Shown here one piece after another: positions 1 through 64,000 of a stretch of 64,000 bases of DNA. The stretch spans positions 62,001-126,000 of the forward strand of contig NZ_FQTX01000004.1 in assembly GCF_900129045.1 (NCBI RefSeq). The letters are read 5' to 3'. The stretch is from Bifidobacterium merycicum DSM 6492 (GTDB lineage: Bacteria; Actinomycetota; Actinomycetes; Actinomycetales; Bifidobacteriaceae). Every line of letters begins with the position of its first letter. The stretch's first letter is position 1. A program made the position numbers and the translations under genes. The notes below the pieces were generated by a model, which worked only from the letters and a program-made list of their open reading frames with translations, was not told the DNA's origin and did no database searches.

Positions 1-1591
1 GGCCTGTACCACGATTCTGGTAGGCAAGGATGCGAGCTATGACGGCTCCACCATTATCGCCCGCAACGAGGATTCCGCGAACGGCGAATTCTGCCCCAAG
101 CGATTCGTCGTCGTCAAGCCGGAGGACCAGCCGCGCACGTACCAGGCGGTCATCTCCCACGTCCGTATCGAACTGCCGGACGATCCCATGCAATACACCA
201 GCGTCCCCAACGCCGATCTCAAGGAAGGACTGTGGGGCGAAGCCGGCGTGAACGAGGCCAACGTGGCCATGAGCGCCACCGAAACTTTGAGCACCAACGA
301 GCGCGTGCTCGGCGCCGACCCCTTCGTGGAACTCGTCCCGACCAAGGGCAAGGAAGGCGAGGAGGGCTATGAGCCCGAAGTCGCCGGCGGTATCGGCGAA
401 GAGGATTTCCTCACCATCGTTCTGCCGTACGTCAAAACCGCGCGTGAAGGCGTGGAACGCTTGGGCGCTCTGCTTGAGGAATACGGCACTTATGAGATGA
501 ACGGCGTCGCGTTCTCCGACGTGAACGAGATCTGGTGGATGGAAACCGTCGGCGGTCATCATTGGATCGCCAAGCGCGTGCCGGACGCCGCGTACGTGAC
601 CATGCCGAACCAGCTGGGCATCGACGAGTTCGACTTGGACGATGCGCTGGGCGACCAGATCGAGCACATGTGCTCCGCCGACCTGGGCGAGTTCATCGAA
701 CGCAACCATCTCGATCTGGCCGTCGAAGCCACCTCGCCGTTCAACCCGCGCGACGCCTTCGGCTCCCACTCCGATTCCGACCACGTGTACAACACGCCGC
801 GCGCATGGTGGATGCAGCGTTTCCTGAACCCCTACGACGAGGTGTGGGACGGCCCGGACGCCGACCATCGCCCCGAAAACAACGACATCCCGTGGGCTCG
901 CCAGCCGGAACGCAAGGTGACTATCGAAGACATCAAGTACGTGCTGTCCGGCCATTATCAGGGCACCCCGTACGATCCGTACGGCAAGCTCGGCGATGAG
1001 CATACGCGCCACATGTACCGTCCGATCGGCATCAACCGCCAGAGCCAGCTCGCCGTGCTGCAGCTGCGCCCGTACCGCCCGCAGGCGTACCGCGCGATCC
1101 AGTGGATGGCCTACGGTTCCAACCCGTTCAACACGTTGGTGCCGTTCTACGCCAACGTCGACGTCACGCCCGCATACATGGCCGACACCACCACGCGCGT
1201 GACCAGCGAGAACTTCTACTGGGAGAACCGCATCATCGCCGCGCTGTGCGACGGCGCCTTCGCCGACACCGCCAACGCGGTCGAACGCTACCAGGAGAAG
1301 ACCGGCGCGATGGGCCACCGCATGGTCGCCGCCACCGACGAGCAGGCCGCGCGCTTGGATTCCGCCGTGCAGGGCGAATTCGACGCCGACAACATCGAAG
1401 GCGACGTCGAACCGATGGAACCGGAGGCGATCATCGCCGCCGTGCGCAACGGTGAGGTGCGCGACGTGCTCGCCGCGGCCAACCAGACCATGGCCGACCA
1501 GCTGAAGGAGGAAACCGACAAGCTTCTCGACTCCGTGCTGTACACGCGCAGCATGGCGATGAAGAACGGTTTCCACATGTCCGATTTCTAA
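1..1591 (+). CDS. pepD: C69 family dipeptidase (partial, lacks first two bases)
   Basis: This is an N-terminal-nucleophile peptidase of family C69, which cleaves dipeptides in the cytoplasm. The frame is open from base 2 and reads Ala-Cys-Thr-Thr-Ile-Leu-Val-Gly-Lys at once. In this family the mature enzyme begins at that Cys, which is the catalytic nucleophile (codon at 5-7). The usual start is Met-Ala-Cys, so the gene probably lacks only the first two bases of its ATG, giving about 530 residues. The IIARNEDS stretch just after the Cys is also typical. The internal ATG at 188 is therefore not the true start. fhs follows 50 bases downstream in the same direction with its own ribosome binding site. 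Confidence in the family is high; substrate range cannot be read from sequence. Confidence 0.92.
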   Translation, partial: ACTTILVGKDASYDGSTIIARNEDSANGEFCPKRFVVVKPEDQPRTYQAVISHVRIELPDDPMQYTSVPNADLKEGLWGEAGVNEANVAMSATETLSTNERVLGADPFVELVPTKGKEGEEGYEPEVAGGIGEEDFLTIVLPYVKTAREGVERLGALLEEYGTYEMNGVAFSDVNEIWWMETVGGHHWIAKRVPDAAYVTMPNQLGIDEFDLDDALGDQIEHMCSADLGEFIERNHLDLAVEATSPFNPRDAFGSHSDSDHVYNTPRAWWMQRFLNPYDEVWDGPDADHRPENNDIPWARQPERKVTIEDIKYVLSGHYQGTPYDPYGKLGDEHTRHMYRPIGINRQSQLAVLQLRPYRPQAYRAIQWMAYGSNPFNTLVPFYANVDVTPAYMADTTTRVTSENFYWENRIIAALCDGAFADTANAVERYQEKTGAMGHRMVAATDEQAARLDSAVQGEFDADNIEGDVEPMEPEAIIAAVRNGEVRDVLAAANQTMADQLKEETDKLLDSVLYTRSMAMKNGFHMSDF

Positions 1592-1641
1592 TTTTTCACC
1601 GCGCCAACCGCGAGAGGGAACACACAGAAAGGTATCAACGA

Positions 1642-3159
1642 ATGACTTCCATCGAGGACTTCACCAGACAGTACGGTCTGGTTCAGAAGATCGACGCCTT
1701 CGGCTATCTCGATTATCTGAAGAACAACCCCGACGCCCCGCGCAAGCACGGCAAGGTCGTGCTCGTCACCGCCGACACCCCGCTGAAGGCGAGCCGCGGC
1801 GAAGGCAAGACCACCACCACCATCGCGCTCATCGACGCGCTGAACGAGCGTGGCATCGACGCGGCCGCCGTGCTGCGCCAGCCGAGCATGGGCATCACCG
1901 CCGCCGGTTCCAAGGGCGGCGCCTCCGGTGGCGGCAAGGCGTCCCTGACCCATCCGGAGCTGATCGACTGGGGTCTGTGCGGCGAGATGGGGGCCATCGA
2001 AGCCGCCCAGAACCTGCTAGTCTCCTTCGCCGAGAAGGCCGTGGACGAAGGCAAGCTCGACACCATCCTCGTGCCGCGCGTCTCCGAAGTGCCGTCCCGT
2101 TCCCTGCGCCAGATCGCGGTGGACCGTGGCAAGGGCGACGTGCCCGAGCGCGTGGTGCTCACCCCGACCTGCGAACTCATGCAGATCGTGGTGCTGTCCC
2201 GTTCCATGGACGAGATCGCCGAGCGCGTGTCCAAGATGATCGCCGGCACCAAGGACGGCAAGGGTGTGACCTTCGGCGAGTTCGTCGACCTGTGGCGCAT
2301 CACCGGCATCCTGTCCGACGCGGTCAAGCCCGCCAAGACCGAAACCGTGAACGGTTCGCCCGTGTACGTGCATGGCGGCCCGTTCGCCAACGTGTCCATC
2401 GGCATTCCGACGCTGGTTTCCGTGGAAATGGCGTGTGCCCTGCATGACGTGGTCATCGTCGAAGCCGGTTACGGCACCGACGCCGGCGCCCAGAAGTGGC
2501 TCGACATCGCATGCCGCGAATTCGACGCGCAGTGGCCGTCCGCCGCCGTCGTCGTGACCCGCGCCTCCACTTGGCGCGACGATCCGGAGCTGGCGTGGCG
2601 TTACCCGTTCCACGTGCAGCGTCTCGAAGGCTTGGATATCCCGACCTTCCCGCTCATCAACCTGTGGGAGGGCGAGGACGATCAGGTGCCGGCCCTGAAG
2701 CAGACCGCCAAGGATCTGGAATTCCGCGAGCCGATCGTCGGCAACCTGTTCCGCGACGGCGGCGAGGCGCTGGCCCCGCAGCTGGACGCCTTCGTCGACG
2801 TGCTGCAGAACGCCGCAGCGCCCGCTCGCCCGAGCAGCCACAGCGGCATGTCCGTGATCGAGGATGCCAAGTGGGTCGCCGAACACGCGTACGGCGTGCC
2901 GGCCGACCGCATCCTGCTCAAGGACGGTTTCGTTGCCTCCCGCGACGAGGCCATCGCGCTGTGCGAGAGCGTCGGCATCGACATCACCAAGCTCGCGCTG
3001 GTCGCGGTGAAGTCCCCGGCCACCATGACCGACAACGATCGCGCTCCGGAGGATGAGCGTACCGTCACCTTGAAGAAGGTGGAGGTGCATGCCGGTGCTG
3101 GCCTGGTGCACGTGAACCTCACCACGTCGCTGACCACTCCGATGCCGAAGATCGTCTGA
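1642..3159 (+). CDS. fhs: Formate-tetrahydrofolate ligase
   Basis: This enzyme joins formate to tetrahydrofolate using ATP and gives 10-formyl-THF, the one-carbon donor for purine synthesis and initiator-tRNA formylation. The nucleotide loop is visible at residues 52-60 (RGEGKTTTT), followed by the glycine-rich AAGSKGGASGGGKA segment near residues 90-105. At 505 residues it is shorter than the roughly 555 common in other bacteria, a length I associate with bifidobacteria. The start at 1642 has AGAAAGG upstream. It lies just after the dipeptidase and ends in a strong terminator hairpin. No folate riboswitch fits in the 50-base leader. A deformylase and the folate operon lie elsewhere in this window. 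Confidence 0.95.
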   Translation: MTSIEDFTRQYGLVQKIDAFGYLDYLKNNPDAPRKHGKVVLVTADTPLKASRGEGKTTTTIALIDALNERGIDAAAVLRQPSMGITAAGSKGGASGGGKASLTHPELIDWGLCGEMGAIEAAQNLLVSFAEKAVDEGKLDTILVPRVSEVPSRSLRQIAVDRGKGDVPERVVLTPTCELMQIVVLSRSMDEIAERVSKMIAGTKDGKGVTFGEFVDLWRITGILSDAVKPAKTETVNGSPVYVHGGPFANVSIGIPTLVSVEMACALHDVVIVEAGYGTDAGAQKWLDIACREFDAQWPSAAVVVTRASTWRDDPELAWRYPFHVQRLEGLDIPTFPLINLWEGEDDQVPALKQTAKDLEFREPIVGNLFRDGGEALAPQLDAFVDVLQNAAAPARPSSHSGMSVIEDAKWVAEHAYGVPADRILLKDGFVASRDEAIALCESVGIDITKLALVAVKSPATMTDNDRAPEDERTVTLKKVEVHAGAGLVHVNLTTSLTTPMPKIV

Positions 3160-3215
3160 TCTGGCTGCCGGAGGCTGAGCGGCCGGCGTTGTAGGTGCGG
3201 TCGACTGCGATTGTC

Positions 3216-3262
3216 AAGCGGGGCCCGTGCGGATTGAACCATCCGCACGGGCCCCGCTTTGT
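3216..3262 (+). terminator. Terminator after fhs
   Basis: A perfect 17-bp GC-rich inverted repeat (arms 3218-3234 and 3241-3257, 6-base loop) is flanked by AA on the left and followed by TTTGTCTGTTT on the right, as expected for a factor-independent terminator of fhs. Confidence 0.85.
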
Positions 3263-3352
3263 CTGTTTGCTGGGGGAGTTGGGGGCGTTGCGCGGGTGGG
3301 GGTATTGGGCGTAGGGAGGCGAATTGCCCCGCGAACGGGGACGGAAGGTGCT

Positions 3353-3544
3353 ACTTCGCCTATATATGGCAGATTCCACCGGCTTGAATTTGCCAAGTGC
3401 CTTATATATGGCACCTCAACGAGGAAACCCCGGGTATGCGCGCTGGAATTCCAACGTGCATACCCGGGGTGTCCGTGCCGGAACGCCATATATAAGCCAC
3501 TTGGTTCATTGCGATGGCCCGAATCTGCCATATACAAGCGAGAT
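3353..3544. repeat. 192-bp modular palindrome, copy 1
   Basis: This is a long imperfect inverted repeat centred at 3448.5. Three modules occur in mirror image on both sides: outer TATATATGGCAGATTC (3361-3376) against GAATCTGCCATATACA (3521-3536), inner CTTATATATGGC (3401-3412) against its exact complement (3485-3496), and CCCCGGGTATGC (3428-3439) against its exact complement (3458-3469). A perfect 10-bp palindrome, TGGAATTCCA (3444-3453), sits at the centre. The inner arm extends outward to 20 bp with one mismatch (3393-3412 against 3485-3504). Copy 2 at 56262-56453 has the same length and the same module offsets. It lies between convergent genes (fhs and the tautomerase). It is open in several frames on both strands, but I see no ribosome binding site and do not call a gene. 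I recognise no named family. Confidence 0.85.
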
Positions 3545-3655
3545 AACCGCGCGGTGGCCGTATATCGGGACCCGCCTGGGCCGCATCGGAGCCTGTGGCG
3601 GGCTGTCGAGGGCATGTGGTGAGCGTTGTGCCCTCTTAAGCCACTCGGCCTTTCG

Positions 3656-4003
3656 TCAGAAGTTGCCGCCGTTCCAGCCCCAGTCGGTGGTGGCCGTGTA
3701 ACGGATGTAGGTGCGGTCCTGCGGAATGCTGAGCTGCTCGCTCAGCGCCGCCATGATCTGCTCGGTCAGTTTCTCCCAAGCGGAGCCGGGAACGGAACGG
3801 CCGAACACGTTCACCTCGACGTAGGCGGCGGGGCGGGAATCGTCACCGCCGAAATAGATGGGCATATTGTCCTCGAACGGGCACATCAGCCAGCCTTCGG
3901 ACTTGCCGGGGACGGCGGTGATGGCCTTGCCGTACGCGGCCTTCAGGGCTTCGCGCTGCTCGGGGGTGGTGGAAACGGAAACGTGGGTGTGGATGACGGG
4001 CAT
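3656..4003 (-). CDS. MIF-like / tautomerase superfamily protein
   Basis: A 115-residue protein of the tautomerase superfamily, resembling macrophage migration inhibitory factor and phenylpyruvate tautomerase. The chain starts Met-Pro-Val-Ile; Pro2 becomes the N-terminal catalytic base after Met removal in this superfamily. The start at 4003 is preceded by GGAGGAATC on the coding strand, so the much longer upstream open frame is not used. The length matches single-domain MIF-type proteins, which act as trimers. The physiological substrate is unknown. It is transcribed towards fhs, with the modular palindrome between them, and divergently from gtrA. Confidence 0.82.
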   Translation of the reverse strand: MPVIHTHVSVSTTPEQREALKAAYGKAITAVPGKSEGWLMCPFEDNMPIYFGGDDSRPAAYVEVNVFGRSVPGSAWEKLTEQIMAALSEQLSIPQDRTYIRYTATTDWGWNGGNF

Positions 4004-4135
4004 GATTCCTCCAAAATCGGTGGATGATACGCATCCATCATAGGCGTCGCCAAGCACCGTGAAAATATAGACGGAAACACAGATTCTGTGGAGTTTCTTG
4101 GTTTGGCCCGCGTTACGTCGCAGCGCACATGTTAA

Positions 4136-4705
4136 ATGTTCGATGTGAAAAAACTGATTGAACAGCTGATGAAGTTCGGTATCGTCGGTGTGATCGCCTT
4201 CATCATCGACTGGGGCATCCTGAATATTCTGGTCGGCGTCTTCCACATGCATAATGTGCTCGCCGCCACCATCTCCTTTATTATCTCCCTGATCTTCAAC
4301 TATGTGGCCAGCATGAAGGTCGTGTTCAAGCATCGCGACGACATGGCCCGCTGGATGGAGATCGTGATCTTCGTGGTCGGTGCGGTGATCGGCCTGTTCA
4401 TGAACGACGCCATTATCTGGATCTCCACGTATGGCATGAACCATGACGCCTACGTCTCGCAGGGCACCGAATACCTGATTCGCACCAATGTGGGCAAGCT
4501 CATCGCCACCGCCGTGGTGATGGTGTGGAACTTCGTGACGCGCAAATGGCTGCTCGACGACACGCATACCAATGCGATGAATCGGCTGAAGAAAGCCGAG
4601 AACCGCCTGAGCCCGGAAGAGCTGGAAGCCAAGTGGGAGAACAGCTTCTCGCACAAGCTCGGCCTGTGGTCGCTGGAGCACACGCCCAAGGGCTGGCCGA
4701 AGTAA
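4136..4705 (+). CDS. GtrA family membrane protein
   Basis: A 189-residue protein with about four hydrophobic helices, starting with the KFGIVGVIAFIIDWG pattern typical of GtrA proteins near residues 13-27. GtrA-family proteins are thought to help move lipid-linked sugars across the membrane for decoration of cell-surface polymers. Further helices lie near residues 40-60, 78-100 and 122-140, followed by a charged C-terminal tail of about 45 residues. The ATG at 4136 has no clear Shine-Dalgarno sequence, so translation may be leaderless or weak. The gene stands alone between the divergent tautomerase and the convergent MFS gene, and ends in a strong terminator. No glycosyltransferase partner is adjacent. 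Confidence 0.82.
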   Translation: MFDVKKLIEQLMKFGIVGVIAFIIDWGILNILVGVFHMHNVLAATISFIISLIFNYVASMKVVFKHRDDMARWMEIVIFVVGAVIGLFMNDAIIWISTYGMNHDAYVSQGTEYLIRTNVGKLIATAVVMVWNFVTRKWLLDDTHTNAMNRLKKAENRLSPEELEAKWENSFSHKLGLWSLEHTPKGWPK

Positions 4706-4744
4706 ACCGGCAGCCGTGCGGCGCTGATATGCGCTGACATACGA

Positions 4745-4789
4745 CGATGGCGGGTGGATTCCCCATGGGAATCCACCCGCCATCGTTTT
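4745..4789 (+). terminator. Terminator after gtrA
   Basis: A 19-bp inverted repeat (4745-4763 and 4767-4785) is followed by TTTT. It lies between the convergent gtrA and MFS genes; the T-run is on the gtrA side. Confidence 0.85.
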
Positions 4790-4844
4790 GTTCATTATGT
4801 TGTGTTGCGCGTTGTACGCCGCGCACAGTCACACGGACGGCAGG

Positions 4845-6269
4845 TCACGCGTCGATCTGCGTGAGCACGGGCTGTTCCGTCGAATCCTTGATCTGCTTGA
4901 AGCCGATGAACGCGATCAGCAGCGATGCCAACGCCAGCGTGGTCACCACCATGAAGCCGCCATGCGAGCCCATACGGTCGATGAACACGCCTGCAATGGC
5001 CGATCCCGCGGAGCCGCCAATCGAGTTCATCGCGCCCATCCACGCCATGCCTTCGGTGAACCGCGTGGGCGGCACGAGATGCAGCATCAGCTGGTTGCCG
5101 TTCACCCAGGTCGGGGCCTGGCATACGCCGATCAGCAGGTAGATGATCATGATCACCCACAGGTGCTTGGCGAACATGAACGAACCGACGCCCAGATTCA
5201 CCACCGCAAGGCAGAAGTAGAAGCGCTTCCACAGTGGAATCGTCCAGTTTTTTGCGCCGTAGAACAGTGCGCCCATCAGCGAGCTGAACGAGAAGCACGC
5301 GAACACGAAACCGGTGTATTGCTTCATATTCGCTTCCGTGGCGAACGAGACAATCGAAATGCTGGCGGCGCTCTGGAACGCGCCCAAACCAAACCAGGTG
5401 ACGCATACGGCGATCAGGCCGGGTCCCCAAATGGATTCCTTCCTGCCGGCGAGCGCGTCGGCTTCGGCCTTGTCCATAGCGGTGCTGATTTCGGCTTCGC
5501 TCTTGCCTTCGGAACGTGCCTTGTCGCGCGCGTATTCCACGGCAGCCTTGGCTTGCAGCACCTTGGCACGTGCGGCCTCATGCTCACGGTACTGCTTGCG
5601 GGTCATGCCCGCTTCGCGTGCCAGTTGTGTCTGTGATTTCGGTTCGGTAGACAGCTCAGTCAGGAACATCAATGCGCCGATGATCACGCACATGCCGGTG
5701 AACGAGAAGGCCAGCAGACCGGAGATCACGGCCAGCGTCGAGGCGAGCGGATTGCCGATCACCCACATGCATTCGTCGAATACGCCGCACAGCGATAGTG
5801 CGCGGTTGGTGCGTTCGGTGTCGCCTTTGAGCTGGTTCGTCCAGCGTTGGCGGCTCATCGCACCCCACGGCGGGATGGCGGCCATGAACGGGGTGATGCA
5901 GAACAGCACCCATTCCGGCGCGTGCGATTGGATGCTGGTGATCAGTGAGGTCGCGACGATGATCCACACGATGATGGTGGGGATCGACACCTGCCGTTGG
6001 CCGAACTTGTCGACCAGCTTGCCCAACACGGGGCTTGCGATGGCCAGGGCGATGGCCTGCACTGCCGACAGGGCGCCGGCGAGCGAATAATTGCCGTAGT
6101 AATGCTGTACGGCGATGGTGATGGTCATGCCCACCATGGGGAAGGGCATGCAGGCGATGACGGAGCCGATGGAGAATCGCGCGGTGTGCGGTATGTGTAG
6201 CAATTCGGCATAGCCGCCGAACACTTTGCGCCCGACGTCTCTCAAACCGGTCAGTACTTGATTGGACAT
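4845..6269 (-). CDS. MFS transporter with long charged central loop
   Basis: A 474-residue major facilitator permease. It has twelve predicted hydrophobic helices and the loop 2-3 signature region GKLVDKFGQRQV near residue 80. Between helices 6 and 7 lies an unusually long, highly charged, Ala/Glu/Lys/Arg-rich loop of about 75 residues (around 205-280) that looks helical. The start at 6269 was chosen because AAAGGAGC lies 13-15 bases upstream; the open frame extends 20 codons further without a better signal. The substrate cannot be assigned. A 13-bp palindrome resembling a LacI-type operator lies about 100 bases upstream. The divergent neighbour is a histidine-phosphatase gene. Confidence 0.8.
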   Translation of the reverse strand: MSNQVLTGLRDVGRKVFGGYAELLHIPHTARFSIGSVIACMPFPMVGMTITIAVQHYYGNYSLAGALSAVQAIALAIASPVLGKLVDKFGQRQVSIPTIIVWIIVATSLITSIQSHAPEWVLFCITPFMAAIPPWGAMSRQRWTNQLKGDTERTNRALSLCGVFDECMWVIGNPLASTLAVISGLLAFSFTGMCVIIGALMFLTELSTEPKSQTQLAREAGMTRKQYREHEAARAKVLQAKAAVEYARDKARSEGKSEAEISTAMDKAEADALAGRKESIWGPGLIAVCVTWFGLGAFQSAASISIVSFATEANMKQYTGFVFACFSFSSLMGALFYGAKNWTIPLWKRFYFCLAVVNLGVGSFMFAKHLWVIMIIYLLIGVCQAPTWVNGNQLMLHLVPPTRFTEGMAWMGAMNSIGGSAGSAIAGVFIDRMGSHGGFMVVTTLALASLLIAFIGFKQIKDSTEQPVLTQIDA

Positions 6270-6370
6270 AGCAGCATCCACGCTCCTTTCCGCTCCCGAC
6301 TGGATGTCCCTCGCACTCAGGCGTTGCATGCGAAGCCCTCATCGAATGATGTGTTGATTGTCCATGGTCG

Positions 6371-6383
6371 CGCAAAGTTTGCG
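6371..6383. promoter_or_regulatory. LacI-type operator-like palindrome upstream of the MFS gene
   Basis: CGCAAAGTTTGCG is a perfect odd-length palindrome (6-bp arms around a central G) in the divergent region between the MFS gene and the phosphatase. It resembles the arm-1-arm pattern of the two operators at 62626-62659. No regulator gene is adjacent, so assignment to a LacI protein is inference. Confidence 0.45.
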
Positions 6384-6523
6384 TCGTGCATATTGGCGTC
6401 ACGACAACTGTAATCGTTTGACACGACGCAAAACGGGCATGACACGCGGAATACCCGCGGTACATTGGAGTGAGATTGTTCGCCTCCGTTCGGGGGCGGT
6501 CCCGGCTGCGGAAAGGAAGCGCT

Positions 6524-7183
6524 GTGAGCACGACCACGATTCACTTCGTCCGGCATGGCAAGGTGTATAACCCCGATCATCTGTTGTATGAGCGTCTGCC
6601 GGATTTCCATCTGTCCGATCGGGGCCGTCGCATGGCCGAGGCGACCGGCGCGTACATCGCCGCCGACCCGGATATGAACCGTTCCGTCGCGATCTTCTCC
6701 TCGCCGCTCGACCGTACCCGCGAAACCGCGGGAGCCATCATGAACGCCCTCAACCCCGTGCGTGAGGAGCGCGGCGAAGCCCCGCTGGAACTCGTCACCG
6801 ATGAGCGCATCATCGAGGCACGCAACGAATTCCGCGGCAAGCGCATCGGCCATGGCGAAGGCGCGTTGTGGCGCAACGGCAACTGGAAGCTCGTCGCGAA
6901 CCTGTACAAGCCGAGCTGGGGCGAGACGTACCGGCAGATCGCCGCGCGCGTGGGCGGATTCGCGGACGAGAAGGTGCGTGAATTCCCGGGCGAACACATC
7001 ATCGTGGTCAGTCACGAGTCGCCGATTTTCAGCTATCGGCACATGTTGGAGACCGGGCACCCGGAGCATTGGATGTTCCTGCGGCATACCGCGCTCGCGT
7101 CCATCACCTCCATCACCTACGACAATGCGACCGGGCGCATGGTGTCGGTCGCATACGTCGACCCCGCGGCCGACGTGAAATAG
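6524..7183 (+). CDS. Histidine phosphatase family protein
   Basis: A 219-residue phosphoglycerate-mutase-like phosphatase. The catalytic histidine is in FVRHGK near residues 7-12, the SSPLDRTRETA motif supplies the second conserved arginine, and VVSHESP carries the second catalytic histidine near residue 163. The family ranges from phosphoglycerate mutases to small-molecule phosphatases, and this sequence does not discriminate. The GTG start at 6524 is preferred: AAAGGAAG lies five bases upstream and the protein then begins VSTTTIHFVRHG. The upstream open frame lacks a signal. The following unknown gene at 7264 starts 80 bases later in the same direction and may be co-transcribed. Confidence 0.85.
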   Translation: MSTTTIHFVRHGKVYNPDHLLYERLPDFHLSDRGRRMAEATGAYIAADPDMNRSVAIFSSPLDRTRETAGAIMNALNPVREERGEAPLELVTDERIIEARNEFRGKRIGHGEGALWRNGNWKLVANLYKPSWGETYRQIAARVGGFADEKVREFPGEHIIVVSHESPIFSYRHMLETGHPEHWMFLRHTALASITSITYDNATGRMVSVAYVDPAADVK

Positions 7184-7263
7184 GCGTGGATGCGGAAACT
7201 GGCACGGAACGCAACGCGGAATACGACGGAGTAACGTATGCGACGGGGAAGCGAGGATGATAT

Positions 7264-8100
7264 ATGACGTACGCATTGGATAAGGAAACCGTGGATCGCA
7301 TCGCCGCCATGCCTGTGGTGATTGAAGCCGCGAAGGCCGCCGACGAGCTGACGGCGCTCTGGCCGTTGGATGGTGCGCTGCGCATGGATAACGACGCGAA
7401 ATACACCGAGGATCTGCAGGTCCGCACCACACTCGCCTTCGCGCGCGTGCTGACCGGGTTTGACGTGACGATGGCCGATGCCGAATTCGTGTATGAGGGC
7501 GCCGATTCCATTCCCGGCCGCCCGCAGGAAGTGGTGGATGCGCTGCTCGCCGCCGACGAGGCCTACGAGATCATGGAGGATTACGCCCGTGACGGGCAGA
7601 TCGATCTTGTCATCGAAGCCGCGCAAGCATTGGGGGCGAACTGGGACGAGGCCACCGCATGGGATGTGGAACAGCTGATTTCCGGCGTCGCCGGGCAGGT
7701 GCATGACATCGGCGAGCTGGATATGACGAAGCGTTTCGCCGTGGCGCTCACCGTATGCGACGCCCTGCTGGGTGTCGTCGCGCGTGATGCCGTCGATGCG
7801 CATGACGTGGCGGTGCGCTCGCTGCCGGTGATGTTGTACGTCAACGAGTTGCGTGAGGACTGTTCGGTGCCGAGAATCTGCCTGACCGGCGATCGGATTC
7901 TCGCTTTGATGGAACGCCGCGGGAATGCCGCGGATACGCTGACAGCCACCGCCGGGTTCATCGCGCCCCTGGCCGAAGCGGAGTGGCGCAGGCATCGTGA
8001 GGATGTGCTGTGGGACCCGGACGAGGCGAAGAAGCGTGCCAAGGAGGAGGATGAGCGCCGGAACAAGGAGGAGCTCGCCGCCAAATTCGCCGACAAATGA
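7264..8100 (+). CDS. Hypothetical protein, acidic
   Basis: A 278-residue soluble, acidic, helix-rich protein that I do not recognise. It has no signal peptide or membrane helix. The C-terminal 30 residues are very rich in Lys/Glu/Arg (KKRAKEEDERRNKEELAAKF), suggesting an exposed helix. The ATG at 7264 follows a GAGGA at short spacing. It lies directly after the histidine phosphatase, likely in the same transcript, and is closed by a hairpin terminator at 8212-8252. The context suggests only that it works with the phosphatase; no function is assigned. Confidence 0.75.
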   Translation: MTYALDKETVDRIAAMPVVIEAAKAADELTALWPLDGALRMDNDAKYTEDLQVRTTLAFARVLTGFDVTMADAEFVYEGADSIPGRPQEVVDALLAADEAYEIMEDYARDGQIDLVIEAAQALGANWDEATAWDVEQLISGVAGQVHDIGELDMTKRFAVALTVCDALLGVVARDAVDAHDVAVRSLPVMLYVNELREDCSVPRICLTGDRILALMERRGNAADTLTATAGFIAPLAEAEWRRHREDVLWDPDEAKKRAKEEDERRNKEELAAKFADK

Positions 8101-8211
8101 TCGGAAGATAATCGACGAATAGTCGACGAACGACCGGTAGTGCAGGGGCCGGTGGCGCAGGGTGCGGCAGGTGGTTTGGCGATGCGTTCCACCTCTGATG
8201 GCGCAATGACA

Positions 8212-8252
8212 CAGCGGGCGGATCCATCCGATGGGGATGGATCCGCCCGCTG
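8212..8252. terminator. Hairpin between convergent genes
   Basis: A perfect stem of about 18 bp (8212-8229 and 8235-8252) lies between the convergent unknown gene and the DUF805 gene. There is no T-run on either side, so termination strength is uncertain. Confidence 0.6.
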
Positions 8253-8298
8253 TATGCGCTATCAGGGGAGGGCTACCTACCGGTGATGCCCGGCGGCG

Positions 8299-9420
8299 TC
8301 ACTTGTCGGTGTTGGCCGTGTTACCGGTGCCGTCGGCGCTCGGCTCCTCGACCTGTGCCGGCTGGGTGGAAGCGTCGAATGGATTGGGTTCGGTGGTGTT
8401 CCACGGTTCGGCTTCCGGTGCGGTTTGTGCTGGTGCGGGCGCCGGTTCCGCAGCTGCGGGCGTGGCCGGCATGGTCTGCTCGGGCAGCGGCGTGGCCGGC
8501 ATGGTCGGAATGGTCGGCACGGCGGGCATGGTGGGCATCTGATACGTCGGTGCTTCGGGTGCGGGCTGTGCGGCGGGCGCAGTGGGTGCGGCGGGTGCGG
8601 CGGGAGCCTGATAGGGCTGGAACTGCTGGCCGGTGGCAGGGGCCGTGGGGGCGGCGGGCATGCTGTAATCCGCGGTGCCGTAGGTCGGGGCGGCGTTGGC
8701 GGGAGGCATGTAGGTCGGTGCGGGAGTCTGCGGGAAGCGCGGATTCTCGTCGAAGCGCGCGCCTTCCGGCTTCGGACCGGTGGCCATGAACACGATGTAC
8801 ATGATTTCGAGCACGATGAGGATGAGCACGCAGATCATGAGCACGAAGCTGATTTTCGCGACGGTGTCGGATGAAACGCAGCTGCTCATGTCTCGTGGCA
8901 TGATGCCATCGAGCATGGCGCCGGAACCGTACATGGCGATGGAGCAGTTCCGGTTGTAGTTGTACAGCGAACCGATGGCGCTAATCACGGCCGCGATGCC
9001 CGCGATGAAGGTCGCGAACACCAGGACGTAGTAACCGAACAGCCACCAGCCGGACCGGTTCGTGTCATGCAGTCGCCTGACGCCCAACGCGATGACCGGG
9101 ACGACCGTCGCCAGTCCCCACAGGCCCGGCAGGAAGCTGAGCTGATCGATGGAATTCGCGATGGAGCCGAGGATGAACGTAATGATGAGGTTCGCCAGCA
9201 TGAACCACCAGAACTCGCTGCGGGAGGCGCGTCCCTTGAAGACGGCGTATTTCTTCCAGAAACGGAGGAAGGCTTCGGTGAAGGAGCATCCGTAATACGG
9301 CTGGTTCAGCGGGACGGTGCCGGTCGGGGGGATTCCCGGGGTGTTGTACGGTGCGCCCTGAGCGTATTGCGGCGGTGCAACAGGCTGTTGAGGCTGAGGG
9401 GGTATGTTCGGGTTCGACAT
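8299..9420 (-). CDS. DUF805 membrane protein with Pro/Ala-rich tail
   Basis: A 373-residue membrane protein. A Pro/Gln-rich N-terminus of about 40 residues leads into the DUF805 domain (about 45-210), recognised by the FKGRASRSEFWWF motif, the ALGVRRLHDTNRSGWW motif and four hydrophobic segments. The last 150 residues are a low-complexity Pro/Ala/Thr tail, probably disordered. The function of DUF805 proteins is not established. The start at 9420 is preceded by AAGGAGATACC on the coding strand. Directly upstream is a perfect tandem duplication of 25 bp (9448-9497), which may affect expression. It is convergent with the unknown gene at 7264. Confidence 0.85.
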   Translation of the reverse strand: MSNPNIPPQPQQPVAPPQYAQGAPYNTPGIPPTGTVPLNQPYYGCSFTEAFLRFWKKYAVFKGRASRSEFWWFMLANLIITFILGSIANSIDQLSFLPGLWGLATVVPVIALGVRRLHDTNRSGWWLFGYYVLVFATFIAGIAAVISAIGSLYNYNRNCSIAMYGSGAMLDGIMPRDMSSCVSSDTVAKISFVLMICVLILIVLEIMYIVFMATGPKPEGARFDENPRFPQTPAPTYMPPANAAPTYGTADYSMPAAPTAPATGQQFQPYQAPAAPAAPTAPAAQPAPEAPTYQMPTMPAVPTIPTMPATPLPEQTMPATPAAAEPAPAPAQTAPEAEPWNTTEPNPFDASTQPAQVEEPSADGTGNTANTDK

Positions 9421-9447
9421 GGTATCTCCTTCGGTCGAATGGCCGTG

Positions 9448-9497
9448 ATGGTGCAAACGTCTTCAATTGTACATGGTGCAAACGTCTTCAATTGTAC
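9448..9497. repeat. Perfect 25-bp tandem repeat upstream of DUF805 gene
   Basis: Two identical adjacent 25-bp units (9448-9472 and 9473-9497), each starting ATGGTGCAAACG and ending TTCAATTGTAC. They lie 28 bases upstream of the DUF805 start codon. On the coding strand each unit contains TACAAT, a fair -10 match, and TTGAAG. The repeat could be a duplicated promoter or operator; this is inference. Confidence 0.8.
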
Positions 9498-9665
9498 AAA
9501 GGGAAAGGGTGCCGGCCGGCGTGGGAACTGGAAGCGGTTGGCGAGATTCCCGGATGATTGCTGGACGTTCGCTGGGAGTTCGATTCGGTGATTCGGCGGC
9601 AGGGTGGTGGATGCGCGTCGCATCCGTCGCCGCGCTCGTCCCTCTTGCGGGGCACAATGGAGCCT

Positions 9666-11186
9666 ATGACTGAAGCTGAAAACAACAAACCAGAACTTCC
9701 TGAAAACGTTCGTGTGCGCTTCTGCCCGTCACCGACCGGCATCCCGCACGTCGGCATGGTCCGCACAGCCCTGTTCAACTGGGCCGAGGCGAGACATACC
9801 AAGGGAACCTTCGTGTTCCGCATCGAAGACACCGACGCCCAGCGCGATTCCGAGGAAAGCTACAACCAGATCATCGAAGCCCTGAACTGGCTCGGCATCG
9901 ACTGGGACGAGGGCATCAACGTCGGAGGCCCCGACGGCCCGTACCGCCAGTCCGAGCGCGGCGACATCTATAAGGCCGTGGCTGCCAAGCTGCTTGAGGC
10001 CGGCTACGCTTACGAATCCTTCTCCACCCCCGAGGAGATCGAGGCCCGCAACGTGGCCGCCGGTCGTCCGAAGGCATTCGGCTACGACGGCTACGACCGC
10101 AACCTCACCGAGGAGCAGAAGGCCGCCTTCCGTGCCGAAGGCCGCAAGCCGGCGCTGCGTATCCGCATGCCCGACGAGGACATCGCCTTCGATGATCTGA
10201 TCCGTGGCCGCATCGAATTCAAGGCCGGTTCCGTGCCGGATTACGTGATTGTCCGTCCGAACGGCGACCCGCTGTACACCCTGACCAATCCGGTCGACGA
10301 TGCCATGATGCGCATCAACGTGGTGCTGCGCGGCGAGGATCTGCTGAGCTCCACCCCGCGTCAGATCGTGCTGTACCGTTATCTGATCGAGCTGGGCGTG
10401 GCCAAGGAGATGCCGCTGTTCGGCCATATGCCGTACGTGATGGGCCAGGGTAACAAGAAGCTTTCCAAGCGCGACCCGGAATCCAACCTGTTCCTGCACC
10501 GCGACAACGGTTTCATCCGCGAAGGCCTGCTGAACTACCTGGCGCTGCTGGGCTGGTCCATCGCCCCCGACCGTGACGTGTTCTCCATGGACGAGATGAT
10601 CGAGAAGTTCGACGTGCGCGACGTGAAGGCCAATCCGGCCCGCTTCGACCTCGACAAGGCCATTTCCATCAACGCCGAGCACATCCGCATGCTTGAACCG
10701 CAGGACTTCCTCAACCGTGCCGTGCCGTACCTGCACCGCGACGGCGTGGTGTCCGCCGACTCCTGGGATGCGCTGACCGACCGTGAGCGTGAGGTGCTCA
10801 CCGCCGCCGCTCCGCTCGTCCAGCCGCGCGTGCGCCTGCTGGGTGAGGTCGCCGGCATGGTCGGCTCCCTGCTGAGCGAGGTGGGCTACATCGAGCCCGC
10901 CGACGATGCCAAGAAGCAGCTCAAGGATTCCGCCCCCGAGGTGCTCGACAAGGCCATCGCCGCGCTTGACGGTGTTGCCGAAGCCGATTGGAAGACCGAC
11001 AACCTGCATGAGACCCTGAACAAGGCGCTGGTGGAGGATGGCGGCTACAAGCCGCGTCTGGCCTTCGGCCCGGTGCGTGTGGCCATGTCCGGCCGCCGTG
11101 TGAGCCCGCCGCTGTTCGAATCCATGGAGATCGTCGGCAAGGCCGTTTCCATGGCGCGTCTGCAGGGGCTGCGCGAGCACCTGTGA
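9666..11186 (+). CDS. gltX: Glutamyl-tRNA synthetase
   Basis: This class I synthetase charges tRNA-Glu. The HIGH-type motif appears as [10 protein letters not shown] at residues 21-30 and the KMSKS-type motif as KLSKR at 265-269. The C-terminal anticodon-binding region is complete, and the 506-residue length is normal. I prefer the ATG at 9666; another in-frame ATG lies three codons upstream at 9657 and its GGAG could serve as ribosome binding site. tRNA-Glu itself is encoded 317 bases downstream, a meaningful pairing though separated by a terminator and a new promoter. Whether tRNA-Gln is made by misacylation and transamidation cannot be told from this window. Confidence 0.95.
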
Positions 11187-11235
11187 TTGGCCTCGTCCGG
11201 CTTCGATCGGACGTTCCGGCCGTATTCCGACCTGA

Positions 11236-11281
11236 GTGATGGCCGGCGAATCCCCGTGGTTCGCTGGCCATCACGCGTTTT
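11236..11281 (+). terminator. Terminator after gltX
   Basis: Inverted repeat with arms 11236-11250 and 11260-11274 (one G·T pair), followed by GCGTTTT. The rest of 11282-11420 shows no gene. Confidence 0.75.
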
Positions 11282-11420
11282 CCCCATATTCCATAGCCGA
11301 GTCGCGGATCGTCTTGCGACGTTTCAGGCTTGGGTGAGCCTGATTCGGGGCCTGCTTGAGCGGTTCGACGTGCGGCTCATGTGATGAAAACCGTTGGAAA
11401 TCAAGGCGACACGCCGTAAG

Positions 11421-11449
11421 TTGCGCACGTTCGGTAATCCGCGTATATT
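11421..11449 (+). promoter_or_regulatory. Promoter of the tRNA-Glu/tRNA-Gln unit
   Basis: TTGCGC (11421-11426) and TATATT (11444-11449) are separated by exactly 17 bases, placing transcription start about 45-50 bases before tRNA-Glu. This fits a housekeeping sigma promoter. Confidence 0.6.
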
Positions 11450-11503
11450 AATCACTCGTTGCGGTTCACACGGCACAGCCGAGAACCACAGCAAATAAAT
11501 TAA

Positions 11504-11576
11504 GCCCCCATCGTCTAGCGGTCTAGGACTACGCCCTCTCACGGCGCCAACACCGGTTCAAATCCGGTTGGGGGTA
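11504..11576 (+). tRNA. tRNA-Glu (anticodon CTC)
   Basis: A 73-base tRNA. The acceptor arm pairs GCCCCCA with TGGGGGT, the anticodon loop CTCTCAC gives CTC, and the T-arm reads CCGGTTCAAATCCGG. No CCA is encoded. It is followed 38 bases later by tRNA-Gln. Confidence 0.93.
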
Positions 11577-11614
11577 CGACGGACAACTTTTCGAAGTTGC
11601 CACGCCTGCCAAAT

Positions 11615-11689
11615 TGGGATGTGGTGTAATTGGCAACACAGCTGATTCTGGTTCAGCCATTCTTGGTTCGAGTCCAGGCATCCCAGCCA
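11615..11689 (+). tRNA. tRNA-Gln (anticodon CTG)
   Basis: The acceptor arm TGGGATG pairs with CATCCCA, the anticodon stem GCTGA/TCAGC encloses TTCTGGT (anticodon CTG), and the T-loop is GGTTCGAGTCC. Unlike the preceding tRNA-Glu, CCA is encoded (11687-11689). A terminator follows at once. Confidence 0.92.
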
Positions 11690-11693
11690 ATAG

Positions 11694-11719
11694 CCCTCGT
11701 GGAAACGCGAGGGTTTTTT
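11694..11719 (+). terminator. Terminator of the tRNA unit
   Basis: CCCTCG and CGAGGG (11694-11699, 11708-11713) form a short stem followed by six T residues. Confidence 0.8.
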
Positions 11720-11776
11720 GTTTCTCGCGGGAACTCGTATCGTGAGCCTATGCGGGGATGGGTTACAGTGGAGGAC

Positions 11777-13072
11777 ATGACGGAATCGCAGCACATGCTT
11801 GAAGGCCTGTCCAATACGCCGAGGATCAAGCCAGCGGAAGAAGGCGACAAGCGGCCGGTATCGGTGTCGGCGCGTCTGGGGCGGCTGCAATTCCATAATT
11901 CCGGCAAGTTCAGGGTGCTGCAGGTCTCCGATATCCAGGACGGCGCGAAGGTTTCGAAAGACACCATCGCGCTCATCGCGGTATCGCTTGATACCGTCCG
12001 CCCCGACTTGGTCGTGTTCACCGGCAACCAGATCGCCGGGTATGATTCCGCATTCGCCGAAACATTCGTCAAACGCCCGTGGAATGTGCAGGAGGCGGAG
12101 CGGGAAGCCGTGGAGCGCACCAAACAGCAGGTGCGCGGTGCCATCGAGCAGTTCCTGACGCCGCTGATCGAACGCAGCGTGCCATTCGCCGTCACCTACG
12201 GCAATCATGATGCCCAATGCGGGTTGACCAACGCGCAACTCGACGAGATCTACCGATCGTTCCCGGGCTGCCTGAATCCGGCTCCGTGTGATGCCGCGGG
12301 AGCTTCGGAAATGCAGGAACCGGGGGAGGGACTGCTGCCGAAGCAGACCGTCGTTCCGTTCGCTCCGGGCACCTTCGTGCTGCCCGTACTGGGATTGGAG
12401 GGGGCCACCAACGTGCTTGCCCTGGCGTTGCTGGATTCCGGCGGTTATGCGCACGGCGGCGGATTCGCAGCACCGGACGGCGAGGCATTGGCGTTCCTGA
12501 AAGCCGTGCCGCACCGCTTGGGTGTCAGGATGATGCTGTTCCAGCACATGCCGGTTCCGCAATTCTACGATCTGCTCAAACCGGCAAAAGCCAACGCGCC
12601 GTACGCCATGCAGGGGTATCGGGCGCATGCTGGCTGTTATTACGTGCTGGACGGCGAGCGAACCCAGGTGGGCGGATACCTGGGGGAAGGCATCAGCTGC
12701 CCCGACGAATCGGAGGAGTTCGGCCTGCTGCACGACGCTCTGATCGGCATCAGCGCCGGGCATGACCATCGCAACGGTTTCGTCGGCGAGCTCGACGGCA
12801 CGATGCTGCTTGCCACGCCCACCTGCGGTTTCGACACGTACGGCCCGGCCCCGGACCATCGTGCGACGAGGCTCATCGAGTTCGACATCCGCCACCCGCA
12901 CGAGCCGCGCACGCAGCTGTTGACCTTCGGCGAGCTGGTCGGCAAACCGAGTTCCAAAAAGGCGTACACGTATGCGATTAACGCCAAGCCGCCGCAGGAT
13001 GGCGAGGGGGATGATCTGCTGCGCAAACCGTCCTTGGTGTCACGGCTGCTTGGCCTGTTCGGGCGCAAATGA
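11777..13072 (+). CDS. Metallophosphoesterase (Dcr2/PAP29-like) with altered metal-site residues
   Basis: A 431-residue calcineurin-like phosphoesterase fold protein. Motifs in order: SDIQDG (D52, Q54), TGNQIAG (N84), YGNHD (N143-D145), FQHMPVPQF (H257) and SAGHDH (H329, H331). The FQHMPVPQF and GHDH motifs point to the Dcr2/PAP29 branch. Compared with the family consensus (D-x-H, then G-D), the histidine is replaced by Gln54 and the bridging aspartate by Asn84, so metal binding may be altered or lost. The ATG at 11777 follows GGAGG at close spacing; an in-frame ATG at 11750 is possible. The open frame runs back into tRNA-Gln, which cannot be coding. No signal peptide is seen. Confidence 0.8.
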   Translation: MTESQHMLEGLSNTPRIKPAEEGDKRPVSVSARLGRLQFHNSGKFRVLQVSDIQDGAKVSKDTIALIAVSLDTVRPDLVVFTGNQIAGYDSAFAETFVKRPWNVQEAEREAVERTKQQVRGAIEQFLTPLIERSVPFAVTYGNHDAQCGLTNAQLDEIYRSFPGCLNPAPCDAAGASEMQEPGEGLLPKQTVVPFAPGTFVLPVLGLEGATNVLALALLDSGGYAHGGGFAAPDGEALAFLKAVPHRLGVRMMLFQHMPVPQFYDLLKPAKANAPYAMQGYRAHAGCYYVLDGERTQVGGYLGEGISCPDESEEFGLLHDALIGISAGHDHRNGFVGELDGTMLLATPTCGFDTYGPAPDHRATRLIEFDIRHPHEPRTQLLTFGELVGKPSSKKAYTYAINAKPPQDGEGDDLLRKPSLVSRLLGLFGRK

Positions 13073-13112
13073 CGATGGTCCGTCGTGGGAGACGCGACGG
13101 TGACGATATGCG

Positions 13113-13150
13113 AAAGGCGTGCGGTTCCGAGTGGAATCGCACGCCTTTTG
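13113..13150. terminator. Bidirectional terminator
   Basis: A stem of about 16 bp (13113-13128 with 13133-13148) begins with AAA and ends with TTTT, so it can terminate both convergent genes (phosphoesterase and IclR regulator). Confidence 0.85.
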
Positions 13151-13201
13151 TTATGCGTTATGGCGCGATGTGTGCCGTGCGCGCATGAGACGCGGTGCGC
13201 C

Positions 13202-14011
13202 TCAGCGGCCGGCGGAGGCTTTGATCAACGCGTCGGTGAGATAACGGCCCGCGGCCATCACCAGCGGCGCGTAGCGGCGTCCGGGCGTGGTTCCCATGCG
13301 TCCGATCGGGCCGGAAATGGAGATGGCGGCGATCACCTGGCCAGAGGCGTTGCGAATCGGTGCCGAAATCGAGGCGACGCCCTCCTCACGTTCGTTGACG
13401 GATTCGGACCATCCGCGCTTGCGCACCTGTGCGAGCTTGGCGGCGTTGAACTTCGCGTGGCGCAGTCCCTGATGCAGGCGGTCGGAGTCCTCCCAAGCGA
13501 GCAGGATCTGCGCGGCGGAACCCGCCTCCATCGACAGCATGGCACCCACCGGAATGGAATCGCGCAGGCCGGAGGCGCGTTCGACGGCGGCGATGCACAC
13601 TCTCTGATCGCCCTGACGGCGATAGATCTGTGCGGATTCCCCGGTGCGGTCGAGCAACGTTTGCAGAATCGGACCGGCGGCGGTGAGCAAACGATCCTCA
13701 CCTGCGGCGGCGGCGAGTTCGGCGAAACGCGAGCCGAGCACGAATCGGCCGTGCTGGTCGCGCAGCACGAAACGATGACGTTCCAGCGCGATGGCCAGAC
13801 GATGCGCCGTGGGGCGGGCGAGGCCGGTGGCGCTCACCAGCTGGCCGAGCGTGGACGGGCCGGATTCGAGAGCGTCGAGGATCTTGACGGTTTTGTCAAG
13901 CACTCCAACGCCGGAATGGATTTCATTGTCCTTCGGCGTGGCGGCCGACGCCTGATCGGCGGGCGCGAATTCGCCATTTTGCGGTGTGATATCGTTCTCA
14001 GCAAATGTCAT
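13202..14011 (-). CDS. IclR family regulator, LtbR/NdgR-like, of leuCD
   Basis: A 269-residue transcription factor. The N-terminal winged helix-turn-helix is near residues 35-90 (STLGQLVSATGLARPTAHRL), followed by the IclR effector-binding domain. In many actinobacteria an IclR protein (LtbR in corynebacteria, NdgR in streptomycetes) is encoded divergently from leuCD and controls it, the same arrangement as here. I chose the ATG at 14011. The open frame extends to 14197, but that would cross the leuC promoter region and overlap the start of leuC. Effector and operator are not proven; a palindrome at 14032-14042 is a candidate site. Confidence 0.85.
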   Translation of the reverse strand: MTFAENDITPQNGEFAPADQASAATPKDNEIHSGVGVLDKTVKILDALESGPSTLGQLVSATGLARPTAHRLAIALERHRFVLRDQHGRFVLGSRFAELAAAAGEDRLLTAAGPILQTLLDRTGESAQIYRRQGDQRVCIAAVERASGLRDSIPVGAMLSMEAGSAAQILLAWEDSDRLHQGLRHAKFNAAKLAQVRKRGWSESVNEREEGVASISAPIRNASGQVIAAISISGPIGRMGTTPGRRYAPLVMAAGRYLTDALIKASAGR

Positions 14012-14031
14012 AATAAGGTGATTATGCCATC

Positions 14032-14042
14032 TCACATAGTGA
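14032..14042. promoter_or_regulatory. Palindrome between iclR and leuC
   Basis: TCACATAGTGA (TCAC and GTGA around ATA) lies 20 bases from the regulator start, and a half-site ATCTCAC recurs near 14061-14067. It is a candidate operator for the IclR protein; this is inference from symmetry and position only. Confidence 0.4.
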
Positions 14043-14195
14043 AATCGCAAATCGGGAAAAATCTCACTGTTCGGCCCTGCCTGGCATATCTCAATATCCG
14101 ACCGCATTCGGGGCGATATGTGGAACGCACCATAGGCTAGTACCACGAACAAGAAGCAAACGCAAGAGTTAGTGTGAAAATTCAGGAGGATTTCC

Positions 14196-15599
14196 ATGGG
14201 AACGACACTGGCCGAAAAGGTCTGGGCCGATCATTTGGTACGCAAGGGCACCGACGGCGCACCCGATTTGCTGTACATCGACCTGATGCTTATGCACGAA
14301 GTCACGAGCCCGCAGGCGTTCGAAGGCCTGCGACTGGCCGGACGCAAGCCGCGCCACGTTGACCAGCTCATTGCCACCGAGGACCACAACACCCCGACCG
14401 TCGACATCGATAAGCCGAACCCCGACGAGACCAGCTCGCTGCAGCTGACCACGCTCGAGAAGAACTGCAAGGAATTCGGCGTGCGCCTGCACCCGCTGGG
14501 CGACGCCGACCAAGGCGTCGTGCACGCCTTCGCCCCGGTGCTGGGCCTCACCCAGCCGGGCATGACCATCGTGTGCGGCGACTCGCACACCTCCACCCAT
14601 GGCGCGTTCGGCGCATTGGCCTTCGGCATCGGCACCTCCGAGGTCGAACATGTGATGGCCACGCAGACCCTGAGCCTCAAGCCGTTCAAGACCATGGCCG
14701 TCAACATTGAAGGCGAGCTGCCGAAGGGCGTGACCGCCAAGGACATCATTCTGGCCATCATCGCCAAGATCGGCACTGGCGGCGGCCAGGGCTATGTGAT
14801 CGAATACCGTGGCGAGGCGCTGAAGAAGCTCTCCATGGACGCGCGTATGACCATCTGCAACATGTCCATCGAAGCGGGTGCCCGTGCCGGCATGATCGCT
14901 CCGGACGAGGTCACCTTCGAATACCTCAAGGGGCGTCCGCATGCGCCGGAAGGTGACATGTGGGATAAGGCCGTCGAATACTGGAAGACCCTGAAGACCG
15001 ATGATGACGCCGTGTTCGATAAAGAAGTCACCATCAAGGCCGAGGATCTTGAGCCGTATGTGACCTGGGGCACCAACCCCGGCCAGGGTGCCCCGATCTC
15101 CGCCACCGTGCCCGATCCCGAGTCCATCGCGGACGAGACCGAGCGCAACGCCGCCAGGCGCGCCATCGACTACATGGGCCTCAAGCCCGGCATGGCGATC
15201 AAGGACATCGCCGTCGACACCGTGTTCATCGGCTCCTGCACGAATGGCCGACTCGAAGACCTGCGCGTGGCCGCATCCATTATGAAGGGCCACCACAAGG
15301 CCGAGAACATCCACCGTGTGCTCGTGGTGCCGGCATCGTCCCGCGTCCGCCTGCAGGCGGAAAAGGAAGGGCTCGACAAGATCTTCAAGGACTTCGGCGC
15401 CGAATGGCGTAACGCCGGCTGTTCCATGTGCCTGGGTATGAACCCCGACAAGATGGTCGCCCGCGAGCGTTCCATCTCCACCTCGAACCGCAACTTCGAA
15501 GGCCGTCAGGGCAAGGGGTCCCGCACGCATCTGGCATCGCCGGCAGTTGCGGCCGCCACGGCCATCCGTGGCACGATTTCCTCCCCGGCCGACCTGTAA
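14196..15599 (+). CDS. leuC: 3-isopropylmalate dehydratase, large subunit
   Basis: The large subunit of isopropylmalate isomerase converts 2-isopropylmalate to 3-isopropylmalate in leucine synthesis. Its 4Fe-4S cluster cysteines are visible in GSCTNGR and in the [10 protein letters not shown] segment. The 467-residue length is normal for the bacterial heterodimeric enzyme. The start at 14196 has a strong AGGAGG seven bases upstream. leuD follows 45 bases later, so the two subunits are co-transcribed. The divergent IclR-family gene is the probable regulator. Confidence 0.96.
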
Positions 15600-15644
15600 A
15601 CCCATTGAGCCGTAGACCGAGATAGACAACCAAGGACTTTCGAA

Positions 15645-16334
15645 ATGGAAAAACTTACCACTCTTACCGGCGTTGGCGTGCCGCTGCGCCGTTCCAATGT
15701 CGATACCGACCAGATCATTCCGGCCGTATTCCTCAAGCGCGTGACGAAGACCGGTTTCGACGACGCGCTGTTCTACGCATGGCGCCGCGACCCGGAGTTC
15801 GTGCTCAACAAGCCCGAGTACGCCAAGGGACAGATTTTGGTGGCCGGCCCCGAATTCGGCATCGGCTCCTCCCGCGAGCACGCCGTGTGGGCGCTGCATG
15901 ACTACGGTTTCCGTGTGGTCATCGCGCCGAGCTTCGCCGATATCTTCTATGGCAACACCGCCAAGAACGGTGTGCTGGCCGCGATCATGCCGCAGGAATC
16001 CGTCGAGCTGCTGTGGAAGCTCCTCGAGGAGGAGCCGGGCACCGAGATGACCGTGAGCCTGGAGGATCGTACGGTGACCTGCGGCGACGTGACCCTGCCG
16101 TTCGAGGTGGGCGATTACGTGCGCTGGCGTCTGATGAACGGCTACGACGACATCGATCTGACACTGCAGCATGAGGATGACATCGCCGCATACGAGAAGA
16201 TGCGTGCCGAGAAGTTCCCGTTCAAGCCGAAGACCCTACCGGTCAAGCAAGAGCCGGAACAGGCGATCGAATCCGCCCGTGAAGGCGAATACCCCAACTG
16301 GCAAGGCCCGTTGGCCGATCGCGGCATTATCTAG
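15645..16334 (+). CDS. leuD: 3-isopropylmalate dehydratase, small subunit
   Basis: The small subunit completes the isopropylmalate isomerase with LeuC and carries the swivelling domain that shapes substrate choice. The [14 protein letters not shown] motif near the N-terminus and [11 protein letters not shown] near residue 80 are diagnostic. At 229 residues it is a little longer than the 201 of the E. coli protein because of a C-terminal extension. A GGACTTTCG precedes the ATG. It is the last gene of the leuCD unit. Confidence 0.96.
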
Positions 16335-16380
16335 CCGCATCCGACGGATGGCTGTGGCATCGCCTCTGCCCCCCCTCTTC

Positions 16381-16409
16381 AAGCCCGGCATTCAAGCCGG
16401 GCTTTTTGT
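16381..16409 (+). terminator. Terminator after leuD
   Basis: AAGCCCGGC and GCCGGGCTT (16381-16389, 16396-16404) form a stem followed by TTTTGTTTA. Confidence 0.85.
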
Positions 16410-16659
16410 TTATCCTGGCATTGCTTCCTATCCCCTCCGCCGACGGCAAATTCCATAAACATAAAACGATGGTAAAACGAGCGGAAAGTCATGATTCGTT
16501 GAGCTGGCTTGGACTGAATGGTCCGAAACGACCTGTGGAAAGCCATGTAGGTGAGATGGGCCGGGTGTTCGGGGCTTATGGCGCGTTACAGTGGATACAA
16601 CATCCCGCGCGTTCACATCGCACATCCAACATGACACGAGAACAACTTCGGAGAGCACT
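16410..16659. other. Intergenic stretch without recognisable gene
   Basis: Between the leuD terminator and the next start there is no supported ORF or RNA. A TACAGT near 16586 could be the -10 of the following gene, but no convincing -35 pairs with it. Confidence 0.5.
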
Positions 16660-17793
16660 ATGAGCCAAGGTTTCGCGCCGTTTTATGACGTCAATCGCAC
16701 GTATGAAGACAACTATCTGCAGGGGCCGTTCGGCGCATTCGTCGAAGCGTTGAAGAACGATTCCGCTGCCGATACCTCCGAGCAGTCCACTCAATCCCAA
16801 CCGTTCGATCAGGCGGAGGAATTCCTTGGCTTCCGCGTGAACCTGCCGTTTGGCATCCCTGCCGGTCCGCTGCTGAACGAGCGGTTCACCACAGCCGCCT
16901 TCCGCATGGGCTTCGATTTGGCGGTGTACAAGACGGTCCGTTCCCGCGCGTGGGGTTGCAATGCGTTCCCGAACGTGCTTGCCGTGCATCCGAAGAACGC
17001 GGACGGGTCGTTGGTTCCCGGAAGCGCCGAGTTGGACGAAGGCGTGCTTGCCGATACCCGATACGAGCTTCCGATTTCGATTTCCAACAGTTTCGGAGTG
17101 CCGTCACGCGATCCCGACGAATGGCAGCCGGACATGAAGAAAGCGATCGCCGAAGCCGGCGACGGCCAGCTGCTCGTGCCAAGCTTCCAAGGTTCCCGCG
17201 TGGACGGTATGGATCGCAAAGCGTATATCGCGGACCACGTCACCACCGCGCATCTGGTTGCGGAAACCGGAGCCGGACTGATGGAAATGAACACCAGCTG
17301 CCCGAACGAAGGCCACAATCGCCTGCTATGCCATGACCCGCATCTGGTGGGGGAGATTACGGAAGCTGTGAAAAACGAAATCGGCGATCGCCCGCTCATC
17401 GTGAAACTCGCGTACATTCCCAACGATGCCGATCTGGAAACCATGGTCAAGGAAACCGTTGGTCGTGGCGCTGTGCAAGGCTTCTCCACCATCAACACCA
17501 TTTCGGCGCGCCTGGTGGACGCCAATGGCAATCAGGCCTTGCCGGGAGCCGGACGCGACCGTTCCGGCGTGTGCGGTAACGCCATCCGCGGAGCCGGTCT
17601 CGACATGGTCGGCAGGCTTTCCGCCATCCGTGAGAAACTCGGCGTTGACTTCGCCATTGTGGGTGTTGGCGGTGTGATTCGCCCCGATGACTACAAGGCG
17701 TATCGTGCGGCCGGCGCGAACGCAGTGATGAGTGCCACCGGAGCCATGTGGGACGCGAATCTCGCGCGCGAAATTAAGGAGACGCTGCGTTGA
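16660..17793 (+). CDS. Dihydroorotate dehydrogenase-like flavoprotein
   Basis: A 377-residue protein of the dihydroorotate dehydrogenase / FMN TIM-barrel family. Visible features are the NLPFGIPAGPL segment near residue 60, MEMNTSCPN near residue 210 (the active-site Ser/Cys loop region) and a C-terminal phosphate-binding VGVGGVIRPDDY. Such enzymes oxidise dihydroorotate in pyrimidine synthesis or reduce related pyrimidines. The pyr genes usually cluster, and none is near here, so this may be a second, specialised paralogue. The ATG at 16660 follows CGGAGAG; the open frame extends 23 codons upstream without a better signal. It is monocistronic, ending in a terminator. Confidence 0.78.
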   Translation: MSQGFAPFYDVNRTYEDNYLQGPFGAFVEALKNDSAADTSEQSTQSQPFDQAEEFLGFRVNLPFGIPAGPLLNERFTTAAFRMGFDLAVYKTVRSRAWGCNAFPNVLAVHPKNADGSLVPGSAELDEGVLADTRYELPISISNSFGVPSRDPDEWQPDMKKAIAEAGDGQLLVPSFQGSRVDGMDRKAYIADHVTTAHLVAETGAGLMEMNTSCPNEGHNRLLCHDPHLVGEITEAVKNEIGDRPLIVKLAYIPNDADLETMVKETVGRGAVQGFSTINTISARLVDANGNQALPGAGRDRSGVCGNAIRGAGLDMVGRLSAIREKLGVDFAIVGVGGVIRPDDYKAYRAAGANAVMSATGAMWDANLAREIKETLR

Positions 17794-18175
17794 ATTCCGT
17801 TTTGCGAACATGCTACACGCCTTAGGGCAACTGAAAGGCAGTGTTTCTTTAGATTTGGCCCAACAGCGGGTTGAAAGAGGTTCCCAATAAGTCGGCGTTG
17901 AGCATTGAGTGCAATGTCGCTAATGTAACCGGACAGCCGCAGCCATTTTCTCCAACATTTTTTCACCGGCACTCGCTTCACGCGGGTGCCGGTTTTGCTT
18001 TTTCGGCGATTGCCATGGGTGTGCGGAGTCTTCCTGTGTTTTGACTTTGCTGCCTCATGACTTCTTTTTTGGTCCGGCCATCGTGTATCATGTTCGTTTG
18101 GCGTGTTTCGCCCGCGGATAGAGAGCGCGTCGGCATTGGGCTGGCAGCACCGCGCAGCAATATAAGGAGGATGCC
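17794..18175. other. Intergenic stretch before rpsO
   Basis: It holds a terminator at 17966-17996 and otherwise no supported ORF. The 150 bases before the terminator (17815-17965) are unexplained and could be a 3' UTR or a small RNA; there is no direct evidence for either. TATCAT at 18086-18091 is a possible -10 for rpsO without a good -35. Confidence 0.45.
17966..17996 (+). terminator. Terminator upstream of rpsO
   Basis: A 10-bp stem with one G·T pair (17966-17975, 17983-17992) is followed by TTTTGCTTTTT. Confidence 0.8.
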
Positions 18176-18445
18176 GTGGCACTGACGGCTGAAGAAAAGA
18201 CCCAGATCATCAACGAGTTCGCGACCCACGAGGGCGACACTGGTTCCCCGGAGGTCCAGGTTGCCCTGCTCTCCAAGCGCATCGCCGATCTGACCGAGCA
18301 CCTGAAGGAGCACAAGCATGATCACCACTCCCGTCGTGGTATGCAGATGATGATCGGTTCCCGCCGCAGCCTGCTCGATTACCTCAAGCGCACCGATATC
18401 AACCGTTACCGTGCGCTGATCGAGAAGCTTGGTCTGCGTCGATAA
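18176..18445 (+). CDS. rpsO: 30S ribosomal protein S15
   Basis: A ribosomal protein of 89 residues, the universal length, that binds the central domain of 16S rRNA. The [19 protein letters not shown] and [21 protein letters not shown] stretches are diagnostic. It starts with GTG at 18176 after AAGGAGGATGCC. As in many bacteria it is followed by pnp, but here a strong terminator (18456-18487) and 240 bases separate them. Confidence 0.97.
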
Positions 18446-18455
18446 TTCAGACTTC

Positions 18456-18487
18456 CGCCCGGGCGCCCATAGGCGCTCGGGCGTTTT
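18456..18487 (+). terminator. Terminator after rpsO
   Basis: A 12-bp GC-rich stem (18456-18467, 18472-18483) followed by TTTT. It reduces read-through into pnp. Confidence 0.85.
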
Positions 18488-18689
18488 ACATACGCTGCCA
18501 ACGGCAACAACGCAAACGAGGGCGATGAAAAGAATCAGGCCGAAGGAACAGGCCAGAACGGTAAGCCCGACTGAAGAGGTTGACACGAGGAACGCAGCCA
18601 AGGGGCTGTGAACATTGCGAATGTAAGAGCTTGCCCAGCTGAAGAGGGCTGTTTGAAGGAATATTAGGAAAACACAAAGGAGTAGCCCC

Positions 18690-21386
18690 ATGGAGGGTCC
18701 TGAAATCAAAGCCGCAGAAGCCGTTATCGATAACGGCTCGTTCGGTAAGCGCACGCTGCGCTTCGAAACCGGTCGTCTTGCCCAGCAGGCTGACGGCGCA
18801 GTCGCCGCCTACCTGGACGACGACACCATGATCCTGTCCACCACCACCGCCGGTTCCAGCCCGAAGGAGAACTACGACTTCTTCCCGCTGACCGTCGACG
18901 TGGAAGAGAAGATGTACGCCGCGGGCAAGATCCCTGGCTCCTTCTTCCGCCGCGAAGGTCGTCCCAGCTCCGAGGCCATCCTCGCCTGCCGTATCATCGA
19001 CCGTCCGCTGCGCCCGCTGTTCCCGCACACCCTGCGCAACGAGGTGCAGGTCGTCGAGACCATCCTCGCCGTCAACCCGCAGGATGCCTACGATGTGGTC
19101 GCGCTGAACGCCGCATCCGCCTCCACCATGATCTCCGGCCTGCCGTTCGAAGGCCCGGTCTCCGGCGTGCGCCTGGCCCTCATCGACGGCCAGTGGGTCG
19201 CCTTCCCGACTTGGGAGCAACGTGAACGTGCCGTCTTCGAGATCGTGGTCGCGGGCCGCGTCATCGAGAACGGTGACGTCGCCATCGCCATGATCGAGGC
19301 TGGTGCCGGCAAGAACGCCTGGCACCTCATCTATGACGAAGGCCAGACCAAGCCGGACGAGGAAGTCGTCGCCGGTGGCTTGGAAGCCGCCAAGCCGTTC
19401 ATCAAGGTGATCTGCGAAGCCCAGAACGAGCTCAAGGAGAAGGCTGCCAAGGAAACCAAGGAATTCCAGCTCTTCCCGGAGTACACCGACGAACTGTACG
19501 CGCGCATCGACGAGATCGCGCACAAGGATCTCGATGAGGCCCTGACCATCGCAGAGAAGCTGCCGCGCCAGGATCGCATCAAGGAAATCAAGGAAGGCGT
19601 GAAGGCCACCCTCGCCAACGAGTTCGAAGATATGGACGATGCCGAGAAGGAAAAGGAAATCGGCAACGCCTTCAAGGAGCTGCAGCGCCAGATCGTGCGT
19701 CGCCGCATCCTGACCGAGGATTACCGCATCGACGGCCGTGGCCTGCGCGACATCCGCACCCTGTCCGCCGAAGTGGACATCGTGCCCCGCGTGCACGGCT
19801 CCGCCCTGTTCCAGCGCGGCGAAACCCAGATCCTGGGCGTCACCACCCTGAACATGCTCAAGATGGAACAGCAGCTGGACTCCCTGTCCGGCCCGCAGTC
19901 CAAGCGTTACATGCACAACTACGAGATGCCGCCGTACTCCACCGGTGAAACCGGCCGCGTCGGCTCCCCGAAGCGCCGCGAAATCGGCCACGGTGCCCTC
20001 GCCGAGAAGGCCCTGGTGCCGGTGCTGCCGAGCCGCGAGGAGTTCCCGTACGCCATCCGTCAGGTCTCCGAGGCCATCGGTTCCAACGGTTCCACCTCCA
20101 TGGGCTCCGTGTGCGCATCCACCCTGTCGCTGCTCGCCGCCGGCGTGCCGCTGAAGGCCCCCGTCGCGGGCATCGCCATGGGCCTCGTGTCCGGCGATGT
20201 GGACGGCAAGCACATCTTCAAGACCCTGACCGACATCCTGGGCGCCGAGGACGCGTTCGGCGACATGGACTTCAAGGTCGCCGGCACTTCCGAGTTCATC
20301 ACCGCCCTGCAGCTCGACACCAAGCTGGACGGCATCCCCGCCGACATCCTGGCCGCCGCCCTGCAGCAGGCCAAGGAAGCCCGCACCACCATCCTCGAGG
20401 TCATCAACGAGTGCATCGACGGCCCGGCCGAGATGAGCGAGTTCGCCCCGCGCATCATCACCACCACCGTTCCGGTTGACAAGATCGGCGAGATCATCGG
20501 ACCGAAGGGCAAGATGATCAACCAGATCCAGGAGGATACCGGCGCCGAGATCGCCATCGAGGATGACGGTACCGTGTTCATCTCCTCCGAAGGCGGCGAA
20601 GCCGCCGAGAAGGCCAAGCAGATCATCGACCAGATCGCCAACCCGCATGTTCCGGAAGCCGGCGAAACCTACAACGGCAAGGTCGTCAAGACCACGTCCT
20701 TCGGCGCGTTCGTGAACCTGACCCCGGGCACCGACGGTCTGCTGCACATCTCCCAGATCCGCAACCTCGCCAACGGCGAACGCATCGACCAGGTCGAGGA
20801 CGTGCTGCAGGAAGGCGACACTGTCGAGGTCGTCGTGCAGGGTGTCGACGATCGCGGCAAGATCAGCCTCGCCATCCCCGGCTTCGAGGATCAGGAATCC
20901 AACTCCGGCCGTGGCGGCCGTGAGGATCGTGGTGGCCGTGGCGATCGTGGTGGCCGTGGCCGCCGTGGCGATCGTCGCGATGACCGTCATGATGATCGCC
21001 GTGACGACCGTCGTGAGGATCGCCGTTCCCGCGACGATCGCGATTACGACGACCGTCCGCGCCGTGGCCGTCATGAGGATCGTGACAACGATCGCGACCG
21101 TGATTATGATGATCGTCCGCGTCGCCGTCGTTCCTACGATGACCGTGATGATCGCGACCGTGATTATGATGATCGTCCGCGTCGCCGTCGTTCCTACGAC
21201 GACCGTGGCGACCGCGACTACGATCGCGACGATCGCCGTGGTGGCCGTGGCAGCCGCCGTGGTTCCGACCGCAACCCGCGTTACGCGACCGATGACAACT
21301 ACGACGATTACCGTTCCGAGCGCGAAGAGCGCACCGAGCGTCCGCGTCGCCGCGTCCGTCGCGATTTTGATCCGTTCGAAGACTGA
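18690..21386 (+). CDS. pnp: Polyribonucleotide nucleotidyltransferase with long Arg/Asp/Gly tail
   Basis: PNPase degrades RNA 3' to 5' with phosphate as nucleophile. Two RNase PH domains (about 1-550, joined by a helical linker) are followed by a KH domain (about 585-645, [14 protein letters not shown]) and an S1 domain (about 655-730). At 898 residues it is well over the roughly 710 of E. coli because of a low-complexity C-terminal tail (about 737-898) of RGG, DDR, DRD and RRRR runs. The tail contains a 60-bp DNA repeat coding for 20 residues. Such a tail is probably disordered and RNA-binding, and may support condensates or partner binding; this is inference. The ATG at 18690 follows AAAGGAG. 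Confidence 0.96.
21091..21210 (+). repeat. 60-bp in-frame tandem repeat in pnp tail
   Basis: Two copies (21091-21150 and 21151-21210) with a period of exactly 60 bases and few mismatches, coding for DRDRDYDD / [10 protein letters not shown]-type units. An in-frame period keeps the tail open when copies are gained or lost. Confidence 0.85.
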
Positions 21387-21497
21387 CGTCTTCTCACGGA
21401 TCCTTCGCAGCGGAGCTGCTCACTTCGCCTACAGGAAGCCCACCGGGCTTCCCGTTTGACGGCTCAGCATTCGAAGACTGACGTCTTCTCGCGGATC
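21375..21497 (+). repeat. 28-bp direct repeat spanning the 3' end of pnp
   Basis: A 28-base segment covering the last four codons and stop of pnp (21375-21402) recurs at 21470-21497 with one mismatch, 95 bases later. Each copy contains a small hairpin (GAAGAC with GTCTTC). A terminator hairpin lies between the copies. Confidence 0.85.
21434..21456 (+). terminator. Terminator after pnp (first)
   Basis: GGAAGCCC and GGGCTTCC (21434-21441, 21445-21452) with a 3-base loop, followed by CGTTT. Confidence 0.65.
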
Positions 21498-21544
21498 GGT
21501 GACGTACAGCGTCGCTAGCCGTAGCGAACGGCAATGATATCGGT

Positions 21545-21588
21545 ATCGGGGCCGTCCACCGGAGCATTCTCCGGCGGACGGCCCCGAT
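21545..21588 (+). terminator. Hairpin after pnp (second)
   Basis: A 13-bp outer stem (21545-21557, 21576-21588) encloses an inner CCGGAG/CTCCGG stem. There is no clean T-run, so it may be a processing or blocking hairpin rather than a classical terminator. Confidence 0.55.
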
Positions 21589-21706
21589 TCACTTTCCCGG
21601 GTTTGTTTCCCAAGGCATGGAATGGCGCGGTTCCCGCGGTATGGGTTTTCGTATCCGTATGCGATAATGAAATCGTTGTCTCGATTTCGCAAGGAGGAAC
21701 TTGCCT

Positions 21707-22276
21707 ATGAACATCGCCGTTATCATCGCAATCGTCGTTGTCGTACTGATCGTGCTGTGGGCGGTCGGCGCGTACAACGGACTGGTGTCGTTGCGCAACC
21801 GCGTGAAGAACGCCTGGTCGCAGATCGACGTGCAGCTCAAGCAGCGTGCCGACCTCGTACCGAACCTCGTGGAGACGGTCAAGGGTTATGCCGCCCACGA
21901 ATCCGAGGTTTTCACCCAGGTGACGCAGGCCCGCAACAAGGCGGTCCAGGTCGCCGCCGATCCGAACACCGAACCGGCCCAGCGCATCCAGGCGGAGAAC
22001 GACCTTTCCCGCGCCATCTTTAACCTGCAGGCCACCGCCGAGGCGTACCCGCAGCTGCAGGCCAACCAGAACTTCATGGATCTGCAGTCCCAGCTCAAGA
22101 CGCTGGAGGAGAAGCTCGCCTACGCACGCCAGTTCTACAACGACGTGGTGCAGAAGTACAACACCAAGATCGAAACGGTGCCCACCAATATCATCGCCTC
22201 GCTGTTCCACTTCAAGCAGGCGGATTACTACCAGATCGCCGAAGCCGACCGTGCGGTGCCACAGGTCAAGTTCTGA
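21707..22276 (+). CDS. LemA family protein
   Basis: A 189-residue membrane-anchored protein. An N-terminal transmembrane helix (residues 3-22) is followed by a long helical domain with the LemA hallmarks [31 protein letters not shown] and FPQL-like [10 protein letters not shown]. The role of LemA proteins is not established; they often neighbour DUF2207 or TPM-domain membrane proteins, as here. AAGGAGG lies nine bases before the ATG at 21707; a TTG at 21701 in the same frame is less likely. The DUF2207 gene follows after 191 bases. Confidence 0.9.
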
Positions 22277-22467
22277 CGGTTCCGCTCGTATGATGCTCCA
22301 AGGCTTACGGGCATAGGCTCGGCCTTGGGAATCGGGTGCGACGCAAGGGGAGTCGCGTCCGACGGTGCCGGGCCGGTTGGCATCGGAAGACGGACGCGGG
22401 GAGGAGACGTCCGCCGTGATTCGGTGTACAAGGCCGCAGACCGACAACGCAAGGGAAGAGAAAACGG

Positions 22468-24660
22468 ATGAGGAAGAGGCTTATCAGGGCGGTGGCCATC
22501 GCCATCGTCGCGGCATTGGCCGCGGCGGTCATGGTGGTGTTCGTCTGGCTCGACGGGAACGACGAGGCGACGGCGAGCTACCGTAGTTTGGATTACGATG
22601 TGACGGTGCAAACCAACGGCGATCTGAAGATCGTGCAGCACATCGACTACCAGCTCAAGGAAAGGGAGGACAACAGCTCCTCCAAATACTGGCGTCAGCT
22701 GTACTGGCAGTACACGTTGGACAGCACGAACCTGACCAACATCACCGACATCAAGGTCAGGAACGTCACCACGGGCGCGGAATACAGCCAAGTCAACCCG
22801 CAGAACCCCAACAGGGTGGACCAGTACACGTGGGATTCGAAATTCGCCAACCACTGGTACATCGCCGATGTGACGAATGGAAGCAGCTACCCCGAGCCGT
22901 TCGACACGCAGAACGACGGTCTGGATCCGAACGCGCGGGAACACACGAGGAAAAGCGTTGAAATCGGTTGGAACATCCCGTACACGGTCAAGGCCGACAG
23001 CATGAAATTCGACGTGGAGATGACCTTCCACGGCGTCTCCACGAAGTACAAGGACATCACCAGCTTCCAATGGGAGCCAATCAGTCCGACCAACACCTTC
23101 CCGGGCGCGAAGATGACGGGCGTCGTCCGCTTCCCCGATGGCATCGACGCGAAGAACTCGTGGGGGTGGCTGCACACCAAGAACGATTCCGAAACGGAAC
23201 GCGGCAAGCAGGGCGAGCTGCGGTTCGCCGTATACAACCTGAAAGCCGAACAATACGTCGACGTGGTCGCCGCCTTCGACAGTGCGGTGGCGACCGATGT
23301 CGCCAGGACGGAACCGACCGATCACCTCGACACGTTGAAGGCCGATGAGACGAAGCAGGAGAAGGCCTGGCACGACAGCCAGCATCAGAAGGCCGTCGTC
23401 CGCGTCGTGATCTGGATCGTCTCGCTGGTCATCGGCATCGGTTCATGCGTCCTCGCGATCATCGCGGTGATCCAATCCAACAAGGCGGCGCGTTACCGCG
23501 GAGGATTGGAATACTGGCGCGATCGTCCGTCGCTGTCCCCGGCATCCGCCGCCCGCATGATCGACATCATCGGCGAGGCGAAGGGCACCCAGTCCTCCCG
23601 TTCCATGACGGCCACGATCCTGGCGCTCGCCGCCAAGCATGCCATCGCGATCTACCCCGGTCCGGCATCGAACTACAAGGGCATCGACATGAGCACCGCC
23701 GACCCTGTGCAGATCTCGCATATGATCGCGTCCGACGGCGTTAAGGCGCTTGCCTCGTCCAAGACGAGCACCATCGTCATCATGCCGGATGCGTTGCACA
23801 ACCGCGAGACGCTGAATCTGAGCCAATCCGAGCAGAAGTGCCTGCGGCTGCTGGTCAGCATCTCGATGCGCGTCGGCTACCCGGTGTTCGACCTCAAGCA
23901 GATGAAGAATGCCTGCAAGGATTGGACTTCCGGCTATAAGGAGCTTGAAGCCTTCGAGACGGCCTGCGACACCGAATTCGCGATGCTCGGCGCCACCAGC
24001 CAGTCGGCGTGGCGGTACATGCTGCCGGGCAGCATCGCCGCGATCGTTGGCCTGATCATCAGCATCAACGGCTTCTTCATCGGCAATCTCGCGCTTGGCT
24101 TCCTCATCGGCATGCCGATGTTCCTGATCGGCGTGTTCTGCGATTGCGCCGGGGCGTCCGAGACGGTTACGCCTGCCGGTCAGGAGTACGCGGGCCAATG
24201 CCTCGGCCTGCGCAACTACATGCAGGATTTCTCCGACTTCTCCGACCGCGGTGCCGCCGACCTGACGATGTGGGACTGGTATTTGGTGTATGCGGCGGCG
24301 TTCGGCATCTCCGAGCAGGTGATGAGGGAACTTGCGAAGGCCTATCCGCAGGTGCGTGACCAGGAGTGGCTGGACGCGAACGGCGCCGGTTCCATGTGGT
24401 ACTGGGGTTACAGTCCGATGCATTGGGGCTCCGGTTCCTCGACGCCGGGCACATCGTTCGGTGGATTCGGCGGCTCTTCGGGCGTGTTCGATATCGGCAC
24501 ACAGATCGATTCGGGCTTCTCCGCGGTGCGCAACACCATCAGCGCCGCGGCCCCGTCCAGCAGCGGCGGTGGTTTCGGCGGTTCGGGAGGCTCGTTCTCC
24601 GGTGGTGGATTCGGCGGATCGAGCGGCGGTTCCGGCGGCGGTTCGGCAGGCGCCCGCTGA
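22468..24660 (+). CDS. DUF2207 membrane protein
   Basis: A 730-residue envelope protein. An N-terminal membrane helix or signal anchor (about 5-28) leads into an extracytoplasmic DUF2207 domain (about 35-290, with the YDVTVQTNGDLKIVQHIDY start). A second membrane helix lies near 310-335 and a helical hairpin near 520-560. The last 40-50 residues are almost only Gly and Ser with some Phe (GGGFGGSGGSFSGGGFGG), a tail common in this family. Its function is unknown; pairing with LemA is recurrent in bacteria and suggests a joint envelope role. The ATG at 22468 follows GGAAGAG at moderate distance. Confidence 0.85.
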   Translation: MRKRLIRAVAIAIVAALAAAVMVVFVWLDGNDEATASYRSLDYDVTVQTNGDLKIVQHIDYQLKEREDNSSSKYWRQLYWQYTLDSTNLTNITDIKVRNVTTGAEYSQVNPQNPNRVDQYTWDSKFANHWYIADVTNGSSYPEPFDTQNDGLDPNAREHTRKSVEIGWNIPYTVKADSMKFDVEMTFHGVSTKYKDITSFQWEPISPTNTFPGAKMTGVVRFPDGIDAKNSWGWLHTKNDSETERGKQGELRFAVYNLKAEQYVDVVAAFDSAVATDVARTEPTDHLDTLKADETKQEKAWHDSQHQKAVVRVVIWIVSLVIGIGSCVLAIIAVIQSNKAARYRGGLEYWRDRPSLSPASAARMIDIIGEAKGTQSSRSMTATILALAAKHAIAIYPGPASNYKGIDMSTADPVQISHMIASDGVKALASSKTSTIVIMPDALHNRETLNLSQSEQKCLRLLVSISMRVGYPVFDLKQMKNACKDWTSGYKELEAFETACDTEFAMLGATSQSAWRYMLPGSIAAIVGLIISINGFFIGNLALGFLIGMPMFLIGVFCDCAGASETVTPAGQEYAGQCLGLRNYMQDFSDFSDRGAADLTMWDWYLVYAAAFGISEQVMRELAKAYPQVRDQEWLDANGAGSMWYWGYSPMHWGSGSSTPGTSFGGFGGSSGVFDIGTQIDSGFSAVRNTISAAAPSSSGGGFGGSGGSFSGGGFGGSSGGSGGGSAGAR

Positions 24661-24685
24661 TTCTGCGGATGGTCGCCCGACCCCG

Positions 24686-24730
24686 GCTGTTCCCCGGTGC
24701 GGATGCTCCGTGCCGGGGAACAGCGCGTTT
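24686..24730 (+). terminator. Terminator after the DUF2207 gene
   Basis: GCTGTTCCCCGG pairs with CCGGGGAACAGC (24686-24697, 24713-24724), followed by GCGTTT. Confidence 0.75.
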
Positions 24731-24744
24731 GAAAGGCGGAAAAT

Positions 24745-24788
24745 GGGTGACAAACGGGTGGCAGACGGGTGATAAGCGGGTGATTGGG
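24745..24788. repeat. Four tandem 11-bp units upstream of aldo/keto reductase
   Basis: Four consecutive 11-base units each start GGGTG: at 24745, 24756, 24767 and 24778. The first three share GGGTGxxAxxC and the last diverges. They lie 100-150 bases before the reductase start and could be iterated regulator sites. No regulator is known. Confidence 0.65.
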
Positions 24789-24891
24789 ACAACGCGGGTC
24801 TTGGGCGTGACACGAATCGCGTGCCTTGGGTCGCAAGTATTCTGGAACACAGCGCATATCAACCGCCAACGCCTACCGTAAGGAGAATCCC

Positions 24892-25755
24892 ATGACCCTG
24901 TTCCGAGATCTCGGACCGTTCCACACCACCGCCATCGGTCACGGCGAAATGCCCCTGACCATCGAGAACAACCGTGGCCATGATGTCGGCATCGAAACCC
25001 TGCACGCTTCGCTGGATGCGGGTTGCCGCCACATCGACACCGCATGGGCCTACTACACTCCGGGCGAGGAGGAGCAGACCGGCGAGAAGCTGGTGCGTGA
25101 GGCGCTCGACACGTGGAAGGGACCGCGCGAGGAAGTCATCGTGGCCACCAAGGTCGGCCTGCGTCGCGCGTGGGACGGCGACAAGCCGATCTGGCCGCGC
25201 GACGGCGAGCCGGAACATCTCATCGAATACGGCAAGCAGTCCGCGCAGGCGCTCGGCGTCGACTCCATCGACCTGCTGTACCTGCATCGCCATGATCCCG
25301 AAGTGCCATACAACGAATCCTGCGAAGGCATCAAGGCCCTGCTCGACCAGGGCGTGGCCCAGTGGGCGGGCGTTTCCAACGTCACCATCGAACAGCTCGA
25401 CATCGCCCGCGAAATCCTGGGCGACAAGCTCGTGGCCGTGCAGAACCAGTATTCGCCGATTCATCTGGAGACCCAGGACACGCTCGACTACTGCCGTGAG
25501 CTTGGACTGGCGTTCGTGTGCTGGAGCCCGCTGGGCGGCTACCGTCACCCGTACGACGAGCACCTGTTCGACCCGTTCCGCAAGGTCGCGGCCGAGCATG
25601 GCGTGAGCTACCAGCGTGTGGTGCTGGCGTGGGAGCTCGCCAAGGGCGATCACATGTTCGTGATCCCCGGCGCGCACCGCCCCGAAACGATCCTCGATTC
25701 GCTCAAGGCGGACGAGCTTGAACTGAGCCCCGAGGAGCTGGAGTTCCTCGGCTGA
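24892..25755 (+). CDS. Aldo/keto reductase
   Basis: A 287-residue NADPH-dependent oxidoreductase with the TIM-barrel fold. Catalytic tetrad candidates are Asp in RHIDTAWAYY, Tyr in the same segment, Lys in VATKVGL and His in LYLHRHDP. The C-terminal GAHRPETILDSL segment is the usual nucleotide-phosphate-binding region. The substrate is unknown. The ATG at 24892 follows AAGGAGAATCC; the open frame extends 22 codons upstream without signal. Four 11-bp tandem repeats in the upstream region may be regulatory. The next gene starts 108 bases downstream. Confidence 0.88.
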   Translation: MTLFRDLGPFHTTAIGHGEMPLTIENNRGHDVGIETLHASLDAGCRHIDTAWAYYTPGEEEQTGEKLVREALDTWKGPREEVIVATKVGLRRAWDGDKPIWPRDGEPEHLIEYGKQSAQALGVDSIDLLYLHRHDPEVPYNESCEGIKALLDQGVAQWAGVSNVTIEQLDIAREILGDKLVAVQNQYSPIHLETQDTLDYCRELGLAFVCWSPLGGYRHPYDEHLFDPFRKVAAEHGVSYQRVVLAWELAKGDHMFVIPGAHRPETILDSLKADELELSPEELEFLG

Positions 25756-25863
25756 CCGTGTTTCCCGTGCGCCTCGGGTGGGGCGCACGGGCCAGACGGG
25801 GCCGGCACAGTGCTGTGCACTCCGATCCGTACAATGTTGAAGGTTTTACGTCGAGTACGAGGA

Positions 25864-27438
25864 ATGAACGTGCATAGAAGAAACAAGCCCGAAGTGTTGG
25901 CCCCGGCAGGCAATCTGCGAGGACTCAAAACCGCCGTCGATTACGGTGCGGACGCCGTGTACTGCGGCGGCAAGGCGTTCGGCATGCGCAGTGCGCCGAA
26001 GAACCTGTCGCTGGCGGATTTCGAGGAAGGCGCACGCTACGCGCATGAGCGCGGGGCGCGTGTCTACGTGACCTGCAACGTGCTGCCGCGCAACAGCGAG
26101 GTCGAAGCGATCCGCGAATATCTCGGTCAGCTGAAAACCACCGGCGTGGATGCGCTGATCGTCAGCGATCTCGGGGTGATGATGACCGCGCGTGAGGTCG
26201 CGCCGGAACTCGAACTGCATGTGAGCACGCAGGCCGGCATCACCAATTATGGTGCCGCGCGCGCCTTCTACGAGCTTGGCGCCAAGCGCGTGGTGCTCGC
26301 CCGCGAAATGGATCTGCAGGCGGTGCGCGACATCCGCGCACGCATCCCCGACGACATGGACATCGAATGTTTCGTGCATGGCGCCATGTGCATGGCGTTC
26401 TCCGGGCGTTGCCTGTTCTCCAACTATCTGACCGGGCGAGACGGCAATCATGGCGAATGCGCCCAGCCGTGCCGCTGGAAGTATTCGATTGTGGAGGAGA
26501 AACGCCCCGGCCAGTATTTCCCCATCGAACAGACCGAGAACGGCGCGTACCTGTTCAACTCGCAGGATATGAACATGCTGGAGCATGTCGACGATCTGAT
26601 CGATTCCGGCGCGATCAGTCTCAAAATCGAGGGACGATCCAAAAGCGCCTACTATATCGCCGCGATGACCAACGCCTACCGGACCGCGGTGGACCGCTAC
26701 ATGGTCGCGCGAGGCTTCGAGGATGCCGACGGCAACGAGCTCAAGCCGTTCCATGACGCCGTGATCCGCCCCGGCGACCCCGATTACGACACCGCCGTGC
26801 AGGACGATATCGCACGCAACGCGGACAAGGCCTTCGCGGGCGTGCCGGATGCCGAGGACGGCCAGGCCGCGCCGCAAGTCGGTGCCGCGCACGCCGTCAA
26901 CATCGGCAACGCGGATGATGGCGATCTGAGCTATCACGCGCGCAGCACGCGCCGCAAATCCAACACCGCGGCGGAGATCCTTCCCGAAGGCTGGCATCAT
27001 GCCGCCGTGCGTCCGGCCGAACACGTCGAACTGCCGGAATGGCTGAAGGAGGAGCCCTACAAGGTGGCGCACCGCGACTATTCCACGGGCTTCTACTACC
27101 CCGAGCACAAGGTGCAGCAGCGCACCGATCGCGCCGGGTACTTCCGTTCCTGGCTGGTGGTCGGCGAAGCGATTTCGTGGACGCCGGAGGAGGGAGGCAG
27201 GCTCACCATCATGAGCCGCAACAAGATCGAACCCGGTCAGGAAGTCGAATTCCTGCTCGCCGGGCAGCCGCCGCTTGCCTACACCATCCCCGAATCCGGG
27301 CTGCGTGACGCGGACGGCGCTCCGGTCGCCGCCATCAACAACCCGGCACACGTGTTCTCCATCCCCTGCCCGCACGATATCCCGGCCAACACCGCCATCC
27401 GTTCGCGCACCAAGCACGCCACGCTCAAGGCCGAGTAG
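25864..27438 (+). CDS. Peptidase U32 family protein (TrhP/RlhA-like)
   Basis: A 524-residue U32 protein. The N-terminal PEVLAPAGNLRGLKTAVDYGADAVYCGG pattern is diagnostic. Cysteines that bind an iron-sulfur cluster in characterised members are present near residues 175-205 (MCMAFSGRC, then CAQPC). Although called peptidases, several members are RNA hydroxylation factors: TrhP for tRNA U34 and RlhA for 23S rRNA. The chain has a poorly conserved acidic insertion near residues 310-385 before the C-terminal beta-barrel-like domain. The start at 25864 (GAGGA upstream) is preferred over the 18-codon-longer frame. pgeF follows in the same direction after 68 bases. Confidence 0.85.
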   Translation: MNVHRRNKPEVLAPAGNLRGLKTAVDYGADAVYCGGKAFGMRSAPKNLSLADFEEGARYAHERGARVYVTCNVLPRNSEVEAIREYLGQLKTTGVDALIVSDLGVMMTAREVAPELELHVSTQAGITNYGAARAFYELGAKRVVLAREMDLQAVRDIRARIPDDMDIECFVHGAMCMAFSGRCLFSNYLTGRDGNHGECAQPCRWKYSIVEEKRPGQYFPIEQTENGAYLFNSQDMNMLEHVDDLIDSGAISLKIEGRSKSAYYIAAMTNAYRTAVDRYMVARGFEDADGNELKPFHDAVIRPGDPDYDTAVQDDIARNADKAFAGVPDAEDGQAAPQVGAAHAVNIGNADDGDLSYHARSTRRKSNTAAEILPEGWHHAAVRPAEHVELPEWLKEEPYKVAHRDYSTGFYYPEHKVQQRTDRAGYFRSWLVVGEAISWTPEEGGRLTIMSRNKIEPGQEVEFLLAGQPPLAYTIPESGLRDADGAPVAAINNPAHVFSIPCPHDIPANTAIRSRTKHATLKAE

Positions 27439-27506
27439 CCTTCCCGCGCGTCCGCTTCCGGCGTATCCCATACCCATCTATCGTCATCGACATCAAAGGA
27501 ACAAGC

Positions 27507-28505
27507 ATGACCGAATACGACGACGCGATCCTCGACTCGTCCACCATCAGCTCCACGGACAAGGCCGGACGCCCGATCCCCGTCACCATCCCGATCGCCC
27601 TCGCCCAGGGCATCACCGTCACTTACACCACGCGACTCGGCGGCTTGAGCGCGGGGGAGTGGGGCAACTGCAACCTCGGCGGCAAGGGCGGCGACAGCGC
27701 CGAAGCCGTGCTGTCGAATCGCATCGCGCTTGCCGAAGCGGTCGGCGCCCCGCTGAGCATCATCTCGCAGGTGCATTCCGGCAAGGCCGTCGACGTGGAT
27801 GAGGTATTCGGCAGGAACGCGCCGTTCGGCTACGATTTCTCCGGAACCCAGGACGATGAAGGCCACACGCCCGAAGGTGTGACGGTGATCGAAGCCGACG
27901 CGCAGGTCACCTCCCGCAAAGGCGTGGCGCTGGGCGTGTTCGCCGCGGACTGCCTGCCCGTGCTGCTCGCCGACCCGCAGGCCGGCGTGATCGGCGTCGC
28001 CCATTGCGGCCGCAAAGGCCTGCAGACCGGCGTGATCGGTTCCGCGGTCGATCTGATGACAACCAAGGGCGCCGTGCCGGAGCGCATCGTGGCGACGCTC
28101 GGCCCGCGCATCTGCGGCGACTGCTATGAGACCGGCGACGAGATCGCCGACGAATTCGACGCGCAATTCCCCGGCAGCTTCTCGCTGACCCGTTTCGGCG
28201 GCACCGGCATCAACATCGTCGCCGCCGCACTGAGCGAACTCGCCGAAGCTGGCGTGGTGGCCGACAATATCATCGAATCGCGTCCGCGCGTCAACGCCGC
28301 CACCCAATACCTGAGCGAGGACGCCGAACTGGCCGAACTGTGCGCCAACGACGGCGAAGGCCCCGCAAGCCTCGAGGAGCGTATCAGCGCGATCCACCGC
28401 AGCATGTGCACCGTGGAGAACCCGCTGTGGTATTCGCACCGCAGGGCTGCGCTCGCAGGCAAAACCCATGAGGGCCGCATGCTCGCGCTCATCCAGCGCA
28501 GCTGA
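27507..28505 (+). CDS. pgeF: Peptidoglycan editing factor / purine nucleoside phosphorylase (YfiH/PgeF, laccase domain)
   Basis: A 332-residue protein of the multicopper-polyphenol-oxidase-like (DUF152) family, now known as purine nucleoside phosphorylases that also affect peptidoglycan composition. The zinc-site motifs QVHSG, FAADCLPV and AHCGRKG supply the His-Cys-His set; the usual HAGWRG motif is HCGRKG here. LGPRICGDCYE is also typical. The chain is longer than the 240-260 usual for the family, mostly from an N-terminal extension and a segment near residues 105-125. AAAGGAAC precedes the start. It lies between the U32 gene and ispD, all in one direction. Confidence 0.85.
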   Translation: MTEYDDAILDSSTISSTDKAGRPIPVTIPIALAQGITVTYTTRLGGLSAGEWGNCNLGGKGGDSAEAVLSNRIALAEAVGAPLSIISQVHSGKAVDVDEVFGRNAPFGYDFSGTQDDEGHTPEGVTVIEADAQVTSRKGVALGVFAADCLPVLLADPQAGVIGVAHCGRKGLQTGVIGSAVDLMTTKGAVPERIVATLGPRICGDCYETGDEIADEFDAQFPGSFSLTRFGGTGINIVAAALSELAEAGVVADNIIESRPRVNAATQYLSEDAELAELCANDGEGPASLEERISAIHRSMCTVENPLWYSHRRAALAGKTHEGRMLALIQRS

Positions 28506-28625
28506 CGGTTGCGGTTGAACGGCCTGTTCGCACGGCCGAACGGCCACGCGAACCGACGGAGATTCCGTGCAGAACGAACGCCCGCGCCCGCCCAAAAGTT
28601 CCGGCGCGGCATAGGTTGGAGAACT

Positions 28626-29438
28626 ATGCAAGAAGAAGAGAAGAAGCAGCAGACGGTGCCCGTGGTGGCCGTGGTCCTCGCGGCCGGTTTCGGCACCCGT
28701 TTCGACCCGGAGAACCCCAAGCAGCTGGTTTGCATCGCCGACAAGCCCATCGTGTGCTGGAGCATCGAGGCGTTCGAACGCAACAGCCGCGTCAGCGACA
28801 TCGTGGTGGTGGTGAACCCGAAGGTGCGTGACGGCATCGAAGGGCTCATCGATGAAGCCGGGTACGGCAAGGTGCGTATGGTGATCGACGGCGGCGCCGA
28901 ACGCGCCGACAGCACGATGGCCGCGTTGGATGTGCTGAAACAGGCGGGAATCCCCGAAAGCGCGAAGATCCTCATCCACGATGCCGTGCGTCCCCTCGTC
29001 TCGCAGGAGTCCATCGACGAGTCGATCGACGCGCTGGACGAGTTCTCGGCCGCGACCGTCGCCTTCGCCTCGACCGACACCATCCTGCTGACCCACGACG
29101 CGGGCGACCGTAAGGTGATCGCCTCGGTGCCCGACCGCGCCGACACGTTCCGTGCGCAGACCCCGCAGTCGTTCCGTTTCGGCACGATCCACCACGCTTA
29201 CGAGCTGGCGGCGGGCGACCCCGACTTCCATCCGACCGACGACACCCGCGTGGTCGTCGACTACATGCCCGACGAACCGGTCGCCATCGTATCCGGCAGC
29301 GAAACGAACCTGAAGGTCACCACGCTCGCCGATCTGCCCACGGCCGAACGCATCGCGGCGAGCGTCATGCATCAGCTCACCAAGGAGGAGGCGCGGGAGC
29401 GCATGCACGCCATCCTGCGTGAAGCGATGGGTCGTTGA
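28626..29438 (+). CDS. ispD: 2-C-methyl-D-erythritol 4-phosphate cytidylyltransferase
   Basis: A 270-residue cytidylyltransferase that makes CDP-methylerythritol in the non-mevalonate isoprenoid route. The nucleotide-binding VVLAAGFGTRF and the PKQ motif stand near the N-terminus, and HDAVRPLVS near residue 120 is the conserved metal-site region. The TDD motif near residue 200 (HPTDDTRVV) also matches. The related CDP-ribitol enzyme TarI is an alternative, but no teichoic-acid gene is adjacent. The ATG at 28626 follows TTGGAGAAC; the upstream frame from 28509 lacks a signal. Confidence 0.85.
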   Translation: MQEEEKKQQTVPVVAVVLAAGFGTRFDPENPKQLVCIADKPIVCWSIEAFERNSRVSDIVVVVNPKVRDGIEGLIDEAGYGKVRMVIDGGAERADSTMAALDVLKQAGIPESAKILIHDAVRPLVSQESIDESIDALDEFSAATVAFASTDTILLTHDAGDRKVIASVPDRADTFRAQTPQSFRFGTIHHAYELAAGDPDFHPTDDTRVVVDYMPDEPVAIVSGSETNLKVTTLADLPTAERIAASVMHQLTKEEARERMHAILREAMGR

Positions 29439-29490
29439 GAAACGACCGGGGAACGGCTAGGGAACGACTGGGGAACGGTAGACTGGGCAT

Positions 29491-30147
29491 ATGCAGCAGA
29501 TCAGCGTGGTGATTTCCGGATTCGACCATTACGATGGCATCGATGTCAACCCATCCCATGAGGTGCCGAAAGCCCTGGCGGAGCATGGCATCGACGGACT
29601 CGACGGGGTGGACCTGTCGATCAGCGCGGTGAGTCTGCCGGTGAGTTTCGCCAAGGCATGGCCGGTATTGGAACAGACCATCGAATCCGTGAAACCGAAC
29701 ATCGTCATCGCCACCGGTCTGAAACGTGCCGCTCGTGGCGTGATGCTGGAACGGTGCGCCACGAATCTCATGGATGCCAACAAGCCGGACATCGACAACG
29801 CCGTGCCCAAGCTCGCGCCCATCGACCCCAGCGGCCCCGCCGCCTATTGGACCCGGCTGCCATTGCGTGCAATCCTCAGCCAGTTCACCCATGATTCCAT
29901 TCCGGCCACGCTCAGCTCCGACGCCGGCACTTTCGTCTGCAACTCCCTGTTCTACAACCTGTTGAACTGGGCCTCCTCGCAGGAGAAGGTGCTGTCCGGC
30001 TTCGTAAGTCTGCCGCTGGTCAACGAGGAACCGCATCCGCAGCATGGTCTGCCATTGCATCAGCTGGTGCAGGCCGGCGCCGATGTGGTGCGCGAGAGCG
30101 TGGAATACTATATGCGCCCCTCCAGCGAGGACATTCTCATCGCCTGA
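29491..30147 (+). CDS. Pyroglutamyl-peptidase I homologue lacking the catalytic histidine
   Basis: A 218-residue protein clearly homologous to pyroglutamyl-peptidase I (family C15), which removes N-terminal pyroglutamate. The catalytic cysteine is present (C150 in SDAGTFVCN) and so is the glutamate (E87 in MLERCATN). The catalytic histidine normally lies in a GFIHxP motif; here the matching segment is SGFVSLP, with Ser173 in its place. The substrate-loop GQAGGR is replaced by GLKRAAR, and the N-terminal GFDPFGG by GFDHYDG. It may be inactive or have a different activity. It stands between ispD and the coiled-coil gene, each separated by 50-150 bases. Confidence 0.8.
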   Translation: MQQISVVISGFDHYDGIDVNPSHEVPKALAEHGIDGLDGVDLSISAVSLPVSFAKAWPVLEQTIESVKPNIVIATGLKRAARGVMLERCATNLMDANKPDIDNAVPKLAPIDPSGPAAYWTRLPLRAILSQFTHDSIPATLSSDAGTFVCNSLFYNLLNWASSQEKVLSGFVSLPLVNEEPHPQHGLPLHQLVQAGADVVRESVEYYMRPSSEDILIA

Positions 30148-30295
30148 CCCGTTCCCTTCCGCCGGTATGCGGTCGAGGCTGTGTGAAAGTGCAAGACGCT
30201 CGCCGATTCTCGAGCACGTATACAGTAGAGTTTTACGTGGATAAAGTCGAGTAGGATATGTGCCACGAAGGTTTTTCGGCGGAAAGGATCAGAGC

Positions 30296-31669
30296 ATGGA
30301 ACAGTTCCCGGTTGTCTTGCGGGGATACGACAAGGATAAGGTGGACGCGGCGTTCGCTTCGGCGCAGAAGACGCTGGCGGACATGCGTGAGCAGATCGCG
30401 TCCAACGATGACATGATCCTTCAACTGCAGGCGCAGCTCGAACAGGAAAAGGCCCGTCAGAGCAAGTCCGGCAGCAGCTTCTCCTCGCTGGGAGCGAACG
30501 CGCAGCAGATGCTGTCCTCCGCCGAGCAGACGAGCGCCGAACTGCTCGAACGTGCCAAGAGCGACGCGGCATCCACCCGTTCCGCCGCTCAGGTCCAGGC
30601 ACAGACCCTGATCAACAACGCCAAACTCGACGCTCGTCGCATCGTGGACGATGCCAAGGCCAAGGCGGACAGCATCCTGACCCGCGCCAACAACGACGCC
30701 GAAAGCCTGACCCGTTCCGCCAAGGAGGACGCCGAGCATCTGCGTTCCGAAACCACCAAGAACGTCACCGAGCAGCGCCAGACCGTGGAAATCGAACTGC
30801 GCAACGCCCGCGAGGAGCAGACGAAGAAACTCGCCTCCGAACGATCCACCCAGGAACGCGAAATCGCCGAAATGAAGGCCGACGCCGTCCAGCAGATCGC
30901 CGACCAGCGCAAGAGCACCAACGAGGAGCTCACCCGTCTGAAGAACGAGGCCAACGATCAGATCGAAGCCGCGCTTGCCGAAGCGAACAAGAATCTCGCC
31001 GACGTGCGCGAACAGGTCGCCAAGATGACCACCGACGCGCAGCGCAAGGCCGCCGAGATCACCGACGCCGCACAGACGAAGGCCCAGGAGATCACCGACG
31101 AGGCCGAAGTGCATCGCACCAAGACCATGAGCCAGGTCAGCGCTGAAGTCGAGCAGATCCGCAACGATATCGCCGCCCAGCAGGAGGAAGCCACCAAGAA
31201 GGTGGGCGAACTGCTCAAGAGCCTGGAACAGAGCCGCACCGAGGCCAAGAAGGAAGCCGATGAGCTGATCAGCCAGGCCAAGACCGCACGTCAGGAGGCC
31301 GACGAGTACGCGACCCGTAAGCGCACCGACACCGACGCCAAGGTCGATGTGATGCTGAAGAACGCGCAGGATGAGGTCGAACGCCAGATCGACGAGCGTC
31401 GTCATGCGGCGCAGGAGGAGATCGAGGAGCTGAAGAAGCGTATCAGCGACCTGCAGCAGCGCGAAGCGCAGATCACGCAGCGCGTGGGCGAGTTGCGCTC
31501 CATGTTCTCCAACGCGTTCGCCGGGTTCCTTGCCGGTGATGGCATGGACGCCGCCGCGCCTGCCGCCCAGGCCGCCGCCCAGCAGGGCGGGGACGAGCAG
31601 CCTGCCGCCGAAACCGCTGAGACCGGTGAACACGGCGATGGCGCCGAGAACGAAGGCGAACAGGAGTAA
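30296..31669 (+). CDS. DivIVA-like long coiled-coil protein
   Basis: A 457-residue protein. The first 30 residues (FPVVLRGYDKDKVDAAF) resemble the DivIVA N-terminal membrane-curvature module. About 350 residues of almost unbroken coiled coil follow, rich in Ala, Glu, Lys, Asp and Gln. The last 50 residues are an acidic Ala/Gly/Glu tail. In actinobacteria such proteins (DivIVA/Wag31, FilP, Scy) organise polar growth and cytoskeleton-like scaffolds in the cytoplasm, so a growth-pole role is plausible but inferred. The ATG at 30296 follows AAAGGA at good spacing; a GTG at 30260 is an alternative start 12 codons upstream. A strong terminator follows. Confidence 0.8.
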   Translation: MEQFPVVLRGYDKDKVDAAFASAQKTLADMREQIASNDDMILQLQAQLEQEKARQSKSGSSFSSLGANAQQMLSSAEQTSAELLERAKSDAASTRSAAQVQAQTLINNAKLDARRIVDDAKAKADSILTRANNDAESLTRSAKEDAEHLRSETTKNVTEQRQTVEIELRNAREEQTKKLASERSTQEREIAEMKADAVQQIADQRKSTNEELTRLKNEANDQIEAALAEANKNLADVREQVAKMTTDAQRKAAEITDAAQTKAQEITDEAEVHRTKTMSQVSAEVEQIRNDIAAQQEEATKKVGELLKSLEQSRTEAKKEADELISQAKTARQEADEYATRKRTDTDAKVDVMLKNAQDEVERQIDERRHAAQEEIEELKKRISDLQQREAQITQRVGELRSMFSNAFAGFLAGDGMDAAAPAAQAAAQQGGDEQPAAETAETGEHGDGAENEGEQE

Positions 31670-31702
31670 GTCCTCTGCCGCGCCAACGCCAGTAACGTTT
31701 CG

Positions 31703-31748
31703 AAAGCCCTTCACGCAACGCCGCATTCGGCCTGCGCGAAGGGCTTTT
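31703..31748 (+). terminator. Terminator after the coiled-coil gene
   Basis: AAAGCCCTTC pairs with GAAGGGCTTT (31703-31712, 31738-31747) around a 25-base loop that can extend the stem (ACGC/GCGC), ending in TTTT. Confidence 0.8.
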
Positions 31749-31897
31749 CCATAACCGACGGCCCTGCGGTGAAACGGTTGGTGGCGATGATGGTAGGCTG
31801 GGCATCAAACCATATCCATACATATGCATTCGGCGGCATCCGGCCCGGGTTTTCCCGCGTCCGGGTGCCGCGATGTTTTGAGTGAAGGAGCATTCAT

Positions 31898-33232
31898 ATG
31901 GCACAGATCACACCGTTGAGCGCCGAGGCTCTTGCCGGCCTGCGCGAAGGGTTCGAGGCTGGAGCCTCCAATCGCATGGCGATGAACGCCGTCACCGCCG
32001 CTGGAGTGGACAAGGTGGCGCGCAACTATGACCGCGCCCGTCTGCTGCAGCGCAGGTTCTCCACGGTCGTCGACAACGGTGAAGCCACCCATCAGGACCG
32101 TTCCGGCCGCTGCTGGCTGTTCAGCTCGCTGAACGTCGCCCGCTTCGTGGCCAAGAAGAACCTGGGACTCAAGGAGTTCGAGTTCTCCCAGAACTACGCC
32201 ATGTACTACGACAAGCTGGAACGCATCAACTATTTCCTCAAGGACGTCGCCACACTGATCGAGGCCAGCGAACCCGCTGATTCCCGTCTGATGCAGCACC
32301 TGCTGCAGGATGTGATGGGCGACGGTGGCCAGTGGACTATGGCCATGAACGTCTACAAGAAGTATGGTGCCGTCCCCAAGGATCTGTTTCCGGAGACCGA
32401 ATCCTCCAAGAACACCGGTGAGATGAACACGCAGCTGCGCCATATGCTGCACACCGCCGTGGCCCGCATGTACGCCAAGGGCGCCGATGTCGAGAGCATC
32501 ATCGCCGAAGCCACTGCCGCCGGTCATCGCATCCTCACCATCCACTTGGGCGAACCGCCCGTCTCCTTCGACTGGGAGTGGACCGACAAGGATGGCGAAT
32601 TCCACCGCGACGGCGAGATCACGCCGCAGGAGTTCTGGAAGAAGTACGTCGGTTCCGCCGATTTGGAAAGCTACGTGTGCCTGGTGGACGATCCGCGTGC
32701 CGAGCATCCGAAGGGCAGGAAGATCGCCATCGAGCATCTGGGCAACGTGGCCGGCGGCGACGCCACCGAGTATCTGAACGTGACGAACCAGTTCATGAAG
32801 GATTGCGTGAAGAAGATCCTCGTCGAGGAGGGCATTCCGGTGTGGTTCGGTGCCGATTGCCATCCGTTCATGGATCGTGAGAATGGCGCTTGGGCCACCG
32901 ACCTGTTCGAATACGGCAAGCTGTATGGTTTCGATTTCGATCTGGACAAGGAGGAGCGCGTGCGCTTCGCCGACTCCGCCATGAACCATGCCATGGCCTT
33001 CGCCGGCGTGGACGTGGCCGAGGATGGTTCCACCCGCCGTTGGCGTGTGGAGAACTCCTGGGGTTCCAAGATCGCCGACAAGGGCTACTTCACGATGAGT
33101 GACGACTGGTTCACCGAGTACGTGTACGAGGTGGCCGTGCCGAAGGCCTTGCTGCCCGCCGAATATCAGGCCGCTCTGGACGAGCCCGCCATCTCCCTGC
33201 CCGCTTGGGATCCGATGGGCGCACTTGCATAG
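31898..33232 (+). CDS. pepC: Aminopeptidase C (bleomycin hydrolase family)
   Basis: A 444-residue cytoplasmic cysteine aminopeptidase of family C1B, which forms a hexameric barrel in known members. The catalytic residues are visible: Cys in DRSGRCWLFSS near residue 72, His in SAMNHAMAF near residue 366 and Asn in RVENSWGSK near residue 388. Length and motif order are typical. AGTGAAGGAG precedes the ATG at 31898. The gene ends in GALA-stop, and part of this 3' end is repeated at 33346 within a cluster of hairpins. It supplies amino acids from peptides together with the C69 dipeptidase at the window start. Confidence 0.95.
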   Translation: MAQITPLSAEALAGLREGFEAGASNRMAMNAVTAAGVDKVARNYDRARLLQRRFSTVVDNGEATHQDRSGRCWLFSSLNVARFVAKKNLGLKEFEFSQNYAMYYDKLERINYFLKDVATLIEASEPADSRLMQHLLQDVMGDGGQWTMAMNVYKKYGAVPKDLFPETESSKNTGEMNTQLRHMLHTAVARMYAKGADVESIIAEATAAGHRILTIHLGEPPVSFDWEWTDKDGEFHRDGEITPQEFWKKYVGSADLESYVCLVDDPRAEHPKGRKIAIEHLGNVAGGDATEYLNVTNQFMKDCVKKILVEEGIPVWFGADCHPFMDRENGAWATDLFEYGKLYGFDFDLDKEERVRFADSAMNHAMAFAGVDVAEDGSTRRWRVENSWGSKIADKGYFTMSDDWFTEYVYEVAVPKALLPAEYQAALDEPAISLPAWDPMGALA

Positions 33233-33428
33233 GGGGACGGCCCGGTGGGCCGTCCCGCGAGTGCGCCGAGACGCGGCGGTAGCCGCGTTCTCGGTGGGAT
33301 GAGGTGCGTGTCTGGCTAATTCTGTTTCAGCGGGTTGGCTGGTACGCGCACTTGCATGAGAGACGGCCCAGTGGCCGTCATTCCCTCGTAGGGTGAACAG
33401 TCCCATCCGCCACCGCGGATGGGACTGT
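33219..33428. repeat. Hairpin cluster and partial duplication after pepC
   Basis: Four inverted repeats occur in 200 bases: 33234-33256 (10-bp stem), 33266-33294 (CCGAGACGCGGC with GCCGCGTTCTCGG), 33362-33379 (GACGGCC/GGCCGTC) and 33397-33428 (perfect 14-bp stem, 4-base loop). GCGCACTTGCAT from the pepC 3' end (33219-33230) recurs at 33346-33357, again followed by a GACGGCC hairpin, so the segment appears duplicated. The rest of 33233-33571 shows no ORF. Confidence 0.75.
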
Positions 33429-33571
33429 TGCGTTCCGGTAGGCGGTCGATGGTTATGTTCTGCGGAGCCTATGAACTATTGTGGTGAATTCGGTGCGTGA
33501 ACGCACCATCGTCATATCAACGCATTGTGTAGCATTACAGGCATCGGAGTATGCGAGGAAGGAGAGTCGGC

Positions 33572-34711
33572 ATGGCAGCGTTGCGCGGTCCGGATAGTTC
33601 CGAGGATAAGCGTCGTTTGGGGGAGCAGGCGGTCTTTCCCGAGACGGTGGATGTCAATATCCGTCAGCTTGATCCGATTCCTGCCCCGCGTGCGTTCCTG
33701 CGTGAACTGCCGCTTACCGAGGAGATGAGCCAGTTGGTGCGTTCGTCGCGTCAGGAGATCCGTGACGTGTTGCGCGGGCGCGATGACCGTCTGCTTGTCA
33801 TTGTGGGACCGTGTTCCATTCATGATCCCAAGGCGGCGCATGAGTATGCCGAACGGCTTGCCACGGTGCAGCGCGAGCTGAATGATCGTCTGCTGATCGT
33901 CATGCGCGTGTATTTCGAGAAGCCACGTACCACCATCGGGTGGAAGGGACTGATCAACGATCCCGATCTTGATGGCCAGTTCAATATCCGTAAGGGCATG
34001 TGGGAGGCACGCAAGGTGCTGACCGACGTGTTGTCGCTCGGTCTGCCGATCGCCACCGAATGGCTTGATCCGATTACCCCGCAGTATATCTGCGACGCGA
34101 TCAGCTGGGGTGCGATCGGTGCGCGCAATACGGAGAGCCAGGTGCATCGCGAGCTGGCGAGCGGCCTGTCCATGCCGGTCGGTTTCAAGAATTCCACGGA
34201 TGGTTCCGTCAAGGCCGCGGCGGATTCCTGCTATGCGGCCGCGTTCGAGCATCATTTCCTGTCCATCAATCTGGATGGTCGCGTGATTTCCGCCGAAACG
34301 AAAGGCAATCCGGATTGCCATCTGGTGTTGCGCGGTTCGTCGAGCGGTCCGAACTATGACGCCGAATCGGTGAAGCGTGCGTTGGATGAGTTGCGCCGTT
34401 CGAAGGCTTCCGGTCCGAGCGAGCATGGTTTGATCATCGATGCGGCGCATGGTAATTGCGGTAAGGATGAGGTGCGTGAGGCCGAGGTGGTCGAGGAGAT
34501 CGCCGCGCGTCTCGTCAAGGGCGAGCAGGGTATTCTCGGCGTGATGATGGAAAGTTTCCTGGTGGCGGGCAATCAGAAGCCTGCGCCGCTTGACCGGCTG
34601 GTGTATGGCCAGTCCGTCACCGATTCGTGCATTCCGTGGAATCGCACCGAGCAGTTGCTGCATACGCTGGCCGACGCGGTCGAGACCCGCAGGGCCGCCG
34701 CTCGCGCGTAG
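33572..34711 (+). CDS. aroG: 3-deoxy-7-phosphoheptulonate synthase (type I)
   Basis: DAHP synthase joins phosphoenolpyruvate and erythrose 4-phosphate in the first step of aromatic amino acid synthesis. Diagnostic segments are VIVGPCSIHDPKAA near residue 75, VYFEKPRTTIGWKGLINDP near residue 112 and HGNCGKD near residue 295. The 379-residue length fits the AroF/G/H class, whose members are usually feedback-inhibited by aromatic amino acids; which one applies here cannot be said. The ATG at 33572 follows AAGGAGAG with proper spacing; the frame also opens at 33551. No other aro gene is adjacent. Confidence 0.93.
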   Translation: MAALRGPDSSEDKRRLGEQAVFPETVDVNIRQLDPIPAPRAFLRELPLTEEMSQLVRSSRQEIRDVLRGRDDRLLVIVGPCSIHDPKAAHEYAERLATVQRELNDRLLIVMRVYFEKPRTTIGWKGLINDPDLDGQFNIRKGMWEARKVLTDVLSLGLPIATEWLDPITPQYICDAISWGAIGARNTESQVHRELASGLSMPVGFKNSTDGSVKAAADSCYAAAFEHHFLSINLDGRVISAETKGNPDCHLVLRGSSSGPNYDAESVKRALDELRRSKASGPSEHGLIIDAAHGNCGKDEVREAEVVEEIAARLVKGEQGILGVMMESFLVAGNQKPAPLDRLVYGQSVTDSCIPWNRTEQLLHTLADAVETRRAAARA

Positions 34712-34777
34712 CACCCGCGTGCCGTGCATGTGCCGCCATCGCAGTGGCGAATAGGCATGTGAGCATAAGACATATGG

Positions 34778-34809
34778 GATGGGCCATGACGGAATCGTCA
34801 TGGCCCATC
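34778..34809 (+). terminator. Hairpin after the DAHP synthase gene
   Basis: GATGGGCCATGAC pairs with GTCATGGCCCATC (34778-34790, 34797-34809), a perfect 13-bp stem without a T-run, between convergent genes. Confidence 0.65.
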
Positions 34810-34831
34810 TGTGTAATATCGACGGCATCGC

Positions 34832-34851
34832 ACGGCATGATGTCATGCCGT
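34832..34851. terminator. Second hairpin between convergent genes
   Basis: ACGGCATGA pairs with TCATGCCGT (2-base loop), followed by CGCTTT on the + strand. It lies 19 bases beyond the glycosyltransferase stop and could serve either gene. Confidence 0.45.
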
Positions 34852-34870
34852 CGCTTTGCGTCGTGCCGTA

Positions 34871-35752
34871 TCACATGTCCTGCAGGTCGTCCTTTCCTTC
34901 AAGCTCGGTCTGCATGTCGAACCACATGCGTTCGGCGGGGTTGATGTCGCGTACCTCAAGCAGCTTCTGATACATGGGGTACAGGACGTGCAGCCACGGG
35001 TACATGATGTACAGCGTGTGCTCCGACTTGTGGTTGCGCCAATGCTCCGGATGCGCTTCGAAGGTGTTGCGGAAGCGTTTCATATAGTTGTGGAACGAGA
35101 TGGGCGACGTGTACATGCGTCGCGCGGAGATGCCGCACACCATGCGTTTGGAGTACACGGTTTTCAGTCCCCGGCCCAGCAGGTGCAGTGATACGTCCAC
35201 ATCCTCGTGCATCACGTCGGATTTGTCGCGGCACACTTCGTCCCTGATCTGCTTCCATGCGGTGGCGCGCAACGCCATGTTCGAACCGAACAGCAGCACC
35301 TGGCCGTCGTCGGCGCGGTAGGAGTGGCGGCGCACATGGTCGTCGCCGCGCAACGCGATGCGGCGGGCGGGCATATCGTAGTAGCTTACCGGTCCGGTCG
35401 CGCCCATGGCTTCGTCGTCCTCGGTGAAGATGCCGGCCACGACTTCGACCCAGTCGGGTTTGAGCATGCAATCCGCGTCGATACGGCCGAGCACGTCGCC
35501 CGTGGCCGCGTCGAGACCGTAGTTTCTGGTGGGGATCAGTCCCTGTTCATCATTCTGATGCAGCAGTCGGATCGGCGCTTCGGGATGTTGCGCCATGAAT
35601 TCCTCCACGATCGTGCAGGTGGAGTCGGTGCTGCGATTGTCGACCACCAGGATCTCGTGGGGCATTGCGGTCTGTCGGATGGTGTTGGTCAGGCAGTCCG
35701 CGATACGTTCCTCTTCGTTCCACGCCGGGATGATAATCGAGACATTCAACAT
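34871..35752 (-). CDS. Family 2 glycosyltransferase
   Basis: A 293-residue GT-A fold enzyme that starts directly with NVSIIIPAWNEEERI. The DxD-type metal motif is in RIDADCMLKPDW near residue 93, and an ED motif near residue 195 (MHEDVDVSLHLL) marks the acceptor side. No N-terminal membrane helix is seen; the C-terminus is moderately hydrophobic. The acceptor is unknown. The start at 35752 gives the standard family N-terminus although the Shine-Dalgarno (TTGAAAG) is weak. It is divergent from the AI-2E-family gene, which is followed by a second GT2 gene. Confidence 0.85.
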   Translation of the reverse strand: MLNVSIIIPAWNEEERIADCLTNTIRQTAMPHEILVVDNRSTDSTCTIVEEFMAQHPEAPIRLLHQNDEQGLIPTRNYGLDAATGDVLGRIDADCMLKPDWVEVVAGIFTEDDEAMGATGPVSYYDMPARRIALRGDDHVRRHSYRADDGQVLLFGSNMALRATAWKQIRDEVCRDKSDVMHEDVDVSLHLLGRGLKTVYSKRMVCGISARRMYTSPISFHNYMKRFRNTFEAHPEHWRNHKSEHTLYIMYPWLHVLYPMYQKLLEVRDINPAERMWFDMQTELEGKDDLQDM

Positions 35753-35840
35753 ACTTTCAAGAATAAATAGTCGTGCGTACACTATTCGTCGAACAACAGG
35801 GATACTGGCGGTACAGCCCTCATCGCTACAATGGGGTGCC

Positions 35841-37433
35841 ATGAACGAACGCGCGAATGAATGCGATGAGACTGAAAACGGTAGGCGGGAGGGCTTGCGA
35901 TGGGATTTGGGGACCTTGTTCCCCGCGAAGGGCGATGACAGGCGGCCACCGGAATGGTTCGGCAGAGCGTTGCTGTACGTCGCCATCGCCGTGGTTCTGT
36001 TCTCCTACTGCTGGCGGTCGTGGGGATCGGTCGCGTACCTGATCTACGACATCCTCATTTCGCTGTTCCTCGCACTCGCGATCGAACCGATGGTGAAGGG
36101 ACTGGTGGTTCACGGTTGGAACCGCGTGGTCGCGGCGCTGCTGTCGTTCGCCGTGGTGATCGTCGCAGTATGCGTACTGCTGCTGCTGTTCGGCAACATG
36201 TTCATCCAGCAGGTGATCGCATTGATTTCGGGGCTTCCCGATATGTATGAGCAGGCGCGGACCTTCGTCGATCAGCGTTTCTCCTTCAACCTGCCGGAGA
36301 TCAACAATCTTGGGCCGGAGATCCTGAAGAACATCCAAACCTCGTGGGTGTCCGACTTCGCCGGTCAGGCCATGCACACCGTTTCCGGTGTTTCCGCGGC
36401 GTTCATCGACATCACCACCATTCTGATGGTCACCTACTATATTTCCGCGGCGGGCCCCAAGTTGCGTCGTTCCGTTTGCCAGTGGTTCGCGCCTTCCGCC
36501 CAGCGTCGCATCCTCACCGTATGGACGGTCGCCCAGGATCAGATTTCGTCCTTCCTGTTCTCCCGTACCGTTCTCGCCGCGCTCAACGCCTTCTTCACCG
36601 GCGTTTTCCTGGTGATCATGGACGTGCCGTATTGGCTGCCGCTGGCGCTGTTCTGCGGTATCGTCTCGCAGTTCATCCCGATGGTCGGTACTTTCGTGGG
36701 CGGCGCCGCGCCGGTGCTGTTCGCATGGGGCAACAACGGTCTGATGGCGGGTATTGCCGTCATCGTGTTCATCACCATCTACCAGCAGATCGAGAACTTC
36801 ATCTTCCTGCCGAAGATCTCGCAGCGCACCATGGATATTAACGAGGCCGTGGCGTTCATCTCCGTGCTGTTCTTCGGCTCGCTGTTCGGAGCCATCGGTG
36901 CGTTCCTCGCGTTGCCAATCGCCGCCTCCATCCAGGTGATCGTGCATGCGGGCACCCGCCGTTACGAACTGGTGGATTCGCCGTTGATGGATGATCCCGC
37001 GCCGAAGAAGAAGTCGAAGGTGGTCGAGGCCGGCGAAGCCTTCAACGAGCATGTGATCCAGCCCATCAACCATGCCATTCCGCGCGCGGTCAAGGGCACC
37101 GCGAACCGTGTGCACGTGGATGACGAGATCCGCCAGATGCAGGAGATCTTCTACTCCATGTCCGACGAGGAGCTGCGCGAGGGCATGGAGGATGAATCCG
37201 CTACGGTGGCGATTCCGAAGCATGTGCTGAAAAGCGCTGCGAGCGGAGCGGGGAATACGGGTAAGCCGGGCAAACCGGTGCTGAAGGGCGTTGAGGCCGA
37301 CGACGAGGGATCCGCCGGATCCGCCGAATCCGCCGAACCTGTCAAAACGAACGAAACGAACGAAACTGACAAGGCATCCAAGTCCGGCAGCGGTCCGGAT
37401 ATATCAAGCAATCCAAGGAAGGGGTGGCGCTGA
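35841..37433 (+). CDS. AI-2E family transporter with long cytoplasmic tail
   Basis: A 530-residue membrane protein of the AI-2E transporter (TqsA/PerM) family, with about eight hydrophobic helices between residues 35 and 370 and the typical PYWLPLALFCGIVSQFIPMVG and QQIENFIFLPKI segments. The last 150 residues are hydrophilic, with an acidic stretch near 430-455 (MSDEELREGMEDE) and a Ser/Ala/Glu/Thr/Lys-rich end, probably disordered. The real substrates of this family are often not AI-2. Its ATG at 35841 has only a weak GGGG upstream. The stop overlaps the start of the following glycosyltransferase (TGATG), implying translational coupling. Confidence 0.85.
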   Translation: MNERANECDETENGRREGLRWDLGTLFPAKGDDRRPPEWFGRALLYVAIAVVLFSYCWRSWGSVAYLIYDILISLFLALAIEPMVKGLVVHGWNRVVAALLSFAVVIVAVCVLLLLFGNMFIQQVIALISGLPDMYEQARTFVDQRFSFNLPEINNLGPEILKNIQTSWVSDFAGQAMHTVSGVSAAFIDITTILMVTYYISAAGPKLRRSVCQWFAPSAQRRILTVWTVAQDQISSFLFSRTVLAALNAFFTGVFLVIMDVPYWLPLALFCGIVSQFIPMVGTFVGGAAPVLFAWGNNGLMAGIAVIVFITIYQQIENFIFLPKISQRTMDINEAVAFISVLFFGSLFGAIGAFLALPIAASIQVIVHAGTRRYELVDSPLMDDPAPKKKSKVVEAGEAFNEHVIQPINHAIPRAVKGTANRVHVDDEIRQMQEIFYSMSDEELREGMEDESATVAIPKHVLKSAASGAGNTGKPGKPVLKGVEADDEGSAGSAESAEPVKTNETNETDKASKSGSGPDISSNPRKGWR

Positions 37434-38656
37434 TGGTATTGCTTACCGTACTTGATGTGCTGCTGTCCGTCGTGGGCGCGGTCGGTATGGTCTACCAGGG
37501 CGTGTGCATCGTGGCGTCGCTGTTCGCCAAGCCCGTGACCTTCCCCGAAGCGCCCATGGACAAGCGGTACGCCGTGCTCATCTCGGCACGCAACGAGGAG
37601 AACGTGATCGGCAACCTCATCACCTGCCTGCACGAACAGACCTACCCCTCGGAGCTCATCGACATCTGGGTGGTGGCCGACAACTGCACCGATGACACGG
37701 CCGGGGTCGTGCGCGACATGGGCTGCCATGTGGTCGAACGCCACAATCTGGAACTCGTCGGCAAGGGCTACGCGCTCACCTACCTGCTTGATTACATGAT
37801 CGATGCCGGGCTGTCCGACACGTATGACGCGTATTTCGTGTTCGATGCTGACAACAAGCTCGACCGCCACTACTTCGAGGAGATGAACAAGGGTTTCCAA
37901 TCCGGTTTCAAGATCCTCACCAGCTACCGCAATTCGGTGAATCTGGCCGACAACTGGGTGTCCTCCGGCTCCGCGCTGTGGTTCATCCGCGAATCGAGGT
38001 TCCTCAACAACTCCCGTATGCTGTTCGGCTCCAGCTGCCATGTGGGCGGCACGGGTTTCATGTTCTCCAAGGAGATCATGAAGCGCAACAAGGGGTGGAA
38101 GTTCCATCTGCTCACCGAGGATCTCGAATTCACCATGGATTCCGTGCTGCACGGCGATCGCGTCGGCTACTGCGGCAATGCGATCCTGTACGACGAGCAG
38201 CCCGTCACCTTCGCGCAGAGTTGGCGTCAGCGCCTGCGCTGGAGCAAGGGCTTCCTGCAGGTGTTCAGGTATTACGGCCCGCAGCTGATCCGTCGCGCGG
38301 TACGCGAACGCGACTTCTCCGCTGTCGATTTCACCCTGTTGCTGTGTCCGTTCACGGTGCTCGGCGTGATCCGCGTGGTCATGGGCATCATCTTCGCGGC
38401 CTGCGGTTTCGTCACCTGGCAGAGCCAGTTGGGTGCCGTCACCGGGTGGAGCAGCGGCATTCTGCTGTCCATAGTCGGCATGATGGCGCTCGCGGCTCTG
38501 ACGATCATCGCCGAACGCAGGCAGATTGGCGCTACGAACAAGGAGCTGTTCGCCTATGTGCTCAGTTTCCCGATCTACATGCTCAGCTATGTGCCGATCT
38601 CCTTCCAGGCCATCTTCTCCAAGGTGCAGTGGAAGCCCATCGAGCATAAGGGCTGA
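37433..38656 (+). CDS. Membrane-bound family 2 glycosyltransferase
   Basis: A 407-residue processive-type GT2 protein. An N-terminal helix (about 2-27) precedes the catalytic domain with AVLISARNEENVIGNL, the DxD motif in FVFDADNKLD near residue 140, TED near residue 227 and the QRLRWSKG (Q/RxxRW) motif near residue 262. Two or three C-terminal helices (about 305-385) complete a cellulose/hyaluronan-synthase-like layout. It is therefore likely to build or extend an exported polysaccharide or glycolipid. The ATG at 37433 overlaps the upstream stop and has AAGGAAGGGG upstream; a GTG at 37424 is less likely. Confidence 0.85.
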   Translation: MVLLTVLDVLLSVVGAVGMVYQGVCIVASLFAKPVTFPEAPMDKRYAVLISARNEENVIGNLITCLHEQTYPSELIDIWVVADNCTDDTAGVVRDMGCHVVERHNLELVGKGYALTYLLDYMIDAGLSDTYDAYFVFDADNKLDRHYFEEMNKGFQSGFKILTSYRNSVNLADNWVSSGSALWFIRESRFLNNSRMLFGSSCHVGGTGFMFSKEIMKRNKGWKFHLLTEDLEFTMDSVLHGDRVGYCGNAILYDEQPVTFAQSWRQRLRWSKGFLQVFRYYGPQLIRRAVRERDFSAVDFTLLLCPFTVLGVIRVVMGIIFAACGFVTWQSQLGAVTGWSSGILLSIVGMMALAALTIIAERRQIGATNKELFAYVLSFPIYMLSYVPISFQAIFSKVQWKPIEHKG

Positions 38657-38734
38657 TTTCCGTACGCATATGGCGGTATAACACTCGTTGATTCGGGAGC
38701 GGAACGGTTTCATTCGACTGTTATCATTATCGCT

Positions 38735-39555
<821 letters not shown>

Positions 39556-39559
<4 letters not shown>

Positions 39560-41178
39560 GCGAAGTGCTGTCGATCATTCGTCTGCGCTGGACGATGCAG
39601 CGCTCGGCCATGCGCGCCAAGCCGGTGAGCATGGTGATGTTCGTGCTGGGATTGCTGTTCTCCATGGCCCTCATCGTAGGGACCGGCATTTGCTGCTGGT
39701 CATTGGGGTCCGTGGACACGTCGGAATCGAACATCCTGCATGCCGCCATGCTGCTGGTTGGTGCGCTGCTATCGTTCGGCGCGCTGCTGTTGCAGATCAT
39801 GAGTCTCGGTCAAGGCACCGTGCTGAGCTTGTCGAAGTTCGAACTGTTCGGCATCCGTGACCGTGTGCTGTCCATCAGTTTGCTGTTGGCCAGCGTCTGC
39901 GGGATTCCCGGCATCACGATCCTGCTCACCCTGCTGGCATCCGGCTTCGCGTACCGTTCCACGAGTGTGGCGGTCATAGTGACAGCCGTGGTGAGTGCGT
40001 TCCTGGCGGTCATCACCATATTCGTGCTGACCCGCATCATCACCATCCTGCTGTCTTCGGTGACCTTCTCGAAGAAAGGCAGGAACATCCTGCATGTGGG
40101 CGCGTTCCTCGTTCTCATGGCCATCGGCCAGCTGCCCAACCTGCTGGGAAACGACTACCTCGAACTGCTGCTGTACGGTTCGGCGTCGCGTGGCGTGCTG
40201 GGCATGCTGGCATGGACGCCGTTCGTCGCCGCATTTCAGCTTCCCTTCGACGCGATGGCCGGGCAGTGGCTTTTCGTTGCGATTCGAGTGCTCGTCATTG
40301 CGGTGACCTGGGCGTTCTGCCATTGGCTGTGCATGTGGTATCTGCGCAAGGCTCGCCAATCCTCCGGCTCGTCCACAGTGAAGGTCGTCAGCGGCCAGAA
40401 GGGGCTGGGATTGTTCAGGTTCGTGCCGGACAATGCTTCCGGTGCCGTCAGCGCCCGTCTGGCGATCTACCTGCGCAAGGATGTCCGCCAGATCTCGATG
40501 CTCATCCTCCCGCTGCTGCTCGTGGTGATGGCGGCCTTCCGTGGCGCGAACGCATCCGACGCGGTATGGCAGGCGACGCTCGTCGGTCCGCTGCTCGTGA
40601 TGATCTGCGAAAGCAATGGTCTCGCCTACGACGGCCGCGGCCTGTATATGGAGGCGATTTGCGGTGTGCGCGGATGGTATGACCGTATTGGCCGTATGCG
40701 CGTGAACGCCGCGATAATCGTGGTCTATGGCATGCTGCTTATGGTGATCGCCTTCGCCATCACCGGGTATTGGAAGACCCCGGAGCATATTCTGGAAGGA
40801 TTAATCTACACGGTCGCTGCCATGTCGGTGGGATTGTGCAGCCTGGGTGTGGCCGAGGTTGTTTCCTGCACGCTTATGTATCCGGTGGCGCCGATGGATC
40901 GTCCGTTCTCGGCTCCGCAGGGGCGTGGCGCGACGCAGTTCCTGTTCCCCATCATCCATGTGGTCGTTTCGTTGGTGACGCTGCTGCCCAGCATTCTGGT
41001 CGTGGTGCTGCTGCTCGTCACCCATAATGCGGGCCTGATGTGGATCATGATGCCGGTATCCCTGATCAACGGACTGGCCGTGTTGTTCCTTGGTTCATGG
41101 CTGGGCGGTAAGCTGATGGATGCTCGGATGACGAAGATCCTGTCCACGCTCGACGATTTCGCCTCCCTGCAGCAGTAA
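39556..41178 (+). CDS. ABC transporter permease
   Basis: A 540-residue integral membrane protein with about twelve hydrophobic helices, partner of the preceding ATPase. Helices lie near residues 30-50, 58-82, 105-135, 140-170, 178-195 and in the C-terminal half. I see no extra catalytic domain. It resembles large permeases of ABC-2-like exporters rather than importers, and no binding protein is encoded nearby. The ATG overlaps the upstream stop. The gene ends 31 bases before dacB. Confidence 0.83.
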
Positions 41179-41209
41179 TCGAATAATCATGAAATGACTG
41201 GGAGGCAGC

Positions 41210-42640
41210 GTGGCATGTAGGGCATCGGCTCGCCGAAGCCGTCGCATCGTCGTCGTATCGGTGAGTGTGGTGGTGACGCTCGCCATCTGCATCGGATATA
41301 CGATCGCGGATATTCACGACACGGTTCCGGGACTGCTCACCTCCAAGGCCGCGCCGACACGTACCTACACCGCCATCCCCAAGCCGGTGGCGGCAGGTGC
41401 CGTGGCCGGCAAGGCGGATCGTGACGTGGCGATCGACAAGACACGTGCCGAAGCGCTCATCGAACAGCTTTCCAAGAAGGACGGCGTGGGCGACGGCCTT
41501 TCCGTGGCCATCGCCTCCGCCGACGGTACGGTGGTGGCGGGGCGGAACGTCGGCATCGACCGTGAACCGGCATCCACGACGAAGACCCTCACCGCGTTCG
41601 CCGCCAGCGAGACATTGGAAATGAGCGGCACCTTGGATACCGAGGTCTATCTGACCCATGCGGACACCACGCCTACCATCGTGCTGCAAGGGCATGGCGA
41701 CATGCTGCTCGGATCGGGCGAGAACGACCCATCCCACGTCAACGGTCGTGCCGGTCTCGCCACGCTCGCAAGCGACACGGCCGCCGCGCTTACGCAACGC
41801 GGCATCACGCAGGTGGCGCTCGCCGTGGACGATACGCTGTTCGGCAGTGATCGCACTTCCAGCGCCGTGGAACAGAACAACGAGGCGAGCGCGATGTACA
41901 CGCCGCTGTCCAGCATGGCCGTCGATGGCGGTCGAATCCGTTCTGGCGAGAGCGTGGACCCCGATGCGTTCACCGATTATCCGACGCTCTCCCAAAGCAC
42001 GGCAGCCGATGCCGCCGCCACGTTCAAGGCGCTGCTCGCCCAGCAGGGCATCACCGTCATCGATTCGTCCGATATCAGCGGAACCGAGGCTTCGGCCCGC
42101 ATCGCCAAGGTCAGTTCGGCGCCGTTGAACGAGGTGATGGCGTTCATGCTGCGCCATTCCGACAACACGCTCTCCGAACTGTTCGCAAGGCTCACCGCAT
42201 TGAAGCTCGGCTTGGGAAATTCGATGGACGCCGATATCCAAGCGGTCACGCAGGTGCTGCGCGAGCATGACATTCCCGTGGACGGCCTGCATCTGACCAG
42301 CTGTTCGGGGTTGGCGGCGGGAACGCATCTGCGCATCCCCACGCTGCTGGGCGTGCAGCGTCTGCTCGTCGCCGTCGATGGCGGCGGCACTTCGGAGCTT
42401 GAAGGGCTTTCCGTGCCCGGTCTGACCGGAACGGCCCGCGACAGGGCGGCATCCGAGGGTGTGAAGGGGCTTGCGAGAGTCAAAACGGGCAGTCTCACCG
42501 GGGTGCGCACCTTGGCGGGCAATGTTTCGCGCGAACATGGCGGCGTGCTGCTGTTCACCGTGCTCGTCAACGGCTCCGACGATCCATGGGCCGCGAACAA
42601 CGCCATCGACGAATTCGTCGCCGGGCTCGCCAAGCTGTAA
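41210..42640 (+). CDS. dacB: D-alanyl-D-alanine carboxypeptidase/endopeptidase (PBP4 type)
   Basis: A 476-residue S13-family penicillin-binding protein that trims or cleaves peptidoglycan peptides outside the membrane. An N-terminal signal anchor (about 13-35, IVVVSVSVVVTLAICIGYTI) is followed by the active-site motifs STTK (S122, K125), SDN (S317-N319) and KTG (425-427). The GTG start at 41210 has GGGAGG at proper spacing. In many actinobacteria tilS follows dacB before hpt; here only 77 bases separate dacB from hpt. Confidence 0.92.
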   Translation: MACRASARRSRRIVVVSVSVVVTLAICIGYTIADIHDTVPGLLTSKAAPTRTYTAIPKPVAAGAVAGKADRDVAIDKTRAEALIEQLSKKDGVGDGLSVAIASADGTVVAGRNVGIDREPASTTKTLTAFAASETLEMSGTLDTEVYLTHADTTPTIVLQGHGDMLLGSGENDPSHVNGRAGLATLASDTAAALTQRGITQVALAVDDTLFGSDRTSSAVEQNNEASAMYTPLSSMAVDGGRIRSGESVDPDAFTDYPTLSQSTAADAAATFKALLAQQGITVIDSSDISGTEASARIAKVSSAPLNEVMAFMLRHSDNTLSELFARLTALKLGLGNSMDADIQAVTQVLREHDIPVDGLHLTSCSGLAAGTHLRIPTLLGVQRLLVAVDGGGTSELEGLSVPGLTGTARDRAASEGVKGLARVKTGSLTGVRTLAGNVSREHGGVLLFTVLVNGSDDPWAANNAIDEFVAGLAKL

Positions 42641-42717
42641 AAAACGCCCGGTTTCTCCCAGCTTCTCTTCAGGTAACGGCTAGAAACACGTCATTCGCCT
42701 GTGCCAATATAGTGCCC

Positions 42718-43277
42718 ATGCGAATCGCTGATGTACAAGAAGATATCGACCACGAACTGGTCAGCAAAGAGGAAATCCACACCATCATCGCCAAGGCCGC
42801 AGCGCAGGCGAGCAAGGATTACGCGGGCAAGGATCCGCTGCTCATCGCGGTGCTCAAAGGCGCGATCAATACGTTGGCGGTGTTCTCGCAGGAGATGTCC
42901 ATTCCGTGTCAGCTCGACTTCATGAGCCTGTCGAGCTATGGTTCGGGAACCAAATCGTCCGGTACCGTGACGATTCGTCAGGACCTGTCGACTGATGTTC
43001 GCGGTCGGCACATTCTCATCGTCGAGGATATTGTGGATTCGGGGCGCACACTTGACTGGCTGGTCAAGGAACTGAAGAGACGCGGCGCCGCGTCCGTTGA
43101 GATCTTCGCGTTGCTTGAGAAGCCCTCGCGCAGAGAGGTCGAAGTGGATGTGAAGTACCCGGGTCTGGAGATCCCCGACGAGTTCGTCGTCGGATTCGGT
43201 CTCGACTACGACGAACGGTACCGCAACCTCGACTCCATCGCAGTGCTGAAGCCCGAAGTGTATCAAGGAGAACAAGC

Positions 43278-43281
<4 letters not shown>
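42718..43281 (+). CDS. hpt: Hypoxanthine phosphoribosyltransferase
   Basis: A 187-residue purine salvage enzyme that makes IMP or GMP from hypoxanthine or guanine and PRPP. The PRPP-binding motif is VEDIVDSGRT near residues 102-111, and LIAVLKGA near residue 43 forms the loop that binds pyrophosphate. No Shine-Dalgarno precedes the ATG; TATAGT lies five to ten bases upstream, so the transcript may be leaderless. The stop overlaps the ftsH start (ATGA), coupling the two genes. Confidence 0.93.
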
Positions 43282-45356
<2,075 letters not shown>

Positions 45357-45360
45357 CGGT

Positions 45361-45960
45361 ATGACCGAACAGGAGCATGGCATCGGCGACGCCGTCAAGC
45401 CGTACGACGAGGAAGGTGTGCGCAGATCCGTGCGCCTGTTCCTGCAATCCATAGGCGAGGACCCCGACCGCGAGGGGCTGCTGGAGACGCCCGACCGCAT
45501 CGCACGGGCGTGCCGGGAGATCTTCGCGGGGCTTGGCTCCTCGCCCGCCGACGTGTTGGAAAAGCATTTCGACGTGGACACCGACGAGCTCGTACTCGTC
45601 AAGGACATCGAACTGTATTCGGTGTGCGAGCATCATCTGCTGCCCTTCCACGGTGTGGCGCACGTGGGGTACATTCCCGCGAAGAACGGTGTGATGGGGT
45701 TGAGTAAGCTGGCCCGTCTGGTCGAAGTGTATGCCAGACGCCCGCAGGTGCAGGAACGCCTGACCCAGCAGATCGCCGACGCGCTCGTGGATTATGCGGG
45801 CGCACGTGGTGTGATCGTGGTCACCGAATGCGAGCATCTGTGCATGTCGATGCGCGGCATCAAGAAATCCGAGGCCCGCACGGTGACCTCCGCGGTGAGA
45901 GGGCTGTTGCGCAATCCGGCCACCCGAGCCGAGGCCATGAGCCTGATCCTCAACCACTGA
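45361..45960 (+). CDS. folE: GTP cyclohydrolase I
   Basis: A 199-residue enzyme that turns GTP into dihydroneopterin triphosphate, the first step of folate synthesis. The zinc ligands are in [11 protein letters not shown] and [31 protein letters not shown] is the conserved central helix. It starts four bases after the ftsH stop, using GAGGAGAAG within the ftsH end as ribosome binding site, so it belongs to the same operon. folP follows after 139 bases. Confidence 0.96.
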
Positions 45961-46099
45961 TCCAAGGCCCCGCCGCCGGCACGATGCGATCGCCGACGCG
46001 GGGCCGTTCCATAGCGCTGCACATCGCGGCCATCATATTTTCCGGATTCCATGTTTTCCATGTTTGTCAGATTTGTCGGTTTGTCAGGAAGGAACGACA

Positions 46100-46972
46100 A
46101 TGGCTGAACTGCAATCGATCCGTGATGCCGGGCGCACGCTGGTTATGGGCGTGCTGAACATCACCGAGGATTCCTTCTCCGATGGGGGTCTGTGGCTCGA
46201 TCCGGGCAAAGCCGCCGAGCACGGCCGCGATATGATGGCCACCGGCGCGGACATCATCGACATCGGCGCGGAATCCACCAGACCGGGGGCCAAGCGTGTG
46301 TCCGAAGCGGATGAGCTGGCCAGGATCAAGGGCGCGGTCGAGGCGCTGATCCCCGAAGGCGCGGTGCTGTCCATCGACACCACACGCTCGAGCGTGGCGG
46401 CCGGAGCGTTGGAACTCGGTGCGCAGATCATCAACGATGTGTCCGGCGGCATGCTCGACAAGGAACTGCCGCACGTCGTGGCCGATCACGACTGCCTGTA
46501 CATCGTGCAGCATTGGCGCGGTTGGCTTGCCGGTTCGCACGGCTCCACGCCGGATGCCGACACCTCCCGTTACGAACATGGCGTGCTCGCCGACGTGCGT
46601 GACGAGCTCATGCGCCAGGTCGATGCGGTGATCGCCGCCGGCGTGGACCCCAAGCGGATCATCATCGATCCGGGCTTGGGATTCTCCAAACCCGGCGTGG
46701 AGCATAACCTGCCGTTGTTGGCCGGTCTTGATGCGTTCACCGGCACCGGGTACCCGGTGCTGATCGGGCAATCCCGCAAACGTTTCGTCTCCGCGCTGCT
46801 CGCCGATGCCGGGTTCGACCGGATCGATATGGACGAGCGTGACAATGCCACGGCGGCGATTTCGGCTCTGAGCGCCGAACATGGTGCCTGGGCGGTGCGC
46901 GTGCATGATGTGGCCCGTTCACGTGCCGCGGTTGCGGTCGGCGATGCCTGGCGGGACTACGCGAAGCGCTAA
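46100..46972 (+). CDS. folP: Dihydropteroate synthase
   Basis: A 290-residue TIM-barrel enzyme that condenses the pterin pyrophosphate with p-aminobenzoate; it is the sulfonamide target. Conserved loops are MGVLNITEDSFSDGG (pterin side), GAESTRPGA and DPGLGFSK, with GQSRKRF near the C-terminus. The ATG at 46100 follows AGGAAGGAACG; the frame extends 12 codons further upstream without a better signal. It lies in the folE-folP-folBK series. Confidence 0.95.
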   Translation: MAELQSIRDAGRTLVMGVLNITEDSFSDGGLWLDPGKAAEHGRDMMATGADIIDIGAESTRPGAKRVSEADELARIKGAVEALIPEGAVLSIDTTRSSVAAGALELGAQIINDVSGGMLDKELPHVVADHDCLYIVQHWRGWLAGSHGSTPDADTSRYEHGVLADVRDELMRQVDAVIAAGVDPKRIIIDPGLGFSKPGVEHNLPLLAGLDAFTGTGYPVLIGQSRKRFVSALLADAGFDRIDMDERDNATAAISALSAEHGAWAVRVHDVARSRAAVAVGDAWRDYAKR

Positions 46973-47098
46973 ACGGCGTTCGACGGTGTTCGGCGGCGTT
47001 CGGCAATGGAACCCGCGACTTACATGTAGACGATTTCGGCAAAGCCCGGCGAAGTTTCCGGGCAAAGGCATGCGGGCGGCGCATGCGGAAAGGAATCC

Positions 47099-48691
47099 AT
47101 GGATAGGATCGTTCTCACCGGCGTGCGTGCCAGCGGCAGGCACGGCGTGCTTGATTTCGAACATGAGCGTGCGCAGCAGTTCATCGTCGACGCCACACTG
47201 CATCTGGACCTGACGGCGGCCGGGGCGAGCGACGACCTGAACGATACCGTCGATTACGGTCGCGCCGCGAAGGAGATCGTCGCCGTCATCGAAGGCGAAC
47301 ACGCCGATCTCATCGAACATCTCGCGCAACGCATCGCGGACAGGCTGCTCGCCATCCCGCCGATCGCCCAAGTGGACGTGACCGTGCACAAGCCGCACGC
47401 GCCCATCACCGTGCCCTTCGACGACGTGTCCGTCAGCATCACACGTTCGAGGGCGAACACCGACGAGCATGCCGTGCGGCAACGCTCCGCGCAGGATTCC
47501 ACGCGGAGCGTCCATCACGCGGTTATTGCCATCGGCGGCAATCAAGGCGACGTGGAAGCCACGATGCGTGACGCGGTCCGTCGCATCGACGGGCTTGCCG
47601 GCACGCAGATCACTGGTGTCTCGCCGCTGTACCGCACCTCCGCATGGGGTATGCCGGACGGTACGCCGGACTTCCTGAACGCCGTGGTGGAGGTGACCAC
47701 CACCTTGGATGCGTACCGTCTGCTCGACGGCCTGCATGACATCGAAAACGACCATGGCCGCAAACGTGACACCCATTGGTCCAGTCGCACGCTTGATCTG
47801 GACATCATCGACTATGACGGCGTGGAATCGGAGGATACGGCGCTCACCCTGCCGCATCCGCGCGCATGGCAGCGGGCCTTCGTGCTGGTACCGTGGGCCG
47901 CGCTCGATCCGGAAGCCGATCTGCCGGGCATGCATGGCGGGCCGGTGGGCGAGCTTGCCGACGGTCTGCTTGACGAATCGGATGAACCGCCCGTCGAATT
48001 CGTGGCATCGGATTGGCTGAGCGGCGGTTCCGGCACGCGCGGTTCCAGGCATGGCATCGATCGCAAGGCCAGGCGCGGAGCCGGGCGCGATACGGGACGC
48101 GACACCGGTCATGGCGCAGAAGGAAACCGTCAACCGCGGCATGCCGTCACGAACGTTTCCGCATCCGCAGGCGCTGCCGCCGCATCGGGTGCGACGAGCG
48201 CGTCGGAGGGTCTGCAGAGCAGAACGGCGGTCATCTCGCTCGAATCCACCTCCACCGATGCCGAGAACCTGTTCCGCGAGGCGATTGTGACCATCGACGG
48301 CATTCCAGGCAATCAGGTCGAAGGCATTTCGCCCCTGTACCATGTGGGCAACCTCGACGGCCCGGACTCCATGAGCGCCGTCGTGCAGATCCTCACCAAA
48401 CTCGGCCCGCGCGAACTCATCGAGGCTTTGGGCGCCGTCGAAGCCATGCATGGCAAAGTGGTCGATCTCGATCTGGTCGATATGCAGGGTGTCGTTTCGG
48501 ATGAACCGGACTGCCGTGTGCCATGGCCGTCCGCGGGCAAACGTGCCGCGGTGCTCGCCCCGTGGATGGACATGGACCCCAACGCCACGCTGGGCGGCGA
48601 CCCGGTATCCTTCCTGCTGGCGACGGCGCAGGACGCCGGACGTGTGGGCATGCTCAGCGATGGATGGATCTTCGGGTCGGATATGCGATGA
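47099..48691 (+). CDS. folBK: Dihydroneopterin aldolase / HPPK fusion with an extra degenerate HPPK-like domain
   Basis: A 530-residue fusion. Residues 1-120 are dihydroneopterin aldolase (FolB: DRIVLTGVRASGRHGV, VDYGRAAKEI). Residues about 140-290 are 6-hydroxymethyl-dihydropterin pyrophosphokinase (FolK) with IGGNQGD, RTLDLDIIDYDG and LPHPRAWQRAFVLVPW. A linker of about 75 residues rich in Arg, Gly, Ala and Ser follows. Residues about 374-500 repeat the FolK pattern: SPLYHVG, VVDLDLVDMQG and VPWPSAGKRAAVLAPW align with the first copy, but the GGNQGD loop has become ESTSTD and HPR is gone. The third domain is thus probably non-catalytic. FolB-FolK fusions are known; I do not know of a described function for this extra domain. 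Confidence 0.9.
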   Translation: MDRIVLTGVRASGRHGVLDFEHERAQQFIVDATLHLDLTAAGASDDLNDTVDYGRAAKEIVAVIEGEHADLIEHLAQRIADRLLAIPPIAQVDVTVHKPHAPITVPFDDVSVSITRSRANTDEHAVRQRSAQDSTRSVHHAVIAIGGNQGDVEATMRDAVRRIDGLAGTQITGVSPLYRTSAWGMPDGTPDFLNAVVEVTTTLDAYRLLDGLHDIENDHGRKRDTHWSSRTLDLDIIDYDGVESEDTALTLPHPRAWQRAFVLVPWAALDPEADLPGMHGGPVGELADGLLDESDEPPVEFVASDWLSGGSGTRGSRHGIDRKARRGAGRDTGRDTGHGAEGNRQPRHAVTNVSASAGAAAASGATSASEGLQSRTAVISLESTSTDAENLFREAIVTIDGIPGNQVEGISPLYHVGNLDGPDSMSAVVQILTKLGPRELIEALGAVEAMHGKVVDLDLVDMQGVVSDEPDCRVPWPSAGKRAAVLAPWMDMDPNATLGGDPVSFLLATAQDAGRVGMLSDGWIFGSDMR

Positions 48692-48769
48692 CGAGGTTTG
48701 GGATGGCTGAGCTTGGAATGACGGCAGCAACAGAAACAATGAAACCGGAAACGGGAAGGACGACCGACG

Positions 48770-49306
48770 ATGAACGCGCATAGGACGCCCTGGTGGCACG
48801 CCGCCATCGCGCTGGTGCTCGGGTTGATCGCCGGCGCGGGTCTTGCGGTGTTGGGTGAAAGCACCGGCCTGACGCTGATCGGCACACCGTGGTTCGTGGC
48901 CGCGGTATTGGCCGTGATCGGAGTGGTGGCGCTGGTATTGGCCTTGAACGTGCACAAATACGCCACGACCGATCCGAAGAAACGTCCGAAAACCTTCGTG
49001 AACCCTTCGGTCGCGTTCAAGGCGCTCGTACTGTGCAAGTCGATGATCCTGGCGGGCGCGGCGCTCGCCGGATGGTATGGTGGGCAGATTATCCCCACGC
49101 TCGCCCATATCGAAGGCTCATTCTACGAGCATGCGGTGCTTGAATGCGCGGTGACCGCCGCGGTGTGTCTGGCGGATATGGTGATCGGCTTCGTGGGGGA
49201 GTGGCTGTGCCAGTTGCCGCCCGATGAGGGGGCCGAGCATCCCAAGATGCAGGAGCAGCAGCGTCAGGGCGGACTGGCCGGTGCCGCCGCCAAAACCGCG
49301 CGGTGA
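48770..49306 (+). CDS. DUF3180 membrane protein
   Basis: A 178-residue protein with four hydrophobic helices (about 10-28, 40-60, 85-105 and 125-148) and a charged C-terminal tail. DUF3180 genes commonly follow folK in actinobacteria, as here, but their function is unknown. The ATG at 48770 follows GGGAAGGA at about ten bases. It ends the folate operon, closed by a long bidirectional terminator. Confidence 0.82.
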   Translation: MNAHRTPWWHAAIALVLGLIAGAGLAVLGESTGLTLIGTPWFVAAVLAVIGVVALVLALNVHKYATTDPKKRPKTFVNPSVAFKALVLCKSMILAGAALAGWYGGQIIPTLAHIEGSFYEHAVLECAVTAAVCLADMVIGFVGEWLCQLPPDEGAEHPKMQEQQRQGGLAGAAAKTAR

Positions 49307-49330
49307 GCGTCGGCGCACGTGCACGAAACA

Positions 49331-49387
49331 CGAAACACGGGAGGCAACGGACTGTCATATGACGAATCCGTTGCCTCCCGCGTTTCG
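49331..49387. terminator. Bidirectional terminator
   Basis: A stem of about 20 bp (49331-49351, 49367-49387) begins CGAAAC and ends GTTTCG, serving the convergent DUF3180 and thioesterase genes. Confidence 0.85.
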
Positions 49388-49412
49388 TATGACTATCGTC
49401 TACGCTTCGGCA

Positions 49413-50315
49413 TCACGCCTGAGGCACACGCAGCATGGCCTCCTGCGCGATCACCGCGACCAGTTCGCCATCCTGCGAATAGACCTTCGCCTCGCACAAT
49501 CCGCGACCGTGCGCGGCGGTCGGCGTATCCTGCACATACAAGTGCCATTCGTTGATGTCCACGTCACGGTACCACCACATCGAATGGTCAATCGACGCAT
49601 ACGAAATGCCCGGTGTGGCGATGCTCAACCCCGCGCGACGCAGCACGGGCTCCATCATCACCTGATCGCAGCCGAGCGCGAGCAGCGCACGATGCATGGT
49701 CTGCGGCACATCCACTTTGCCGTCGCTGCGCATCCACACCATCTGCCTGCCGGAATCGGCTTCGGCGGAAGCCTTGTCTGGCTTGAGCATCACGGTCGGC
49801 GTGACATGGCGGATATCGAACGGCGACTGCTGCGCGTAGAAACGGGCGAACGGCGACTTGTCCGAAAACGGTTCCATCAGCTGCTTGGCGCTGGTCAGCG
49901 TCTCCGGATCCGGCACATCCTCCGGCATGGGATCGGCGAATTCCACGCCGGACTGGCCGGATTCCTGGAAGCTTGCGATTGCGGTCAGGATGGAACCCTC
50001 GGCCTGCGTGACATTCACGCGGCGGGCGGAGAACGAACGGCCATCCCTCAGCTTCTCCACGTCGAACAGCAGATCCTGGCGGATATCGCCGGGCGCCACG
50101 AAATAACCGTGGACGGAATGCGGCAAGCGGGACGGGGAAACGGTTTTGGCCGCGGCCATCAGCGACTGTGCGATGACCTGGCCGCCATACACGCGACCGG
50201 TGGGGAAGTACATGCTTTCACCGTTGATATACGTGTGGCTGCGGTATTCGGACGGGGTGCCGAGAGTCAGAACCTTCACGATATGCTCCAATGGGGTGAG
50301 GGTCTCTTGGGTCAT
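49413..50315 (-). CDS. tesB: Acyl-CoA thioesterase II
   Basis: A 300-residue double-hotdog thioesterase that hydrolyses acyl-CoA to free fatty acid and CoA. The GRVYGGQVIAQSLMAA segment near residue 40 and HSVHGYFVAPGD are typical, and SIDHSMWWYRD near residue 245 holds the conserved Asp. The length fits TesB. The ATG at 50315 is followed by a standard N-terminus. Its physiological acyl substrate is unknown. Confidence 0.9.
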   Translation of the reverse strand: MTQETLTPLEHIVKVLTLGTPSEYRSHTYINGESMYFPTGRVYGGQVIAQSLMAAAKTVSPSRLPHSVHGYFVAPGDIRQDLLFDVEKLRDGRSFSARRVNVTQAEGSILTAIASFQESGQSGVEFADPMPEDVPDPETLTSAKQLMEPFSDKSPFARFYAQQSPFDIRHVTPTVMLKPDKASAEADSGRQMVWMRSDGKVDVPQTMHRALLALGCDQVMMEPVLRRAGLSIATPGISYASIDHSMWWYRDVDINEWHLYVQDTPTAAHGRGLCEAKVYSQDGELVAVIAQEAMLRVPQA

Positions 50316-50464
50316 GCTATCTCTCGATTCGACGTTGGTTCGATGGTTTGTTTCGATGCGGCCACTCTATACCGCACGTGTTACACGGTTCCGGTGCGAT
50401 ATGTTGTGGCGGTGTTACGGGTGCGGCGTTACAGCTGTTGTGCCGTTGCGTCCGCATATAGCCG

Positions 50465-50497
50465 AATGGCGGCCCTCCTCTGGGGAAGGGCCGCCAT
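50465..50497 (-). terminator. Hairpin after ettA
   Basis: ATGGCGGCCCT pairs with AGGGCCGCCAT (50465-50475, 50487-50497) just beyond the ettA stop. There is no strong T-run on the ettA strand. Confidence 0.6.
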
Positions 50498-50519
50498 CCG
50501 CGAAGGCCGGAAGTGTGGC

Positions 50520-52199
<1,680 letters not shown>

Positions 52200-52317
52200 G
52201 TGAAGTAGTAATCCGTTCTGAACGTTGAAATTCCAGTGTTTTGTGTGCCCTGCGGTCTGCTATGCATGGAATGGGAGGACGTGTCCTGTTCGTCGCGGCC
52301 CGCGTCGCGTCATTCCA

Positions 52318-52345
52318 CCTCAAGGCACGGCAAAGTACCTTGAGG
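52318..52345. other. Inverted repeat between ettA and def
   Basis: CCTCAAGG and CCTTGAGG form an 8-bp stem around 12 bases. It lies downstream of def (minus strand) within 52200-52471, which otherwise shows nothing recognisable. A terminator for def or an ettA leader structure is possible. Confidence 0.4.
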
Positions 52346-52471
52346 ATTATCCCACATGCCGTCTACACGCCGCCGATGGTGTGGCGGCGGGGCTTCGCCG
52401 CTGTATGGATATGGGAATGCGACGGGAAAGCGACGGGAGCATGACGGGAATCCTCGGTGGCGCGCTGGGCT

Positions 52472-52897
52472 TCAGATGATCACGCCGTCGCAGTGATCGA
52501 TCTCATGCTGGATGATCTGCGCGGTGAACCCGGTGAACGCGGCATGATGCTCACGGAACCTGCGATCGCAATACGTGACCTCGATACGCTGATGGCGTAC
52601 GGTCCGGCGCTCGCCCCTGAGCGACAGGCATCCTTCGGCGGTATCGTACGCGCCGTCCGCCGCCGTGATACGCGGATTGAACATGACGGTGATACGCCCG
52701 CCAAGCTCCTCATCCACGAACGCGATGATGCGCTTCGACACTCCGATCATATTGGCGGCCATACCGACGCACCCCTCGCGATGCGCGTCAAGCGTGTCCT
52801 TGAGATCCGCCGCCACCGCACGATCCTTGTCGGTGTCACGCGCATCCTCGGACGGCTGGCTCAGGAACGGGATCGAAGTCATGATTGCACGCTGCAT
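52472..52897 (-). CDS. def: Peptide deformylase-like protein with altered motif 1
   Basis: A 141-residue metalloenzyme family member that removes the formyl group from nascent proteins. Motifs 2 and 3 are intact (EGCLSL and HEIDHCDG, the metal ligands and catalytic Glu). Motif 1, usually GxGLAAxQ, reads GCVGMAANMIG, so the conserved Gln is replaced by Met. Short deformylases of this GMAANMIG type occur as second copies in Gram-positive genomes and can differ in activity. The ATG at 52897 was chosen from three close ATGs because AAGGA then stands five bases away. Confidence 0.82.
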   Translation of the reverse strand: MQRAIMTSIPFLSQPSEDARDTDKDRAVAADLKDTLDAHREGCVGMAANMIGVSKRIIAFVDEELGGRITVMFNPRITAADGAYDTAEGCLSLRGERRTVRHQRIEVTYCDRRFREHHAAFTGFTAQIIQHEIDHCDGVII

Positions 52898-53007
52898 GCG
52901 CATCCTTTCCATGGTGTCGCGGCGCTCAAACGCCGCACGGTTCCGACATCATCACATCCTATGGCAGGTTCTGGCCGTGGCCGGCGGACAAGAGCGCCCG
53001 GTCGCGG

Positions 53008-54276
53008 CTAGCCTGCCAGTCCGGAGGGGCAGGCGGGAATCGTGACACGGAACGAGTCGATTGAATTGTCGATCCGCGCGGCCGGCCGATGCTCGCTGCG
53101 CAGCATCGCCTCGATGCGGCGGTAGCCGGTGCCGTTGTCGCGCAACACCATGCCATCGCCCGGGTAAGGGACGGAACGCAGCAGGGAGAACAGGAACGGG
53201 TTGCGCGTGGAACTGGAGACGGGATGCTTCATCGTATGCTTCGTCACCGCACCGAACAGGCCACCCGGATTGGTGATTTCGATACGATCCGGGAACATGT
53301 CGACATGCACCGGCGTGCCCACCGCGTCAGGCGAGTAATCACGGTGGATGAGCGCGTTGGAGATGGTTTCGCGCAGCACCGCCTTCAGATACGGCGGACG
53401 TACGGCATCCACGCCGATCGTGCCGACGCTCCAATCCATAAGCGTATCGACCGCATCGGCGACCATGGTCGGAATCGGGCCCACGAACACCGCCGTACGC
53501 ACCAGCTCACGCCCGGTGGAGAACACCTCATCACGCGAAATGCCGGGAAACAATGCGGCCGAAATATTCAATCTCGGGTAGCAACGCTGCGGATAGCGGC
53601 CGAGCGCGAGCAGACCGGCCAACGTGGGGCGTGTCGTCGAATCGTCATCGCGCCCCAGCACGCGCAGATCCAACAGCATCTCCTCATCGTTCAGGCCTTC
53701 GAATACGCGACGATGGGCGTTGCGCTCATTGCTAAGCAACGCCCGCACCAGATTAGGGGACAGATCCTCCGGCGTGGCATCCGCGACGATGACGACGTCA
53801 TGCTCCGGTTGACGCTGCTCCTCCAACAGACGATCCACCTCATAGGTGGTCATGCGCCGATCGCCGTCGCCCGTACGGATATACGAACCGTTATATGGTC
53901 CGGCTGCGGTGAAATAGCAGGGTTTCTCGCGTGGCAGCATCTCATCGACCACGGCGAACACCAGATTCGCGCCCTCGAACGGGCACGTCACGATGATCGG
54001 GCGCACCGTGGGCGTGAGCTTCTCGCAAGCCTGGCTGAGCGCCTCCTGCATGGAACGCGCATTGAATCCCTCCACCGGCGTGAACCCGTTCTTCTCGCTC
54101 AAACCGAGGATGATATAGCCGCCGTTGCCGTTCGAAAACGCCGACAACGTGTCGGTGATGGTGGTGCTGATATTGTGCGCGCATTCCTTGACCTCGCACT
54201 GCTGCGTGTCGTTGCCGATGATGCGCATGAGGCGTATCAGCTCGGCCATCTTGGCCGTATAGTCATCATTGTCCAT
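53008..54276 (-). CDS. AlbA_2-domain putative DNA-binding / ATP-binding protein
   Basis: A 422-residue protein. Residues about 20-135 form an AlbA_2 (Schlafen-like AlbA_2 / COG2865) domain: EVKECAHNISTTITDTLSAFSNGNGGYIILGLSE. After it come a middle domain and a C-terminal ATPase-like region with ETISNALIHRDY and the DNGTGYRRIE motif, typical of the divergent HATPase_c_4 domain of this family. Such proteins are treated as putative transcriptional regulators, often near stress or defence genes; none is obvious here. The ATG at 54276 has AAGGCGGCGG upstream; a longer start 12 codons away is possible. It is divergent from the amidohydrolase. Confidence 0.8.
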   Translation of the reverse strand: MDNDDYTAKMAELIRLMRIIGNDTQQCEVKECAHNISTTITDTLSAFSNGNGGYIILGLSEKNGFTPVEGFNARSMQEALSQACEKLTPTVRPIIVTCPFEGANLVFAVVDEMLPREKPCYFTAAGPYNGSYIRTGDGDRRMTTYEVDRLLEEQRQPEHDVVIVADATPEDLSPNLVRALLSNERNAHRRVFEGLNDEEMLLDLRVLGRDDDSTTRPTLAGLLALGRYPQRCYPRLNISAALFPGISRDEVFSTGRELVRTAVFVGPIPTMVADAVDTLMDWSVGTIGVDAVRPPYLKAVLRETISNALIHRDYSPDAVGTPVHVDMFPDRIEITNPGGLFGAVTKHTMKHPVSSSTRNPFLFSLLRSVPYPGDGMVLRDNGTGYRRIEAMLRSEHRPAARIDNSIDSFRVTIPACPSGLAG

Positions 54277-54436
54277 AATCCGCCGCCTTGCCGTATATAT
54301 GTTCCCCAGCATACTGCGCCGCCGCGCGTGCGTGGCGCTCGCGGATTCCGCACTGTAGGAAGCGAACGGCGCTGCGCGGATGGGCGGCATATCATAGCAC
54401 GTTGGAAGAGGAACCTGAAGAGAGGACCATGCGGTC

Positions 54437-55948
54437 GTGAACGAAGCGCTGTGCATCCGGAACGTGAAATCACTCGGTTCCGACGAGCCGATGGACATGG
54501 TGATCCGCGAAGGGCGGATCGAAAGTATAACGCCGGAAATCCCGGAAAACGGGCGTGATCTGCCGGTATTCGACGCCGAAGGCATGTGGGTCATTTCCGG
54601 CTTGTGGGACTGCCATACGCATTTTACGCAATGGTCGTACACGTTGGGACGGCTCGATCTGATCAGCGCCCGCAGTGCGCACGAGGCGATGGTGATGCTG
54701 CGGCGTCATCTTGACGATCTGCGTGCCGAGGGGCGGCTCAGCCCCGACCGTTATGTGGTGGGCATGCGGTTCCGTCATTCGCTGTGGGCCGATGACGAAC
54801 AGCCCACGCTCGCCGCCATCGACGAAATTGCAGGCGATCAGCCCGTGGCGTTGTCCAGCGCCGACATGCATTGCGGCTGGGTGAATTCCGCCGCCGCACG
54901 CAAACTCGGCGTACAGGTGGTGGAGTCCGGGCTTGTGGGCGAGCTGGAATGGTTCGACGCCTACTGCAAGCTCGATGATGCGCCCGGAGCCACCGAAGAG
55001 TTGGATCGCTTGCTGCGCAACGCCGAACTCGATGCCGCGGGCAAGGGCGTCGTCGGCGTACGCGATTACGAGATGGCCGAGAACATCGACACATGGATCG
55101 GTCGATTCGGCAGGGGCATCAACGGTTTGCGCGTTCGGGCCGGCGTGTATCCGGAACGCCTGCAGCAGGCCATCAACGACGGTTGGCATACGGGTGACGA
55201 ACTGCCGGGGAGTGACGGGTTGGGGCACGTCGGCGCGATGAAGCTCATTTCCGACGGTTCGCTGAACACCAGATCCGCCTACTGTTCCACGCCGTATTCG
55301 GGTATCGATCCGGAAACCTTCGGCACGATGAGCTATACGCCCGAGCAGATTGAATCCTACATGTTCGTGGCGGCGCGCCACGGTTTCGACATCGCCTGCC
55401 ATGCCATCGGCGATGAGGCGAACACCATTGTGCTGGATTGCGCCGAACGTTCCAAGGCGCATGGCTCCATCGAGCACGCCCAGATGCTCAAGCCCACCGA
55501 TATCCCGCGTTTGGCCAAACTGGGGCTTGCCGCGAGCATCCAGCCGCAGCATGCCATGGATGATCGTGATGTCATCGCCCGGTTCTGGGCGAATCCGGCT
55601 GGTGTTCCCTACGCGTTCAAGGCGCTGCATGACGCCGGCACGCGTCTGCTTATGGGCTCGGATGCGCCCGTGGCGCCGCTCGACCCGTGGATGGCCATCT
55701 CCGCAGCGGTGTTCGGCACGGAAAGTTCGGATCGTGAGCCGTTCCAGCTGGAGCAGTGCCTTGATTTCGATACGGCGTTGGCTTCGTCCACGGCTGTTGG
55801 CCGTACGGGGTTGGCGGTGGGCGATGCTGCCGATCTGGTGTTGTTGGATCGTGATCCGTCCCGAGTGACTTCACCTGAGGGGATGCAGGCGATGCCGGGG
55901 CATGTGCAGGCGACCATGCTCGCCGGGCGGTGGACTTTCCGGAGGTGA
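54437..55948 (+). CDS. Amidohydrolase family protein (YtcJ-like)
   Basis: A 503-residue metal-dependent hydrolase of the amidohydrolase_3 group. The metal-site motifs are visible: DCHTHF near residue 60, the KLISDGSLNTRSA segment near residue 275, CHAIGDEA near 320, EHAQ near 347 and GSDAPV near 410. Substrates of YtcJ-like enzymes are mostly unknown. The GTG start at 54437 has GAGAGGA upstream. It is followed by a hairpin terminator, a 24-bp imperfect tandem repeat and copy 2 of the 192-bp palindrome. Confidence 0.85.
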   Translation: MNEALCIRNVKSLGSDEPMDMVIREGRIESITPEIPENGRDLPVFDAEGMWVISGLWDCHTHFTQWSYTLGRLDLISARSAHEAMVMLRRHLDDLRAEGRLSPDRYVVGMRFRHSLWADDEQPTLAAIDEIAGDQPVALSSADMHCGWVNSAAARKLGVQVVESGLVGELEWFDAYCKLDDAPGATEELDRLLRNAELDAAGKGVVGVRDYEMAENIDTWIGRFGRGINGLRVRAGVYPERLQQAINDGWHTGDELPGSDGLGHVGAMKLISDGSLNTRSAYCSTPYSGIDPETFGTMSYTPEQIESYMFVAARHGFDIACHAIGDEANTIVLDCAERSKAHGSIEHAQMLKPTDIPRLAKLGLAASIQPQHAMDDRDVIARFWANPAGVPYAFKALHDAGTRLLMGSDAPVAPLDPWMAISAAVFGTESSDREPFQLEQCLDFDTALASSTAVGRTGLAVGDAADLVLLDRDPSRVTSPEGMQAMPGHVQATMLAGRWTFRR

Positions 55949-55983
55949 GCGCCGGAAGTGAGCGCCGGAGACGGGTGCTTATT

Positions 55984-56018
55984 CGTGGGCGGGCGAGCCG
56001 GTGGCTTGCCCGCCCACG
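55984..56018 (+). terminator. Hairpin after the amidohydrolase gene
   Basis: A 16-bp stem with one G·T pair (55984-55999, 56003-56018) and a 3-base loop, without a strong T-run. Confidence 0.6.
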
Positions 56019-56107
56019 CTGTTGCCGTTGATGGTGGCGCGGCGGATGACCAGGATATGTGGCTTATGGGCTTTGGCGGTTTTCCGATTGGCCCGGATGT
56101 CAGGTGC

Positions 56108-56155
56108 TGACGGTTGCCGGTATCCGGTCGTTGACGGTTGTCGGTAGCCGGGTGC
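56108..56155. repeat. 24-bp imperfect tandem repeat
   Basis: Two units with period 24 each start TGACGGTTG (56108, or nearest match at 56132) and carry CGGTA and CCGG in the same positions. The region 55949-56545 holds no ORF I can support. Confidence 0.6.
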
Positions 56156-56261
56156 GGTTGTGCGCGGGGCGCGTGCGAACTGCACGCAACCCGGCTCATT
56201 TCGGGGCGAGACCCATGCGTATGCAAGGGCGACGAGGTGCGGACGCGTTCAAAAAGAGGGT

Positions 56262-56453
56262 AACTCGCTTATATATGGCGGATTCGGCGACTCGGATTGT
56301 GTCAGGTGGCTTATATATGGCATGGAAAACGAAATATCCCGGGTATGAACCGCGCGGTTTCGCGGCTCATACCCGGGATATCCGGGAATGGGCGCCATAT
56401 ATAAGCCACTTGGTTGTTGCGCAACGGCTGAATCTGCCATCTATAAGCAAGAT
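56262..56453. repeat. 192-bp modular palindrome, copy 2
   Basis: Centre at 56357.5. Mirror-image modules are outer TATATATGGCGGATTC (56270-56285) against GAATCTGCCATCTATA (56430-56445), inner GGCTTATATATGGC (56308-56321) against its exact complement (56394-56407), and ATATCCCGGGTATGA (56334-56348) against its exact complement (56367-56381). The module offsets from the centre equal those of copy 1 at 3353-3544. The right arm matches copy 1 closely, including a 22-base identical run starting at 56394, while spacers and centre differ. As with copy 1, the flanking genes converge. Confidence 0.85.
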
Positions 56454-56545
56454 AGGCGGGCTAAGTGCGGCGCAAACGAGAAACCGCCTCGTCGCGCGCG
56501 GTGCGAGCGGCGAGGCGACGGGCTAAGGCGGCGGTCGAACGGCTT

Positions 56546-57829
56546 TTACTCCTGCACGGCGGCCAACGCCTGATCGAGATCGGCGATGATGTCATCGGCG
56601 TTCTCGATGCCGCAGCTCAGGCGCACCAGGTCGATGCCGACGCCGGCCTCCTCGAGCTGTTCCTCGGTGAGCTGACGATGCGTGGTGCCCGCCGGGTACA
56701 GCGTGCAGCTGCGCGCATCGGCCACATGGGTGGCGATGGAGACCATCTTCAGATGGTCGAGGAACGAGGAGACCTTCTCGCGTCCGCCGGGCACGCCGAA
56801 GGAGATCACGCCGCACGTGCCGTTCGGCATGTACTTGAGCGCCAGCTCATGGTATTTGTCGCCTTCCAGCCCGGGGTAGCTCACCCAGCTCACGCGCGGG
56901 TCGGCGTTGAGCCATTCGGCCACTTTCTGCGCGTTGGCGCAGTGGCGTTCCATGCGCACGCCCAACGATTCCATGTGCATGCCCATGATCCAGGAGTTGA
57001 TCGGCGCGGGCGTGGACCCGAAGTCGCGCATGAGCTGCGCGGTGGCCTTGGTGATGTAGGCCGCCTTGCCGAATTCGGTGGCGTAGGTGACGCCGTGGTA
57101 GGACTCGTCGGGGGTGGTCAGGCCGGGGAATTTGCCGGCGTGGGCCATCCAATCGAAGTTGCCGGAGTCCACGATCGCGCCACCCACGCAGGAGCCGTGG
57201 CCGTCCATGTATTTGGTGGTGGCGTGGGTCACGATGTCGACGCCGTATTCGAACGGGCGGCAGTTGATCGGAGTGGGGAAGGTGTTGTCGACGATCAGCG
57301 GCACGCCGTGGCGGTGTGCGGCGTTCGCGAACTTTTCGAAGTCGAGCACGATGAGCGCCGGGTTGGAGATGGATTCGCCGAACACGGCTTTGGTGTTCGG
57401 GCGGAACGCGGCTTCGAGTTCCTCTTCGGTGCAGTCGGGGCTGACGAAGGTGCATTCGATGCCCATCTTGCGCATGGTGACATTGATGAGGTTGAAGGTG
57501 CCGCCGTAGATGGCGGAGGATGCGACGATATGGTCGCCGTTGTTGCAGATGTTGAACAGGGCGAAGAAGTTCGCCGCCTGCCCGGAGGAGGTGAGCATGG
57601 CGGCCGCACCGCCTTCCATTTCGCAGATCTTCGCGGCGACGGTGTCGTTGGTCGGGTTCTGCAGGCGGGTGTAGAAGTAGCCGGATTCCGAGAGGTCGAA
57701 GAGTCGGCTCATCTGTTCGCTGGACCGGTATTTGAAGGTGGTGGCCTGGATGATCGGCGGGGTGCGGGATTCGCCGTTGCCCGGCTGATAGCCGCCTTGC
57801 ACGCAGGTGGTGTCGATGTGTTCGTTCAT
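56546..57829 (-). CDS. metY: O-acetylhomoserine aminocarboxypropyltransferase
   Basis: A 427-residue PLP enzyme of the Cys/Met metabolism family that makes homocysteine from O-acetylhomoserine and sulfide. The PLP lysine is in HATTKYMDGHG near residue 205; the PLP-phosphate region SSGQAANFFAL near residue 80 and the C-terminal ARSCTLYPAGTTHRQL segment are typical. At 427 residues it matches O-acetylhomoserine sulfhydrylases better than cystathionine gamma-lyases (about 380-400). The ATG at 57829 follows AAAAGGAGCACC; the frame extends upstream without signal. Its 3' side faces the second palindrome copy, and its 5' side faces xylA. Confidence 0.9.
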   Translation of the reverse strand: MNEHIDTTCVQGGYQPGNGESRTPPIIQATTFKYRSSEQMSRLFDLSESGYFYTRLQNPTNDTVAAKICEMEGGAAAMLTSSGQAANFFALFNICNNGDHIVASSAIYGGTFNLINVTMRKMGIECTFVSPDCTEEELEAAFRPNTKAVFGESISNPALIVLDFEKFANAAHRHGVPLIVDNTFPTPINCRPFEYGVDIVTHATTKYMDGHGSCVGGAIVDSGNFDWMAHAGKFPGLTTPDESYHGVTYATEFGKAAYITKATAQLMRDFGSTPAPINSWIMGMHMESLGVRMERHCANAQKVAEWLNADPRVSWVSYPGLEGDKYHELALKYMPNGTCGVISFGVPGGREKVSSFLDHLKMVSIATHVADARSCTLYPAGTTHRQLTEEQLEEAGVGIDLVRLSCGIENADDIIADLDQALAAVQE

Positions 57830-57943
57830 TGGTGCTCCTTTTGGGCTCTTCCTTGCGTCAGTGCTGCGGATAAAACACACATACTCTAGCATCAGTGTGT
57901 CGATTCGTTGATTTTCCCGGCGAAACACCGAAAGTAAAACGAA

Positions 57944-57973
57944 TTGACAAAGATAGGTAATTCATTTTATTAT
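57944..57973 (+). promoter_or_regulatory. Promoter of xylA
   Basis: A perfect -35 TTGACA (57944-57949) and TATTAT (57968-57973) are separated by 18 bases in an A+T-rich stretch. The leader to xylA is about 80 bases. Confidence 0.7.
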
Positions 57974-58012
57974 GTATCGCAAGACGGGACGAACCCGCCG
58001 GAAGCACAACAG

Positions 58013-58026
58013 GCAAAACGCTTGCA
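58013..58026. promoter_or_regulatory. LacI/cre-type operator in the xylA leader
   Basis: GCAAAACGCTTGCA matches the general LacI-family operator pattern (central CG, GCAA/TTGC arms) and lies downstream of the promoter, where a bound repressor would block transcription. The binding protein is unknown; the LacI gene at 61567 has a different palindrome at its own promoter. Confidence 0.45.
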
Positions 58027-58057
58027 AAGGTAAAGCCGTAAAGCAAAGGAGCAACCC

Positions 58058-59404
58058 ATGGGTCTGTGGGACATTGACAAGATTCCGTACGTCGGCCGCG
58101 AACAGGGGCCGAAGGAAGGCTTGGCCTTCCACTACTACGATGCCGACCGCGTGGTCGCCGGCAAGAAGATGAAGGACTGGCTGCGCTTCGGCGTCGCCTG
58201 GTGGCACACCTTCGATCAGGAACTCGTCGATCCGTTCGGCACCGGCACCGCCCAGCGCCCGTGGTACGGCAAGTACTCCAACGCCGAGGACGAGGCTCTG
58301 GCCAAGGTCGATTACGCTTTCGAATTTTTCCAGAAGCTCGGCGTCGAGTACTTCTGCTTCCACGACCGCGACATCGCCCCCGAAGGCGACACCCTTCGCG
58401 AGACCAACAAGAACCTGGACAAGGTCGTCGACAAGATCGAGGAGAACATGAAGGCCACCGGCATCAAGCTGCTGTGGAACACCTCCTCCCTGTTCACCAA
58501 CCCGCGCTTCGTCTCCGGCGCCTCCACCTCCCCGTTCGCCGACATCTACGCCTATGCCGGTGGCCAGCTGAAGCACTCCTTGGAGATCGCCAAGCGCCTG
58601 GGCGCCGAGAACTACGTGTTCTGGGGCGGCCGTGAAGGCTACGAGAACCTGTGGAACACCCAGATGAAGCGCGAGCAGGAGCACATGGCCAAGTTCTTCC
58701 ACATGTGCCATGAGTACGCTCAGGAGATCGGCCTGGACGCCCAGTTCCTGATCGAGCCGAAGGCCAAGGAACCGACGATGCACCAGTACGACTTCGATGC
58801 GTCCACCGCCATCGCCTTCCTGAAGACCTACGACATCGACTTCATGAAGCTGAACCTCGAAGGCAACCACGCCAACCTGGCCGGCCACACCTACCAGCAT
58901 GAGATCCGCACCGCCCGCGAAGCCGGCGTGCTCGGCTCCCTGGACGCCAACCAGGGCGACAAGCTCATCGGCTGGGACATGGACGAGTTCCCGACCGACC
59001 TGTACGAGACCTCCACCGTCATGTGGGAGGTCCTCGCCGCAGGCCAGATCGGCCCCCACGGTGGTCTGAACTTCGACGCCAAGCCGCGCCGTACCTCCTT
59101 CTACGCCGAGGATCTGTTCCGTTCCCACATCGCCGGCATGGACGCCTTCGCCGCCGGCCTGCTGGTCGCGGCCAAGATGCACGAGGACAAGTTCATCGAG
59201 AACCTGCAGGCCGAGCGCTACAGCTCCTACGATTCCGGCATCGGCGCGACCGTCGAGGACGGCACCGCGACCCTGGCCTCCCTGGAGGAGTACGCTCTGG
59301 ACATCCCGCAGGCCAAGCTCATCGAGGCCACCAAGTCCGATCATCTGGAGTCCGTCAAGGCCACCATCAACAACTATATGATCGACGCATTGGCCGAGGC
59401 GTGA
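58058..59404 (+). CDS. xylA: Xylose isomerase
   Basis: A 448-residue class II xylose isomerase converting D-xylose to D-xylulose, using two divalent metals. Conserved segments include [13 protein letters not shown] (catalytic His near residue 105), [40 protein letters not shown] and LDANQGD (metal ligands). The ATG at 58058 follows AAAGGAGCAACCC. A strong promoter, a LacI-like operator and a terminator frame it as a single-gene unit. With the downstream GH43 and the sugar-binding lipoprotein it points to xylo-oligosaccharide use; the xylulokinase is not in this window. Confidence 0.97.
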
Positions 59405-59539
59405 GTCGAAATCGAGCAATGGTTGGGTGCGCGTAGCGCTCCGAAATTGCCGGGGCGGGCGTGGCCCAACAAGGAGTTCTTCGCTAGGACTCCTGACTTA
59501 TCGCTGGATTAAACAGCGAGGCTCGGTTGCACAAGGCTG

Positions 59540-59585
59540 AATATGGTGTGTCGGAGCGTCGGTGCTCCGGCACACCACATATTTT
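59540..59585 (+). terminator. Terminator after xylA
   Basis: A stem of about 17 bp (59540-59557, 59564-59583) with a G·T pair, followed by ATTTTC. Confidence 0.8.
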
Positions 59586-59613
59586 CACCTCATCCTTCCT
59601 TAAAGTTCCTTCG

Positions 59614-59659
59614 CATACAAGTCGTCTGCCGGCTATGTCGTCGGTAGGCGACTTGTATG
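59614..59659. promoter_or_regulatory. 18-bp inverted repeat upstream of the GH43 gene
   Basis: CATACAAGTCG...CCG (59614-59631) pairs fully, with two G·T pairs, with CGG...CGACTTGTATG (59642-59659). It lies 80-125 bases before the GH43 start. It could be an operator, an RNA hairpin or a second terminator; no clear T-run follows. Confidence 0.5.
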
Positions 59660-59737
59660 TGTTATGAAAGCAAGTCGAGAATTCCAACTATTCGCAATGA
59701 TACGATGTGGAAAAGCGTTTCTGAATAAGGTGTATTT

Positions 59738-61435
59738 ATGACCGCGACTATTACCATTACCAATCCCATTCTTAGTGGAATGTATCCTGATCCGAGTTGG
59801 ATTTGGGATGATGAGTTCCAGCGAATTGTGTTGGTGACTTCTACTTTTGAGCTTGTCCCAGGTCTTCCCATTTACGTTTCCGAGGATATGACGTGCTGGA
59901 AGCATGTGTCGAATGTGATAGATGCTGACTTGGCAAGGCGCCTGCTTATTCCTTTCGTGGATGATTCGGGCGGCGTCTATGCGCCGACGCTGCGCAGGAT
60001 TCATGGCAAATATGTGATTGCATGCACCATTGCCCGTCTTGATGATCGCCGTGCTATGGAAGGTGGTTGCACAGAAAGCGAGCTGATGCGGTTCCACGCC
60101 GCGGAGGGCAATTTTATTCTTGAAGCGGATTCTATCGAAGGGCCATGGCGTGGCCCGTTCTGGATTGAGGGCGCTGAAGGCATCGATCCAGACATATTCG
60201 AGGACGGGGATGGCAACGTGTACTGGACCCAGACCCGTCCTGCGGTCAATCCGCAATGGGAAGGCCAGACCGAGGTCTGGACCCAACGCATTGATCCGGA
60301 GACTTGGACTTTTGTCGATGACGGTCTTCCTGCGGGATCGGGCAAGACGGTAATATGGCGCGGATACGGTGTGGAATCGGTGTGGGCTGAAGCGCCGCAT
60401 CTCTATCGCGTGGGTGATTATGTGTATCTGATGACCGCCGAGGGGGGCACCAGTTTCGAACATAGTGAAATGGCCATGCGCATCTATGCGCCGCATGGAC
60501 TGCTTCGGGCGTTCGAAGCTTACGAACGGGAAGCATCCGAATCGGGTGAGTGCATTCCGCAGGTTCGTGACGGGGAACGCTGCTATCTTGGCACCGCAAT
60601 CCGTGCCTTCCATGCGGATAAGAAGAACCCGATTCTCACCCACCGACATCTGGGTTTGTCGGAACCGCTGCAATGCGTGGGACATGCGGACCTGTTGCTT
60701 CATCCGGAACTGGGATGGTGGCTGGTGTGTCTCGGCGTGAGGGAGACGCGGGGAAAGCATGACGGCGAATTATTGAGCTACTTGGGAAGGGAGAGCTTTG
60801 TCGCTCCGGTATCCTGGGAACATAATCCGGCCGATTGGAAGCTGGACGGCAACGGTGCATTAGATACGCATGAGGGTGACCCCGGATGGCCAGTGACTTG
60901 CGCTGGTCTTGGCCGCTTGGCCGACGAGATCACGGTTACTACTGAAGACGATGGCATCACCATCGAGCCTAGGGTGAAATCCTCACTCGCCGGTGACATG
61001 GAACCTGCGCTGGTGGATGTGGCTGATGGCTCGACGAACGGTGTGGTGGTGCGCGACGAGCGTGATGTCAGCTACCGCAGAATAGCGAAACTGCCGACGC
61101 TCATGCCGATTCCCATGTCCGGTTCTTTAGTGATCCGGCAGAATTCCACGCATTACGCGGTGTTTTCGATGCGCGGCACGGATGTGCGCTACGAGATGGT
61201 GAATGGAGACGATTCGCAAGCTGGGTCTGTTGCCGTCGTACAGGCTGACGGAGTGCGTCCGGCGGTACTTTTCGACGACAACCGCTTGTCGGTCATCGTG
61301 GCTGGCGTGCATGGTCCGGTTGATTCTGCGACGTTCGTGCGTCAGGGGCAGGTTCTGCTGAGTGTCGATGCTCGTTTCCTCAGCACCGAATGGGCCGGTG
61401 GGTTCGTCGGTTGCATGGCTGGCTTCAGGGCATAG
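59738..61435 (+). CDS. Glycoside hydrolase family 43 (beta-xylosidase/arabinofuranosidase type)
   Basis: A 565-residue cytoplasmic glycosidase without signal peptide. The five-bladed propeller residues are visible: the general base Asp in GMYPDPSW near residue 18, the middle Asp in GIDPDIFED near residue 150 and the general acid Glu in VWAEAPHLYR near residue 220. Residues about 330-565 form a C-terminal beta-rich domain as in long GH43 beta-xylosidases. It would cleave imported xylo- or arabinoxylo-oligosaccharides. The ATG at 59738 follows AATAAGGTG. Codon use is less G/C-biased than in the housekeeping genes of this window. The LacI gene lies convergent downstream. Confidence 0.88.
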   Translation: MTATITITNPILSGMYPDPSWIWDDEFQRIVLVTSTFELVPGLPIYVSEDMTCWKHVSNVIDADLARRLLIPFVDDSGGVYAPTLRRIHGKYVIACTIARLDDRRAMEGGCTESELMRFHAAEGNFILEADSIEGPWRGPFWIEGAEGIDPDIFEDGDGNVYWTQTRPAVNPQWEGQTEVWTQRIDPETWTFVDDGLPAGSGKTVIWRGYGVESVWAEAPHLYRVGDYVYLMTAEGGTSFEHSEMAMRIYAPHGLLRAFEAYEREASESGECIPQVRDGERCYLGTAIRAFHADKKNPILTHRHLGLSEPLQCVGHADLLLHPELGWWLVCLGVRETRGKHDGELLSYLGRESFVAPVSWEHNPADWKLDGNGALDTHEGDPGWPVTCAGLGRLADEITVTTEDDGITIEPRVKSSLAGDMEPALVDVADGSTNGVVVRDERDVSYRRIAKLPTLMPIPMSGSLVIRQNSTHYAVFSMRGTDVRYEMVNGDDSQAGSVAVVQADGVRPAVLFDDNRLSVIVAGVHGPVDSATFVRQGQVLLSVDARFLSTEWAGGFVGCMAGFRA

Positions 61436-61566
61436 ATTCTACGGAGTTCCAGGATGGTTCACTGCTGGTGTTCCGACGGGCCGTCTTAGAGCGAGGTGAA
61501 AACGGGTCGAAAGGCTAGGAGCGCTGTGTTCTCCCTCCGGTTGTGCCTGTGAGTTTGCCCCGCTGA

Positions 61567-62583
61567 TTAACCCTCGAGTTGCTGTGTGCTGTTGCGTACC
61601 ACTAGCGATGTCGGCATGATGATGTGCGGTTGGATCACGTCGTCGGTGAGCGCCTCGACCAGCATACGTACGGCGGCCCTTGCCATGTCTTGGAGCGGCT
61701 GTCGTACGGTGGTCAGCGCCGGGCCGAGGAATGCGGCAGTCTGCACATCGTCGAATCCGACCACGGATACATCCTCGGGAATACGTAATCCCAGCTGCCT
61801 TGCCGCCTCGTAGACGCCCATGGCCTGCAGATCGCTGCCGGCGAAGATTGCGGTCGGACGATTCGGTCGTTCCAACAGGGAGATGGACTGTGCGTAACCG
61901 CCGGCAGTGGTGAAATCGCCTTCGGTGATAAGTTCGGGATCGGCTTCGATTCCATGTTCCGCAAGCGCTGATGTATATCCGTCCAGACGTGCTTTGGAAC
62001 ACATCATTTCCTCCGGTCCGGTGATGATGCCTATGCGGGTATGTCCGAGTGCGAGTAGATGCCTGGTGGCGATTACGCCTCCGGTCCAGTTGTCCGCATG
62101 CACTGACAACGTGTCCAGATCCGGATTTCCGAATGGGTCGAACAGAACGAAGGGAATGCCTCTAGAATGCAACTTGTTCCGTTCGATACGTGTCAGGTTC
62201 GAGAAAACGAGGATGGCGCCGTTCACCTGCCTGCGAAGCATGTTGTCGATCCAGGATGAGTCCGGGTGCTGCCGATTGCCACCTTCGGTGGTGATGATGC
62301 TCAGATCGTGTTGTTTGGCTTCGCGGATGGCTCCGCGTAACACTTCAAGAGCCCAGACATTATCGAAATCTTGGAACACGATTTCGATAATTCGTTGGTT
62401 TTTCGCGCCTGTCGCTTTACGGGAATACCCATACCGTTTCAACATCGTGTTGATGGTTTGCCGCGTCTCTTCGGAAACGTCGGCTCTGCCGTTGAGCGCC
62501 TTGGATACGGTGGAAAGGGAATAACCGGTCTCTTTAGCTATGTCAGAGAGTCGTACCGTAGCTTTCTTTGCCGTATTGCGCAT
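61567..62583 (-). CDS. LacI family transcriptional regulator
   Basis: A 338-residue repressor. The N-terminal helix-turn-helix (VRLSDIAKETGYSLSTVSKALNG, residues about 10-30) and hinge are followed by a periplasmic-binding-protein-like effector domain (about 65-335). It is divergent from the sugar-binding lipoprotein gene, and two matching palindromes (62626-62659) lie between them within 45-75 bases of its start, so auto-regulation and control of the transporter are likely. The effector is probably a xylose-containing oligosaccharide, by context. AAGGAGTGACTC precedes the ATG. Confidence 0.92.
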   Translation of the reverse strand: MRNTAKKATVRLSDIAKETGYSLSTVSKALNGRADVSEETRQTINTMLKRYGYSRKATGAKNQRIIEIVFQDFDNVWALEVLRGAIREAKQHDLSIITTEGGNRQHPDSSWIDNMLRRQVNGAILVFSNLTRIERNKLHSRGIPFVLFDPFGNPDLDTLSVHADNWTGGVIATRHLLALGHTRIGIITGPEEMMCSKARLDGYTSALAEHGIEADPELITEGDFTTAGGYAQSISLLERPNRPTAIFAGSDLQAMGVYEAARQLGLRIPEDVSVVGFDDVQTAAFLGPALTTVRQPLQDMARAAVRMLVEALTDDVIQPHIIMPTSLVVRNSTQQLEG

Positions 62584-62625
62584 GAGTCACTCCTTCTTCA
62601 TGTTCATCATATCCGAAAATGCGAA

Positions 62626-62659
62626 CGAAAGTTTCGGTTTGCGTTTTTCGAAACTTTCG
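62626..62659. promoter_or_regulatory. Two LacI-type operators
   Basis: CGAAAGTTTCG (62626-62636) and CGAAACTTTCG (62649-62659) are odd palindromes of the same form with opposite centre bases; they are in fact reverse complements of one another. Their centres are 23 bases apart (about two helical turns), allowing two dimers or one tetramer on the same face. They lie between the divergent LacI and lipoprotein genes. Confidence 0.75.
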
Positions 62660-62683
62660 ATATGTTGGAAATGCTTAAAAACG

Positions 62684-62725
62684 TTGTAAAATCAACGAAA
62701 AATAATTAGTTTTCTGATTTTACAA
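62684..62725. promoter_or_regulatory. 11-bp inverted repeat next to the lipoprotein promoter
   Basis: TTGTAAAATCA (62684-62694) and its exact complement (62715-62725) flank a 20-base A+T-rich spacer, ending six bases before the -35. It may be the site of a second regulator or an upstream activating structure. Confidence 0.5.
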
Positions 62726-62730
62726 AAAAC

Positions 62731-62760
62731 TTGACTTTGTGTGATTTGTTTCGGTAGTCT
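62731..62760 (+). promoter_or_regulatory. Promoter of the sugar-binding lipoprotein gene
   Basis: TTGACT (62731-62736) and TAGTCT (62755-62760), 18 bases apart. This leaves a leader of about 170 bases with a GGGGAGC/GCTCCCC hairpin (62826-62863). Confidence 0.55.
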
Positions 62761-62940
62761 ATAGGTACAACGAAAACGAAATGGAAATTTTCGAAGGGAG
62801 TCAAAGGCTGATTCTCTGTCTGCCAGGGGAGCTGCAGCAGCATTCGTTGCGGTCATGCTCCCCGATTCGACCCATTCGAGAGAAATTCCTGTCGTTGCCA
62901 GCATTTTGTCGATGATGATTTGGTCAATAAGGAGAAGACA

Positions 62941-64000
62941 ATGAAGTTCAAAACCATTGCAGCTGCCGCTCTTGCGGTGGCGACCATGTTGGGCATGGGT
63001 GCCTGCGGCTCCAGCACTGGTGCCAAAGACGATAAGACCATTACGTTCTGGCATAACGCAACAGCTGGTGAAGGCAAGCAGTATTGGGAGGATCTGGCCA
63101 AGGCGTTTGAGAAGAAGACTGGTGTCAAGGTTCAGATTCAGGCCATCCAGAACGAGGATTTCGAAGGCAAGCTGACTACCGCTATGCAGGATCCCGCCTC
63201 CGGCCCGGATGTGTACATGACCCTTGGTGGTGCCAAGACCAAGGACATGGTTGATGCCGGCCAGGTAATGGATATTTCTGATAAGATTAGCGATACCGTC
63301 AAAAAGCAAATGTCTTCCTCATTGGATTCCATGTCTTATGACGGCAAGGTCTATGCCGTTCCGGTCGCTGCCCAGCCTGGTGGCATCTGGTATTCCAAGG
63401 ATTTGTTCAAGCAGGCTGGCATCGATGCCGCGCCGACCACTTTCAGCGAGCTGAAGACCGATGTGCAGAAGCTTCGCAGCGCTGGCATTGATCCGATCGC
63501 ACTCGGCGGCAAGGATGCTTGGCCGGTCGGTCACTGGTACTACTGGTTGTCCATGCGCGAATGCTCTCCGAAGGCCTACGCCAAGGGCGTTAATGACAAG
63601 GACTTCTCCGACTCCTGCTGGGTCAAAGCCGGAGATGATCTGAAGGATTTGTTGGATGCGAATGCTTTTAACGAAGGATTCCTCACCACGACGGCCCAGC
63701 AGGGCGCCAGCTCGTCCGCAGGTCTGCTGGCCAATCATAAGGCTGCGATGGAGCTCATGGGCACATGGGAGCCTGGAGTTCTCAAGGACCTGACTCCGGA
63801 CAAGAAGCCAATGGCTGACCTTGGCTTCTTCGCCTTCCCGACCGTGGACGGAGGAAAAGGCGAGGAAGGTGCTTTGATGGGCGCTGTGACCGGTTTCGCT
63901 GTCAATCCCGAGGCTCCGGACGCTGCTGTTGATTTCGTCAATTTCATGGCTGAGAAATCAAATCAGGAGAAATACGCCACTGCGTTCAGCACCATTCCGG
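62941..64000 (+). CDS. Extracellular sugar-binding lipoprotein of an ABC transporter (partial)
   Basis: The frame is open from the ATG at 62941 to the window end (353 codons seen). A lipoprotein signal peptide (residues 1-21) ends in GMGAC with lipidation Cys22. The mature part fits family 1 extracellular solute-binding proteins ([49 protein letters not shown]). AATAAGGAGAAGACA precedes the start. Together with the adjacent LacI gene, GH43 and XylA it probably captures xylo-oligosaccharides; specificity is inferred from context. The permease genes should follow just beyond the window. Only the C-terminus, roughly 70-90 residues by family length, is missing. Confidence 0.92.

Follow-up and report, generated by a model that had tools for sequence, protein, structure and literature searches.

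Helically phased, mirror-symmetric box arrays in Bifidobacterium as putative protein-binding sites, some of them at gene-block boundaries

REP sequences are short hairpins that carry a tetranucleotide tag, and a pdif site is a single 28-bp site composed of XerC and XerD half-sites and a 6-bp centre. Transposon ends of the Sleeping Beauty (IR/DR) and Tn7 types contain repeated internal binding sites; each arm has two similar sites that mirror those of the other arm, and their distances are critical. In Bifidobacterium itself, the mobile integrase cassettes of B. longum, which we take to be RIT elements, have been described. The part of that description available to us reports a palindrome and a 96-bp inverted repeat with internal repeated motifs, built around three tandem integrases and linked to deletions (PMC2430713). 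Here we analyse an array of boxes from B. merycicum DSM 6492, which we file under the broad known kind of dispersed intergenic inverted-repeat elements and which is apparently undescribed. The first-pass annotation of this DNA had recognised no named repeat family, and none was found in our Rfam, plasmid, phage and literature searches either. Among the matches listed by the literature search, which included box sequences as text, the element was undescribed and the text match was unrelated.

The window, a stretch of 64,000 nucleotides from the 2.27-Mb genome G000 (G000:C14:62001-126000), contains two copies of the array at 3353-3544 and 56262-56453, the positions given by the first-pass annotation; both intervals are the exact span of the outer 22-bp boxes, first base to last. 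The box is an imperfect dyad, ATCTCGC-TTATATAT-GGCAGAT, the middle of which had earlier been reported as a module; 8 of its 11 pairs are symmetric, and this was matched by 285 of 100000 shuffles. Each copy comprises four boxes at distances 42/83/42, in mirror order, with convergent genes on either side. The left half of copy 1 lies on the forward strand and consists of the outer box (3353-3374, ACTTCGC CTATATAT GGCAGAT), the inner box (3395-3416, AAGTGCC TTATATAT GGCACCT) and a central arm (3425-3439, the CCCGGGTATG module), the zone of clearest covariation between arms among copies; the reverse-strand half has its central arm at 3458-3472, inner box at 3481-3502 and outer box at 3523-3544. 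The corresponding features of copy 2 are the left outer box (56262-56283), left inner box (56304-56325) and left central arm (56334-56348) on the forward strand, and the right central arm (56367-56381), right inner box (56390-56411) and right outer box (56432-56453, core TTATAGAT) on the reverse strand. The modules start 42 bp apart on each side of both copies, as had been claimed, and the 16-bp gap to CCCGGGTATG was also correct; the gap between TATATGGC modules, given as 32 bp, measures 34 bp. Four such modules per copy had been proposed; copy 1 has four exact TATATGGC, and copy 2 has three exact ones and TAGATGGC as its fourth module. The window total is therefore seven exact occurrences (4 + 3) against 0.55 expected, a number reached in none of 100 shuffles.

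Copy 1 is preceded by a formate-tetrahydrofolate ligase gene (1642-3159, forward strand, PF01268), and a strong terminator-like hairpin at 3216-3259 lies directly 3' of this gene, before the array and separate from it. A MIF-family gene (3656-4003, reverse strand, PF01187, 24.5 bits against a cut-off of 22) converges on the array from the other side. Copy 2 lies between an amidohydrolase gene (54437-55948, forward strand, PF07969) and a converging gene for a Cys/Met PLP enzyme (56546-57829, reverse strand, PF01053).

Searches for further copies in this genome and its relatives, as the first-pass annotation had advised, were positive. Copy 1 matched 19 places in G000 by blastn, with the other copies 67-79% alike to it. 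A sequence-only half-array profile (67 columns, built from 62 halves) found 40 halves in G000, making up 20 arrays, one of which (C5:260853) is additional to the blastn set; one of the 80 boxes, the left outer box of C14:27529, is badly degraded. The profile matched 18 of 112 Bifidobacterium genomes, and the richer species carry approximately ten to thirty arrays per genome. Since the remaining 94 genomes gave no profile match, and since individual loci lack the array in G012 and G059, the arrays are dispensable to Bifidobacterium. A class-free search for box pairs at a distance of 42 bp, with at most one mismatch, gave matches in 14 of the 112 genomes and 36 matches in G000 alone; the reversed control pattern had none in G000 and two across all 112 genomes. 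A pattern fixing only the inner pair matched 25 stretches, all of them from Bifidobacterium, and gave no match in viral contigs. Blastn with copy 1 against plasmids and phages gave no match, and a loose 42-bp pattern hit seven viral contigs, but no hit was accompanied by a mirrored one at the distance seen in arrays, and we take these hits as chance. Two copies within a single window could arise by duplication of one segment, and the first-pass annotation had named chance or simple duplication as the case that would speak against it; with 20 arrays in G000, mostly with unrelated spacers, and with the near-empty reversed control, such an origin of the similarity is practically inconceivable.

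The comparisons below draw mainly on B. pongonis (G098/G134), B. erythrocebi (G075/G135), Bifidobacterium sp. N4G05 (G082/G136) and B. catenulatum subsp. kashiwanohense (G069/G137). The long flanks of G000 arrays match B. pongonis at about 86-94%. By eye, arrays in the complete genomes G059 and G069 seem more frequent near position 1 than in the opposite half, an impression on which we base no claim of enrichment. On the B. pongonis contig G134:C1 (236,440 bases) the array positions are exactly mirrored from both ends, as if its ends had been duplicated in inverted orientation, perhaps through an error of assembly.

The distances between boxes are kept with near-complete regularity. The middle distance is 83 in all 20 arrays of G000, and 19 of them display 42/83/42, the exception being C5:185402 with one side at 41 (41/83/42). 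Four genomes together gave 53 arrays, 43 of them with a middle distance of 82-84 and ten with 72-74; the range 75-81 is empty, though the search admitted 69-88. A single helical turn separates the two main distances, 83 and 73. A wider set of loci yielded 102 facing pairs of 38-100 bp, of which 90 have one of two main values 10 bp apart and 96 deviate from these by no more than one base; the other six pairs are at 81 (two), 90 (two), 39 (one) and 48 (one), those at 39 and 48 being B. pongonis arrays without a centre. Same-orientation boxes lie 42 bp apart in 162 of 167 pairs of the wider set, a figure biased by the fact that many loci were fetched with a 42-bp model or profile; in the scan that fixed the inner pair only, the left outer box was found at exactly 42 in 23 of 26 matches. 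One kashiwanohense array (G137:C1:1402288-1402509) has two right boxes but three left ones, which come first and owe their number to the exact tandem repetition of 42 bp.

Sequence constraint follows the same architecture. Ten orthologous pairs (nine between G000 and B. pongonis, one between G000 and B. erythrocebi, from a pool that omits three further comparisons of double arrays) were compared without gaps over 198 bp, two of them matching equally well in the opposite orientation. Identity in these pairs is highest in the inner boxes (401/440, 0.911), followed by the central arms (260/300), the innermost centre (154/180) and the outer boxes (451/540, 0.835), and is lowest in the two spacers (220/320, 0.688, and 131/200, 0.655). 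The length of the array is thus kept while the sequence of its spacers drifts. The ACGTGT-type arrays of B. erythrocebi have boxes and distances in common and little else.

Boxes occur in several types. The inner boxes of G000 have other arms (AAGTGGC...GGCAC) and the same core as the outer boxes; in N4G05, kashiwanohense and the ACGTGT-type arrays of B. erythrocebi the inner boxes mostly carry the outer left arm (TATCTCG-type). The G000-type arrays have a central inverted repeat between the inner boxes, GATATCCCGAGTATG...GGAATTCC..., and arrays of other box types carry different centres. The box types change in a coordinated manner. At the Cu-ATPase locus (C12:77470) the four cores are TTATATAT (three) and CTATGTAT in G000, and TTATTTGT, TTATCTAT, TTATATAT and TTGTTTGT in B. 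pongonis. The aligned array of B. erythrocebi keeps its place with TTACATGT, TTACGTGT, TTACGTGT and CTACGTGT, all four of the ACGTGT/ACATGT type, with one base added to the middle distance and a centre that is partly recognisable. The likeness of 8-bp cores within an array exceeds that of boxes dealt between arrays in all four genomes compared: 0.918 against 0.793 in B. erythrocebi, 0.865 against 0.779 in kashiwanohense, 0.882 against 0.824 in N4G05 and, weakly, 0.870 against 0.845 in G000, with 0, 0, 0 and 1 of 2000 shuffles as good. Five loci of B. erythrocebi contain arrays of the old type (TTTAT/TTTGT core) 30-750 bp from arrays of the ACGTGT type; the old-type arrays often still have a palindromic centre, and their outer boxes are mostly degraded or missing. 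We read these patterns as array sites that may follow a binder of changing specificity, with gene conversion as the alternative account of the coordinated change.

All 46 arrays examined are intergenic, with one array of G059 overlapping two called gene ends by 14 bp. By the gene calls of a codon-usage script, the 38 arrays with both neighbours called lie between 15 convergent, 19 tandem and 4 divergent gene pairs, against 8, 30 and 8 among the 46 gaps of the window itself. The adjoining genes are diverse; no DNA-binding gene family recurs among the neighbours surveyed, and these yielded no candidate for a binding protein or recombinase. The positions of the arrays are shared between species. 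For 16 of the 20 G000 arrays an array is found at the matching place in B. pongonis, counting two G000 arrays that share one, one at a contig end with a single flank, and one found by the profile only; four have no partner in the B. pongonis stretches compared, and one of these four has a partner in B. erythrocebi. The locus of copy 2 carries an array, sometimes incomplete, in G000, B. pongonis, B. erythrocebi, G059, G024, G062, kashiwanohense, G068 and G106, and none in G012. In N4G05 an array adjoins the amidohydrolase gene, and the second neighbour of that array differs. Across the seven genomes compared at this locus, little is conserved apart from the boxes.

Some gene blocks present in one species and missing from another end at arrays. 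At two places with one array in G000, B. pongonis has two, enclosing extra genes: a 2.1-kb block in one case includes a response regulator (PF00072/PF00196), and an 8-kb block in the other includes a surface protein with a SpaA domain (PF17802). Conversely, G000 has the extra block where a 1.4-kb Wadjet JetD gene lies beside an SbcC-type ATPase gene: the stretch G000:C5:5258-9786 contains the ATPase gene (PF13558), an array, the JetD gene and a second array, and the matching stretch of B. pongonis has one array and lacks the JetD gene. Three of seven array pairs around a block are inverted near-copies (0.90, 0.87 and 0.87 in inverted orientation against 0.69, 0.71 and 0.72 in direct), and the other four are not. 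The amidohydrolase gene that neighbours copy 2 is flanked by two arrays and has the inverted orientation in G059 and B. erythrocebi; G024 shows the same arrangement with two-box arrays. In N4G05 a cassette with a RelB antitoxin (PF04221), which by our reading also holds the toxin partner, is enclosed by two arrays in direct orientation, with a likeness of 0.927 between their inner parts. In kashiwanohense the cassette (95% alike) is displaced by one gene and bordered on both sides by a box, and the locus has other contents in G068 and G099. The junctions at this toxin-antitoxin locus are not clean box-to-box joints, and some resemble broken arrays ending in a half-box.

The peptidase-C69 locus carries a full array in N4G05, a single box in its four close relatives G068, G069, G084 and G099, three boxes in G062 and none in G059; the G106 contig ends there. 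A hypervariable locus in G084, G099, kashiwanohense, G068, G059 and N4G05 has single boxes separating genes in varying order, several of them followed by a spacer and then half an inner box. In the comparison of G000 with B. pongonis, whose assembly is listed with contamination 8, two of 13 resolved gaps with an array have changed against one of 41 resolved gaps without, with 6 and 20 gaps, respectively, outside the resolved set; counting the JetD insert by hand, since the script did not resolve it, raises the former figure to three of 14. Rearrangement at array gaps is only modestly above background, which is suggestive and not decisive.

These observations can be brought together in a model in which the array constitutes a set of DNA-binding sites. 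Its four near-palindromic 22-bp boxes, each of a size suited to a dimer, would lie on a single face of the helix (42 bp amounting to 4 turns, and 83 or 73 bp to 8 or 7) in mirror order on the flanks of the central inverted repeat. A putative sequence-specific dimeric protein would most likely occupy all four boxes and, together with the central repeat, would fold the DNA into a two-fold symmetric complex. Such a complex might serve as a recombination-type nucleoprotein site, a host-maintained boundary for the exchange, excision or inversion of gene blocks. That the array binds a symmetric protein complex we consider very probable. A part in recombination or as a boundary, with exchange or inversion of blocks, is suggested with a confidence falling slightly short of even. 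Taken as a whole, the boundary-site array of recombination type is probably the best explanation of the data. The arrays might further constitute a genus-restricted chromosomal system of gene-block exchange, with phased quartets of dimer sites flipping, inserting and removing operons (for surface proteins, a two-component system, Wadjet JetD and toxin-antitoxin) and following the shifts in specificity of their binder; we regard this as conceivable and rather doubtful. A tyrosine-type crossover at the 8-bp box core was considered and found no support, as the cores inside one array often differ.

The first-pass annotation had left the choice between a large foldback structure and a binding array for a symmetric complex; the latter is well supported, and foldback is supported for the 15-bp central arm only. 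Compensating changes between arms were assessed in 18 arrays each of G000 and B. pongonis, with arms within one copy compared against arms dealt between copies. The covariation that the first-pass annotation had asked about was clear in the central arm (z = 5.2 in G000 and 2.5 in B. pongonis) and weak in the inner box of G000 (z = 2.7, against 1.0 in B. pongonis). It was absent in both sets of 18 arrays from the outer box (0.4 and -2.2), spacer 1 (-2.5 and -1.4), spacer 2 (-2.0 and -2.9) and the innermost centre (-0.5 and -1.1). In spacer 1 of G000, arms of the same copy pair less well than arms from different copies (0.333 against 0.400). A hairpin of the whole unit accordingly finds no support outside the centre, bar the weak inner-box signal in G000. 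A hairpin, cruciform or paired site at the centre of the array is possible. Transcription of the array as a structured RNA or hairpin with a terminator, processing or regulatory function could draw on the covarying central arms and on the predicted RNA fold of copy 1 (-108.7 kcal/mol, z = -10.3, with none of 200 shuffles as good), but any near-palindrome would fold strongly as RNA. Copy 2 adds two terminator-like matches on the minus strand, both of the central arm, where 0.5 were expected; copy 1 contains no intrinsic terminator (GC-rich stem with a T-tract), and the array as an intrinsic terminator was discarded. An RNA function is made very unlikely by the lack of covariation in outer boxes and spacers, by a helical phasing that would be meaningless for RNA, by the terminator-like hairpin that the gene before copy 1 already possesses ahead of the array, and by the Rfam covariance models, which at gathering scores matched two tRNAs in the window and nothing at the arrays. 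The pattern of covariation and the phasing lead us to read the array as a DNA element and not a large RNA hairpin. The binding-array reading is well supported because of the phasing, the drift of spacers without net indels, the four like boxes and the absence of covariation in outer boxes and spacers.

The same binding array might act without recombination, as an architectural or regulatory site where, in the gaps separating transcription units, a complex of nucleoid, insulator or domain-boundary type would form, with rearrangements landing at arrays only because such gaps tolerate them. The uniformly intergenic location, the surplus of convergent neighbours over the gaps of the window, the combination of long-kept positions with phasing, and the new-type arrays placed close to old-type ones at five loci of B. 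erythrocebi, as if the site and not its sequence were needed, are all consistent with this account. Taken alone, however, it leaves unexplained both the inverted near-copies around inserts in three of seven pairs and the relocated toxin-antitoxin cassette; we consider it the chief competing account and somewhat unlikely. The arrays could also be miniature transposons (MITEs) that bear paired terminal sites and depend on a transposase acting in trans, in which case the copies would be insertions in various degrees of decay. Dispersed, intergenic, mirror-symmetric and patchy among species, the arrays have the appearance of such elements; duplicated arrays exist, including the two direct arrays of N4G05, and the conserved sequence stops abruptly at a TA that forms the outer edge of the box (T in 29 of 36, A in 35 of 36). 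The TA, however, is part of the box and is found in ACGTGT-type inner boxes too, so its reading as a target duplication was dropped, and visual inspection of a set of array flanks revealed no target duplication. The boxes are common to most copies and the spacers are not, the positions are old and common to several species, the distances are preserved despite spacer divergence, and no transposase-bearing larger element with such ends came up among the sequences inspected. No recent near-identical copies were found at new places, only local pairs reaching 0.87-0.93; ACGTGT-type copies are 0.49-0.69 alike in the same orientation, excluding one copy at 0.37-0.47. The only close comparison of an array with a remnant revealed a single box left and no empty target. 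A MITE origin is therefore improbable.

The array provides a clear and computable case of phased, mirror-symmetric DNA sites with natural variants of one helical turn and natural changes in the recognition sequence. By virtue of these variants, the putative binder should be findable and its specificity testable. Exchange of gene blocks at the arrays, if true, would help to account for the gain, loss and inversion of accessory operons in bifidobacteria; if the role is architectural, the arrays would represent a new type of boundary element in Actinomycetota.

Among known systems, REP and REPIN sequences with their RAYT transposases are, in the portions of the literature available to us, similarly dispersed intergenic inverted repeats, long-kept and of lineage-specific sequence types (PMC8049555, PMC3116915). 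A REPIN comprises two hairpins, whereas the array has four 22-bp boxes at fixed helical distances. Membership in this system fails on the Y1 transposase (PF01797), which is missing from G000 and from the array-bearing G059, G069, B. erythrocebi and N4G05; the family is found in seven of 112 genomes (G017, G068, G077, G087, G098, G099 and G106), four of which (G068, G098, G099 and G106) carry arrays. The B. longum integrase cassettes share with the arrays a Bifidobacterium host and a palindromic organisation, an inverted repeat holding repeated motifs, as far as the available part of their description goes; its sequences, TTAAACCGACATCGGTTTAA and a TTAAGCCGGG-rich repeat, differ from the box and centre of the array on comparison by reading (PMC2430713). 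With diverse neighbours, a differing sequence and no recombinase trio at the arrays, membership among these cassettes was rejected; by coordinates, no three adjacent tyrosine recombinases lay close together in eight genomes with 3-9 PF00589 matches each. Transposon ends of the Sleeping Beauty and Tn7 types are like the arrays in having two like sites per arm, mirrored and distance-critical. Unlike these ends, the arrays hold no transposase or cargo within their 192 bp and persist at fixed places. Each of the eight genomes has at least two strong PF00589 matches, which we read as XerC and XerD. We know of no dif site that the array box resembles, and dependence of the arrays on Xer would be hypothetical; in behaviour, nevertheless, Xer modules appear to resemble them. 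In Acinetobacter, as far as the accessible sources describe, gene modules shuffled by XerC/XerD are likewise bounded by short near-palindromic sites, but the sites of pdif are single, unlike the phased quartets in the arrays of Bifidobacterium.
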